DNA of 43,915 bases from Anaerolineaceae bacterium. Its GTDB lineage: Bacteria; Chloroflexota; Anaerolineae; Aggregatilineales; Phototrophicaceae. Positions within the stretch are counted from its first letter, which is position 1, and every line of letters starts with the position of its first letter. The notes beneath the pieces were generated by a model that was given only the letters and a program-made list of their open reading frames with translations, ran no database searches and had not been told where the DNA came from. This document shows positions 1 to 43,915 of this stretch, in pieces. Both the position numbers and the translations under genes were made by a program. Location: contig REDR01000034.1 of the NCBI GenBank assembly GCA_007693385.1, positions 1 through 43,915 of the forward strand. Reading direction: 5' to 3'.

Positions 1-35
1 TGAAGCATGGCGACGGCACCGCGTTTGTGCGTTGA
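1..35 (+). CDS. 3' end of a gene, possibly argB (acetylglutamate kinase)
   Basis: One reading frame enters from the left edge, encodes KHGDGTAFVR and stops with TGA at 33-35, about 43 bases before argD. The short tail resembles the C-terminal GT-x-x-V-R ending seen in many acetylglutamate kinases, and argB often precedes argD. Ten residues cannot establish identity, so this is a context-based guess. Confidence 0.4.
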   Translation, partial: KHGDGTAFVR

Positions 36-78
36 TCCCTGCAAAATTTTTACGTAATAGCCGAAGAAGGATTTTGTG

Positions 79-1281
79 ATGATTGGAATAGAGACCGACA
101 CCGCCGCCATCATAGCGCGGGAAGGGCAATACATCGCGCAGACGTACAAGCGCCCGCCTTTCGCGCTGGTGCGGGGCGCGGGGGTGCATGTTTACGACGC
201 GGACGGAGGGCGCTATACGGATTGGGTGGCGGGAATCGCGGTGAATGCGCTGGGCTACGCTGATCCGGCACTCGATGAGGCGCTCCGCGCTCAACTGGAC
301 ACCGGCTTGATTCACGTCAGCAATCTGTACCACACCGCGCCGCATGTGCTGGTCGCGGAGAAGCTAGTCGGCGGATGCTTCGCGGATCGCGTCTTTTTCT
401 GCAATAGTGGCGCGGAAGCCAACGAAGGCGCGATCAAATTTGCGCGTAAATTTGCGCGATCAGCAGGCGCACCGGCCACCAAAACCGACATCGTGACATT
501 CACCGGCGGCTTTCACGGGCGCACGATTGGCGCGTTGAGCGTCACGCCGAAAGCGGCGTATCAAGCGCCGTTCGCGCCGTTGATGGCGGGCGTTAAAGTC
601 GCGGAATTCAACGACATCGAAAGCGCCCGCGCCCTGATTGATGGCGATACGTGCGCGGTGATCGTCGAGCCGGTGCAGGGCGAAGGCGGCATCCATCCGG
701 CGACGGCGGAATTTCTGGCCGCTCTGCGCGATCTGTGTGACCAATACGGCGCGTTATTGATCTTCGATGAGGTACAATGTGGCGTCGGGCGCACCGGTCA
801 TCTGTGGGCGCATCAATCCGGCACGACGACACCCGACATCATGACCACCGCGAAGCCGCTAGCCGGTGGCTTGCCCGTCGGCGCGATCTTATGCACATCA
901 GCCGTCGCGGACGCGCTCGCGCCCGGCGATCACGGCTCGACGTTTGCCGGTAGTCCGCTGGTGATGTCCGCCGCGCTGACCGTGCTGGATCGCGTGGCGG
1001 CGGATGATTTTCTGGCGCATGTGCGGGCGGTGGGTGCGTATCTGCTGGAAAGGTTGGCGACTTTGACGCATGATTGCATCGTTGATGTACGCGGGCGCGG
1101 GCTGATGGTCGCGCTCGAACTGAACAAGCCCGCCGCGCCGATCATCGAACGCGGCTACGAACACGGCCTGTTACTGGTCAACGCGGGCGCGAATGTATTA
1201 CGCTTCGTCCCGCCGTTGATCGTCGAACGGGCACACGTTGACCAACTGATCGACACTTTGCAGATCATCTTAGGAGATTGA
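79..1281 (+). CDS. argD: Acetylornithine aminotransferase
   Basis: A PLP-dependent class III aminotransferase that converts N-acetylglutamate semialdehyde and glutamate to N-acetylornithine and 2-oxoglutarate, in the cytoplasmic arginine pathway. Visible signatures are the cofactor-phosphate region SGAEANEGAIKFARKFA near residue 110, EPVQGEGG, the aspartate of IFDEVQCGVGRTG, and the Schiff-base lysine in TTAKPLAGGLPVGA (nucleotides 853-855, about residue 259). About 400 residues is normal for ArgD. A GTG at 76 precedes the ATG at 79; AAGAAGG at 64-70 is 8 bases from the ATG, so 79 is preferred. Only 3 bases separate its stop from argJ, and the argJ ribosome binding site lies inside its last codons. 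The family also contains ornithine and 4-aminobutyrate aminotransferases, but the argJ neighbour supports ArgD. Confidence 0.93.
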   Translation: MIGIETDTAAIIAREGQYIAQTYKRPPFALVRGAGVHVYDADGGRYTDWVAGIAVNALGYADPALDEALRAQLDTGLIHVSNLYHTAPHVLVAEKLVGGCFADRVFFCNSGAEANEGAIKFARKFARSAGAPATKTDIVTFTGGFHGRTIGALSVTPKAAYQAPFAPLMAGVKVAEFNDIESARALIDGDTCAVIVEPVQGEGGIHPATAEFLAALRDLCDQYGALLIFDEVQCGVGRTGHLWAHQSGTTTPDIMTTAKPLAGGLPVGAILCTSAVADALAPGDHGSTFAGSPLVMSAALTVLDRVAADDFLAHVRAVGAYLLERLATLTHDCIVDVRGRGLMVALELNKPAAPIIERGYEHGLLLVNAGANVLRFVPPLIVERAHVDQLIDTLQIILGD

Positions 1282-1284
1282 CCG

Positions 1285-2505
1285 ATGGTGCATCATCAGG
1301 CGGCGGAACACATCGCGGGCGTGTCCGGTTTTCAGGTGGCGGGCGTGCATTGCGGGCTTAAGGCGTCCGGCGCGTTGGACTTCGCGCTGATCGTCAGCAG
1401 TCGGCCATGCGTGGCGGCGGGAGTCTTCACGACCAACGTCGTCAAGGCCGCGCCGGTCTTGATCGGTGAGGCGCGGCTGAAGGGCGGCGCGGACGGCGTG
1501 CGGGCGGTGGTCGTCAACACCGGAAGCGCTAACGCGGTCACCGGCGAGGCCGGTCTGCGCGATGCCGAACAGACGCTAGAATGGGCGGCGGCGGCGCTCT
1601 GTATCGCGCCGGAGGATGTATTGCCGCTTTCGACCGGCGTCATCGGCCTGCCGCTACCGATGGAGCGCATCAAGCGCGGCGTCGAGATGGCGGCGGCGTC
1701 ACCGGCTGAGGATTGGACGGCGGCGGCGCAGGCCATCACCACCACCGACACCCGCCCCAAGACCGCTTTCCGCCGTGTACAGACGCCGGAGGGCGTGTTC
1801 ACGGTGGCCGGTATCGCTAAAGGCGCGGGCATGATCGCGCCGAACATGGCGACGATGCTCGCGGTGATCGTCACCGACGCGACGCTGACCCCCGCCGATG
1901 CGGACTCCGCGTTGCGCGACGCGACGGCGACCACGTTCAATCGCATTGTGGTTGATGGCGACATGAGCACTAACGACACCGTTTTATTGTTGGCGAATGG
2001 CGCGAGCGGCGTCACGGTGTCGGCGCGGTCTGCGCCGTTTGCCGGAGCGCTGGAATCCGTCTGTCGCAGTCTGGCGCATCAGATCGTGAGCGATGGCGAA
2101 GGCGTCACCAAGTTCATCACGGTGAGCGTGTGCGGCGCGACGACGCAAGCCGACGCGGTGCAAATCGCCCACACGATAGCGACTTCGGCGCTGGTTAAGA
2201 CCGCTTTCTATGGCGAAGACGCGAATTGGGGGCGCATTCTGGCGGCGGCGGGACGGGCTGGCGTGTCGTTTGATCCGGCGTGCGTCTCGTTGCATATCGC
2301 GGAGGGCGTCGAGCAGTCCGGCGGGCTGGCGCTGTTGCTGGATGGAGCGCCGACAGGCTACGCCGAAGAATCCGCACAGGCTATCATGCGGGCGGACGCC
2401 ATCACGCTGACGCTTGATCTAGGCGCGGGCGCGGAGTCCGCGCTGGTATGGACGACGGATTTCAGTCATGATTATGTCAGTATTAACGCGGATTATCGGA
2501 GCTAA
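1285..2505 (+). CDS. argJ: Bifunctional glutamate N-acetyltransferase / amino-acid acetyltransferase
   Basis: ArgJ moves the acetyl group from N-acetylornithine to glutamate, which closes the cyclic arginine pathway; bifunctional versions also use acetyl-CoA. ArgJ proteins cleave themselves before a nucleophilic threonine in a conserved KGxGMIAPNMATML block. Here that block is intact, with Ala189-Thr190 as the expected cleavage site. The C-terminal part has the typical FYGEDANWGRILAAAGRAG motif. Length (406 aa) is normal. TAGGAG at 1271-1276 gives a ribosome binding site 8 bases before ATG 1285. With argD it forms a tightly packed operon; carA follows after 12 bases. Whether it is mono- or bifunctional cannot be read from the sequence. 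Confidence 0.95.
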   Translation: MVHHQAAEHIAGVSGFQVAGVHCGLKASGALDFALIVSSRPCVAAGVFTTNVVKAAPVLIGEARLKGGADGVRAVVVNTGSANAVTGEAGLRDAEQTLEWAAAALCIAPEDVLPLSTGVIGLPLPMERIKRGVEMAAASPAEDWTAAAQAITTTDTRPKTAFRRVQTPEGVFTVAGIAKGAGMIAPNMATMLAVIVTDATLTPADADSALRDATATTFNRIVVDGDMSTNDTVLLLANGASGVTVSARSAPFAGALESVCRSLAHQIVSDGEGVTKFITVSVCGATTQADAVQIAHTIATSALVKTAFYGEDANWGRILAAAGRAGVSFDPACVSLHIAEGVEQSGGLALLLDGAPTGYAEESAQAIMRADAITLTLDLGAGAESALVWTTDFSHDYVSINADYRS

Positions 2506-2517
2506 GGTGAGCATAAG

Positions 2518-3660
2518 ATGAAAAAAGGATTGTTAGCTTTAGAAGATGGCAGTCTGTTTGAGGGGACGGGCTGGGGCGCGGAAGGCGTCGCCACCGGCGA
2601 GATCGTGTTCAACACGTCCATGACCGGCTATCAGGAGATTTTGACCGATCCCTCTTACTACAAGCAGATCGTCACCATGACCACGCCCCACATCGGCAAC
2701 ACCGGCATCAATCCCGACGACACCGAGTCGCATCGCGTGTGGGTGGCCGGATTCGTGGTGCGGGCGCTGAGTCCGGATGTCAGTAGCTGGCGGCAACGCG
2801 GCAACCTCAACGACTATCTGCAAGAGCAGGGCGTCATCGGCCTCAGCGATGTATCGACGCGGGCGCTGGTACGCCACATCCGCGAAAAAGGCGCGATGCG
2901 TGCCGCCATCGCACACGGCGAATCCGCCGACGATCCGCAAGCGCTGATCCAGATAGCGCGGGAATCGCTGGATATGAACGGCGCGAATCTGGTGGACGCG
3001 GTGACCACGCCGGAGATATATCACTGGACACAGGGGAGCGATCCGCAGTGGCACGGCTCAACCATGCTGGACGATCAACAGCCGCTAGTCGTCGCTTACG
3101 ATCTGGGCATCAAACACAATATCCTGCGGATGCTGACGGATCGCGGCTTGCGCGTGACCGTCGTACCGGCACAAACGTCGGCTGAGGATGTGCTGAAGAT
3201 GAATCCGGCGGGCGTGTTCCTCAGTAACGGGCCGGGCGATCCGGCGGCGGTGGATTATGCGGTTCGCAACGTGCGCGATCTGCTCGGCAAAGTGCCGGTT
3301 TTCGGCATCTGTCTAGGCCATCAGATTCTCGGTCTGGCGCTGGGCGGCCAGACGGAAAAGATGCGTTTCGGGCATCGTGGCGGCAACCAGCCGGTTAAAA
3401 ATCTGCTCAATGGCCGCGTGGAGATCAGCTCGCATAATCACGGCTTCGCGGTCACAGCCGATAGCCAGCTTGACGGCGCGGAGATCACCCACATCAACCT
3501 GAACGATCAAACCGTCGAGGGGTTGCGCCATGAGGGTTACGGCGCGTTCAGCGTGCAATACCACCCGGAAAGCTCGCCGGGCCCGCACGATTCGCTGTAC
3601 CTGTTCGATGAGTTCGTCAGCAAAGCCGGAGGACGCCGGACAGGGGAGGCAGACGCTTGA
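2518..3660 (+). CDS. carA: Carbamoyl-phosphate synthase small subunit (glutamine amidotransferase)
   Basis: CarA hydrolyses glutamine and passes ammonia to CarB, making carbamoyl phosphate for arginine and pyrimidine synthesis. The N-terminal CPSase small-chain domain opens with [12 protein letters not shown] and contains [17 protein letters not shown]. The C-terminal class I amidotransferase domain has the nucleophile Cys265 in [16 protein letters not shown], and His349 and Glu351 in [10 protein letters not shown], a complete catalytic triad. Length 380 aa is typical. AAGGTGA at 2503-2509 is a fitting ribosome binding site. carB is not in the window. The stop codon overlaps the TTG start of the next gene. 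Placement after argJ suggests co-regulation with arginine synthesis. Confidence 0.96.
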
Positions 3661-4256
3661 ATTTGCCGCCGTTCTTCCAGATGGCGATAGCGATTTTCAT
3701 CGCATCGTTCATCATCTCGGTGATCTGGGTGTACGTCCGGCCGCCCGACGAAGCAGAAGCGCCGCCGCCCGATCAGTTGAGCGATGTTGAGCGCCGCCGT
3801 CTGGAAGCGGAGACGCACCGGCGCAGGCGTGCCGCACAGGATCGACTGTTCGCGGCATTAGAGCAGACGAAAGCCATCCGCGAGACACGCACCGCCATGA
3901 ACGCCGCCCGCTACAACGCCGATGATCTACCGGAGCATGTGCGCGAGGTCACGGTGGTTGCCGCTTTCAGCATCGACTATGACGCCTATCGCGCCCTGTG
4001 CTATGCGCTGGCCGGTGATGTCGCCTTCGACCTGCACGCCTTCGACGCTTACTGGGATGATCCACAGTCCGCGCTGTGGGCGTGGCAGGCCGACAACATC
4101 GTGGAGGACTACGCGGAAGGCGAAATCAAGCGCGTGATGCAAGATCGACATGCGCGGATGCGGGCGGCGCTGGCTGTTGTCGGCTGGCAGGCGGTACGCG
4201 ATGAAAGGCCGGATGAAGACTTATACATCGCGGTATATCGGCGCAAAAATGAATAA
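3657..4256 (+). CDS. Membrane-anchored protein of unknown function
   Basis: I do not recognise a family. The 199-aa product begins with one hydrophobic segment (about residues 8-27), then a Pro/Glu linker, a very charged Arg/Glu helical stretch (about 45-75, probable coiled coil), and a mixed alpha/beta tail. That arrangement suggests a single-pass protein with a cytoplasmic body. The start is TTG at 3657, overlapping the carA stop in TTGA, with GGGGAGG at 3643-3649 as a strong ribosome binding site 7 bases upstream; this indicates translational coupling to carA. Its role in arginine or pyrimidine metabolism is not evident, and it may simply be a passenger in the operon. Confidence 0.75.
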
Positions 4257-4323
4257 ATCCGGCCTAATTCGTCGGATTCGCCGGTTATTTTAGCTATTTT
4301 CTGCCATGCAAAACTTAAAATCG

Positions 4324-4332
4324 TGCTAGAAT
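4324..4332 (+). promoter_or_regulatory. Extended -10 promoter for the 64-aa protein gene
   Basis: TGCTAGAAT is a perfect TGn extension joined to a -10-like TAGAAT. No good -35 hexamer lies 16-18 bases upstream, as is common for extended -10 promoters. Transcription would begin near 4339, leaving a leader of about 54 bases with AAAGGAG before the ATG at 4393. TAGAAT also appears in candidate promoters upstream of gltB and of the 30099 gene. Confidence 0.55.
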
Positions 4333-4392
4333 GTGGTACAGCTTCACGAGTGAAGCCGAAAAAATTGGCATTCAGCTAAAGGAGATTTTAGT

Positions 4393-4587
4393 ATGGCTAT
4401 CGAGTTCTATGACGTAAAATTGCGCCAGAAGGTGCAGATCGAAGAAGCCAACGTCCGCAAGACGACATTCGAGACGAAGAACGGTCAGGTTCGCTACGGT
4501 TTGCGGGCGACCACTGACGACGGGCGTAAGCTGACCAAGTTCGTCAGCAAGGGCGACTGGGACAAGTTACAGGTTCCCGAAGAATAG
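4393..4587 (+). CDS. Small protein of unknown function (64 aa)
   Basis: The product starts MAIEFYDVKLRQKVQI and is rich in charged residues (Lys, Arg, Glu, Asp). There is no signal peptide, membrane segment or cysteine, so it should be cytoplasmic. The alternating pattern, with FETKNGQVRYGLRATTDDGR reading as two beta strands joined by a turn, suggests a small beta-rich fold. I do not recognise a named family. The gene is bounded by its own extended -10 promoter and a textbook terminator, with ribosome binding site AAAGGAG at 4379-4385. This makes it a real monocistronic unit that may be well expressed. The function is unknown; nucleic-acid or protein binding is only a possibility. Confidence 0.85.
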   Translation: MAIEFYDVKLRQKVQIEEANVRKTTFETKNGQVRYGLRATTDDGRKLTKFVSKGDWDKLQVPEE

Positions 4588-4628
4588 ATCGGGCTTGTCG
4601 TCGGTTGATAGATATATAGCAATGTGGG

Positions 4629-4662
4629 CGGGGCACGTCATTAGGGCGTGCCCCGTTTTTTT
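4629..4662 (+). terminator. Rho-independent terminator
   Basis: A perfect 9-bp stem (CGGGGCACG at 4629-4637 with CGTGCCCCG at 4647-4655) encloses a 9-base loop and is followed by seven T at 4656-4662. It ends the 64-aa gene transcript. Read in the other direction there is no U tract, so it is not an obvious terminator for the convergent gltB. Confidence 0.95.
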
Positions 4663-4673
4663 GTTTTGTGGGG

Positions 4674-7600
4674 TTAATTCAAGCGGAGTGGCGCGGTGAT
4701 CTTGACGAAGTGCGCCGCCGGATCGCTCAGCAGGCCGTAGAGATGCGCGGTGGCTTCCGCTTGATTGTTGATTTCCAGCGTGTGGATGTATTTGCCCAGC
4801 AGATCGTTGATCTCTTCGATGTCTTGCTGGTCAAGCGGCATGATCTCCACCATGACGCCATCGGCCATCCGTCGCCGTAGCGCGTCGATGTCAAAGCCTA
4901 GTTGCGGCTGTAAACGTTGGTAGATGACGCCGCCACTCATACCGGCGCAAATCCACGGGCCCGGATCGCCGAGAACCAGCGCCCGCCCCGATGTCATGTA
5001 CTCGAAAGCGTAGCCCTTGAGGTTGGCGCGTGCGCCGATGCCGCCTTCTTCGTCGCGTAACGGCGCTTTGATCTCGCCGCCGAATATCACGTCAGCGCCG
5101 CTCAAGCGGATGCAGGCGCGGGTATCGGCGTCGCCCTGCACGATGAAGAAGCCGCCCTGTGCGCCATAGGCGAAGCTCTTACCTACTGAGCCGTCCAGCC
5201 GTTCGCCGTTGTGGTTCAACCCGCGCAACACCGCCACCGTGCCGCTACGCGCACACTTCGCCACACCATCCTGTGCGCCACCTTCGACCAGCACATCCAC
5301 CGGCTCATCGAGGAAGGCCGCTAACCCGTTGCCCGGAATGGCGGAGTTGCTAAAGCTGAGGTGGATCGCTTCGATTTTCTCGTAATTCTCGATGTCGCCG
5401 CGTGTGATCGCGCCGGTTAAATGCGTGCCGAGTGCGCGGTCATGCGCCATCACTTGCTCGTCGTCGTATGTCATTTCGTAATCGCCACGCCGCACCTGTT
5501 CTTCGACGATGGCGGTGATCTGCTTGCTGAGCGTGTTGCGCGGGCGCGTCAGGCGGCGTCCGCCCGGTTGCGGTTGCTTGCGCGGGACGGGGGGAACGCG
5601 GCGTAGCAGGTGCGTCAGGTCGATGCGGTCATGCATGTCGATCTGCTCCAGCAGGTCAGCACGGCCTACGATGTCCTGCACGCGCTCGACGCCCATTTTG
5701 GCCGCCCAGATGCGGATGTCTTCCGCCAGCATGTTGAACACGTTGACGATGCCATCCGGCGATCCTTTCTCCTCAAACGGGCGGAACGCCTTAAAGCCTT
5801 TCATGTCCGCTTCTTCGCGGGTTTTAACATGGGTGGTGATGCCGACATGACACGTCCCATCGTGACAGCCGCGACAGATGGTACAGCCGACGGCCACCAT
5901 CGCCAGCGTACCGAAGCCGACGCGGTTCGCGCCCAGACACATCATTTTCAGTACGTCGCGCCCGCTTTTCATGCCGCCGTCGCACCAGATTTCCACCTGA
6001 TCGCGCAGGCCGCTCTCGATCAATGTGCGGTGCGCCAGCCATACGCCGACTTCCGCCGGTAGCCCGACATGGCGCAGAGCGTGAGCGCGTGCCGCGCCGG
6101 TGCCGCCTTCATAGCCGGTGATGTTGATGATGTCCGCGCCGGCTTTCGCCACGCCCACCGCGATGATGCCCACGCCGGGCACCACCGGAATCTTCACGCT
6201 GATGCGGGCGCGGGTGTTGGCCGTCTTGAGTTCGTCGATCAACTGCGCGAGGTCTTCGATAGAGTACAGGTCGTGATTGTTGCTCGGCGAGATCAACGGC
6301 ACGCCGGGGTTGGTGCTACGGGCGGCGGCGACTTGCTCGGTCACTTTGAAGCCGGGCAGATGGCCGCCTTCGCCGGGCTTCGCACCTTGCCCGATCTTGA
6401 TTTCCAGCAGGTAACAGCTATTCAGGAAGGCGATATTCACGCCGAAACGCGCCGATGCGATCTGCTGGCCGCGATTGCGCGGGTTCTTGCCCAGCACGTC
6501 CGGCAGTTCGCCGCCTTCGCCGTTCACGCAGATGATATTGAGGCGGGCGGCGGCTTCCGCGTACGCTTTGTACGATAGCTCACCCTGCGAGCCGAACGAC
6601 ATCGCGCCGATGACAACCGGCATTGAATGGTCGCCGATGCGGATGTCCACATCCGCCGGATCAATCGCTTTGTCCTGCGCTTCTTTGAGCGCGATGATGT
6701 GGCGGATCGCCACCGGATGCTTGTTTTCCAGCTTGAACAGATGCTGTGTGAATTCTTCCAGCGATAGCTCGCCGTGCGCCACATCTTCCAGTTTCTTCCA
6801 CATCTTCGGGTAGAAGCGATCCGGATTCGACAGGCGGTTCTTCTTCTCGCCGCGCAATTCGGCGGCGCGTTCTTCCGCGTCATCCTTGAGCGCTGTCCAT
6901 GTCAGGCCGCGCCCCTCACTGCCGTAATAGTTGGGCGTGCCGAAAATGGCGGCGATGCCCTTCGCCAGCCCGATACTGCTGAAGCTATGACCGTAGCCGC
7001 GCAACTCATGACAGCCGATGGTCGAAGTCACCTTCTCCAATCCTTTGGTCAGCGCGATGACGGTGTTCTTCATGCGCTCGATGATCTCGTCATCGGAGGG
7101 CATCTCCGACGGGCGACGCGGCGCGATTCCGGCGGCGGTGGCGTATAACGCATACGGCGCGATGGCGTTCGCCCCCATGCTGACGCACAGCGCCAGATCG
7201 TGCAGGTCGCGCAATGCGCCGGAGCGTAGCGCGATTCCGGCGCGGCGGCGCGGGTTGTCCGCTTCGCGTGTGCGCCGTAGCGCTTTATCGACGGCGGCGG
7301 TCACCAGCATCGGGTCGAGCCACAGGCGCTCACCGTCGAACACGTCGGTATCGTCCAGCACCAGCAGGCTGACGCCGCTTTTCACCGCGCTGACCGCTTC
7401 GTGTTGCAGGCGTTCGATAGCGCCTTCAATCGTCTCATCCGGCGCGGCGCTCATCGAGAGTACCGCGTAATGGCCGTCGAATTCAGCGATCAGATTTTCC
7501 AGCGTGCGCGTGCCGATTTCCTGCGCGGCGATGTTGAGCGCGTCCATCTGGCCGAGATCGGGATGCCCGCCCATCAATAGCGGCGTCTCGATTTCGATGG

Positions 7601-9365
7601 TCTGGCCGTCGGTTGATCCCACACCGGCGACTGGTGGACGCTGGCCGATAACCATGCGTGTGGAGAACTGCGCCCGTTCGCGTTCGCGGTCAATGGCCGG
7701 GTTGGTGACGACGGCCACCGTCTCTTTGAAGAAGTCCGGCAGGTTGACGCGGGTCAGGCTGAGCGCGGCCAACGGACCATCCCAGCCTAGCGAGCCGATC
7801 TCCTCTTTTTGCCGTTGCGCCATCGCATCGACTAGCGACGTGTGATAGCGTTCCCAGCCCAGCGCCGCCATCGTGGTGGTATCGACTTCGGTCTGGCGGC
7901 TGTGCCAAGTCAGAGGGCGATGGTCAAAGCGGCTTTGCGGCGCGATAGTTGCCGGTGCATCCGTCCCTAGCGGTTGCGCTGTTTGACTGCCGCCACCGGT
8001 GCCCAATGGCAATGTGCCCTGTAAGTTGTTGTAGGCGGCGCTCCCGCCGTTGAGTATCTGGCCGGGGGTGATGGCCGGATGCGGCGTGCGCTCACGGTGG
8101 CGGGCGTAGACGTGTTTCTGGATGGTGGGGTAGTCCATCACTTCGATGGAACGCCCGCGTGCGATCCTCAGCGCGATCTTCTCGCCGGGCGCCATCGGCT
8201 TGGGGTCGCGCACCATGCTATCCAGTGGATACACGCCGCGCTCGGAACTGACGAAGAATTCTTTCTCCGTCTCGCCGAACCATAGCGGACGCAAGCCCAG
8301 CGCGTCCACGCTGAACACGCACAGATCGCCCAATCGTCCGGCCACCGCCGCCGGGCCTTGTGCGAACGGGCCGAAAGCCTGCCGCATGTACTGGTACAGG
8401 CTGTGAATCTCCGGTGAGGTCTGGATCAGGTCGTGTTCGTAGGGCGGGAAGATGTATTCCATCGCCTCCACCAGATCAAGCCCGTACACCATACACAGCG
8501 CCCGAACCACGCGGTCAACGTCCTGACTATCGGAGTTGGTCGGCGATAGCGGGATGCCCAGCATCGCGGCTTCCAGCCGGAAGCGGCTAATCGTGTTGAA
8601 TTCTCCGTTGTGGCCGATCACGTTAAACGGTTGGGCGCGTTCAAAGATCGGGTTGGTGTTGGTGCTATAACGCGCATGGCCTAGCGTCATGGTGGAGGCG
8701 TAGTCCGGGTCGCGCAGTTCGGGATAGTAGCGGCGCAATATCTCGACAGTGCCTTGCACTTTGTAGACCACGCTATGCGCCGAGAACGACGGGAAATGCA
8801 CGCCGAGATTACGCTCGATTTGCGTCTGCGTCGCGTAGATGGTTTTGTCCAGTTCATCCGGCGCGACTTGCCCGCGCAGTCCGGCGATCTGCCAGAATAC
8901 CGGCTGATTTTTCTCCGCGTTCGGGCCGAGTACGTTGGCGTTGGTGTTGCCCGGCGCGTCGTATAGGATGTGCAATCCGGCGTCGGTGATCTGGCGGCAG
9001 ATTTGATCGACGATGCTTTGCGTGCGCGTGCGATCTGCGGCGGCGATGAAAACATGCGCCACCCAGAAATCATCGCTGGCGGCCAATGAAGAACGCAGGC
9101 CGCGCTGGGCGAGTAGTTTTGTCCATAGCTGACGCGGGATGTCGGTCATGATGCCTACGCCGTCGCCTTCACCGTCGATATAGCCTGTGCGGTGTCCCAT
9201 GCGGGCGAGGCCTTCAATGGTGCGCTTGACGTTGCCGTGCGTCGCTTCGCCGCTTTTCTTCACTGCACAAATCAGGGCGCAGGCGTCGCGCTCCTGCGTG
9301 TCGATGAGGTGCAGGGAATCGTCGGGTAGGTGTGCGGTATAATTGTCAGTGGCTTTTTGAGTCAC
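4674..9365 (-). CDS. gltB: Glutamate synthase large subunit (GOGAT alpha chain)
   Basis: Makes glutamate from glutamine and 2-oxoglutarate. Domains in order: class II amidotransferase (residues about 29-420; nucleophile Cys29 after a short propeptide; RYSTNTNP and GHNGEFNTI motifs), central domain (begins near ETPLLMGG), FMN/2-oxoglutarate synthase barrel (GEGGELPDV, GQGAKPGEGGHLPG, ISPSNNHDLYSIEDL, GYEGGTGAA), and a C-terminal GXGXG helix domain. The 3Fe-4S cysteines are Cys1161, Cys1167 and Cys1172 with family spacing (6 and 5), plus an extra Cys1164. Start choice: the in-frame GTG at 9371 is only 2 bases from AAGGAGG (9380-9374), whereas the GTG at 9365 is 8 bases away, so 9365 is preferred (1563 aa). 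Cys29 is followed by ALICAV rather than the usual GVGF-like sequence. No gltD (small subunit) is present nearby, so the electron donor must be encoded elsewhere or be ferredoxin. Confidence 0.95.
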   Translation of the reverse strand: MTQKATDNYTAHLPDDSLHLIDTQERDACALICAVKKSGEATHGNVKRTIEGLARMGHRTGYIDGEGDGVGIMTDIPRQLWTKLLAQRGLRSSLAASDDFWVAHVFIAAADRTRTQSIVDQICRQITDAGLHILYDAPGNTNANVLGPNAEKNQPVFWQIAGLRGQVAPDELDKTIYATQTQIERNLGVHFPSFSAHSVVYKVQGTVEILRRYYPELRDPDYASTMTLGHARYSTNTNPIFERAQPFNVIGHNGEFNTISRFRLEAAMLGIPLSPTNSDSQDVDRVVRALCMVYGLDLVEAMEYIFPPYEHDLIQTSPEIHSLYQYMRQAFGPFAQGPAAVAGRLGDLCVFSVDALGLRPLWFGETEKEFFVSSERGVYPLDSMVRDPKPMAPGEKIALRIARGRSIEVMDYPTIQKHVYARHRERTPHPAITPGQILNGGSAAYNNLQGTLPLGTGGGSQTAQPLGTDAPATIAPQSRFDHRPLTWHSRQTEVDTTTMAALGWERYHTSLVDAMAQRQKEEIGSLGWDGPLAALSLTRVNLPDFFKETVAVVTNPAIDRERERAQFSTRMVIGQRPPVAGVGSTDGQTIEIETPLLMGGHPDLGQMDALNIAAQEIGTRTLENLIAEFDGHYAVLSMSAAPDETIEGAIERLQHEAVSAVKSGVSLLVLDDTDVFDGERLWLDPMLVTAAVDKALRRTREADNPRRRAGIALRSGALRDLHDLALCVSMGANAIAPYALYATAAGIAPRRPSEMPSDDEIIERMKNTVIALTKGLEKVTSTIGCHELRGYGHSFSSIGLAKGIAAIFGTPNYYGSEGRGLTWTALKDDAEERAAELRGEKKNRLSNPDRFYPKMWKKLEDVAHGELSLEEFTQHLFKLENKHPVAIRHIIALKEAQDKAIDPADVDIRIGDHSMPVVIGAMSFGSQGELSYKAYAEAAARLNIICVNGEGGELPDVLGKNPRNRGQQIASARFGVNIAFLNSCYLLEIKIGQGAKPGEGGHLPGFKVTEQVAAARSTNPGVPLISPSNNHDLYSIEDLAQLIDELKTANTRARISVKIPVVPGVGIIAVGVAKAGADIINITGYEGGTGAARAHALRHVGLPAEVGVWLAHRTLIESGLRDQVEIWCDGGMKSGRDVLKMMCLGANRVGFGTLAMVAVGCTICRGCHDGTCHVGITTHVKTREEADMKGFKAFRPFEEKGSPDGIVNVFNMLAEDIRIWAAKMGVERVQDIVGRADLLEQIDMHDRIDLTHLLRRVPPVPRKQPQPGGRRLTRPRNTLSKQITAIVEEQVRRGDYEMTYDDEQVMAHDRALGTHLTGAITRGDIENYEKIEAIHLSFSNSAIPGNGLAAFLDEPVDVLVEGGAQDGVAKCARSGTVAVLRGLNHNGERLDGSVGKSFAYGAQGGFFIVQGDADTRACIRLSGADVIFGGEIKAPLRDEEGGIGARANLKGYAFEYMTSGRALVLGDPGPWICAGMSGGVIYQRLQPQLGFDIDALRRRMADGVMVEIMPLDQQDIEEINDLLGKYIHTLEINNQAEATAHLYGLLSDPAAHFVKITAPLRLN

Positions 9366-9395
9366 GGACACATCCTCCTTACTTAGCGGGCTATC

Positions 9396-9474
9396 AATTT
9401 ATCAGCTCAGATTGTAGGAAGCTGTCTTACAGGCAGTTTTGCATCATTCTAATTTATCAGGTCATTTGTCTAGT
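9396..9474 (-). promoter_or_regulatory. Candidate gltB promoter with two 14-base direct repeats
   Basis: On the minus strand a -10-like TAGAAT (9451-9446) has TAGACA 15 bases upstream (9472-9467). AATTTATCAG-(C or G)-TCA occurs at 9396-9409 and 9451-9464, 13 of 14 bases identical and exactly 55 bp apart, about five helical turns. One copy lies in the -10/-35 spacer and the other in the leader, an arrangement expected of a repressor with two operators. The 370-bp gap holds no credible gene. The promoter call is weak; the repeat is directly visible. Confidence 0.45.
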
Positions 9475-9597
9475 GTGCATCAGGAAAAATGCAGAGTTCT
9501 ACCCCGCTTGCAATCGGCATTTTGCACAAAATAGTGGCGAAAATCATCCGTATGAATTAGACTGGCTCATGCGTTTTTAAGGTCTGCATTTCTAATA

Positions 9598-9652
9598 AAG
9601 GGTGATTAGTGAGCGAAGTTACTTAGATTTTGATTGCTCATTAATCATCCTT
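9598..9652. promoter_or_regulatory. Long inverted repeat upstream of the ABC importer operon
   Basis: AAGGGTGATTAGTGAGC (9598-9614) pairs with GCTCATTAATCATCCTT (9636-9652): 17 bp with two G-U wobbles on the plus-strand RNA and a 21-base loop. No T tract follows, so it is not a terminator. A weak promoter candidate (TTAAAC 9651-9656, TAATAA 9674-9679, spacer 17) begins at its right edge, so it could be an operator; alternatively it folds in a longer leader RNA. A smaller perfect hairpin (CGGTC/GACCG, 9699-9713) sits just before the ribosome binding site. Confidence 0.5.
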
Positions 9653-9740
9653 AAACTTTAGATTGCGATGCCTTAATAAACGTGAACTAAAGTCACTGCG
9701 GTCTATGTGACCGTACCATTTTTTAGGAGGACGAAAAGGA

Positions 9741-11102
9741 ATGTATTCAATGAAACGTCTTTTACTCGCAGTTATGATTATGGCGCTGGCGCTGATGGCT
9801 CTCGTTCCGGCGATGGCTCAGGATGACGATCCGGCGGATATTCAGGTTTGGATCGCTTTTACCGACTACCGTCTGGACTGGGCGCAAGAGCGTGCCGCCG
9901 AATTCAACGAGCAGTTCCCGCAGTACAACGTCATCGTTGAGGGTTTCCCCAACTATGAAGACCTGCTGACGAGCGCCCGCCTCGCGTTTGAGCAGGACAG
10001 CGCTCCGGCTGTTGTGCAGTACTTCGAGGCCGCCACCCGTGACGCGCTGGACGCCGAATTCCAAGGCGTGCCGCGCTTCCGTTCGGTAGAGGGTGCGCTC
10101 GGTGGTGTTGAAGAAATCAACGGCATCTCCGCCGACCTCAGCATCTTCGTTGAGTCCGTCTCCAACTACTACATCGTTGACGGCGAACTGGCCTCCATGC
10201 CGTGGAACACCAGCTCCGCGATCATGTACGTGAATCAGGAAATCCTGGACGCGGCAGGCGTGGACATCCCCGAGACATGGCAGGACCTGGAAGAAGCCTG
10301 TGAAGCGATCATGGCGCTGGACGATGCGCCCTCCGGTTGTATCACATGGCCGAACCATGGCTGGTTCTTCGAGCAATCCGTTGCCCAGCAGGGCGCTGAT
10401 CTGGTCAACAACGGCAATGGCCGCGATGACCGCGCCACTGAAGTTTTCGTCAACAGCGAAGCCGGTCTGGCTTACGTGCAGTGGTGGAAAGACCTGCAGG
10501 ATTCCGGTTACTACCTGTACACCGGCCAGCAACGTGACTGGGGCGGTAGCTACAACCTGTTCATCCAGCAGAACACCGCCATGCTGATCTACAGCAGTTC
10601 GGATACCACCGCGCTGACCAACGACGGCGCCGAAGCTGGCTTCACCACCGTCGCCGCGCCGATGCCGTACAACGGCGAAGTTGGCTATACCGGTAACTTG
10701 ATCGGTGGCGCGAGCCTGTGGCTGTCCAACGGCCTCGATCCGGTTGTTGAAGAAGGCGCGTTGACCTTCCTGCTGTGGTTCGTCAATGCTGAGAACGACG
10801 CCGACTGGCATCGCGTTACCGGCTACATCCCGGTGACCCAGCCCGGCCTCGACCTGCTGACCGAAGAAGGCTGGTTCGATGAAAGCCCGAACAGCCGTGT
10901 CGCCAGCGAGCAGTTGGCGAACAGCGCCGACACCAGCGCCACCCGTGGCGCCATCGTCGGTGACTTCCCGCTAATCCGCGATCAGGTCACCGAAGCGATT
11001 GAAGACATCCTCGTGAACAACGTGGACGTTGAAGAGCGCATGGCCGACGCGCAAGAAGAAGCGCAACTGATCCTCGACGATTACAACGCCGACCTCGAGT
11101 AA
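9741..11102 (+). CDS. ABC transporter extracellular sugar-binding protein
   Basis: A family 1 solute-binding protein that captures a sugar or related solute outside the membrane and delivers it to the two downstream permeases. The N-terminus (MKRLLLAVMIMALALMALVP, ending AMAQ) is a signal peptide without a lipobox cysteine, so it is secreted or held by an uncleaved anchor. The mature part shows typical SBP_bac_1 features: a VWIAFTDYRLDWAQ start, MPWNTSSAIMYVNQEILDAAG with PETWQDLEE, a Trp-rich middle, and the FLLWFVNAENDADWHRVTGY segment. Length 453 aa is usual. AGGAGG at 9725-9730 lies 10 bases before the ATG; an ATG at 9750 is an alternative start. The substrate cannot be predicted beyond probable oligosaccharide. 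A hairpin follows the stop and may stabilise this part of the mRNA. Confidence 0.93.
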   Translation: MYSMKRLLLAVMIMALALMALVPAMAQDDDPADIQVWIAFTDYRLDWAQERAAEFNEQFPQYNVIVEGFPNYEDLLTSARLAFEQDSAPAVVQYFEAATRDALDAEFQGVPRFRSVEGALGGVEEINGISADLSIFVESVSNYYIVDGELASMPWNTSSAIMYVNQEILDAAGVDIPETWQDLEEACEAIMALDDAPSGCITWPNHGWFFEQSVAQQGADLVNNGNGRDDRATEVFVNSEAGLAYVQWWKDLQDSGYYLYTGQQRDWGGSYNLFIQQNTAMLIYSSSDTTALTNDGAEAGFTTVAAPMPYNGEVGYTGNLIGGASLWLSNGLDPVVEEGALTFLLWFVNAENDADWHRVTGYIPVTQPGLDLLTEEGWFDESPNSRVASEQLANSADTSATRGAIVGDFPLIRDQVTEAIEDILVNNVDVEERMADAQEEAQLILDDYNADLE

Positions 11103-11111
11103 ATACGGTCT

Positions 11112-11136
11112 GCATACGACAATCGTCGTGTAGCAC
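11112..11136 (+). other. Intergenic mRNA hairpin after the binding-protein gene
   Basis: A 10-bp stem with one bulged base and one G-U pair (11112-11121 with 11126-11136) encloses the loop AATC. There is no T tract. Hairpins between a binding-protein gene and its permease genes commonly protect the upstream message and give an excess of binding protein; that role is inferred here. Confidence 0.5.
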
Positions 11137-11219
11137 TATGATATATGAGCAAGGGGTGGGTGCATTTTGCCCGCCCTTTGCCTTTTGTTTTTCGTTGTAT
11201 TGATAATGGGTATGGCCTT

Positions 11220-12728
11220 ATGTCACCAGATCAATTTGTTCTTTTCGCATTGCTTGTCCCGGCGCTATTTGGTGCGCCGTATATGGCGCGGGTGTTTTCC
11301 ACCATGAAGCGCTCGTTGCCGGTAGGGGCTGGCGTCGGCGGTCTGTCCGGTTTGGGCGGCGCATTCATCGCCCTACAATTGATCGATTTCTGCACATTTC
11401 AGGCGGATAGCAGTAACCTCGAAATGTACATGGGCTTCTTCTTCGCGGCGGTAGGCGGTGCGATCACTGTCGTGCTGGTGCAGTGGATGAGCCTGACATT
11501 TTTGCAACGCGATCAACCGATTTCGCTGGGCGGGCAACGCACGCCGGGTATGTTTAACGGCTGGACAGCGCCGTGGGTACTCTTATTCCCGTCGCTGGTG
11601 ATCTTGTTGATGTTCCTGTATTATCCGGCCATGCAAACCATGCGGATGTCGTTCTTCAACACGCGACTGGGGCGCACGGAGCGCTTCATCTGTGTGGATA
11701 ACTTCAACCGCTTGCTGAACGCGGACGGCTTCAACTGGCAAACGTTGGCGATCTTCGCGGTGATTATGGTTGGCTTCTTCCTCGTGCGTTTCCTCTCGCG
11801 TGAAGATGGGCTGGGCATGGCGCTACAGGCGGGCGCGGCCATCTTGATCGCCGGTTATGTGGTGATGAACTTCGGCGCGGTGGTCATCTTGCTCTGCGCG
11901 ATCCTCGCCGTCGCTATCCTCATCGGGCGTGACCGTGAGCTAACGGTGGAGTGGCTCGGTTATGGCGTGATGCTGGTGCTGGCTCTGCTATTCTTTCAGG
12001 AAGTGCTAGGCCAGATTTTGTCGCGCACTTCGACCAATAACTATTATCGCGTGGTATCTAACACGTTCTTCATGTCGGGCATCATCGTTGTGGCTAGTCT
12101 GGCGTTATCGCTGGCGATTGCTTATGTCGCCTATCAGCCGATACGCGGCGGCAACATTTACCGGACGTTGCTCATCTGGCCGTATGCGATTTCGCCGCCG
12201 GTAGCCGGCATCATCTTCGACTTGCTATTCCAGCCGGAGGCCGGTCTGGTCAATCACATGCTGGATACGGTGGGCTTCGGCGCGGTTGCATGGAAGAGCG
12301 CCCAGTTCGCCCCGTGGACGATCATCGCCGCTAGCGTGTGGAAGTCGTTGGGCTTCTGTATCCTGTTCTATATCGCCGGTTTGCAGAACGTCCCCCGCGA
12401 TCTGATCGAAGCCGCCGCCATCGATGGCGCGAACGCATGGCAACGCTTCTTGCGGATTACCGTGCCGATGCTCTCGCCGATCACGTTCTTCTTGATTATC
12501 ACCACTATCACGTATGCGTTTTTCGACATATTCGGCACGATTGACTACCTGACATCAGGCGGGCCAGCCGGTGCGACGACGGTGATGATTTATGCCATCT
12601 ACGATACATTTGATCCACACTTAGGCCGTGCCGCCGCGCAATCGGTGATTCTGTTCTTCCTTGTGATTGCGATCACGTATATGCAGTTCCGGACGACAGG
12701 CCGCCGCGTCAATTATGGAGGGCTATAG
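11220..12728 (+). CDS. ABC sugar transporter permease (MalF-like), with extra membrane segments
   Basis: Inner-membrane channel subunit of the importer. The conserved end carries the EAA loop, DLIEAAAIDGANAWQRFLRI, which docks the ATPase. Membrane segments begin at the N-terminus (VLFALLVPALF) and at WVLLFPSLVILLMFLYYP, the usual permease opening. At about 500 aa it is much longer than the roughly 300 aa of most such permeases. The excess is two or three helices before the usual first helix, plus a hydrophobic insert between the first periplasmic region (RTERFICVDNFNRLL) and the core. Start is uncertain: ATG 11145 has no ribosome binding site, and ATG 11220 gives a clean hydrophobic N-terminus but also has only weak pairing. 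It is co-transcribed with the binding protein. Confidence 0.9.
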   Translation: MSPDQFVLFALLVPALFGAPYMARVFSTMKRSLPVGAGVGGLSGLGGAFIALQLIDFCTFQADSSNLEMYMGFFFAAVGGAITVVLVQWMSLTFLQRDQPISLGGQRTPGMFNGWTAPWVLLFPSLVILLMFLYYPAMQTMRMSFFNTRLGRTERFICVDNFNRLLNADGFNWQTLAIFAVIMVGFFLVRFLSREDGLGMALQAGAAILIAGYVVMNFGAVVILLCAILAVAILIGRDRELTVEWLGYGVMLVLALLFFQEVLGQILSRTSTNNYYRVVSNTFFMSGIIVVASLALSLAIAYVAYQPIRGGNIYRTLLIWPYAISPPVAGIIFDLLFQPEAGLVNHMLDTVGFGAVAWKSAQFAPWTIIAASVWKSLGFCILFYIAGLQNVPRDLIEAAAIDGANAWQRFLRITVPMLSPITFFLIITTITYAFFDIFGTIDYLTSGGPAGATTVMIYAIYDTFDPHLGRAAAQSVILFFLVIAITYMQFRTTGRRVNYGGL

Positions 12729-12731
12729 ACG

Positions 12732-13658
12732 ATGACCAACTTACAGCAAACCGGCGACTATGCCAGTCTGGAAGATACCGGCGGACAGGCACGCACCCGC
12801 CCTGAGGTTCAGCGCACGCTCTGGCAACGGATTATCCCTACGCGCTGGCGTTCGCATCTGTTTTTGATCGTCGCGTGTATCATCATCGGCTTTCCGCTTT
12901 ACTATGCGATGCTGGTCAGCACGCAGAGCAACGCGCAGGTGGTCAACTTTCAGCTAGAGCCGGGCGAGCGTCTGGCGCGGCATTTTAAGGTCGTATGGGA
13001 AGACCGCAATCTAGGGCGCTACATGCAGAATACGATCACGCTGGCGGTGACGATCACCATTGCCAAGACTATTCTCTCCCTGTTGGCTGGCCTCGCCTTT
13101 GTGTACTTCAAGTTTCCGGGCAAGTGGATCGTGTTTGCGCTCGTGCTCATCACGTTGATGATGCCGACGGAAATATTGATCGTGGCGCTGTATCGATTTG
13201 TAACACAGGATTTAAGTTGGGGGACGACCTCGTTTAACACGTTCTTAGCGCTCTCCGCGCCATTCATGGCGAGCGCGACGGGTACGTTCCTGTTCCGGCA
13301 ACACTTCGCCAACATCCCGGGCGAACTATCCGAAGCGGCGCAGATCGACGGCGCGAACCCGCTACAATTCCTGTTCCGCGTGCTAATCCCGATTAGCTGG
13401 AATACCATCGGCGCGTTGACGGTGATCCAATTCGTCTACGTGTGGAATATGTATCTGTGGCCGCTACTCATCACCGGGCCGCGCCAGACCGATCAAGTGG
13501 TACAGGTCGGTTTGCGCTCGCTACTGGCGACGGATACCACCATCACCTACGGCACGCTGATGCTCGGCGCGGTGCTGGCGAGTATCCCGCCGGTGCTGGT
13601 GTTCATCTTCCTGCAAAAGCAATTCATGAGTGGCTTCCAGCTCTCGCGGGACAAATAA
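12732..13658 (+). CDS. ABC sugar transporter permease (MalG-like)
   Basis: Second channel subunit, pairing with the upstream permease. A soluble head of about 45 residues precedes the first helix (HLFLIVACIIIGFPLYYAML). Five further helices follow, and the EAA loop is ELSEAAQIDGANPLQFLFRV. The 308-aa length is typical of the MalG/LacG class. GGAGGG at 12717-12722 overlaps the end of the upstream gene and is 9 bases from the ATG; the genes are 3 bases apart, so translation is probably coupled. No ATP-binding subunit follows. The importer must borrow a shared MsmK/UgpC-type ATPase from elsewhere, a common arrangement for sugar importers in Gram-positive bacteria. Confidence 0.93.
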   Translation: MTNLQQTGDYASLEDTGGQARTRPEVQRTLWQRIIPTRWRSHLFLIVACIIIGFPLYYAMLVSTQSNAQVVNFQLEPGERLARHFKVVWEDRNLGRYMQNTITLAVTITIAKTILSLLAGLAFVYFKFPGKWIVFALVLITLMMPTEILIVALYRFVTQDLSWGTTSFNTFLALSAPFMASATGTFLFRQHFANIPGELSEAAQIDGANPLQFLFRVLIPISWNTIGALTVIQFVYVWNMYLWPLLITGPRQTDQVVQVGLRSLLATDTTITYGTLMLGAVLASIPPVLVFIFLQKQFMSGFQLSRDK

Positions 13659-13665
13659 ACTTGTT

Positions 13666-13735
13666 GTTGATCGCGGGGGCGGTGGCACTCTGCGCCGGAA
13701 ACAGGGCGTAGCACGCTAACGCCCCTACGATCAAC
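13666..13735. repeat. Palindromic intergenic repeat, copy 1, inside a long hairpin
   Basis: GGGCGTAGCACGCTAACGCCC followed by CTACG (13704-13729) is a near-palindrome of the same design as the one at 23128-23152. It sits in a larger inverted repeat: GTTGATCGCGGGGGCG (13666-13681) matches the reverse complement of 13720-13735 at 14 of 16 bases. The element fills the gap between the ABC operon and the kinase-like gene. Without a T tract it is not a classical terminator, but a structure this strong could stop or process the transcript. Confidence 0.6.
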
Positions 13736-13793
13736 GATAGGTTGTATGGGCGGAATGTGTTGCGCCCTGATTGCTTTGCGGTAAACTGGTGTC

Positions 13794-14645
13794 ATGTTGA
13801 AATCACAAATCGAGACGATCCTCAAAACACAGGTCGAGCGCACCACATCGCTACACGGCGGCAATATCGCGCAGGCGTACCGCGTCGATCTGGCCGATGG
13901 GCGGCGCGTGGTCGCCAAGACCAGCCATGATCGCAATCTGCATATCGAAGGCGATATGTTGCGCGATCTCAAGCCGCATCTGCCGGTGCCGACGGTGCAT
14001 CACGCCGCGCCGGAATTGCTCATCATGGATTACGTGCCCGGCGATAGCCGCATGACGCCCGACGTACAGGCGCACGCCGCCGACCTGCTGGCCGATCTGC
14101 ACGCGGTACGCGGCGAATACTTCGGCTATCCGCGCCACACGCTGATCGGCGGCCTGCATCAGCCCAACCCGCCGACATCGCGCTGGGTGGCGTTTTTCCG
14201 CGATCATCGCCTGCTGTACATGGCCGACGAAGCGCTGAAATCCGGCCATCTGCCCGCGAAGTTGCGTGACCGTGTGGAGAAATTCGCCGCCCGCGTCGGT
14301 GACTTCATCGACGAGCCGCCGTATCCGGCGCTACTGCATGGCGACGTGTGGACGACTAACGTCCTGGCGGAAGGCGGGCGCGTCACCGGCTTCATCGACC
14401 CCGCCATCTACTACGGCCATCCAGAGATCGAGCTGGCCTTCAGCACGCTGTTCGGCACGTTCGGCGACCCGTTCTTCAACCGCTATCGCCAGCACCACGA
14501 GATCATGCCCGGCTTCTTTGAAGCGCGGGACGGTGCATCACGCCGCGATATTTACAACCTGTATCCGCTTCTCGTGCATGTGCGCCTGTTCGGGGTGAGC
14601 TATGCCGCGTCGGTTGACCGCATCCTGCGGGCTAGCGGATTTTAA
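13794..14645 (+). CDS. Fructosamine/ketosamine-3-kinase family protein
   Basis: A 283-aa aminoglycoside-phosphotransferase-like kinase of the fructosamine kinase family, whose characterised members phosphorylate ketosamines formed by glycation of amines so that they fall apart (protein deglycation). Visible features are VVAKTSH (ATP-binding lysine), LIMDYVPGDSRM (hinge), the catalytic loop LLHGDVWTTN with its Asp, and FIDPAIYYGHPEIELAF with the metal-binding Asp. PRHTLIGGLHQPN and WVAFFRDHRL are characteristic of this family rather than of aminoglycoside kinases. The ribosome binding site is weak. It lies downstream of the sugar importer but is separated from it by the palindromic repeat, so operon membership is uncertain. 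Confidence 0.88.
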   Translation: MLKSQIETILKTQVERTTSLHGGNIAQAYRVDLADGRRVVAKTSHDRNLHIEGDMLRDLKPHLPVPTVHHAAPELLIMDYVPGDSRMTPDVQAHAADLLADLHAVRGEYFGYPRHTLIGGLHQPNPPTSRWVAFFRDHRLLYMADEALKSGHLPAKLRDRVEKFAARVGDFIDEPPYPALLHGDVWTTNVLAEGGRVTGFIDPAIYYGHPEIELAFSTLFGTFGDPFFNRYRQHHEIMPGFFEARDGASRRDIYNLYPLLVHVRLFGVSYAASVDRILRASGF

Positions 14646-14660
14646 GCCGGAGCGCTGACC

Positions 14661-15608
14661 ATGCCCTCAGCCGACACGTACACCGCGCAGACGCTCCACG
14701 TCGAAGGCCACACGCTGGCCGCTTGGACGTTCAACGCGCATCTATCGCCGGATGAGCGCCCGCCGATTATCTTCATGCACGGCATCACCGCGTCCAATAG
14801 TATGTGGCAGATCGGGCAGACGCCGCATGTGCGGGCACATCATCGCTGGTACGCGCTGAGCTTGCCCGGACACCATCCGGCGACTTTCCCGCCCGATCAT
14901 CTGGCGCTGGAAATCCAGCCGCAGGCGCACGCCCGCATCATGACTGCCGCCATCCGGCAATTAGTCGGAGAGCGTCCGGTCATCCTCGCCGGACACTCGA
15001 CGGGCGGATTCCTCGCGCTTAGCATCGCGGCACTTAGCATCGCGGCGCAAAAAAACTCAGCGCTGAAAGTGGCCGGTGTGGTCAGCGTGTGCGGCTTCGC
15101 GTGCGGGCGCTGGATGGGCGCTCTCGGCCTGTTGCAACGGCTGGCGGGCGGCGGAATCTTCGGGCATCTGGGCTTTCGGGCGGCTCTGCGCGTGATGGCG
15201 GTTCATCCGGCCATCTTCAAGGCGGCGGTCAGCCTGTACGCGCACGATAGGCGGGCGCTATATCGCCATCCGCCGACCTTGCCGACGCTCTCCGCGATGT
15301 ATCACCATGCGGCGCGGCTGGATGCTTCCGCGATGCGACAGTATTTCTATCGCTTGCGCCGCATCGACATCAGCGCGAATCTAGGCCACATCACCGCGCC
15401 GATGCTGGTGATCGCCGGTCAGTATGACCCCATCGTGCCGCCTTCACAATCGCGCCGCATCGCGGAGGCCGTGCCGAACTCCCGCCTTGTGCTGATTGAT
15501 GGCGCGGGGCATCTGCCGATGAGCGAACGCGCCGCAGACTATGACCGCGCCATGTCGGATTGGCTGGCGCAACATTTTGACCCGCAAGACCAGAACAGGA
15601 GGCGATAA
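14661..15608 (+). CDS. Alpha/beta hydrolase
   Basis: Cytoplasmic serine hydrolase of the alpha/beta fold; the substrate is unknown (ester, lactone or amide). The catalytic triad is visible: Ser113 in the elbow LAGHSTGGF, Asp256 in GQYDPIVP and His284 in GAGHLPMSE. The oxyanion region is MHGITASNSMW. A helical cap lies between residues about 140 and 225. Ribosome binding site GGAGCG at 14648-14653. Right after the nucleophile, LSIAA is repeated (ALSIAALSIAAQK) because of a 15-base tandem duplication at 15018-15047, which lengthens the helix behind the active site. It sits 15 bases after the kinase-like gene and 4 bases before a YbaK-type gene, forming a compact operon. Confidence 0.9.
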   Translation: MPSADTYTAQTLHVEGHTLAAWTFNAHLSPDERPPIIFMHGITASNSMWQIGQTPHVRAHHRWYALSLPGHHPATFPPDHLALEIQPQAHARIMTAAIRQLVGERPVILAGHSTGGFLALSIAALSIAAQKNSALKVAGVVSVCGFACGRWMGALGLLQRLAGGGIFGHLGFRAALRVMAVHPAIFKAAVSLYAHDRRALYRHPPTLPTLSAMYHHAARLDASAMRQYFYRLRRIDISANLGHITAPMLVIAGQYDPIVPPSQSRRIAEAVPNSRLVLIDGAGHLPMSERAADYDRAMSDWLAQHFDPQDQNRRR

Positions 15609-15612
15609 ACCG

Positions 15613-16101
15613 ATGCAACCCCTCACCCCGCAACACGTTCAGACCGTGCTGGACGGCTTCGGGCTTGGCCTGAAGGTGACCTATTACGATCAATCCACCG
15701 CCACATCACAGCAAGCCGCCGACGCGATAGGCTGTGAACTGGGGCAGATCGCCAAGAGCTTATGCTTCATCGTGGACGGCCAGCCGATTTTGATCGTCGC
15801 TAGTGGCGATCAGCGCGTGGATGACCGCAAGCTGGCCGATAAATTCGGCGTCGGGCGCAAGAAGGTCAAGACCGCCAAGCCGGATGAATGTCTGGCGATT
15901 TATGGCTTCGCGCCGGGCGGAGTCGCGCCGGTAGGTCATCGCACGCCGGATATTCCGGTTTACATTGAAGACTCGCTCCTGCGTTATGAACAGGTGTGGG
16001 CGGCGGCGGGATCGGCTAACGCGAATTTTGGCCTGACGGTGGCGCAACTGCGCGACATCACCGGCGGCGAGGTGATCGACTGCCGTAAAGAACCCGCATG
16101 A
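15613..16101 (+). CDS. YbaK/EbsC-type aminoacyl-tRNA deacylase
   Basis: A 162-aa single-domain protein of the YbaK/ProX family. These proteins hydrolyse misacylated tRNAs, typically Cys-tRNA(Pro) or Ala-tRNA(Pro), in the cytoplasm. Family features are TSQQAADAIGCELGQIAKSL with the conserved lysine, VVASGDQRVDDRKLADKFG-like sequence (here IVASGDQRVDDRK), and the GFAPGGVAPVGH signature. The C-terminal AAAGSANANFGLTVAQL motif is typical of the subgroup often annotated as a YbaK/prolyl-tRNA synthetase-associated domain. The frame stays open further upstream, but AGGAGG at 15597-15602, 10 bases before ATG 15613, fixes the start. Exact editing specificity cannot be read from the sequence. Confidence 0.92.
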   Translation: MQPLTPQHVQTVLDGFGLGLKVTYYDQSTATSQQAADAIGCELGQIAKSLCFIVDGQPILIVASGDQRVDDRKLADKFGVGRKKVKTAKPDECLAIYGFAPGGVAPVGHRTPDIPVYIEDSLLRYEQVWAAAGSANANFGLTVAQLRDITGGEVIDCRKEPA

Positions 16102-16219
16102 TACAGAGTAACAAACGGGCGACGTGCCCGCACAAAATGACCGTTCATGAGAAAATAAACGAAAGGAGAGGCGAACAGACCGCGTTAGAAGCACGGGCGC
16201 GATGTTCGCCGGTATTTTG

Positions 16220-17017
16220 ATGGCATACGAAAATATCTTATTTGATGTAAATGATGGCGTGGCGACGCTCACACTGAACCGTCCGTCCAGCTATAACAGC
16301 CTCAGTCTGGCGACCATCCGCGAGTTGATCGCCGCGTTCAAAGCGATCAGCAAGGATGCGAGCATCCGCGCCGTGATCTTGACCGGCACCGGCAAGGGGT
16401 TCAGCACCGGCGCTGATCTGGTCGAACTCGGCGCGAACCTGCATGACGTGGACATTAGCGGCGTCCTGCGCGACGGGCTGAACGCGCTGGCGCTGACCAT
16501 GCGCGGGTTGGAGAAGCCGATCATCTGCGCGATCAATGGGGTGGCCGCCGGTGCGGGGGCGTCCCTGCCGTTGATGGCCGATTATCGCATCGCGTCGGAG
16601 GAGGCCAGCTTTGTATTCGCGGCGTTCGTCAATATCGGGCTGGTGCCGGATGGTGGCGGCACGTTTCTGCTTCAGCAGATCGTCGGCGCGGGCAAGGCGT
16701 TCGAGCTATTCCTGACCGCCGATGCGAAGAACCGATTGAGCGCATCCGACGCGCTGACGTATGGTATCGTCAATCGCGTGGTGGCGGCGGATGCGTTATC
16801 AGCGACGGCGGATGAACTGGCCGGACGCTGGGCGAAGATGCCGACGCGGGCGATTGGCTGGACGAAACGCGCCATCTACCGCGCCGCCGAGCGCTCCTTA
16901 GCCGATGCGCTGGAATATGAAGCGCTGATGCAGGGCGCGACGTTCAAGACGCACGATTTTGGGGAGGGCGTGCAGGCGTTTTTGGAGAAGCGCGAGCCGA
17001 ACTTCAAAGGCGAATGA
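16220..17017 (+). CDS. Enoyl-CoA hydratase/isomerase family protein (crotonase fold)
   Basis: Crotonase-superfamily enzyme acting on an acyl-CoA thioester. The oxyanion-hole glycines lie in GTGKGFSTGADLVELG and INGVAAGAGASLPLMADYR. Of the two acids used by classical enoyl-CoA hydratases only one is present: Asp144 in GLVPDGGGTFLL. The first glutamate position is within FVNIGL and has no acid. That pattern, with GLVPD-x-GGT, is closer to PaaG-type isomerases than to true hydratases. Length (265 aa) is typical. ATG 16220 gives the usual family N-terminus (MAYENILFDVNDGVATLTLN); an upstream ATG at 16202 exists, and the AAAGGAG at 16161-16167 is too far from either. It converges on fabG with 20 bases between. 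Confidence 0.88.
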   Translation: MAYENILFDVNDGVATLTLNRPSSYNSLSLATIRELIAAFKAISKDASIRAVILTGTGKGFSTGADLVELGANLHDVDISGVLRDGLNALALTMRGLEKPIICAINGVAAGAGASLPLMADYRIASEEASFVFAAFVNIGLVPDGGGTFLLQQIVGAGKAFELFLTADAKNRLSASDALTYGIVNRVVAADALSATADELAGRWAKMPTRAIGWTKRAIYRAAERSLADALEYEALMQGATFKTHDFGEGVQAFLEKREPNFKGE

Positions 17018-17037
17018 TCGCGCCCGCGCCGGTTATG

Positions 17038-17784
17038 TCACATGCCTAGCCCGCCGTCCACGCTCAATACATGGCCGGTGATGTAACCGGCAGAATCCGA
17101 AGCCAGAAACGCGACGGTTTCCGCCACTTCTTCTATCGTACCCCAGCGCCCTAACGGGATGAACTGGTGCGATGTGGCGCGTTGCTCTTCCGTCAGAGTG
17201 CTGGTCAGGTCGGTATCGACGAAGCCGGGCGCCACCGCGTTGACCGTGATGCCGCGCCCGCCGACCTCTCGCGCCAGCGATTTCGTCAGGCCGATTAATC
17301 CGGCTTTGCTGGCGCTGTAGTTGGTTTGTCCGGCCTGTCCCATCACGCCGCTAACGCTGGTGATGTTGATGACGCGCCCGCTACGCTTACGCATCATGCT
17401 ACGCACAGCCGCCTTACTGCACAGCCACGCGCTCCGCAGGTTGGTCTGGATCACCGCGTCGAAGTCGTCCGCTTTCATCATCATGATGACGTTATCGCGG
17501 GTGATTCCGGCATTGTTGACCAGAATATCAATGCGCCCGTGCGCCTTGACCGCGCCGCCGATCAGCGCGTTCGCGCCTTCTTCGGTGCTGACATCCGCGC
17601 CGACGGCCTCCGCAGTCCCGCCCGCGCCGGTGATCTGCGCGACGACGGCTTGCGCCGCTTCCGCGTTGCGCTGATAGTTGACGACCACCGTCGCGCCGCG
17701 TCCGGCCAACGTCAGCGCGATGCCGCGCCCGATGCCACGACTGCCGCCGGTCACTACCGCGACTTTACCCTGTAAATCCCCCAT
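17038..17784 (-). CDS. fabG: 3-oxoacyl-[acyl-carrier-protein] reductase
   Basis: NADPH-dependent short-chain dehydrogenase for the first reduction step of fatty-acid elongation. The Rossmann motif is TGGSRGIG (residues 12-19), NNAG is at 90-93, and the catalytic set is Asn115, Ser143, Tyr156 and Lys160 (YSASK). The C-terminus GYITGHVLSVDGGLGM is the FabG hallmark. Length 248 aa is typical. AGGAGG at 17798-17793 is 8 bases from the ATG. It is the last gene of the minus-strand block, 42 bases after the CPBP protease gene. Other SDR enzymes look similar, but the match to FabG is close throughout. Confidence 0.93.
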   Translation of the reverse strand: MGDLQGKVAVVTGGSRGIGRGIALTLAGRGATVVVNYQRNAEAAQAVVAQITGAGGTAEAVGADVSTEEGANALIGGAVKAHGRIDILVNNAGITRDNVIMMMKADDFDAVIQTNLRSAWLCSKAAVRSMMRKRSGRVINITSVSGVMGQAGQTNYSASKAGLIGLTKSLAREVGGRGITVNAVAPGFVDTDLTSTLTEEQRATSHQFIPLGRWGTIEEVAETVAFLASDSAGYITGHVLSVDGGLGM

Positions 17785-17826
17785 GTCTTGCGCCTCCTTC
17801 GTGTTGATTCTGCGCCCGTCACACGC

Positions 17827-18564
17827 TTAAAAGACGGGCGTCCGTAAGATGAAATAAGACACGATGACCACCGTGCCATTGTTGGCGGCGTGTAGGGCGG
17901 TAGCGTTCCAGATTGAGCCGCTATAAGTGTAGACCACCGCGCACAGCACGCCCGCCAGCGTCAGCGATAGCCACGACACCGCCGAGAAATGCACCGCGCC
18001 GAACACCGCCGAACTGATGAGCAGTCCCAGCCATAGATTGGTGCGCGTGCCGATCCACTGGTACAGCATCCCCCTGAAGAAGATTTCCTCCGCAAACGGG
18101 ACGATCAACGCGGTGCCGACGAACGCCAGCAGGAAATCCGCAACCGGCACGGAGTCGAATACCGGCTCGCCGCCGGTCACGTCTACCGGCATATCCAGCA
18201 GAGCGCCGATAGCTGAGGTCAGCGTCAAGCTGATCGGCACGAAGCACACACCGAGCACAACTGAGAGCGCCAGCCATGACGCCGACGTGCGCTGTAAACC
18301 AACCGCCCGCCAGCCATACGGATGACGGCGCACGCCGAGCCAGAACACACTGCCGCCGAACGCGACCAGCGAGACCAGCGCCGCGCCCATCATGAACACG
18401 CCTTGGTCGGCGGTGTCGAAGCGGGCGTTCTCGATGTCGAGCGCGGCATTCGGCCATAGCGCGATCAGCGCGATGACGCCGAAGATGAAAATGCCGCACC
18501 CCGCCAGCGAGATCGCGGCGGCCTGATCGTCATTCCAGACCGGCTTTTTGCCCATACTCATCAT
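17827..18564 (-). CDS. CPBP-family intramembrane glutamic protease
   Basis: A polytopic membrane protein of the CPBP/CAAX-protease (Abi) family, with about seven hydrophobic segments. The catalytic motifs are complete: Glu159-Glu160 with Arg164 in FAEEIFFRG, His192 in GAVHFSAVS, and His225 with Asn228/229 in LHAANNG. Family members cleave within the membrane or process prenylated or bacteriocin-like substrates; the substrate here is unknown. Its ATG overlaps the stop of the upstream TolB-like gene in ATGA (18564-18561), so the two are translationally coupled, and the envelope protein may be a partner. A second, more divergent CPBP protein lies at 23216. Confidence 0.88.
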   Translation of the reverse strand: MMSMGKKPVWNDDQAAAISLAGCGIFIFGVIALIALWPNAALDIENARFDTADQGVFMMGAALVSLVAFGGSVFWLGVRRHPYGWRAVGLQRTSASWLALSVVLGVCFVPISLTLTSAIGALLDMPVDVTGGEPVFDSVPVADFLLAFVGTALIVPFAEEIFFRGMLYQWIGTRTNLWLGLLISSAVFGAVHFSAVSWLSLTLAGVLCAVVYTYSGSIWNATALHAANNGTVVIVSYFILRTPVF

Positions 18565-20018
18565 GACGGGCCGACCCAGCCGATCAGCGACATCTGCCCG
18601 CGCAGATTCAGCGTCAGGTTGACGGCGGATAGCCCATCGCGTGAGCCGACGTAAATATCGCGGCGGCCGTCTACCGCGCTACGGTCTTGACTGATGCCGG
18701 TGAAGGCGATGCGGCTATCATCCGGCGCGAAGCGTGGCGCACAGACGTTTGTCGGGCGGTTGAAGTTGCTGATGACCGCGTAATTCTCATTGAGTACACG
18801 AAGCGAACTGGGACATTGCCCGCTCGTCCCGCCCAGCGCTAGCCGATCCCCTGCCGCCGACCAGTCGGCATCCATCGCGTAGCGCGAGAACGAGACAGCC
18901 GTCACCGTGTTGATGCGCCCGCCGTCGCGCCCGAATATCACGATCTCCGTCGTGTTGGTCGCTTCGTCAACCACCTGCGCCGCCACTTTCGCGCCGTCCG
19001 GCGTCCAGCGTTCCGCCAGATACAGCGTCGCGTCGCTGTCGTTCAGGCGTACCGGCTCGGCCTGCATGGTGTTCATATCGCCCAGCCAGAGCGTGCGCGA
19101 CGGGTCGAAGATGTCGAATGAATCGCCCGCCGTGAATGCCAGCGTGGAGTCGTCCAACCAGTACGGCGGCTCGAACGTCTCTTCCTGACTGATGCGACGG
19201 GTCGCGCCGGTTTCCATATTGAGGACGTACACATGCCCGCCGGTGAGCGCCGGTTGCTCGTTGTGGTCGCAGGCGTCCGCATCGCCGGGCACCCATGAAG
19301 GGCAGGTCACGCGATCACTGACGAACGCCAGCCAGCGACCATCCGGCGACCATGCCGGCCAGAAATTATTGGAGTCGTTGATGACCAGCCCGCCCCACAC
19401 GCTACGATCCAGATTGAACTCGAAAATATCGGCGCTGTAGCCGGTCTCCCACACCATCGCCATCCGGCGGCCATCCGGCGACCATGTGGGCGATTGCGAC
19501 AGGCCGCGCACGTTCAACGAACTCTCGTTGATGACCCGCGCCCCGAAGCCGGAGCCGACATCGACCAGCCACAGGCCGCGCTCGTCGCTTCCGGCGCGGT
19601 CATTCAGCAGGTAGGCCACCGTGTTACCCAATGGCGACACGAAAACCCGTTCCAGCGTCCCCAGTGAAAACTCGATGATGGGGTATAGGTTATTGGCATT
19701 GTTGGGATCGACGTAGTAAAGCACGGTCAGATCGCTGGTTGGTTCGGCGGTGGCGAGACTGGTCGTGTCCGAGTCGTTGGTGTTGATGAAGGCGACATGC
19801 GGGCGCGTCAAGCCATTACGCACCGCCGCCGGAATTTCGTAGTCGCGCCACATGCTGAACTCGTAGCGCGTTACCGGCGCGGGTGTGCTGGGCGGCGCGG
19901 GCGCATCTTGCGCGGCGGCTTCCTGCGCGGCTGGCGTGGAGAACGTGGCCGCGCCGACGATCAATAACAGCGCGAAGTAGACTGCCAGACTGATGAGAAA
20001 CAAATATCGCTTGAACAT
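18561..20018 (-). CDS. Membrane-anchored TolB-like beta-propeller protein
   Basis: An exported protein with an N-terminal signal anchor (MFKRYLFLISLAVYFALLLI) and a Pro/Ala-rich linker. These are followed by repeated PD40/TolB-type blades: SPTWSPDGRRMAMVWE, WPAWSPDGRWLAFVSD, AERWTPDGAKVAAQV, DADWSAAGDRLALGG and APRFAPDDSRIAFTG. The propeller should lie outside the membrane and bind a protein or ligand; no enzymatic motif is seen. Four cysteines in blade loops (around CPSWVPGDADACD, and CPSSLRV with VCAPR) could form disulfides. GTG 20051 is in frame, but ATG 20018, 12 bases after GAGGT, gives a standard signal anchor. It lies between the LysM lipoprotein and CPBP protease genes and is coupled to the latter. 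Confidence 0.85.
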   Translation of the reverse strand: MFKRYLFLISLAVYFALLLIVGAATFSTPAAQEAAAQDAPAPPSTPAPVTRYEFSMWRDYEIPAAVRNGLTRPHVAFINTNDSDTTSLATAEPTSDLTVLYYVDPNNANNLYPIIEFSLGTLERVFVSPLGNTVAYLLNDRAGSDERGLWLVDVGSGFGARVINESSLNVRGLSQSPTWSPDGRRMAMVWETGYSADIFEFNLDRSVWGGLVINDSNNFWPAWSPDGRWLAFVSDRVTCPSWVPGDADACDHNEQPALTGGHVYVLNMETGATRRISQEETFEPPYWLDDSTLAFTAGDSFDIFDPSRTLWLGDMNTMQAEPVRLNDSDATLYLAERWTPDGAKVAAQVVDEATNTTEIVIFGRDGGRINTVTAVSFSRYAMDADWSAAGDRLALGGTSGQCPSSLRVLNENYAVISNFNRPTNVCAPRFAPDDSRIAFTGISQDRSAVDGRRDIYVGSRDGLSAVNLTLNLRGQMSLIGWVGPS

Positions 20019-20111
20019 CACAGGTTGATTGACCTCACAAACATAATACACGGATCGCTCACGGTTGGGCGCTATCTTACCATATCGACGCGGCGCTGGC
20101 GTTAGCCAGCG

Positions 20112-21152
20112 CTACTGCGTGACGGTGATCGTCTGGGAATAGGTGGCTTGTGTGCCATCGGCGGCGGTGACAAGTAGCTCATAAGTGATGCTAGCAGTTG
20201 GACATACCGACTGTGAGCCGCCCGACGGGACGTTCTGCCCGTCCAGACTGACGGAAGCCGCGCCGCTTGTCGTCCATGACAGCGTGACGCAATCGCCCGC
20301 GACGATGACATCGCGCTCCGCCGTGAATGTCACCTCTCCGGCGCGAACATTCGGTGTGATGGTTGGTGCGGTGGGGGCGGCGCCGGTGGCGGGCAAGCGG
20401 ATTTCCTGCCCGACGTTGAGCTGGTCGGGATTGGTGATGCAATTGGCGGCGATGATCTCCGCCACGCTCAAATCATACTGTAGCGCGATGCGCGTCAGGG
20501 TATCGCCCGCGCTGACGGTGTAGACCTGCGTCCAGTCTGGCGGCGTCTCGCATGTCGCGTTGCCTGCATCGGTTGGCAGGATGAACGGCGCGTCGGATGG
20601 CTGTATCGGCGCGGCCTGAATGCTGTTGTCGGGTGGCGATGTTGGCGAGATGATCGCGGTGGGTGCGGGGACGGATGTCGCGCCGACGGTCTGCCGTTGG
20701 TCAAGCGGGCGCGGCAGATTGCTAATCGGCAGATTGAGCAGGAGGTCACGCGGGGCGGCGGTTGGCTCGGCGGGTGCGCCCACCGTGACCAGTGCCGGAC
20801 TCGCGCTCAGCCGTACCGCATACGCCGGACGGATCAGGCGCGTCACGCCCTCAGCCATGACCGACGCCACGCCATCCAGCGCGATGACCTGCATCTGTGT
20901 GTCGCTATACGTCCAGTAGATCGTTGAGTCGAATAGCACGGTGGCCGTCTCGGTCTGGATCGTCACCTGTGCCGATTCCGCTTGTAGCAGGACGCCCGCA
21001 GAGGTAGGGATGCAGGCTAGCGTCACCGATGTGTGATCGGCGATCTGCTGGCAGGTCAGCGCGTTGATGAATTCGCCGGATGTGGCGCGATTTTGCACGA
21101 GGCATCCACTCGCCATCAGCAGAACAATCAACAGGAAAAGATACCGTCCCAT
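20112..21152 (-). CDS. LysM-domain lipoprotein with Ig-like C-terminal domain
   Basis: The N-terminus MGRYLFLLIVLLMASGC is a lipoprotein signal with Cys17 as the lipidation site. Residues 30-125 are a beta-rich domain with two cysteines (34 and 47). A Pro/Ala/Thr-rich linker spans about 126-200. A LysM domain (about 210-254, VYTVSAGDTLTRIALQYDLS) should bind glycan such as peptidoglycan. An Ig-like domain (about 274-345, FTAERDVIVAGDCVTLSWTT) ends the protein, with Cys288 and Cys317 likely paired. It is probably an outside-facing envelope protein linking membrane and wall. AGGGGA overlaps the tatC stop, 10 bases before the ATG, so it belongs to the tat operon and may be co-expressed with it. 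Confidence 0.87.
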   Translation of the reverse strand: MGRYLFLLIVLLMASGCLVQNRATSGEFINALTCQQIADHTSVTLACIPTSAGVLLQAESAQVTIQTETATVLFDSTIYWTYSDTQMQVIALDGVASVMAEGVTRLIRPAYAVRLSASPALVTVGAPAEPTAAPRDLLLNLPISNLPRPLDQRQTVGATSVPAPTAIISPTSPPDNSIQAAPIQPSDAPFILPTDAGNATCETPPDWTQVYTVSAGDTLTRIALQYDLSVAEIIAANCITNPDQLNVGQEIRLPATGAAPTAPTITPNVRAGEVTFTAERDVIVAGDCVTLSWTTSGAASVSLDGQNVPSGGSQSVCPTASITYELLVTAADGTQATYSQTITVTQ

Positions 21153-21168
21153 CTGGCGATTTTCCCCT

Positions 21169-21963
21169 CTAACGTCGCGTCAATCGCTGGCCGAACAATA
21201 CCAGTATAATCGAGATGCCGTACAGCGCCACCAGCGGCCCCATCACCAGAAACATATTGACCGGATCGACGGTGGGCGTGATGATGGCCGCCGCGATTGC
21301 CGATAGCACGATGGCGACACGCCAATGCCGGATCAACGCGCCCGCCCGTACCGCGCCCAGCAATGACAGCACGAACAGCACTAGCGGCAACTCGAACGCG
21401 ACGCCCATCCAGAATAGGATGGCGGTCACGAAGCTCAGATATTCATTCGCCGCCCATTCTGCGCGAAAGATGTCACTCTGGAAGCTCTCCAGAAACGCCA
21501 TCGCGGGCGGCATCAAGATGTACCACGCGAACAGGATGCCGACCACGAATAACGCCGAAATAGCGGGCAAGGTCATCAGCACGTAGCGGCGTTCTTTTTT
21601 GGTCAGGCCGGGCAGGACGAACATCATGATTTGATGGGTGATGGCCGGGACTGCGATCACGCCGCCGACCAGCAACGCCACGCGGAAATAATTGACTACC
21701 GCGCCCGTCGGTCCCAGCACCAGCAAGCGCCGCGCTTCTTCCGGGTTGATGTCGCGGTACGGTTGCAACAGGATTTCCAGCACCGGCTCGGCCAGCAGAA
21801 TCCCGACGCCGACGCCGACGATCAGCGCCATGAAACTACGCAGGAGGCGCTGGCGCAACTCCGCGAGATGTTCCAGTATCCCCATGCGGAGTTGTTCATC
21901 GTCGGGGGTGGGTGTTTCCGGTTCGTGGTCTGGGGGGCGGGTTTTGGTCTGCACAGCCGTCAA
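21169..21963 (-). CDS. tatC: Sec-independent (Tat) protein translocase TatC
   Basis: TatC is the core receptor of the twin-arginine translocon, which exports folded proteins. Signatures are HLAELRQRLLRSF at the N-terminal cytoplasmic face, PGLTKKERRYV, FELPLVLFVLSLLG, and the ITPTVDPVNMFL block with six predicted helices. Length about 264 aa is normal. The TTG at 21963 begins 6 bases after the stop of the tatB-like gene; AAAGGG (21971-21966) fits the in-frame GTG at 21954 better, so the first three residues are uncertain. Clustered with a TatA/B-type gene, nusB and two envelope-protein genes. Confidence 0.95.
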   Translation of the reverse strand: MTAVQTKTRPPDHEPETPTPDDEQLRMGILEHLAELRQRLLRSFMALIVGVGVGILLAEPVLEILLQPYRDINPEEARRLLVLGPTGAVVNYFRVALLVGGVIAVPAITHQIMMFVLPGLTKKERRYVLMTLPAISALFVVGILFAWYILMPPAMAFLESFQSDIFRAEWAANEYLSFVTAILFWMGVAFELPLVLFVLSLLGAVRAGALIRHWRVAIVLSAIAAAIITPTVDPVNMFLVMGPLVALYGISIILVLFGQRLTRR

Positions 21964-21969
21964 TGCCCT

Positions 21970-22404
21970 TTAATCATCTCTGCTGTTCTGTGACCATGTG
22001 CCGAAGTCGGACGGGCGCGGCGGTGGGGCTGGCGGTAGCTGGCCGCCCGCTTGATCTACTTTGCGATCATCGCCCGCAGACAGTTCTTTTTGTATGCCGT
22101 TCCGTTCCGCCTCATAATCGCGCATCGCTTTTTCCATCGGCTCGCGCAGAGGGCGAACGGCGTCTTCGGCAAGGCGGCGCATGGCGCGGCGGTCTGTCGG
22201 GTCTTTCGGTAGCTTGAAATCGACACCGGCTGAGTCAATCTCTTTCTGCATGGCGGAGACGGTGCGATCCCACAATTGCCGCATCTGCGCGAAAAAGCGT
22301 CCGGTGACATACGCCCAATTCAACAGGCGACGCGGCCCGGCCACGATCAGCGCGATCAGCATAATCATCACGATTTCCCAGATGCCGATGCCAAAAATAC
22401 TCAT
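21970..22404 (-). CDS. Twin-arginine translocase TatA/TatB family subunit
   Basis: A 144-aa protein with one N-terminal membrane helix followed by the GP-hinge and an amphipathic helix: FGIGIWEIVMIMLIALIVAG then PRRLLNWAYVTGRFFAQ. The polar residue Glu10 near the membrane start and the GPRRL hinge resemble TatB more than TatA. A charged helical region (45-110) and a Pro-rich disordered tail follow, again longer than a typical TatA. Partners TatC (next gene) in substrate recognition. AAGGAG lies 8 bases before the ATG. No second TatA-type gene is in the window. The A-versus-B assignment is not secure. Confidence 0.88.
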   Translation of the reverse strand: MSIFGIGIWEIVMIMLIALIVAGPRRLLNWAYVTGRFFAQMRQLWDRTVSAMQKEIDSAGVDFKLPKDPTDRRAMRRLAEDAVRPLREPMEKAMRDYEAERNGIQKELSAGDDRKVDQAGGQLPPAPPPRPSDFGTWSQNSRDD

Positions 22405-22435
22405 GCTGTCGTCTCCTTACCAACCGTGCGGCGGC

Positions 22436-22984
22436 TCAACCCACCGCGCTCCCCGTGCCCGATGACATATTGAGCATCTGACCGATATCGACGGTATCTT
22501 CGACCACCGCGCCCAGCACGCCGTTCACGAAGCGCGTCGAACCTTCCGCGCCGAACCACTTCGCCAGTTCAACCGCCTCATCAATCACCACCTTGACCGG
22601 CACCGGCTGATCTTCGACGTGCATCTCGAAGATCGCCAACCGTAGCACGTTACGGTCAATGATCGCCAGTTGTGCCACCGGCCATTCAGGGGCGAAATAT
22701 GAGATCACCGCGTCCAGTTGACGGCGTTTATTCAGGACGCCGCGAACCAGCAAGCGCAGATAATCCGCGCCGCGCTCGCTCAGCGCGTAATAAGCCATCT
22801 GCTGGCTCATGACTTCGCCGATGGGGTGTCCGGCGCTGTCAATTTCGTATAGAATCTGTAGCGCCACGCGACGCACAAGACTATTCTCATTGACGGCGGC
22901 GGGTGGCTGGATGACTTCTCGATCCAGCACTTCGTCCGGGTCTAATTCCGGCAAATTGGGATGATCTGGTAAATCGTTGGACAT
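22436..22984 (-). CDS. nusB: Transcription antitermination factor NusB
   Basis: RNA-binding protein that joins NusE (S10) and NusA on boxA RNA during rRNA transcription. The all-helical NusB fold starts near residue 36: NSLVRRVALQILYEIDSAG, then VRGVLNKRRQLDAVI, PVAQLAIIDRNVLRLAIFEM, and the signature PVKVVIDEAVELAKWFG with STRFVNGVLGAV. An acidic, Pro-rich leader of about 35 residues precedes it. The frame is open to a TTG at 23026, but the first conserved-looking start is ATG 22984; neither has a strong ribosome binding site. It heads the minus-strand tat/envelope gene block, 31 bases from the tatB-like gene. Confidence 0.92.
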   Translation of the reverse strand: MSNDLPDHPNLPELDPDEVLDREVIQPPAAVNENSLVRRVALQILYEIDSAGHPIGEVMSQQMAYYALSERGADYLRLLVRGVLNKRRQLDAVISYFAPEWPVAQLAIIDRNVLRLAIFEMHVEDQPVPVKVVIDEAVELAKWFGAEGSTRFVNGVLGAVVEDTVDIGQMLNMSSGTGSAVG

Positions 22985-23127
22985 TTTATCGCTTGTATAT
23001 TTCCTGACTACAGTCACATGATACAATACTCAAGTGTACACGATGCTTCTCGCTTTGACTACGCAATCTTAACCGATGAGCGCATTTCGATATTTCGGCG
23101 GTTTGTTTAGGGCGCGGGATAGATAAC

Positions 23128-23152
23128 GGGCGCAATGCATTGCCCCCCTACG
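23128..23152. repeat. Palindromic intergenic repeat, copy 2
   Basis: GGGCGCAATGCATTGCCCCC then CTACG shares its plan with copy 1 at 13704-13729: GGGCG, a short variable palindrome (here CAATGCATTG), a C-rich arm, and CTACG. Both copies are also preceded 15-20 bases upstream by a GCGC-C/G-GGA stretch. It lies in the 189-base gap between divergent nusB and the second CPBP gene, which otherwise shows nothing recognisable. Confidence 0.55.
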
Positions 23153-23215
23153 GAAAATCAGTATGAACTGCGTGAGTCTTCATGCTATCTTAACCGGAAA
23201 GCGAACGGATTTTTG

Positions 23216-24316
23216 ATGGACTTCTTACTGTTATATGTGCTGGTTATCGGCTACATCGGCGCGACGATCTATCAGGCGAATCGGGCGGAGCGGATGCGCC
23301 GCGTCCTTGAACGCGATGATGCGCTGATGGACGACGGCGAACGCGCTATCGGGCGCGTCAATTATGGTAAGCAGGCCAACGCCGTTCGCAATTTGCTGTA
23401 TGCCGCCGCCGTGATGATGGCGATGTTCGCGCCGTTGATGGTCTTCGCTTATCTGGAATCCGAAGAACAGGCCGACGAGTTGATCCGCGTCGGCACGCTA
23501 GACACCGCTCTCGGCGTCGGTATCGCGCTGTTTTGTGCGGCGGCGGCGGTGCTGGTCATCACATCAGGCGCGGTGCGGGAACGTCTGGCGGCGCTGATCG
23601 GTTCAGCAGGCGATTATGACACGCGCTCGACGGTGCATACAACCGCCATCGTGTTGACTCTGCTGATGCTGACCGGCCAGATCGTGCAATTTCTGGCGGG
23701 CGGCGGGGCGGACGGCTTGACGCAGACCATCGAACAGGAGGGCGTCAGCACGGAGGGCATCGTCTTGCAGATGTTCTTGCAGGTGGCGGTGGCGTTTCTC
23801 GGCGTCGGCTTCGCTATCCGGCGCGGTGGCGCGGCGGCACTGGAACGGCTCGGCCTGCGCCAGCCGACCACAACCGACTTGCGTTATGGGGTGGGCGTCG
23901 GCTTCGGCTTGCTCGGTCTGCTGTACGTGTTCGGCCTGCTGATGCTGATTGTGCAGACGCTAGCTGGCGGCTCGCTGGAAGAAGCCAATGCCGCCAACAC
24001 CGCGCTGACCCGTGCCTTCGCCACTATTCCGCTTGCCCTGCTAATCTCGGCCTGTGCCGCCATCGGTGAGGAAATCCTGTTTCGTGGCGCGTTACAGCCG
24101 ATCTTCGGTAATGTGCTGGTCAGTATCGTGTTCGCCTTGCTCCACACGCAGGCGCTATTTTCCATCGGCATCGTCTTTCTGTTCGCGGTGTCGATGATTC
24201 TCGGCTGGTTGCGGAATCGCGTCGGCACAACCGCCGCCATCATCGCGCATTTCGTCTATAATTTCGTGCAATTGTTGCTGGCAATCGCCGTCATCGAAAG
24301 CGGGGCATTAACGTGA
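23216..24316 (+). CDS. CPBP-family intramembrane glutamic protease
   Basis: A 366-aa polytopic membrane protein. The N-terminal half has an initial helix, a charged cytoplasmic stretch (RAERMRRVLERDDALMDD) and three or four further helices. The C-terminal half is the CPBP core, with Glu285-Glu286 and Arg290 in GEEILFRG, His310 in FALLHTQ, and His345 with Asn349 in HFVYNFVQ, so the active site is complete. ATG 23216 starts with a proper membrane helix; upstream in-frame codons read through non-membrane sequence and the repeat. Its stop overlaps the GTG start of the next gene, a surface protein with a dead metallopeptidase-like domain. That coupling suggests the two act together at the membrane; the substrate is unknown. 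Confidence 0.87.
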   Translation: MDFLLLYVLVIGYIGATIYQANRAERMRRVLERDDALMDDGERAIGRVNYGKQANAVRNLLYAAAVMMAMFAPLMVFAYLESEEQADELIRVGTLDTALGVGIALFCAAAAVLVITSGAVRERLAALIGSAGDYDTRSTVHTTAIVLTLLMLTGQIVQFLAGGGADGLTQTIEQEGVSTEGIVLQMFLQVAVAFLGVGFAIRRGGAAALERLGLRQPTTTDLRYGVGVGFGLLGLLYVFGLLMLIVQTLAGGSLEEANAANTALTRAFATIPLALLISACAAIGEEILFRGALQPIFGNVLVSIVFALLHTQALFSIGIVFLFAVSMILGWLRNRVGTTAAIIAHFVYNFVQLLLAIAVIESGALT

Positions 24317-26019
24317 AGCAACTGACTCTCATCATCGCCATCTTGTTATTGTGGTCGTCGGTCAGCGCCGACTCACTCCGCGCTCAGATAGCGGACGACC
24401 CGACGCCGACGCCGGAAATCGACTTCGACCCTGACGCCGAATCGGAGCTAGAATTAGAACTTGAACCAGAGCCAGAACCGGAGACAGAGGTCGAAACGTC
24501 CGCACCGGTACAGGCCACGCCCACCGATTTACCCGATGTCGCGGACTTCATCATCAATTGGGATGATGATGTGCTGTATCCGGCCGGGCTATTCTTCAGC
24601 CTGTCGATCAATGCGCCACTCGATGAGGTGGCGAACATCACATTGACGCTGAACATCGAAGGCGAAACCGCGCCGCGCAATATCGGCTTTGCCGCCATCC
24701 GCGAGGCCGTCACCGATGATGTGCCCGCCACGCGCATCGCGCTGACGTGGGCGACTCCGCCGGATAATCCGCCGCCTTTTCAGGCGTTGATTGACTATGT
24801 GTGGCGCGTCACATTGAGCGACGGCAGGCAGGGCGAAGTGCCCGGCACGTTGTCGTTCAAAGAGGCGGGGCGGGCGTGGGTGATCGACGCAGACGACGAA
24901 GGGCGCGTCAATTTGATTTACGCTGAGGGCACATCCGACGCTTTGCGCTCCCGCGTGGATGCGCTGTATGCGTTGCTGGCGGCGCGGCTTGAGGTCGAAC
25001 CGGCGCTATCATTGGCGCTGAATCCGGCGAACGCGCCGATTGACCCGTGCGAGCGCGTTGACCAGATCATCGGGGCGCGTACCGGCCAGCGTGTCGCCTG
25101 TGACGACGACGCGCAAATCGGGCGGGTGATGATGGCACGGCTGGGCTATGACATCATCGACGCGCCGACCAACGCACAGGCCATCAGCCAGACGATTGAC
25201 GCGGTGGCCTCTGCTTTCCACGCGCCGCGATGGGACGGGGGAGCGCTCCCCGATTGGTTCACGCGGGGACTGTTCGCGCTGTATCGTGCGTCGGATCGCT
25301 TCACGGATTTACAGCGCGTCCGCGTCGCGGAGCGCACCGCCACGCAATACGACATGGACGCGATGCAGACCGCCATCGACGCGATAACGGACGGCGGGCT
25401 GTGGACATCACAGGCGATCATGATGACGCTGTTTGTAGCCGACGCTTACGGGCTGGATGCGCTGTACGCACTGGCCGATGAGCCGTTCCTGCCGGATGAG
25501 CCATTTGAGGCGCGTTATGCGCGGTTGACCGGCGATGCGCTCTCGCGTCTGATACCGGCTATGAATAACTGGCTGTATCTCGGGCGGGTGCTGGATGTGG
25601 TGCGCTTCGACCCGTACCAGACCGAGCCGACCCCGACGCCGACCATCACATTGACGGCCACCGCTTTTCCGGCGACGGCTACCTTCACGCCGACCCACAC
25701 GCCGACGGCGACGGCTACATTCACCGCCACGCCGTCGCCCACTGTCACCGGTACGCTGAGCGCGACGCCGTTACCCTCATCGACGCCGACCAATACACCG
25801 TTACCGCCACCGCCGACGATCACGCCGCTACCGCCGGATTTCCAGTTTCCCACCGTCCCGCCACCCGCACAGCCGGAAATCACGGTGACGCCGACCATCG
25901 CCACGCCGCCGCCCGCCACTGATGACATCAGCGCGGAGGATTGGGCATTGCTGGTATTGACGGCGCTGGTTATCCTGTCGGCAGGTGCGGGCATCATGAT
26001 GATGTTGCGGCGACGCTAG
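24313..26019 (+). CDS. Surface protein with pseudo-metallopeptidase domain and Thr/Pro stalk
   Basis: A 568-aa exported protein. In order: signal peptide (about 1-20); an acidic Glu/Pro repeat (SELELELEPEPEPETEVE); a beta-rich domain (about 75-195); a helical domain (about 205-430) that resembles MA-clan (gluzincin) peptidase-MA-like domains; a Thr/Pro-rich stalk (about 435-540); and a C-terminal membrane helix ending in RRR. In active relatives a HExxH helix precedes a W-L-x-E-G-L motif. Here the matching positions read SQTID (292-296) and WFTRGL (315-320), so both His, the catalytic Glu and the third ligand appear lost. GTG 24313 overlaps the CPBP stop. Probable role: a non-catalytic surface binding protein. 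Family assignment rests on motif context and is moderate. Confidence 0.72.
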   Translation: MKQLTLIIAILLLWSSVSADSLRAQIADDPTPTPEIDFDPDAESELELELEPEPEPETEVETSAPVQATPTDLPDVADFIINWDDDVLYPAGLFFSLSINAPLDEVANITLTLNIEGETAPRNIGFAAIREAVTDDVPATRIALTWATPPDNPPPFQALIDYVWRVTLSDGRQGEVPGTLSFKEAGRAWVIDADDEGRVNLIYAEGTSDALRSRVDALYALLAARLEVEPALSLALNPANAPIDPCERVDQIIGARTGQRVACDDDAQIGRVMMARLGYDIIDAPTNAQAISQTIDAVASAFHAPRWDGGALPDWFTRGLFALYRASDRFTDLQRVRVAERTATQYDMDAMQTAIDAITDGGLWTSQAIMMTLFVADAYGLDALYALADEPFLPDEPFEARYARLTGDALSRLIPAMNNWLYLGRVLDVVRFDPYQTEPTPTPTITLTATAFPATATFTPTHTPTATATFTATPSPTVTGTLSATPLPSSTPTNTPLPPPPTITPLPPDFQFPTVPPPAQPEITVTPTIATPPPATDDISAEDWALLVLTALVILSAGAGIMMMLRRR

Positions 26020-26054
26020 ACCGTGCCCGATAACATCGCAAAGAGAAAGAAGAC

Positions 26055-27341
26055 ATGACAGAACAAATCGTCAGCAATCCGGCGTCAACCGTTGACGCCG
26101 ATACCCTGCGGCGGGGCGCTCTCAAGCGTACCGCCGTTTATTATGCGGCTTTCATCGGCGTCGGCATGTCGGCGGCGTCGCTGGGGCCGACATTGCCCGG
26201 CCTTGCCGGACAGACCGCCAGTTCATTAGGCGCGATCAGTGCATTGTTCGCGCTCCGCGCCATCGGGCGCTTGATCGGTACCGCCTTCGCGGGGCAGGCT
26301 TATGACCGCTTCGCCGGTCATCCGTTGATCGCCGCTTCCGTCGTCGGCATCACCACCGCCGCCTTTTTAACGTCGCTCATCCCGATGTTGTGGCTGATGA
26401 TCGCGGTGTTTTTCATGTGGGGCTTCGCGGAAGGCTTCATGGATGTCGGGCTGAATACCCTGCTGATCTGGACACACCGCGAGAAATCGCCGCCGTTCAT
26501 CAACGGCCTGCATCTGTGTTTCGGCATCGGCGCGTTTCTCATCCCCATCATCATCGCGCAGATCATCACCATCACCGGCGCGAGCCATGTCACGCCGTTC
26601 CTAGCGCCGTTCATCACCGGCGGAATCACCGTGCCCTCCGCCGACGTGGTGTGGGTGTATCGCTTTCTCGCGCTGATCTTCGTGCCGGTGGCGCTGATAC
26701 TCATCACCATGCCCAGCCCGCGCTCGCACGTCAGCGACCCGCAGGCCGACGACGAACCCGCCGTCGCTGATGCGCCGGTCTCACGCGGGTTGTTGTTGCT
26801 CTTCGCGGTGATCTTCCTGCTGTATGTCGGCGCGGAGGCCAGCTTTAGCGGCTGGATTTATACCTATGCGCTACGCTTGAATCTGGCGACGCCGGAGAGC
26901 GCCGCTTATCTGGTGTCGCTGTTCTGGTTGATGGTGATGCTGGGGCGTGTGGTGGCGATGGGGATTGCCGCGTATGTGTTGCCGCGCACTATTCTGATCG
27001 TCTCACTTTTGATCGGCATAGCGGGCACGGTCTTGATGATCCTGATGCCGCATCTGCTGTGGGCGGGTACGATCTTAATCGGAATCGGCCTCTCGACCAT
27101 CTTCCCGACCACGCTCGCCTTTGCCAGCCGAAACATCCGCCTGACCGGAAAGATCACCAGCTATTTTTATCTGGGCGCGGGCACCGGCGTGATGATTATG
27201 CCGTGGCTCATCGGCCAGTTAATCCAGCCATTCGGCGCGGCGGTCTTGTTGTGGTTCGTGCTGGGCGCGTTGTTGCTGAAGCTGGGCATCCTGTGGCTGA
27301 TCTTGCGGGCGCTGAGTCAATCGCCGTCATCATCGCGCTGA
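26055..27341 (+). CDS. MFS transporter
   Basis: A 428-aa major facilitator with twelve hydrophobic segments in two halves. The loop between helices 2 and 3 is GQAYDRFAGHP, a form of MFS motif A (G-x-x-x-D-R-x-G). The central loop after helix 6 is charged (HVSDPQADDEPAVADA). The layout, with MWGFAEGFMDVGLNTLLIWT and FINGLHLCFGIGAFLIP, resembles the FucP/sugar or Bsc6-like groups of MFS importers, but the substrate is unknown. The ribosome binding site is weak (AGAAAGAAGA). Its 3' end overlaps the convergent DUF6062-type gene by 25 bases. Confidence 0.88.
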   Translation: MTEQIVSNPASTVDADTLRRGALKRTAVYYAAFIGVGMSAASLGPTLPGLAGQTASSLGAISALFALRAIGRLIGTAFAGQAYDRFAGHPLIAASVVGITTAAFLTSLIPMLWLMIAVFFMWGFAEGFMDVGLNTLLIWTHREKSPPFINGLHLCFGIGAFLIPIIIAQIITITGASHVTPFLAPFITGGITVPSADVVWVYRFLALIFVPVALILITMPSPRSHVSDPQADDEPAVADAPVSRGLLLLFAVIFLLYVGAEASFSGWIYTYALRLNLATPESAAYLVSLFWLMVMLGRVVAMGIAAYVLPRTILIVSLLIGIAGTVLMILMPHLLWAGTILIGIGLSTIFPTTLAFASRNIRLTGKITSYFYLGAGTGVMIMPWLIGQLIQPFGAAVLLWFVLGALLLKLGILWLILRALSQSPSSSR

Positions 27342-28048
27342 CGGTCAACGCCGAACACGCCGGATAGCCCGCCCAGACTGGCGATTGTGCGTAGCCAGCT
27401 ATCGCCCTCTTCGCCGAAATTCTCGTTCACGTACACATCGCTTTTACGCATGAATTCGTTCAATTCAGCGTATAAGCGATGCCAGATGTCGCGCTGAATC
27501 GTCACCAGTTCGGTATGCGTGGCGGCGGACGGCGCGGCGTTGAGCGCTCCCCTGAAGTGCGTCAGGCACAGGCCGTCAGATGCGCGGTAAGCTGTGTTCA
27601 TGCGCTCGTCTTTGATGTATTTGCACAGCGTCTTGAGGTAACGCGCTTCGTTGGCGCTCTGTAACGCGCAGACCGGACACGGCTTTTTCTGGCGGAGCGC
27701 ATCAGCCAGCGCGGAACGGTTGCCGTCGCCATTCAGCAAGCGCGAGAACAACGTGCGCTGGCCGTCGTCGGTCACGGAGTCCAGCGTGTTGATGATTTCA
27801 TCGAGTGCCGCGCTGTATAGCTTCGCCACGCCGAGCGCGTTACGCGCACCGGATAGCCACCACGCATGATGATTGCACAGTCCACGACTACGCCGGAAAT
27901 CGGCCTGTGTGTCGAAGTCCATCACGTATTCGTGCATCAAACTCTTGAGTGAGCGTTCGCCGTCGCGCAATACCAGACGGCACACCGCGCAACCGGATGC
28001 CGGAAAACGCTCTACCAGATCATAATAGCCTGTTGGCTTCTCGGACAT
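27317..28048 (-). CDS. DUF6062-like protein with two CxxC...CxxH modules
   Basis: A 243-aa cytoplasmic protein resembling the uncharacterised DUF6062 family. It has two copies of a Cys/His module: C20-x2-C23 ... C58-x2-H61 and C124-x2-C127 ... C161-x2-H164, with 34 and 33 residues between the pairs. Each first pair sits in a CxVCRL/CPVCAL context and each second pair in RGLCNHH/DGLCLTH, so the protein is an internal duplication and probably binds two metal ions, most likely zinc. There is no membrane segment. It lies 15 bases downstream of the histidine kinase gene on the same strand, so the two are probably co-transcribed. Family function is unknown. Confidence 0.8.
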   Translation of the reverse strand: MSEKPTGYYDLVERFPASGCAVCRLVLRDGERSLKSLMHEYVMDFDTQADFRRSRGLCNHHAWWLSGARNALGVAKLYSAALDEIINTLDSVTDDGQRTLFSRLLNGDGNRSALADALRQKKPCPVCALQSANEARYLKTLCKYIKDERMNTAYRASDGLCLTHFRGALNAAPSAATHTELVTIQRDIWHRLYAELNEFMRKSDVYVNENFGEEGDSWLRTIASLGGLSGVFGVDRQRDDDGD

Positions 28049-28063
28049 TCATTCAGCCTATCG

Positions 28064-29737
28064 TTAGAACAACTTGGGCGGCGGCGGGCGGTTTTCATCG
28101 TCGGGCAGGCGAATATCGCGGCGCAGTTCTTCCGGCGGGTTGATCGGGATGCGGAAGCCGAAAACACTGCCCTCACCGACGCGACTCCGCAGGTATACGT
28201 CGCCGCCGTGCGCCTGTGCCACGCCTTTGACAATCGCCAGCCCCAGCCCGCTACCGGTTGATTTATCGCCCTGCACGCGGTAGAAGCGGTCAAATATCCG
28301 CGCCTGTGCGTTGACCGGAATGCCCGGCCCGTTATCGACGATTTCCACCACCAGCCAATCCTGCTCACAGAAAACGCGCACGGCGATGCTCTCGCCGGAG
28401 GGGGTGTACTTGGCGGCGTTCTCGATGTAGTTATGCACCGCCCGCTTGAACCAGCGCACATCGGCGTGAATTTGCGGGATGTCCGCGCCCAGTTCAAGCG
28501 ATAGCGTGATCGCTCTATCGACCAGACGATCCATGCTCTCGTGTTCGATCTCGTGCAGGACATCCAGCACGTTAAACTCATGGATGCGGAAGTTATAGCC
28601 GCTTTCGATGTGTTCCAGATGAAGCAGATCGTTGATGATGGTCTGCAAGCGTTCCAGCCCGCTCTTCGCCAGATCAAGCACTTCGTCAATCGCGCCATCG
28701 CGGGAGCGTATCAGCTTATCCAGCGTGATGAGCGAGCTATAACTGATGCTCAACGGGTTACGCATATCGTGGCCGGCCTCTTGCATGAAGCGGGCGCGGG
28801 CGAGTTCGGCTCTGCGGATGTGTGTCATATCCTGAAGCATAATCAGCCAACCGTCCTGTATCGCCAGATGCTCGAATTGGCTGTCGTTGACGATAGGGTT
28901 CACCAGCACAGCGATGACGCGCTCATCCTTCATCGTGGCCTGAAACGCCTTTTCTTCGCCTTTTTCACGGGAGGCGAGAGCGCGTAATAGCTGATTGCGG
29001 ATATGTTCGTTGATCGGCGCACCGCGCAACGGAATGCCGAGTAACTCGTCGCGCTCCGCGCCTAGCATCTGCTCGGCGGCGTAGTTGGTCATCACGATCT
29101 TACCGCCCTGATCGGTGGCGATGATGCCGTCGGCGGTGGCGTGCAAGATGGCCTCCATGCGCTGGCGTTGCTCCACGCTCCGCGCATACAGGCGGGCGTT
29201 TTCCAGCGCGATGCCGACAGTATCGGCCACCACGCGCAGGACTGAAACGCTGTCATCGTCGAAGCGACCCGGCTCGTTGCTCATCACGCTCAGCACGCCG
29301 ATGATGCGCCCGCGAGCGTGCATCGGCGCCATCGCAATCGAGCGAAAATGTTCTTCGCGGAAGCTGGGCATGGCGTAGTCTTCTTCGCCGGTCAGGTTGT
29401 TGTATACGACCACGTCATCGCGTCCCAGCACTTCGCCGGACATGCCCTCATCAATGGCGAGCCGCATCGGGTGCGAGGCGACGAAATCGTGTACCCAGCC
29501 GCGTTGAGCGCGTAGCACCAACTCGCCCGCCGCTTCGTCAATCAGGCTGATGCCACTCGCATCGGCGCTGACGATTTCCAGCGCGACATCGAGCGCGGTC
29601 TGTAGCGTCTTTTCCAGATCAAGCGACTGACCGACAACGCTGGTCACAACGTTGATAGCGGCCATCTGATGGGTGCGGCGTTTGATTTCCTGCAATAACC
29701 GCCTATTTTCTTCAGTTAGTACGTTTGTTGCGGTCAT
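28064..29737 (-). CDS. Soluble GAF-PAS sensor histidine kinase
   Basis: A 557-aa cytoplasmic sensor kinase without membrane helices. Domains: short N-terminal coiled coil (8-30), GAF (about 40-185), PAS (about 190-300, ILHATADGIIATDQGGKIVMTN), HisKA dimerisation domain (about 312-375) with phospho-acceptor His323 in EAGHDMRNPLS, and HATPase (about 425-540) with N box NYIENAAKY, G1 DNGPGIP, F box FDRFYR and G2 GSGLGLAIV. All kinase motifs are intact. The GAF domain may sense a small ligand or redox state. No receiver or output regulator is adjacent on the same strand; the co-directional neighbour is the DUF6062-type gene. The start is an ATG with weak upstream pairing. Confidence 0.93.
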   Translation of the reverse strand: MTATNVLTEENRRLLQEIKRRTHQMAAINVVTSVVGQSLDLEKTLQTALDVALEIVSADASGISLIDEAAGELVLRAQRGWVHDFVASHPMRLAIDEGMSGEVLGRDDVVVYNNLTGEEDYAMPSFREEHFRSIAMAPMHARGRIIGVLSVMSNEPGRFDDDSVSVLRVVADTVGIALENARLYARSVEQRQRMEAILHATADGIIATDQGGKIVMTNYAAEQMLGAERDELLGIPLRGAPINEHIRNQLLRALASREKGEEKAFQATMKDERVIAVLVNPIVNDSQFEHLAIQDGWLIMLQDMTHIRRAELARARFMQEAGHDMRNPLSISYSSLITLDKLIRSRDGAIDEVLDLAKSGLERLQTIINDLLHLEHIESGYNFRIHEFNVLDVLHEIEHESMDRLVDRAITLSLELGADIPQIHADVRWFKRAVHNYIENAAKYTPSGESIAVRVFCEQDWLVVEIVDNGPGIPVNAQARIFDRFYRVQGDKSTGSGLGLAIVKGVAQAHGGDVYLRSRVGEGSVFGFRIPINPPEELRRDIRLPDDENRPPPPKLF

Positions 29738-29871
29738 CGTTCTATTCCGGCGTATTCTCGGTCATTTGCGACGATTACATCAGACAGCAGGGCGTGTTCT
29801 ATATCTGCGCCGCGCCTGCTGACGACACCTATAATCTATCATGGCATGGCTGACTCCACCATAAACATCAC

Positions 29872-29887
29872 CTAATCTAATGATTAG
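29872..29887. promoter_or_regulatory. Palindrome in the divergent gap (possible operator)
   Basis: CTAATC-taat-GATTAG is a perfect 6-bp inverted repeat with a 4-base spacer, inside the 361-base gap between the divergent histidine kinase gene and the 30099 gene. The gap also carries the promoter and leader hairpin listed below; no gene is visible in it. Binding by a dimeric regulator is a guess from symmetry alone. Confidence 0.3.
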
Positions 29888-29993
29888 CGGCTCGTGTCGG
29901 CGTCGTCATCCGTGCGCTATTGACTGGCTGTTAAGTGTTCTGTCAAGCACTCATCAAAGATCGTGTCATAGGTCAATAGTATATTTGGGTGTG

Positions 29994-30021
29994 TTGCGTA
30001 CCTGCCATTTTATCATAGAAT
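29994..30021 (+). promoter_or_regulatory. Candidate sigma-70-type promoter for the 30099 gene
   Basis: TTGCGT (29994-29999) and TAGAAT (30016-30021) are separated by 16 bases. The -10 lies within the perfect palindrome TATCAT-AGA-ATGATA (30011-30025), which could place an operator on the promoter. Transcription would start near 30028, a few bases before the hairpin at 30033. Confidence 0.5.
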
Positions 30022-30032
30022 GATAGGTAAGA

Positions 30033-30067
30033 AGTCCGCCACACTGCGAAGTTACGCAGAGCGGACT
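30033..30067 (+). other. 5'-leader stem-loop
   Basis: AGTCCGC (30033-30039) pairs with GCGGACT (30061-30067), and inside it CTGCG (30044-30048) pairs with CGCAG (30055-30059) around a 6-base loop. No T tract follows. Since the predicted transcript begins at about 30028, the mRNA would start with this structure, as in leaders that shield messages from 5'-dependent decay. The ribosome binding site at 30084 stays free. Confidence 0.6.
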
Positions 30068-30098
30068 GATTGACCCTACATTTAGGAGGAAGTATTTA

Positions 30099-31553
30099 AT
30101 GAGTGCAAAAAGTATAAAGCATTTTATCTTGGGGCTGATGTTGCTGGCGGTGGCCGCCATGCCCTTGACGGTGGCCGCGCAGGACTGCCCCGACGGTGTG
30201 ACCGGCGACGACTGTGCGTTGTTGACGGCGGCCACACAGGGCGCGGCGGGCGCGGAATCGCTGGAATTTGATTTTGACATCGACATCGAGATCGGGCTGG
30301 GTTTCTTCGGCGTTAACATCAACGTTAACGGTGGCAACGGCATCCTGTTGATGGACGGCGCGGGCAACATCACCGCCGCCCAGTTTGATATGCCGCTTGT
30401 TGATCTGGATTTGATGTTCTTCGGTCAGGCAGGCGCGGCGTCGTTCGTGCTGGTTGACGATGTCGCGTACTTCGGCATGGGCGATAGCCTCGACGCGCTG
30501 ACATGGCGTGACCTACCGCTAGAGCAGGTCGATAATCCGGTCTTCACGTTCGATCAACTGTCGATCTACGGCGGGATCGGCGACGCCGCCCTGACCGAAC
30601 TCGCGCCGATGGCGTCGGCTGAGTGGACTGTCGCCCCGGCTAGTACCTCACGCGGCGACGCCGCCACCGAGTTCGCTAGCGTCGTGGAAAACATGAACCT
30701 CACCGAAGTCGCGCAGGACAGCGGCGCGGCTGATCTCATCGGCGGCCTGCTGGATGGCATGGACGGTATCGCCAACATCACCACTCAAATTTTCGTTGAT
30801 CCGGCTAGCGGCCAGTTCGTCGAACTCGCCAGCTTCATCAACGTGACGATGGGTGGCATGATGGGCGATATGGGCGATATGGGCGACGATGAAGCCGATC
30901 CGTTCGCGGATATGTTCGCTGATCTATTCGGCGATATGGGCGCGACCATCGAAACCAGCATCTACTTCACCGGCGTCAATACCGGCGTCAGCGTTTCCGC
31001 GCCGACCAGCGAAGAAGCGGTGACCGACATCCCATCGGGGATGCGTGATGCCGCCGCCAACGGCAACGTCGTCGCGTTCATGGCTGAATACTTCACCGAT
31101 TCGCTCGATGATGTGATGGCCGGTGGCGCGGATGATCTGTTCGGCGGTATGTTCGGCATGGATGACGACATGGGCGATATGTTCGGCGATTTCGGCTTCG
31201 GTGGTGATATGTACACCGGTCGTTGTTCGGATCGCGGCGAGATAGAGGCGGGCACGATTGACTTCGGTCAGTCGCTGACCGGCAACCTGACCGCCGGTCA
31301 AAATGACCTGTGGACGTTCGACGGTAGCGCCGGTCAGATGGTCACTATCGCGCAGGATAGCTCCGAGATTGACGCTTATCTGGAACTGCTCGGCCCGGAT
31401 GGGCAGGGTATCGCCTCTAATGATGATGGCGGCGTCGGCCTGAACGCGCTGATCGCCAACTTCGAGCTACCGGAAGATGGCACATACACCATCGTCGCCT
31501 GTAGCTTCTGGACGAGCGATGAGGGCGAATATCAGCTCACGCTGAGCGACTAG
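30099..31553 (+). CDS. Exported acidic protein with Met/Asp/Gly-rich repeats and a PPC domain
   Basis: A 484-aa secreted protein. Signal peptide about 1-27 (ILGLMLLAVAAMPLTVAAQ). Residues 28-300 form a beta-rich domain reminiscent of lipoprotein-carrier folds (LolA/LppX-like), but I cannot name it. Two low-complexity stretches interrupt it: MMGDMGDMGDDEADPFADMF near 255-275 and DDDMGDMFGDFGFGGDM near 352-368. The last 95 residues are a bacterial pre-peptidase C-terminal (PPC) domain (SLTGNLTAGQNDLWTFDGSA to the end), usual on secreted proteins. The whole protein is strongly acidic. AGGAGG at 30084-30089 is 9 bases from the ATG. Own promoter, 5' hairpin and strong terminator make it a monocistronic, probably abundant product. 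Confidence 0.85.
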   Translation: MSAKSIKHFILGLMLLAVAAMPLTVAAQDCPDGVTGDDCALLTAATQGAAGAESLEFDFDIDIEIGLGFFGVNINVNGGNGILLMDGAGNITAAQFDMPLVDLDLMFFGQAGAASFVLVDDVAYFGMGDSLDALTWRDLPLEQVDNPVFTFDQLSIYGGIGDAALTELAPMASAEWTVAPASTSRGDAATEFASVVENMNLTEVAQDSGAADLIGGLLDGMDGIANITTQIFVDPASGQFVELASFINVTMGGMMGDMGDMGDDEADPFADMFADLFGDMGATIETSIYFTGVNTGVSVSAPTSEEAVTDIPSGMRDAAANGNVVAFMAEYFTDSLDDVMAGGADDLFGGMFGMDDDMGDMFGDFGFGGDMYTGRCSDRGEIEAGTIDFGQSLTGNLTAGQNDLWTFDGSAGQMVTIAQDSSEIDAYLELLGPDGQGIASNDDGGVGLNALIANFELPEDGTYTIVACSFWTSDEGEYQLTLSD

Positions 31554-31578
31554 CGACCAGCCATAACACAGCAACGCG

Positions 31579-31616
31579 AAGCGGTTCGGGGGCGGATGTT
31601 CCCGAACCGCTTTTTT
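31579..31616 (+). terminator. Rho-independent terminator
   Basis: A perfect 12-bp stem (AAGCGGTTCGGG 31579-31590 with CCCGAACCGCTT 31601-31612), 10-base loop, and T tract 31611-31616. It ends the 30099 transcript. No U tract is formed on the opposite strand, so the convergent 31626 gene is not clearly served. Confidence 0.95.
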
Positions 31617-31625
31617 ATTTCCCCG

Positions 31626-32477
31626 CTATTTCTTCGTCTCGCGCATCAACGCGGCGGCTAACTGCGCCGCCACCAGTTCCAGCATCAAGATGTTTTCCTG
31701 CGTGATACTGCCCGGCACATCGCGGCACGCGGCGATCACGCCGTATTGCTTGCCCGCGAAGCCCACCGGCACGCACGACACCGCGCCGAGTCTGCCGCGT
31801 GCCACAAGCGGATGATTCGGCTTGTCCTCCGGCGCGGCGATGCGGCTTTGCCCGTTTTGCGCCACCCAGCCCATCAGGTCTTCGGCGTTGGCGCGTTTGG
31901 GCGCGATGGACAAAATCGTATTCGGCCCGTTGTGGGCACGCAGGTATAAATCAAGCGGGTTGGCCGATTCGATGTGATAGTAGGCGACGTAATCATAGCC
32001 CATCTCGTGCACCGATTTGACCGCCGCTTCTTGCTTGCCGATTAAGCCGACAGCTTGCTTCATCAACTGGTTGATGGAGCGCACCGCCGGTAGACTGTCG
32101 GAGCGCAAAGTCTCCATGCGACGATCCGCGATCAGGCGCTCGATGCGGCGCACCAGATCATCGTCCTTGAATGGTTCGGTGGTCATCTCGTCCGCCTGTC
32201 CGGGCAAGCCGAAGTCGGCTTCTTCATCGACCAGCACGATCAACAGGCGCGGGTATTTCTGCCGCACATAGACCACAAATTCATAAATCGACGCGCTGAG
32301 GTTGTTGTCCACCGCCAGCACATCAACATGGCTATCTTTGTCCGCCAGTAACGCCAGCGCCTTTTTGGGCGACGCGACGACGGCGACGTTCATATTCTTT
32401 CGTTTGGATAAATTCTGATGATACCGCGCCGCATGTTCGGAGCGCACCACCACCAGCAGATCAACGATAGGGGCCAT
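31626..32477 (-). CDS. Degenerate receiver - GAF domain protein
   Basis: A 283-aa cytoplasmic protein. Residues 5-118 have the alternating pattern of a response-regulator receiver: VDLLVVVRSEH, VDVLAVDNNLS with Asp57 at the phospho-acceptor site, and LLIVLVDEE. However, the acidic pocket is replaced by Arg12-Ser13, and the Lys-Pro-Phe motif reads Glu101-Pro-Phe. Residues about 145-278 are a GAF domain (VGLIGKQEAAVKSVHEMGYDYV, then CVPVGFAGKQYGVIAACRD). There is no output domain. The open frame extends to 32660, but that part runs towards the upstream peptidase gene; ATG 32477 with GGAAAG upstream is preferred. It lies 70 bases after the peptidase gene. Probably a signalling adaptor or ligand sensor. 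Confidence 0.75.
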   Translation of the reverse strand: MAPIVDLLVVVRSEHAARYHQNLSKRKNMNVAVVASPKKALALLADKDSHVDVLAVDNNLSASIYEFVVYVRQKYPRLLIVLVDEEADFGLPGQADEMTTEPFKDDDLVRRIERLIADRRMETLRSDSLPAVRSINQLMKQAVGLIGKQEAAVKSVHEMGYDYVAYYHIESANPLDLYLRAHNGPNTILSIAPKRANAEDLMGWVAQNGQSRIAAPEDKPNHPLVARGRLGAVSCVPVGFAGKQYGVIAACRDVPGSITQENILMLELVAAQLAAALMRETKK

Positions 32478-32547
32478 AACGCACTTTCCATTTTTTGATG
32501 TTGTGCCAATCACAAAAATCTTACCGAGTCGTGGCGGGCGGCGCAAG

Positions 32548-33729
32548 CTATCCGGTAGAATCCACCGTGAGCGCGGCGACCACACAAAGCAACTGTCGCA
32601 CGCCGTCAGCGATGGGCGCTCGCTCGATGTATTCGTCGATGCGGTGCGCGTTGGAGCCACGGGTGACGCCTAATGTCACCGTCGGGCATCCCGCCGCTAG
32701 CGGAATATTGCCGTCGGTGCTACCCGTCGCCAGCGTGCCGCGCACGCCCATGCGATCCAGCACATCCAGCGCCAGCCGTACCAGCCCATGCTCCGCCGGT
32801 ATGCGCCCCGCCGGACGATCCCCGACGACATCGACGCGGAAGGCCAGATCGTCAGCCGTCATCTGTTTGATGTGGCGGCGCACGGACTCTTCCAGCTTTC
32901 GCAGTTCCGCCGCCGTCTCGGAGCGCATATCCAGCCACATTTCAGCGTGCGATGCGATGGTGTTCACCGACTGTCCGCCGCCGATCACGCCGATGTTTAA
33001 TGTAGTGCGCGGCTTTTGCGGCGGGTTGATTTCGGCGATGGCCGCCCCCAGACGCATCAAGCCGTGTATCGCGCTGGCGTTGCCGTAATGCGCCCAGCTA
33101 TGACCGCCTTCGGCCTGCGCGACGATGTGCAGGCGGCGCACCGCGATTCCCTCGTGGTAGACGTGCCCGTAGGCCATGCCCTCGATATTGACGACGGCGG
33201 AGACTTCCCCGCGCAGGCGCTCAAACGCCATCCGCATCCCGCCCAGATCGCCCAGCCCTTCCTCTCTGCTGGTCGCCACGAACCACACATCACGCCGCAA
33301 CGGGATGCCCAGACGCCGCAGACCGGCGGCCACGCCCAGCAATCCGGCCACGCCCAGACTGTTATCGCCCAATCCCGGGCCGTAGATGTCTTCGCCCGCT
33401 TCGCGGATTGTCAGATCGGTAGCGGCGGGGAATACCGTGTCGGTATGGGCGACGACCATCACCGCCGCGCCGGTGCGGAACGATGACGCGGCCAACCGCC
33501 CGTATACGTTGAAGCGCTCGTCTATCACTACATCACGCAGGCCGAGCGCGTTGAATTGTCCGGCCACATAGTCCGCCCGTGCCGCTTCGTCAAACGTCGG
33601 CGCGGGGATGGCCTGTATCGCCAGCGCCCACGCTAACACCTCGTCGGGCAGGCCATCGCAGAATGGATCGCGGTTGAGTCGCGGCCACAGTGAAAGCGCC
33701 ATCTGGCGGCTCTCATCAAAATCTATCAT
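32548..33729 (-). CDS. M20-family zinc peptidase/deacylase
   Basis: A 393-aa dimetal hydrolase of the M20 family (ArgE/DapE/CPG2 group), which cleaves small peptides or N-acyl amino acids. Visible ligands and catalysts: His95 with Asp97 in VAHTDTVFP, bridging Asp122 in GPGLGDNSLG, Glu156-Glu157 in TSREEGLGDLGG, Glu183 in NIEG, and His362 in SNAHRIDEYIE. The inserted dimerisation domain contains AEGGHSWAHYGNASAIH and IGGGQSVNTIASHAEMWLDMRS. AGGAAGG at 33746-33740 is 10 bases before ATG 33729. The complete active site suggests a working enzyme, but the substrate is not predictable. Divergent from the winged-helix regulator at 33851. Confidence 0.9.
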   Translation of the reverse strand: MIDFDESRQMALSLWPRLNRDPFCDGLPDEVLAWALAIQAIPAPTFDEAARADYVAGQFNALGLRDVVIDERFNVYGRLAASSFRTGAAVMVVAHTDTVFPAATDLTIREAGEDIYGPGLGDNSLGVAGLLGVAAGLRRLGIPLRRDVWFVATSREEGLGDLGGMRMAFERLRGEVSAVVNIEGMAYGHVYHEGIAVRRLHIVAQAEGGHSWAHYGNASAIHGLMRLGAAIAEINPPQKPRTTLNIGVIGGGQSVNTIASHAEMWLDMRSETAAELRKLEESVRRHIKQMTADDLAFRVDVVGDRPAGRIPAEHGLVRLALDVLDRMGVRGTLATGSTDGNIPLAAGCPTVTLGVTRGSNAHRIDEYIERAPIADGVRQLLCVVAALTVDSTG

Positions 33730-33750
33730 GCACCTACATCCTTCCTGTGA

Positions 33751-33756
33751 TATAAT
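33751..33756 (+). promoter_or_regulatory. Candidate -10 box in the divergent peptidase/regulator gap
   Basis: TATAAT at 33751-33756 is a consensus -10 for the plus-strand regulator gene, but no -35 is recognisable. The leader would be about 90 bases and contains a 7-bp inverted repeat (TTATGCC 33789-33795 with GGCATAA 33813-33819). The minus-strand peptidase promoter probably overlaps it (TTGTGG about 30 bases upstream of the peptidase ribosome binding site). Confidence 0.35.
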
Positions 33757-33850
33757 CGCTTTCGCAGATAAACCCACAACCCTTATGATTATGCCGCAGA
33801 TCATCCCAAAATGGCATAAGTGTCCGCTAATGGCATCCTGAGGAGTGATT

Positions 33851-34504
33851 ATGGCCTATGCCACAATCCTTTACATTCATCGTCCCACTACAAAGGACGA
33901 ACCGACATTAGCGAGTCTTTCGCGCAAATATACCGTGAAATGTGTTACAAGCGGCAAAGAGGCGCTGACATTAATCGCTAGTTTCCAGCCGGATGTCGTC
34001 GTGCTGGATGCGGCCAGCTTGCGGACGGCGGGCGGGCGCATCTGCCGTAACATCAAGGCGGCTTTGCCGGATGTGCCGTTGATTCACATTCCGCCGGATG
34101 AAAACGCTGAATCCTGCGCCGATGTCGTGCTGACCGAGCCGACACTGCGCCGCCTGTCGAATAGCATCGGGCGCTTCCTCACGCGCAAGACAGAGGAGGT
34201 ACTGGAATATGGGCCGTTTTACATGAACGTGCCGCGCCGCATCTTGATTTCACACGGCGAAGAGAAGCAATTGACGCCCAAGCAGGCCAAGCTGGTCGCG
34301 CTGTTCCTGCGCCACCCCGAAGAGACGCTTGACCGCAAAACGATCATGTCGCGGGTGTGGGAGACGGAATACATCGGCGATACGCGCACGCTGGACGTGC
34401 ATATTCGCTGGTTGCGCCGCGTGATGGAATGCGGCAACAAAAAACCGCGCTACCTCAAGACGGTGCGCGGCGTCGGCTACCGGCTAGATTTAACCCCGCA
34501 ATAA
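33851..34504 (+). CDS. OmpR-type winged-helix regulator with atypical receiver
   Basis: A 217-aa DNA-binding regulator. The receiver part (1-112) keeps Asp53 in VVVLDAASL, but the acidic pair normally near residue 10 is His10-Arg11, and the conserved Lys-Pro is Glu96-Pro97 (LTEPT). Phosphorylation by the usual mechanism is therefore doubtful. Residues 122-215 are an intact OmpR/PhoB winged helix: LTPKQAKLVALFLRHPEE, TIMSRVW, TRTLDVHIRWLRR and the final RYLKTVRGVGYRL. GAGGAG at 33840-33845 fits ATG 33851. Its receiver shares the Glu-Pro substitution with the protein at 31626, which suggests a common atypical receiver subfamily. No partner kinase is adjacent. Confidence 0.9.
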   Translation: MAYATILYIHRPTTKDEPTLASLSRKYTVKCVTSGKEALTLIASFQPDVVVLDAASLRTAGGRICRNIKAALPDVPLIHIPPDENAESCADVVLTEPTLRRLSNSIGRFLTRKTEEVLEYGPFYMNVPRRILISHGEEKQLTPKQAKLVALFLRHPEETLDRKTIMSRVWETEYIGDTRTLDVHIRWLRRVMECGNKKPRYLKTVRGVGYRLDLTPQ

Positions 34505-34516
34505 ATCCCGAAACGA

Positions 34517-35149
34517 TTACTCGTCGTTTTTATCGCTGGTGCGCTTCAGGCTGATGTTCGGCCTGTTGTGCGCGGGGCGTTCCTCGTGATGGGCGTCTAC
34601 TTCTTCGCGCAGGGATACCTGCGGGAAGGCATGACCGCCGCTTTCTTCCGGTTGCTCATCATCCAGCACGGGGGAGGGCGGGGCGTAGTCGCTGTCCGCT
34701 TCCGGTACTGTATGCGCCACCGAATTGATGCCGTTGCGTACCGTGTTCAAATTCTTCTGTAAGCTCTGCTCCAGACGGCGCAGGACTTCCAGAACGTAGG
34801 TGTCGGCCTCGTCGCGGATGCGCTGTGCTTCCTGCCGCGCTTCTTCCAGCACGTTGGCGGCGCGGTTCTGCGCGGCCTGCACGCTGACCTCTTGATCGAT
34901 CATTTCCTCGCCTTTGGCGCGGGCTTGCTGTAAGATGCGGGCGGCCTCTTCGTTGGCCTGCGCCAGCACGCGATCACGTTGGCCGAGAATCCGGTTGGCC
35001 TTTTCGATCTCCTCAGGAATCGAGATTCGCATCTGGTCGATCAGTTCCAGCGCTCGCTCTTCGTCAATCATCGTGAAGCGGCTGAATGGCATGTGCCGCC
35101 CCTCGTCAATCAAGTCTTCTAATCTATCTACCAGATGTTGAATGTCCAT
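34517..35149 (-). CDS. Coiled-coil protein (DivIVA/SepIVA-like appearance)
   Basis: A 210-aa cytoplasmic protein. It begins MDIQHLVDRLEDLIDEGRHM, then a conserved-looking segment (FTMIDEERALELIDQMRISIPEEI), a long coiled coil (about 45-140, rich in Ala, Glu, Gln and Arg), and a disordered acidic tail ending in basic residues. The short N-terminal block followed by a coiled coil is reminiscent of DivIVA-type proteins and of actinobacterial SepIVA, which in Mycobacterium smegmatis is encoded near coaD. That comparison is from memory and unproven. Automated annotation may mislabel it as ATP synthase subunit b because of the coiled coil. It is 15 bases downstream of coaD, with GGGAG before the ATG. 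Confidence 0.75.
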   Translation of the reverse strand: MDIQHLVDRLEDLIDEGRHMPFSRFTMIDEERALELIDQMRISIPEEIEKANRILGQRDRVLAQANEEAARILQQARAKGEEMIDQEVSVQAAQNRAANVLEEARQEAQRIRDEADTYVLEVLRRLEQSLQKNLNTVRNGINSVAHTVPEADSDYAPPSPVLDDEQPEESGGHAFPQVSLREEVDAHHEERPAHNRPNISLKRTSDKNDE

Positions 35150-35164
35150 TTATCACCGCTCCCA

Positions 35165-35710
35165 CTATTCAGAGATAATTTGGCCGCTTTTAGCAACTTT
35201 CAGCTTTCCGGCTTCTTGCGCTTCTTCGATTTCAGCATAACGCAGGCGGAGTGCTTCCGCCACATAATCGGGCACCGCCCAGCTCACATCGCCGCCTAGC
35301 TCGGCGATCTCGCGGATGGTGCTAGAACTGATGTGAACGTGGCGCTCATCGGTCATGATCGACACCGTTTCGATGTCGGGCGCTAACTTCTTGTTGGCGA
35401 GTCCCATGCGGAACTCGAACTCGAAATCGGAGAAGACGCGCAGACCGCGCACAATCGCCATGCCGTCCACCTCACGCACGAAGGAGACCGTCATGCCGGA
35501 AAACTTCATCACGTCAATGGTATCATAATCCTTAAACGCTAATTGCGCCAACCGTACCCGTTCATCCACCGAGAACAGCATCGGTTTTTTCGGTTTATCA
35601 TATACAGCAACAATCAGTTTATCAAATATTTTGTCGGCGCGTAAAGCAATATCAATATGCCCGTTGTGTATCGGGTTCAAAGATGCCGGATAAACGCCAA
35701 TTTTTGACAT
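35165..35710 (-). CDS. coaD: Pantetheine-phosphate adenylyltransferase
   Basis: Transfers AMP from ATP to 4'-phosphopantetheine in coenzyme A synthesis. The nucleotidyltransferase HxGH motif is present (NPIHNGHIDIA). The CoaD-specific block RVFSDFEFEFRMGLANKKLAPDIETVSIMT is divided between LRVFSDFEFEFRMGL and NKKLAPDIETV, and the C-terminal HISSSTIREIAELGGDVS follows. The N-terminal motif reads YPASLNPIHNGH, where typical CoaD has YPG-S/T-F-D-P; the Asp to Asn change is closer to the NadD style, but the rest is clearly CoaD. Length 181 aa is slightly above usual. GGAG lies 6 bases before ATG 35710. Divergent from comEC with a 72-base gap. Confidence 0.9.
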   Translation of the reverse strand: MSKIGVYPASLNPIHNGHIDIALRADKIFDKLIVAVYDKPKKPMLFSVDERVRLAQLAFKDYDTIDVMKFSGMTVSFVREVDGMAIVRGLRVFSDFEFEFRMGLANKKLAPDIETVSIMTDERHVHISSSTIREIAELGGDVSWAVPDYVAEALRLRYAEIEEAQEAGKLKVAKSGQIISE

Positions 35711-35782
35711 TGTTTTCTCCAAACGTTAAAACATAGCATCTATTGTAGACTGTTTTTGCGAAGTTCGCTAACGGGGAATCTT

Positions 35783-38158
35783 ATGCGGCTGGTTTATATC
35801 ACGCTGGGATGGGTGGCCGGATTGCTGGTCGCCGCGTATCACAGCGACCTGACGGCGGCCACATGGGGCTTTCTGGCGCTGGTCATGGTGCTGGCTACCG
35901 CGCTGAATCGTGGCAATCGTCCGTTCTTCCTGCTGAACGTCATCGCGCTGGCGCTGGTGCTGGCCGGTTGGCGCTATGCGGCGTCGCCGTCGTCGGCGGG
36001 CATCACCGCATTTAACGATAGCGGCGGCCTGACCATCGTCGGTACGGTGACCGATGCGCCGGACATCACTGACACTTACGCTCTGCTCCGCGTCGATGTC
36101 CAGCAGGTGCGGCGCGGCGGCGAGCAGACCGCCGTAGACGGCGCGGTGCTGGTGCGTGCCCTCCGTAATACTACCGCCACCTACGGCGACACGGTGCAGG
36201 CTACCGGCTTTTTGAATTCGCCGGGCCGCATTGACGATTTCGACTATGGGGCGTATCTAGCGCGGCGCGGCATTTATGGCCTGCTGGATCGCGCTCAGGT
36301 GACGGTGATTGAGACGGGGGATGGTGCGCCGCTTCGCGCCCTGTTGATCGCGGCACGGTCAGCCGCCATCGACCATATACGGGCGTATCTGCCGGAACCG
36401 CAGGCCGGATTCATCAGCGCGATATTGACCGGTGATCGACGCGGCATCACGCCAGAACTGAGCGCGGCTTTTCGGGATACCGGCGCGGCGCATCTGCTGG
36501 CGATAAGCGGCTTTAATATGGTCATCATCGCCGGTATGGTGTACGCGGTGTTACGCGGCCTGTTCTACGGACGACGCTGGCCGCCGGTTTGGGGCACGGC
36601 GGTCATCATCATCGTGTATGCGATTTTCGCGGGCGGTGCGCCGTCGGTTCTGCGTGCCGCGCTGATGAGCAGTCTGCTGTTCTTCGCGGATGGCTTCCAG
36701 CGCCGGACGTTCGTCCCGGCGTCAATCGGGCTGGCTGTCATCGTGTTGACCGCGCTCGATCCCTACGCGCTATGGGATGTCGGCTTTCAGTTGAGTTTAT
36801 GCGCGGTGCTGGGGTTGGCGTTTCTGGTTGATCCTCTCAAGCGGATGATGCGCGGCGGGTTGAGCAAGCTGGGATTCGGCGCGGGCGCGGAGCGCCTCAC
36901 CGCGTTACTGGAAGGCCCGGTCATCGTGACGCTAGCCGCGCAGATCGCGGTCACGCCGCTATTGTTGCTGGTGTTCGGGCAGGTGAGCGGCGCGTTCTTG
37001 CCCGTCAACGCGCTCATCATTCCGGTACATGCTTATGTGCTGGCGTTCGGCTGGCTGGGGCTGATCGCTTTCATGATCCCGCCGCTATCACAGGCGGCGC
37101 TATGGGTGGCGATGGCGCTGGCGTCGTGGACGCTGGGCATTGTACAGGGCTTCGCGGATTTGAATCTGGCGATGATTGGCTTTTACGTCGCGCCGGAATG
37201 GGTGGCTTCGTTCTATGTGTTATGCTTGGGGGTGCTGATGGTCAATGCGACACAGCCTGATTGGTGGCTGGGGATTTTGCGCTTTTTGCGCGGGCGGGCG
37301 ATATTTACCGGCATGTTATTCAGCGCGGCGGCCATCCTGCTATTGATGGCCGGTCTGGTTACGTCGCGCCCCGCCGGACGACTCGACGTGTGGTTTCTGG
37401 ACGTGGGCGGCTATAACGCGGTGTTGATCCAGACGCCGGACGGCGCACAAATCCTGATTGACGGAGGCCGCGCCCCGTCGCGCCTACTGAGCGCCATCGG
37501 CGGGCGCATCCCCTTTCATGATCGCCAGATTGAGGTGGTCGCCATCACCAGCGCTAACGCGATAGTGAACGCGGCGCTAGATGATGTGCTGAATCGTTAT
37601 CGCGCCGGATTGGTCATCACCAACGATCAGCCGAACCGCAGTGCGTTATATGCCGACATGATGGCGAACGCCGCCCACGCGCTACGCGATTCGCCGGCTT
37701 CGTTGCCGTATGGCGTTCGCGCTGGCTACAGCGTGACGTTCAGCGACGGCGTGACGCTGGAAGTCCTGCATCCGCAGGCCGAACCCTCTATTCTTGATGA
37801 TCTGCATGATGTATCGCTGGTTCTGCGCGTGCGCTATGGCGATGTATCGTTCCTCATCACCGGCAACGCCACACCGGACGCACAGCAGGCAATGCTAGAG
37901 GCGGGGGTTGATGTCGGCGCGACGGTGTTACAAATTCCGGCACAGGGGCGGGCGCGGACGCTCTCCGCCGATTTTCTGCGGATGGTAGCGCCCAGCGCGG
38001 TTGTGGTGCAGACCGACAGGCGGCGCTGGCCGGAATCGCCGCATCCCGACACGCTGGCATTGATCGCGGAAGATGTGCCGGTCTTTTACGCCGATCAAGG
38101 CGTGACGCGCCACTTCTGGACAGATGGCGCGACACTGCACACCACCGCCGACGATTAG
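35783..38158 (+). CDS. comEC: ComEC/Rec2 family protein with degenerate beta-lactamase-like domain
   Basis: A 791-aa membrane protein of the DNA-uptake channel family. Order: two N-terminal helices; an OB-like DUF4131 domain (about 75-185, IVGTVTDAPDITDTYALLRV); the Competence domain with many helices (about 190-500, including FRDTGAAHLLAISGFNMVII); and a C-terminal metallo-beta-lactamase-like domain (about 535-785). In active relatives this domain has D-x-G-Q-G-D, a His-x-His-x-Asp-His loop and later His/Asp ligands. Here the matching places read DVGGYNA, AITSANAIVN (587-596), ITGNA and IPAQGRA, so no metal ligands remain. The channel part looks intact. GGGGA at 35773-35777 fits ATG 35783. 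The gene ends in a 4-base overlap with the convergent 38155 gene. Confidence 0.9.
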   Translation: MRLVYITLGWVAGLLVAAYHSDLTAATWGFLALVMVLATALNRGNRPFFLLNVIALALVLAGWRYAASPSSAGITAFNDSGGLTIVGTVTDAPDITDTYALLRVDVQQVRRGGEQTAVDGAVLVRALRNTTATYGDTVQATGFLNSPGRIDDFDYGAYLARRGIYGLLDRAQVTVIETGDGAPLRALLIAARSAAIDHIRAYLPEPQAGFISAILTGDRRGITPELSAAFRDTGAAHLLAISGFNMVIIAGMVYAVLRGLFYGRRWPPVWGTAVIIIVYAIFAGGAPSVLRAALMSSLLFFADGFQRRTFVPASIGLAVIVLTALDPYALWDVGFQLSLCAVLGLAFLVDPLKRMMRGGLSKLGFGAGAERLTALLEGPVIVTLAAQIAVTPLLLLVFGQVSGAFLPVNALIIPVHAYVLAFGWLGLIAFMIPPLSQAALWVAMALASWTLGIVQGFADLNLAMIGFYVAPEWVASFYVLCLGVLMVNATQPDWWLGILRFLRGRAIFTGMLFSAAAILLLMAGLVTSRPAGRLDVWFLDVGGYNAVLIQTPDGAQILIDGGRAPSRLLSAIGGRIPFHDRQIEVVAITSANAIVNAALDDVLNRYRAGLVITNDQPNRSALYADMMANAAHALRDSPASLPYGVRAGYSVTFSDGVTLEVLHPQAEPSILDDLHDVSLVLRVRYGDVSFLITGNATPDAQQAMLEAGVDVGATVLQIPAQGRARTLSADFLRMVAPSAVVVQTDRRRWPESPHPDTLALIAEDVPVFYADQGVTRHFWTDGATLHTTADD

Positions 38159-38937
38159 CGCTTGCGTCGTTTGGCGCGGGCTTCCTGTGCGCGGCGCAGG
38201 ATTTCGGCGGCCTCCGCCGCAGATGACTCATCCGGCGATTTAACGGCGGGCGCTTGCGGCGTGTCGCCGTCGTCGGCGTCCAGCTTGCCGAGCGCCCGCG
38301 CCCGCGCTTCCAGCGCCGCGATGATGCTCCCGTCCTGATGCATCCGCCAGCTTATCGCGTGCCAGTACAGATATTTAGCGGTATTCTGCGCCTGTTCGCG
38401 CAAGGTCGGGTCGGGATCGTGCAAAAAGATGTTGACCAGATGCGGCAGAGCCGCCATGTTTTTCAACTCGAACAGCCGCGCCATCGCTTGCGAACGGGCG
38501 GTGCGGTCATCGGCGCGTAGCGCGTTGAGTGGCCGCTGGATGTCGGCCTGTGTCGGTTGTTCCGGACGCTGATAAATCAGATCGGTCATTGACCGGTGGC
38601 GCTGGTTAATCAGGTCGGCCATGCTGATGTTGTTGGCGTCCAGTTGTTGCAGAAGGCGCAATTCTTTCTCGGTGGGCATGTTCTCGATAGCGCGATTCAT
38701 GCCGAAGTAGTTGAACAGCGCGTCCATCGTGCTGTAACCGGCGGACGATGCCGCCTTCAGTCGTTCGCCCGCCCAGCGTATCGCCGCTTTCACGTCGCTG
38801 TCGGCTTCGCTCTTGAACGCCCGCGCCATCTGCGGCAATAACGCCACTTCATCCAGCGTGCCGATGGTGTGCGCCGCTATCCGGCGGGCGACGGGGTTTT
38901 TATGCGCCAGCCCTTTGAGTAAATGTTCCGGTTGCAT
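38155..38937 (-). CDS. Helical-repeat (HEAT-like) protein of unknown function
   Basis: A 260-aa soluble protein made of helix pairs. HEAT-like units are visible as LLKGLAHKNPVARRIAAHTIGT (shown in part: AHKNPVARRIAAHTIG), LLPQMARAFKSEADSDVKAA and ALPHLVNIFLHDPDPTLREQ. A middle region is rich in Asn, Gln and Met (NISMADLINQRHRSMTDLIY), and the C-terminus is a basic helix (RRAQEARAKRRKR). HEAT proteins are scaffolds or binding adaptors; no catalytic motif is present. ATG 38964 has no ribosome binding site, while ATG 38937 follows AAGGATCGAGACAGG, so the shorter form is preferred. It converges on comEC with a 4-base overlap. Confidence 0.75.
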   Translation of the reverse strand: MQPEHLLKGLAHKNPVARRIAAHTIGTLDEVALLPQMARAFKSEADSDVKAAIRWAGERLKAASSAGYSTMDALFNYFGMNRAIENMPTEKELRLLQQLDANNISMADLINQRHRSMTDLIYQRPEQPTQADIQRPLNALRADDRTARSQAMARLFELKNMAALPHLVNIFLHDPDPTLREQAQNTAKYLYWHAISWRMHQDGSIIAALEARARALGKLDADDGDTPQAPAVKSPDESSAAEAAEILRRAQEARAKRRKR

Positions 38938-39090
38938 CCTGTCTCGATCCTTCCAGCCTTCCATGCAGGCATCGCTTCGACGCCCGCTATACCTTGCTGA
39001 ATCTTTATATAAAAGATAACATGATTCGTGATTTCGTGCGCCTGTCCTGCGATGTTGTTCTGCCCGTTTGGTGATAAGGTGATAGTTCTG

Positions 39091-40146
39091 ATGAAACGAT
39101 GGTTGCTGTGTGTTGTGCCTCTGTTGTGGCTGGCCGTGACGCCGGTCATCGCGCAGGACGACGATGATCTGTTCGGGCCGATTGATAACCGCGAATGGAC
39201 GCCGGTCTATGGCGATTTGTTCAGCATGGCTTACCCGCCGGACTGGGAAGTCGAGACGCAGACCGACGAACTATTCGTCTTTACCAACCACGCTGATGAC
39301 TCCTTTGAGGCGCAGATGCGCTTAGAAGTCCGCGCCGCCGCGACGTTGCAAAGCCTGACTTCAATCGCGGAGGAGGCGGACGCCCTGCTACGATTTTCGC
39401 CGTTTGTCGTTGATTATGGCATCCGCCCCGCGCCCGCCGGTGACAGCTTCTTCAGCTACATCGTGACGGAGGAGGCCGCGTTGAGCGGTAATCCTCAGCG
39501 CACCGTCCATCAGTGGCAGTATTTGTGGCCGTTGGGCAGTCGGGAGATTGTTTTTTCCGGTGAATTACGCACCACGACGGACGCCTTAGACGATGTATTC
39601 GCACCGCCGCGTCTAGCCATGTCTAGCATGTTCACCGCGCTAAACACCATCCGCATTCAAAGCGATGGCGTGGACAATGCGTGGCCGGCCATCGCCAGCA
39701 TCGACGCGACATTTTCCGTCCGCGCCCCTATCGGTTGGGATCGTCTGCCGGAGACGACGGCCAAGCGCCTCTCGTTGTATCACGAAGCGACGGCGAGCAT
39801 CATCAGCATCTCCGTGACCGATCTCGGTGAGGCGGTGCCGTTGTCCGTGCTGGAGTCCGGCTTCGCCGATACACTGCTCAATCGTGGCGTGGAGGACATG
39901 CGACATGATCGCACGAACCGGCCATTCGGGGATACGCTCCGCGCAATAGTTGATTTCCCACTGACGGCCAGCACCGGAGATGGAGAGGCCATCTACCGCC
40001 GCGAGTTGATTTACAATGCTCTGCGCGGCTCACAGTTCATCATCATGAACGCCAGCGCCCCGCTTGAGCAGTGGTCGCCAGAAATAGCCGACACGTTACA
40101 GGCGATACTGGATACTTTCGCGTTTGCGGACGGCGAACCGACGTAA
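39091..40146 (+). CDS. Exported protein with two DcrB/PsbP-like repeats
   Basis: A 351-aa secreted or membrane-tethered protein with signal peptide MKRWLLCVVPLLWLAVTPVI ending AQ. The mature part appears to be two copies of a PsbP/DcrB-like alpha/beta domain. The first starts GDLFSMAYPPDWEVETQTDE (about 38-180), the second ATFSVRAPIGWDRLPETTA (about 205-345). Both open with a strand ending in F-S followed by a P-x-x-W turn, and both end in a helix and an edge strand (SSMFTALNTIRI and QAILDTFAF). The role of such domains in bacteria is poorly known. AAGGTGAT at 39076-39083 is 7 bases from ATG 39091. It converges on ftsK with 5 bases between. Confidence 0.78.
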   Translation: MKRWLLCVVPLLWLAVTPVIAQDDDDLFGPIDNREWTPVYGDLFSMAYPPDWEVETQTDELFVFTNHADDSFEAQMRLEVRAAATLQSLTSIAEEADALLRFSPFVVDYGIRPAPAGDSFFSYIVTEEAALSGNPQRTVHQWQYLWPLGSREIVFSGELRTTTDALDDVFAPPRLAMSSMFTALNTIRIQSDGVDNAWPAIASIDATFSVRAPIGWDRLPETTAKRLSLYHEATASIISISVTDLGEAVPLSVLESGFADTLLNRGVEDMRHDRTNRPFGDTLRAIVDFPLTASTGDGEAIYRRELIYNALRGSQFIIMNASAPLEQWSPEIADTLQAILDTFAFADGEPT

Positions 40147-40151
40147 CCCGA

Positions 40152-42728
40152 TCACTTGGAGCGGGCGCGGCGGTCAATCAACTCTTGAAACGGGTCTTTG
40201 CCCTTCTCGATCAGTACCTTACGTGAGCGTGAGCCAGCCATCGGTTCACCGATGACGCCCAGTTCTTCCAGCAGGTCAATAATGCGTGCCGCACGCGGAT
40301 AGCCCAGACTGAGCTTGCGCTGAATCTGCGACGCGGACGCCTCCTGTTCTTCGACGACCAGCTTGATCGCTTCTTCCAGCATCGGGTCAGTCTCGGCGAG
40401 GAATTCGCGCCGCGTCAGGCCGCGCTCCCACGGGGCGATACTGTCGGATTTATCCCATTTGCCCGCGTCTACTTTCTCGCGCACCCAATCCGCCCAGTAC
40501 GCCACCACGTCGCGCACTTCATCGTCGCTCAGGAAACACCCTTGCAGACGGCGCGGCCCGGCGGCATCCGGCGCGAGATACAGCATGTCGCCGCGTCCGA
40601 GCAAAGTCTCCGCGCCGCCGGTGTCGATAATCACCCGTGAATCCACGCTGGAAGCCACCGCGAAGGAGATACGCGCCGGAAAATTCGCTTTAATCAAGCC
40701 GGTGATGACATCGACTGACGGGCGCTGGGTGGCGATGACCAGATGCATCCCAACCGCCCGCGCCATCTGCGCCAACCGCGTGATCGCGCGTTCGGTTTCG
40801 TCCGGCTTGGTCGCCATCAAATCGCCGATTTCGTCTACCAGAATCACGATATACGGCAGATGTTCCGCCTTGCGGCGCTGGCCGAGACGCGAATTATACG
40901 TGTCGATGTTGCGGGCGTCGTTCTCCTCTAGCAGTTTATAGCGCCTGTCCATCTCGCGGGTACACCAGCGCAACACGCCGATGATGCGCTCCATGTCGGT
41001 TTCCACTTCGCCCAGCAGATGCGGCAGGCCGTTGAAGCGGCTCAACTCGACCATCTTCGGATCGAGCATCACCAATTTGACGGTCTGCGGCGGGTTGTTC
41101 ATGATGAGCGCGACGGCGACGGCGGCGATACAAACCGATTTGCCGGAGCCGGTCGTCCCCGCGATCAGCAGGTGCGGCATCGACGCCAGATCGACCACCA
41201 CCGGCTCACCGGCCACATCGCGCCCGATGGGGATGACAAGCGGCGTCTTGGCTTTCTGCCATGCGTCATAGAATGACCGGCTCTCGTATACCGAGCGCAG
41301 AGTCACCACGCCGGGCTTTTTGTTGGGCACTTCTACGCCCATGTAGCTATGGCCGGGCACCGGCGTTTCCAGACGTAGCCGCTTGACCGAAAGCGACAGC
41401 GCCAGATCGTTAGAGAGCGCCGCGATCTTGCTCAGTCGGGTGCGCTCTTTGATCGTTTCGCCGTCCGCTTTGGTCACTTCGCGGAATGGCTGTACCGCGT
41501 ACTGCGTGACCGTCGGCCCGGATTTCACGTCCACCACGTCCACGTTGATGTCGAATTCCAGTAGCGTGTTCTCGATCAAGACCACGTTATGATTGATCTC
41601 TTGCTCGTCGGGTGGCTGAACCTCGACATCGACCAGCATATCAAGCGGCGGCAGGTCTTTCGCCCGCCGGATCAGTTTCTTCTGTTCCTGCATTTGCTCG
41701 GTGGTGAAGTAGCGCTTCACGCGCCCGTCGGGGCGGCGTACCATCTGCGGCTCGGATTTTCTGGCGCGGGGCAACAACTCGCCGATCAGGTCGTCAGCGC
41801 TGGCTTTGAGTTCACCGGCTTCGACATCGGCATCGGTGGACGTTTTCAGCACGCGGGTCAGGCGCTCGTAATGTTCATCGTGCGCGACGGAGACCGACGG
41901 CGCTTGACGCGGCTTTGCCGACGCATCATCGGCGGGCGTCTGTGATTGACGCTCCGCCAATGTCGCCCGCAGGGACGGCGGCAGGTTATGCGGGTTCGGG
42001 CGGATGCGTATGACCGGCGCACGGCGATCTAGCGCCGTCGGTGTGACCGGCGGGGGCGGCGGTTGCTTACGCGGGCGCTCCGGCACGGGAGTCGCCGCTA
42101 GTTTCTTGCCGTAGCGCCCCAGCCGATCCGAGACGGTGTTCAGCCACGCGATGACCTGCGTCCGTTTGACGCCGACGATAACGCCGATACAGAAGGCCAG
42201 CACCACGCCGAAGAAAATCAGCGACACGGTATCGCCGACCAGCGACACCGGAATCACCGCCATCCCCCAGCCGATGAAGCCGCCGCCTTCGCCCGCCCGC
42301 GCCACCGCCCGCAATTCGGGGTCGCGCTGGCCGATGTGGAGCAGAGCCAGCACCGTCAAGAACGCGATTTCTAGCGCGAAAATCCGTTGCATGGTGAATG
42401 GCAGGTTAACGCCGATGCGCGGCAAGAAGATCAGCACGCCGCAGGCGATGATCCCCACCGACACGATGACGCTACCATAGCCGAATAGCCGCGTCAGCGC
42501 GTGCGACCATGACCGCGCCAGCACCGCATCCCCGGCCACGTTGAAGACCGACATCAGCGAAATTGTGCCGAATACCAGCAAGACGATGCCGCTAATCTCC
42601 CCGAACCACGGCGGGAGCGCGTCCAATAAATCCTCTATGAATTCCGAGCGCTCTTTTTCCAGCGCCGCCAGCGGATCGTCCGGCTGATTGTCTTCCGGTT
42701 TGGTCGTTCCTGTCTGTTCTTTCGTCAC
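40152..42728 (-). CDS. ftsK: FtsK/SpoIIIE DNA translocase
   Basis: Septum-linked motor that pumps chromosomal DNA during division. The N-terminal membrane domain has four or five helices (about 44-62, 84-103, 117-132, 150-187). A short Pro-rich linker follows (190-300), then the alpha/beta motor: Walker A GTTGSGKS with Lys530, Walker B IVILVDEIGD with Asp632-Glu633, and the ATQRPSVDVITGLIKANFPAR motif. The C-terminal winged-helix gamma domain, which reads KOPS-type sites, is present (ASQIQRKLSLGYPRAARIID). At 858 aa it is a compact SpoIIIE-like form. The start is GTG 42728 with GGTGAG close upstream. Separated from the upstream S1 gene by that gene's terminator, so it must have its own promoter. 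Confidence 0.95.
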   Translation of the reverse strand: MTKEQTGTTKPEDNQPDDPLAALEKERSEFIEDLLDALPPWFGEISGIVLLVFGTISLMSVFNVAGDAVLARSWSHALTRLFGYGSVIVSVGIIACGVLIFLPRIGVNLPFTMQRIFALEIAFLTVLALLHIGQRDPELRAVARAGEGGGFIGWGMAVIPVSLVGDTVSLIFFGVVLAFCIGVIVGVKRTQVIAWLNTVSDRLGRYGKKLAATPVPERPRKQPPPPPVTPTALDRRAPVIRIRPNPHNLPPSLRATLAERQSQTPADDASAKPRQAPSVSVAHDEHYERLTRVLKTSTDADVEAGELKASADDLIGELLPRARKSEPQMVRRPDGRVKRYFTTEQMQEQKKLIRRAKDLPPLDMLVDVEVQPPDEQEINHNVVLIENTLLEFDINVDVVDVKSGPTVTQYAVQPFREVTKADGETIKERTRLSKIAALSNDLALSLSVKRLRLETPVPGHSYMGVEVPNKKPGVVTLRSVYESRSFYDAWQKAKTPLVIPIGRDVAGEPVVVDLASMPHLLIAGTTGSGKSVCIAAVAVALIMNNPPQTVKLVMLDPKMVELSRFNGLPHLLGEVETDMERIIGVLRWCTREMDRRYKLLEENDARNIDTYNSRLGQRRKAEHLPYIVILVDEIGDLMATKPDETERAITRLAQMARAVGMHLVIATQRPSVDVITGLIKANFPARISFAVASSVDSRVIIDTGGAETLLGRGDMLYLAPDAAGPRRLQGCFLSDDEVRDVVAYWADWVREKVDAGKWDKSDSIAPWERGLTRREFLAETDPMLEEAIKLVVEEQEASASQIQRKLSLGYPRAARIIDLLEELGVIGEPMAGSRSRKVLIEKGKDPFQELIDRRARSK

Positions 42729-42799
42729 CGACTCACCACTCGATTATGCGATCTCAAACGTTCACTATATTACCATGCACGGCGGAGTCCCGCAGAGAT

Positions 42800-42832
42800 A
42801 AAAAACCGGCATCTGGGCGCACCAGACACCGG
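42800..42832 (-). terminator. Rho-independent terminator of the S1-domain gene
   Basis: Read on the minus strand, CCGGTGTCTGG (42832-42822) pairs with CCAGATGCCGG (42816-42806), 11 bp including two G-U pairs, with a 5-base loop and six T (42805-42800). It lies 29 bases after the S1-domain gene stop. Confidence 0.92.
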
Positions 42833-42860
42833 CGGATAGGTTGCATCAGGGGGTACGACG

Positions 42861-43850
42861 TTATTCTAGCGGGCGCAAGCTGAGTCCTAGCCGTCGCGCC
42901 GGGCCGTCGATGGTCAGGATACGCGCCGTGACCTTTTGCCCTTCGGCGACCACATTGCGCGGATGCAGGAAGTGTCCTTCGGCCAATTCCGAGACGTGGA
43001 TTAGCCCCTCGAGTCCTTCTTCGATGCAGACGAACGCGCCGAAATCGACCACGTTGGTGACGTGGCCTTCGACGTTCTCCCCGACCTGATAGCGCTCGGC
43101 CACCGTCTGCCACGGGTCAGGCCGTAGGCGCTTGAGGCTGAGCGCGATGCGCCCCGCATCTTGATCGACACCCAGCACGTAAGCCCGCACCGTCTCGCCG
43201 CGTGACAGCATGTTGGTCGGATGCGCCACGCGCCCCCAGCTTAGCTCGCTGATGTGGATCAGCCCTTCCAGCCCGCCGAGATCGACGAACGCGCCGAAGT
43301 CGCACAAATTGGTGACACTGCCTTCGATGATGTCACCGGCTTTCAGCGTGTTGAGGATGTCTTGCCGTCCGCCCGGCTCGGCCTGTGCCGCCCGTTCGGA
43401 TAAGATCAGCCGGTTTTTTTCCGGATTTAACTCGATCACGCGCAGGTCAAGCGTATGGCCGACGCGATCCAGTAGCGCATTGCGTCGCACAATCGTGTTA
43501 GATGTGGACGGGAAGCGCAAAAGCTGGCTGGCGGGCACGAAGCCGCGCAAAGATTGAAATTCGACCAGTAACCCGCCGCGATTGTAGCCGACCACGCGCA
43601 ACGCGATCACCTCATCATCGTCGGCGACTTGCGCCATCGCGTCCCAATCTTCGGCATCAGCGCCGGAATAAATCGGGTAATTGTCTTCCTGCTCGGCGGC
43701 GTCGGCGTGGTCGTCGTCATAGTCTGTGTCAAAGTTATCAGGATGGTTTGTATCGGCGTGTTCGCCCTCATGTAGTAAGGCCGTCCAGTAACTCTCGTCT
43801 ATCGACTGTGAAGCCGGCCTCACGTCTTGCCGTGTGGCATCTGTTGTCAT
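42861..43850 (-). CDS. RNA-binding protein with three S1 domains (ribosomal protein S1-like)
   Basis: A 329-aa cytoplasmic protein. After a very acidic N-terminal tail (about 1-72) come three S1 (OB-fold) domains: 80-152 (VIALRVVGYNRGGLLVEFQS, SLRGFVPASQL), 171-240 (GSVTNLCDFGAFVDLGGLEG, LIHISELSWG) and 257-326 (GHVTNVVDFGAFVCIEEGLE, LIHVSELAEG). Domains 2 and 3 are canonical; domain 1 is the divergent type that in S1 proteins binds the ribosome. Short three- or four-domain S1 proteins are usual in Gram-positive-like phyla and act in translation initiation or RNA binding. The frame opens at 43865, but GGGGG (43863-43859) is 8 bases from ATG 43850. Monocistronic, with its own terminator. Confidence 0.9.
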   Translation of the reverse strand: MTTDATRQDVRPASQSIDESYWTALLHEGEHADTNHPDNFDTDYDDDHADAAEQEDNYPIYSGADAEDWDAMAQVADDDEVIALRVVGYNRGGLLVEFQSLRGFVPASQLLRFPSTSNTIVRRNALLDRVGHTLDLRVIELNPEKNRLILSERAAQAEPGGRQDILNTLKAGDIIEGSVTNLCDFGAFVDLGGLEGLIHISELSWGRVAHPTNMLSRGETVRAYVLGVDQDAGRIALSLKRLRPDPWQTVAERYQVGENVEGHVTNVVDFGAFVCIEEGLEGLIHVSELAEGHFLHPRNVVAEGQKVTARILTIDGPARRLGLSLRPLE

Positions 43851-43875
43851 ACGATGAACCCCCATGCGAATCTAA

Positions 43876-43893
43876 CAATACCGTTTTGTATTG
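43876..43893. promoter_or_regulatory. Palindrome upstream of the S1-domain gene
   Basis: CAATAC (43876-43881) and GTATTG (43888-43893) form a perfect 6-bp inverted repeat with a 6-base loop, 26 bases upstream of the S1 gene start. It could be a leader hairpin, possibly for autoregulation as known for S1 messages in other bacteria, or an operator. The sequence alone does not decide. Confidence 0.3.
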
Positions 43894-43915
43894 AAAGCTC
43901 AGTCACGCGCCGGAA

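Follow-up and report, generated by a model that had tools for sequence, protein, structure and literature searches.

Layout of the locus and of the encoded protein

The window, by which is meant the whole 43,915-nucleotide stretch of DNA that was analysed, is contig C128 of a genome of 3.59 Mb that is 96.9% complete. Two overlapping genes on its forward strand are described here, an intramembrane protease gene and a gene for a peptidase-like protein without catalytic residues, which is referred to below as the dead gene. Their features are as follows, with the basis of each assignment.

23135..24316, + strand: CPBP (Rce1-like) intramembrane protease gene, 393 aa; PF02517 at E 1.1e-11, motifs EExxxR, FxxxH and HxxxN intact
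24313..24316, + strand: GTGA overlap of 4 bases between the CPBP stop and the dead-gene start; sequence
24313..26019, + strand: dead gluzincin (pseudopeptidase) gene; ORF of 568 aa, start GTG
24313..24387, + strand: predicted signal peptide, approximately residues 1-25 (...SLRAQ); sequence, with a '..AQ' site recurring in homologues
24547..24864, + strand: Ig/FnIII-like beta domain, approximately residues 79-184; AlphaFold strands and structural matches
24871..25605, + strand: gluzincin-fold domain without catalytic residues, approximately residues 187-431; structural matches and hhalign
25048..25101, + strand: Cys pair invariant across the dead family, C246 at 25048-25050 and C263 at 25099-25101; alignment
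25186..25200, + strand: SQTID, residues 292-296, at the HExxH position; profile alignment
25255..25272, + strand: WFTRGL, residues 315-320, at the WLxEGL position, with Arg318 in place of the third ligand; profile alignment
25624..25930, + strand: Thr/Pro-rich stalk, approximately residues 438-539; sequence, with stalks aligning in homologues
25942..26016, + strand: C-terminal hydrophobic segment and RRR (membrane anchor, positive end cytoplasmic); sequence and TM-like tails of the family

The original prediction, made from the DNA letters, was of a Thr/Pro-stalked surface protein whose gene overlaps that of an intact CPBP protease. The signal peptide, stalk, C-terminal hydrophobic segment and RRR were all read in the sequence, together with an acidic linker between the signal peptide and the folded region, and signal peptide cleavage is predicted to follow ...SLRAQ. 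The overlap was likewise found, as GTGA at 24313-24316, and the CPBP gene retains its EExxxR, FxxxH and HxxxN motifs, which we take to be the catalytic motifs of CPBP (Rce1-like) glutamic intramembrane proteases. Residues E312, E313, R317, H337 and H372 are invariant in the 27 aligned orthologues encoded beside dead genes (27/27), and N376 is conserved in at least 90%. The window protein matched no Pfam or NCBIfam family above cut-off, PF13485 included.

The structure of residues 56-440 was predicted with AlphaFold from a family alignment of 29 of 30 rows, the partial sequence of locus L030 being omitted, and the resulting model had a pLDDT of 92.1 and a pTM of 0.85. SQTID lies within a long helix (model 232-252), and the equivalent helix of an active copy (232-253) bears HELSH. 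The best structural matches of residues 187-431 were the M30 peptidase lugdulysin (Z 9.3, 4.7 A over 202 residues) and M9 collagenases (Z 8.1-9.0), each at a sequence identity of about 8-9% and each, unlike the window protein, an active zinc peptidase domain; M1 peptidases and aminopeptidases followed at about Z 7-8. An intact sibling from locus L061, modelled as a control from a six-row alignment (pLDDT 78.3), reached about Z 14-18 against collagenases and lugdulysin. The Z of 9.3 obtained for the dead model is modestly above 7-8, a level common for models without a clear match. A Foldseek search of the PDB with the dead model returned low TM-scores (best 0.35), with M1 peptidases at the top and glycoside hydrolases interspersed, and a BFVD search gave no convincing match. 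The Ig/FnIII-like domain (model 22-129) resembled cytokine-receptor and integrin FnIII domains at Z 6.7-7.2, values that can mean merely a shared arrangement. An unrelated fold, the outcome that would have spoken against a gluzincin, was thus not obtained, and the comparison with the MA clan supports the predicted fold; on the model and the alignments, the ectodomain is predicted to consist of an Ig/FnIII-like domain and a gluzincin-fold (Peptidase_MA_2, collagenase/lugdulysin-like) domain.

The structural search also hit two chains of TFIID, presumably TAF2 (7edx_B, Z 7.3; 6mzc_B, Z 6.9). TAF2 of TFIID has an M1-like fold without catalysis. It resembles the reading given below in that a dead gluzincin has been put to use for binding, but it is eukaryotic, nuclear and far larger, and is used here as a working analogy only.

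The vacated active site and constraint on the dead family

Alignment of the family profile with that of the intact Peptidase_MA_2 group using hhalign placed SQTID on HELSH and WFTRGL on WLEEGL (probability 99.1, E 1.1e-18), and the same motif columns were paired with a second active group (probability 98.5, E 1.8e-15). Both motifs therefore stand where the original prediction had expected HExxH and W-L-x-E-G-L, and the three ligands and the catalytic Glu are gone from the window protein as it had proposed, Arg318 occupying the place of the third-ligand Glu. Chance resemblance was ruled out, the motif columns falling exactly on HExxH and WxxEG in both intact-group comparisons. The 568-aa protein was also scanned for an intact HExxH elsewhere, and none was present.

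The loss extends to the whole family. HExxH at the position of residues 292-296 was found in none of 88 dead-family members. In the fetched loci, each of the 44 MA-related ORFs that score above 60 bits and lie outside the family keeps the motif; intermediates with a partial site were accordingly rejected among the loci read. The 12 relatives from outside the order, which were chosen by score rather than by motif, all have both HExxH and W-x-x-E-G. Counted over the 88 dead-family ORFs, the canonical residue was present 0 times for the first His, 14 for the Glu, 2 for the second His, 17 for the third-ligand Glu and 3 for a Tyr whose position, as the alignment is read, would also be catalytic. 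None of these five residues is kept in 59 members, one in 23, two in 5 and three in 1, and the old-site positions 292, 293, 296, 318 and 365 are all variable across the family.

The closest described family is Peptidase_MA_2 (PF13485), from the same bacterial class. It shares the FnIII-like plus gluzincin layout, W-x-x-x-G-L and tandem neighbours; 17 of 29 dead-family members match its model at E <= 0.01, and a six-frame search with it found places above cut-off in three dead-family members (genomes G012, G041 and G047). Unlike Peptidase_MA_2, the window protein has no HExxH, third ligand or catalytic Glu, and the dead family has an invariant Cys pair.

In a quick tree, with the root not inferred, the dead sequences formed one clade on one side of a single branch with SH-aLRT 100. 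The tree held 45 dead rows (the window protein and 44 drawn at random from 84, 85 of the 88 remaining after filtering for length and duplicates) and 42 of the 44 active sequences. The window row sits on a long branch, and its position within the dead clade is unsure. Members, at about 100 bits or more, were found in 92 of the 154 genomes of the window's order, many of which are incomplete assemblies. By family, with f1 denoting that of the window and f3-f8 the sister families holding the comparison loci, the dead gene was found in 51/98 genomes of f1, 0/9 of f2, 16/18 of f3, 5/5 of f4, 0/1 of f5, 2/2 of f6, 9/11 of f7 and 9/10 of f8. Loci were read in 88 of the 92 genomes (all except G028, G070, G071 and G088). 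A class-wide draw of 298 genomes yielded no outside-order place above 88 bits among those listed; on whole-frame rescoring, outside-order relatives reached up to 138 bits, yet active-family models scored them higher. Within the searches made, the dead family is thus confined to the window's order, and catalysis was most likely lost once, in an ancestor of several of its families.

The dead gene is under purifying selection. Over the domain, dN/dS was 0.09-0.31 in 30 of 36 dead pairs, a sample restricted to pairs above 58% identity, and the other 6 were saturated. These values mostly exceed those of the intact neighbours (g31), which were 0.01-0.18 in six pairs, and identity to the window protein across the family alignment is 20-35%. 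C246 was present in 87/87 and C263 in 86/86 aligned dead members, and the two probably form a disulphide; past residue 40 of the frame, Cys is absent from 29 of the 44 intact relatives. G380 is found in 88/88 members, and W315, P313, W420, W307, W364 and Q367 are near-invariant. Constraint has shifted away from the metal site.

Three features that mark a pseudopeptidase, namely a homologous fold, lost catalytic residues and a gene under constraint, were found here, a fourth, a non-catalytic binding or regulatory role, being predicted; it is almost certain that the gluzincin fold was retained while its catalytic residues were lost. The reading as a dead MA-clan peptidase is supported by the profile alignment, the fold, the family-wide loss and the tree.

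Neighbouring genes across the order

In f1, 48 of the 49 loci that were read have the CPBP gene immediately upstream of the dead gene and in the same orientation (46 by script, the window, and locus L076, in which the dead frame is split and its first piece abuts CPBP), the single exception, L125, being cut by a contig end. It also lies just upstream by coordinates in G028 and G088. A start codon exactly at -4 from the CPBP stop, giving an NTGA overlap, recurred in 21 of the 48 CPBP-linked loci in a scan limited to each frame's first 150 codons; 7 of the 48 loci had no candidate start, and the frame of L076 is split. In f3-f8, by comparison, CPBP was upstream of the dead gene in 0 of 39 loci, and in the 14 CPBP loci fetched from these families, in 13 of which CPBP was seen by ORF scan, it never adjoined the dead gene.

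The usual upstream gene in f3-f8 is an MA peptidase with HExxH, found directly before the dead gene in 25 of 39 loci (12/14 in f3, 5/5 in f4 including the split locus L062, 1/2 in f6, 0/9 in f7 and 7/9 in f8); in f4, two intact copies in tandem precede it. Both CPBP and an MA peptidase are missing from the slot immediately before the dead gene in the nine f7 loci read (9/9) and in five loci of f3, f6 and f8. Ten such loci had upstream genes for M32 (two), M23 (two), tRNA synthetase (two), HAD hydrolase (two) and CoA ligase (one), and the upstream gene of the tenth had no match. Downstream, rlmN follows the dead gene in most loci, including 42 of the 48 f1 loci besides the window (Pfam-identified in four), so this is probably one and the same locus throughout. 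In the window's own genome rlmN lies on contig C71; that link is broken, and CPBP and the overlap remain. In L151, from another order, an intact, TM-tailed MA peptidase stands directly before rlmN, an arrangement that suggests the ancestral state.

The CPBP orthologue is not restricted to these loci. It was found in 136 of the 154 genomes of the order. Of the 92 that carry the dead gene, 89 have it at E 1e-30 and one more has a CPBP fragment; the nine f2 genomes have neither gene at the thresholds used. This co-occurrence fits coupling, and also fits shared ancestry. Six f1 loci that lack the dead gene were examined, and in five of them CPBP adjoins rlmN directly; the dead gene has therefore probably been lost from between the two. 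The CPBP link is thus real but lineage-bound. The two-part module that had been predicted is supported only in part: in f1 the adjacency is nearly fixed and the overlap recurs; as a general rule across genomes it failed, with 0 of 39 sister loci showing it, an intact MA peptidase as the usual upstream gene in those families, and a CPBP gene that outlives the dead one.

With PF13485 (0 matches at E 0.001) and the A2 profile (one 16-bit place), no active MA sibling was found elsewhere in the window's genome. A PF13485 search of 37 f1 genomes gave a single non-dead place over cut-off, in G020 (contig C141), and no second, non-dead match was found in f1 genomes at E 1e-8, a threshold that weakly matching types could escape.

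Dead and intact copies differ at the C-terminus. A hydropathy script found a TM-like tail in 81 of 88 dead copies; four of the seven without one end at contig ends, one has an internal stop, and two (L097, L108) end before the stalk. Among intact copies, such a tail was found in 1 of 32 from within the order vs 9 of 12 from outside it. The in-order set is not a random sample, 30 of the 32 coming from dead-gene loci, and the other two (L159) are also tail-less. The dead copies have therefore kept the anchor, and their intact neighbours have lost it. The signature Cys of a MYXO-CTERM-type tail is absent from the window tail. Cys-bearing tails occur in 17 of 39 f3-f8 members, where no CPBP adjoins the dead gene, and in 1 of 49 f1 members (L127), where the Cys is inside the hydrophobic segment; no NCBIfam sorting-tail model was matched by the six Cys-tailed dead proteins tried.

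Possible roles of the dead protein

The explanation we favour, with a probability of about 0.6 for the whole, is that of a surface-anchored pseudopeptidase which binds substrates, peptides or partner proteases. A peptidase fold that is conserved, anchored and non-catalytic most plausibly binds peptides or proteases, and a binding role is predicted with good confidence; direct partnership with the neighbouring protease is putative and less likely than not. The protein would be secreted by its signal peptide and held at the surface by the C-terminal membrane helix and the Thr/Pro stalk, and the gluzincin domain, without metal site or catalytic Glu, would have been retained there as a non-catalytic binder. 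Its putative partners in the sister families are the products of the adjoining upstream genes, intact MA peptidases of which most have no anchor; in f1 such peptidases have gone from the locus, and the dead gene overlaps that of the CPBP membrane protease instead. It may even be, although we regard it as unlikely, that catalysis and anchoring were split between duplicates, the stalked dead copy serving as a dock or presenter for soluble active siblings, and that the dock was re-wired in f1 to the unrelated CPBP protease. If true, one conserved pseudopeptidase would have exchanged its catalytic partner for another. The fast evolution of the dead protein is unlike that of a tightly fitted enzyme subunit and counts against the partner-binding explanation.

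Two other accounts of the CPBP link were weighed. The genes may be neighbours by inheritance only, CPBP having moved beside rlmN once in the f1 ancestor and gene order having then been stable with no joint function. This reading is credible, if short of even odds: the orthologue is nearly order-wide, CPBP adjoins rlmN in most f1 loci examined without the dead gene, and rlmN, which is unlikely to share a function, is linked almost as stably. Against it, the rlmN link is broken in the window's genome where the CPBP link and overlap are intact, and CPBP accompanies the dead gene in nearly all genomes that have the latter while f2 lacks both. Somewhat less probable is a relation of enzyme and substrate, in which CPBP would cut the C-terminal membrane segment of the dead protein and the ectodomain would be released or re-anchored in a myxosortase-like manner. 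The fixed adjacency in f1 and the recurring NTGA overlap would suit this, and the pair resembles myxosortase MrtX and its MYXO-CTERM substrates, described in PMC11980579, in combining a CPBP protease with an anchored surface protein that ends in TM + Arg. The window CPBP also weakly matches the NCBIfam models Mrt_core (29.3 bits, cut-off 100) and MrtS (28.2 bits, cut-off 130), but both scores are far under the myxosortase cut-offs, and the Cys signature of the tail, on which cleavage depends according to the same source, is missing from the window tail. The Cys tails sit instead mainly in f3-f8, whose CPBP loci never adjoin the dead gene, and f1 genomes without the dead gene still carry CPBP.

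Two further alternatives concern the dead gene itself. That it is a decaying peptidase pseudogene not yet lost is scarcely credible and was rejected on dN/dS and residue conservation: the gene diverges fast, was not found in 47 of 98 f1 genomes, and is split in L062 and L076, interrupted by an internal stop in G077 and ended before the stalk in L097 and L108, but the domain frame is open in most of the 88 members, dN/dS is well under 1, the invariant Cys pair and the near-invariant Trp residues are kept, and signal, stalk and anchor recur. That the old fold has gained an enzymatic activity of another kind, served by conserved residues outside the metal site, is very unlikely; C246, C263, W307, W364 and Q367, being invariant or near-invariant, could be called on for it, but the old site shows no cluster of conserved acidic, His or Ser residues, and the two Cys look structural.

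Pseudopeptidases are already known, and best known from eukaryotes. In one review (PMC11266112), the word stem 'bacteri' occurs twice, both times in the reference list. Literature searches of titles and abstracts found no published work on the dead clade or on its CPBP pairing. CPBP proteases are described as largely unexplored in prokaryotes in PMC11980579, and the dead protein is a candidate client of a bacterial CPBP protease. In sister lineages this deep, conserved bacterial clade has intact siblings next to it, and beyond the order the intact state is clear; the surface role of a dead peptidase, together with a possible change of protease partner, becomes testable in this clade.

C-terminal tails of the pseudopeptidase

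A Cys residue lies upstream of the transmembrane segment and Arg/Lys end in the tails of copies of the catalysis-less gluzincin gene (hereafter the dead gene) from four families of the order, and in most of these tails it is preceded by a Gly-rich stretch (examples of the Cys-bearing tails: GGGICP, SGGLCG, NPCG).

Loci with Cys-tailed dead copies
f4: L061, L062, L063, L064, L089
f6: L066
f7: L071, L099, L100, L135
f8: L065, L067, L087, L113, L115, L126, L129

These tails are similar to Cys-bearing sorting tails; NCBIfam sorting-tail models gave no matches to the six Cys-tailed proteins searched.

Divergence, decay and absence of the dead gene

Between L067 (7547-8866) and L087 (2642-3961), the intact HExxH neighbours are 99.5% identical and the adjoining dead copies approximately 90%, a gap for which local recombination or a strong difference in rate is a possible explanation. 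Three dead genes are broken, which reflects either recent decay or assembly error.

Broken dead genes
L062 7132-8879, two frames
L076 7810-9890, two frames
Genome G077, contig C185, internal TAA

At L175, L176 (genus g17), L177, L179, and L180, the dead gene is missing and rlmN directly adjoins the CPBP intramembrane protease gene. Within g17, the dead gene was detected in G112 only, and the CPBP proteins of the other genomes had lower scores.

Neighbouring genes in f7 and in the window

Four f7 genomes carry other peptidase genes directly upstream of the dead gene, encoding either M32 carboxypeptidase Taq, which is also a metallopeptidase, or, in genus g30, an M23 peptidase.

Peptidase genes directly upstream of the dead gene
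L071 4469-6100, M32
L099 5377-6894, M32
L155 5317-6195, M23
L078 7927-8829, M23

Other genes were noted in the window, the first encoding a 484-aa protein that looks secreted by eye.

Window genes
30099-31553, protein with C-terminal pre-peptidase C-terminal (PPC) domain
20112-21152, LysM protein, near a tatC gene
18561-20051, PD40 beta-propeller protein, near a tatC gene
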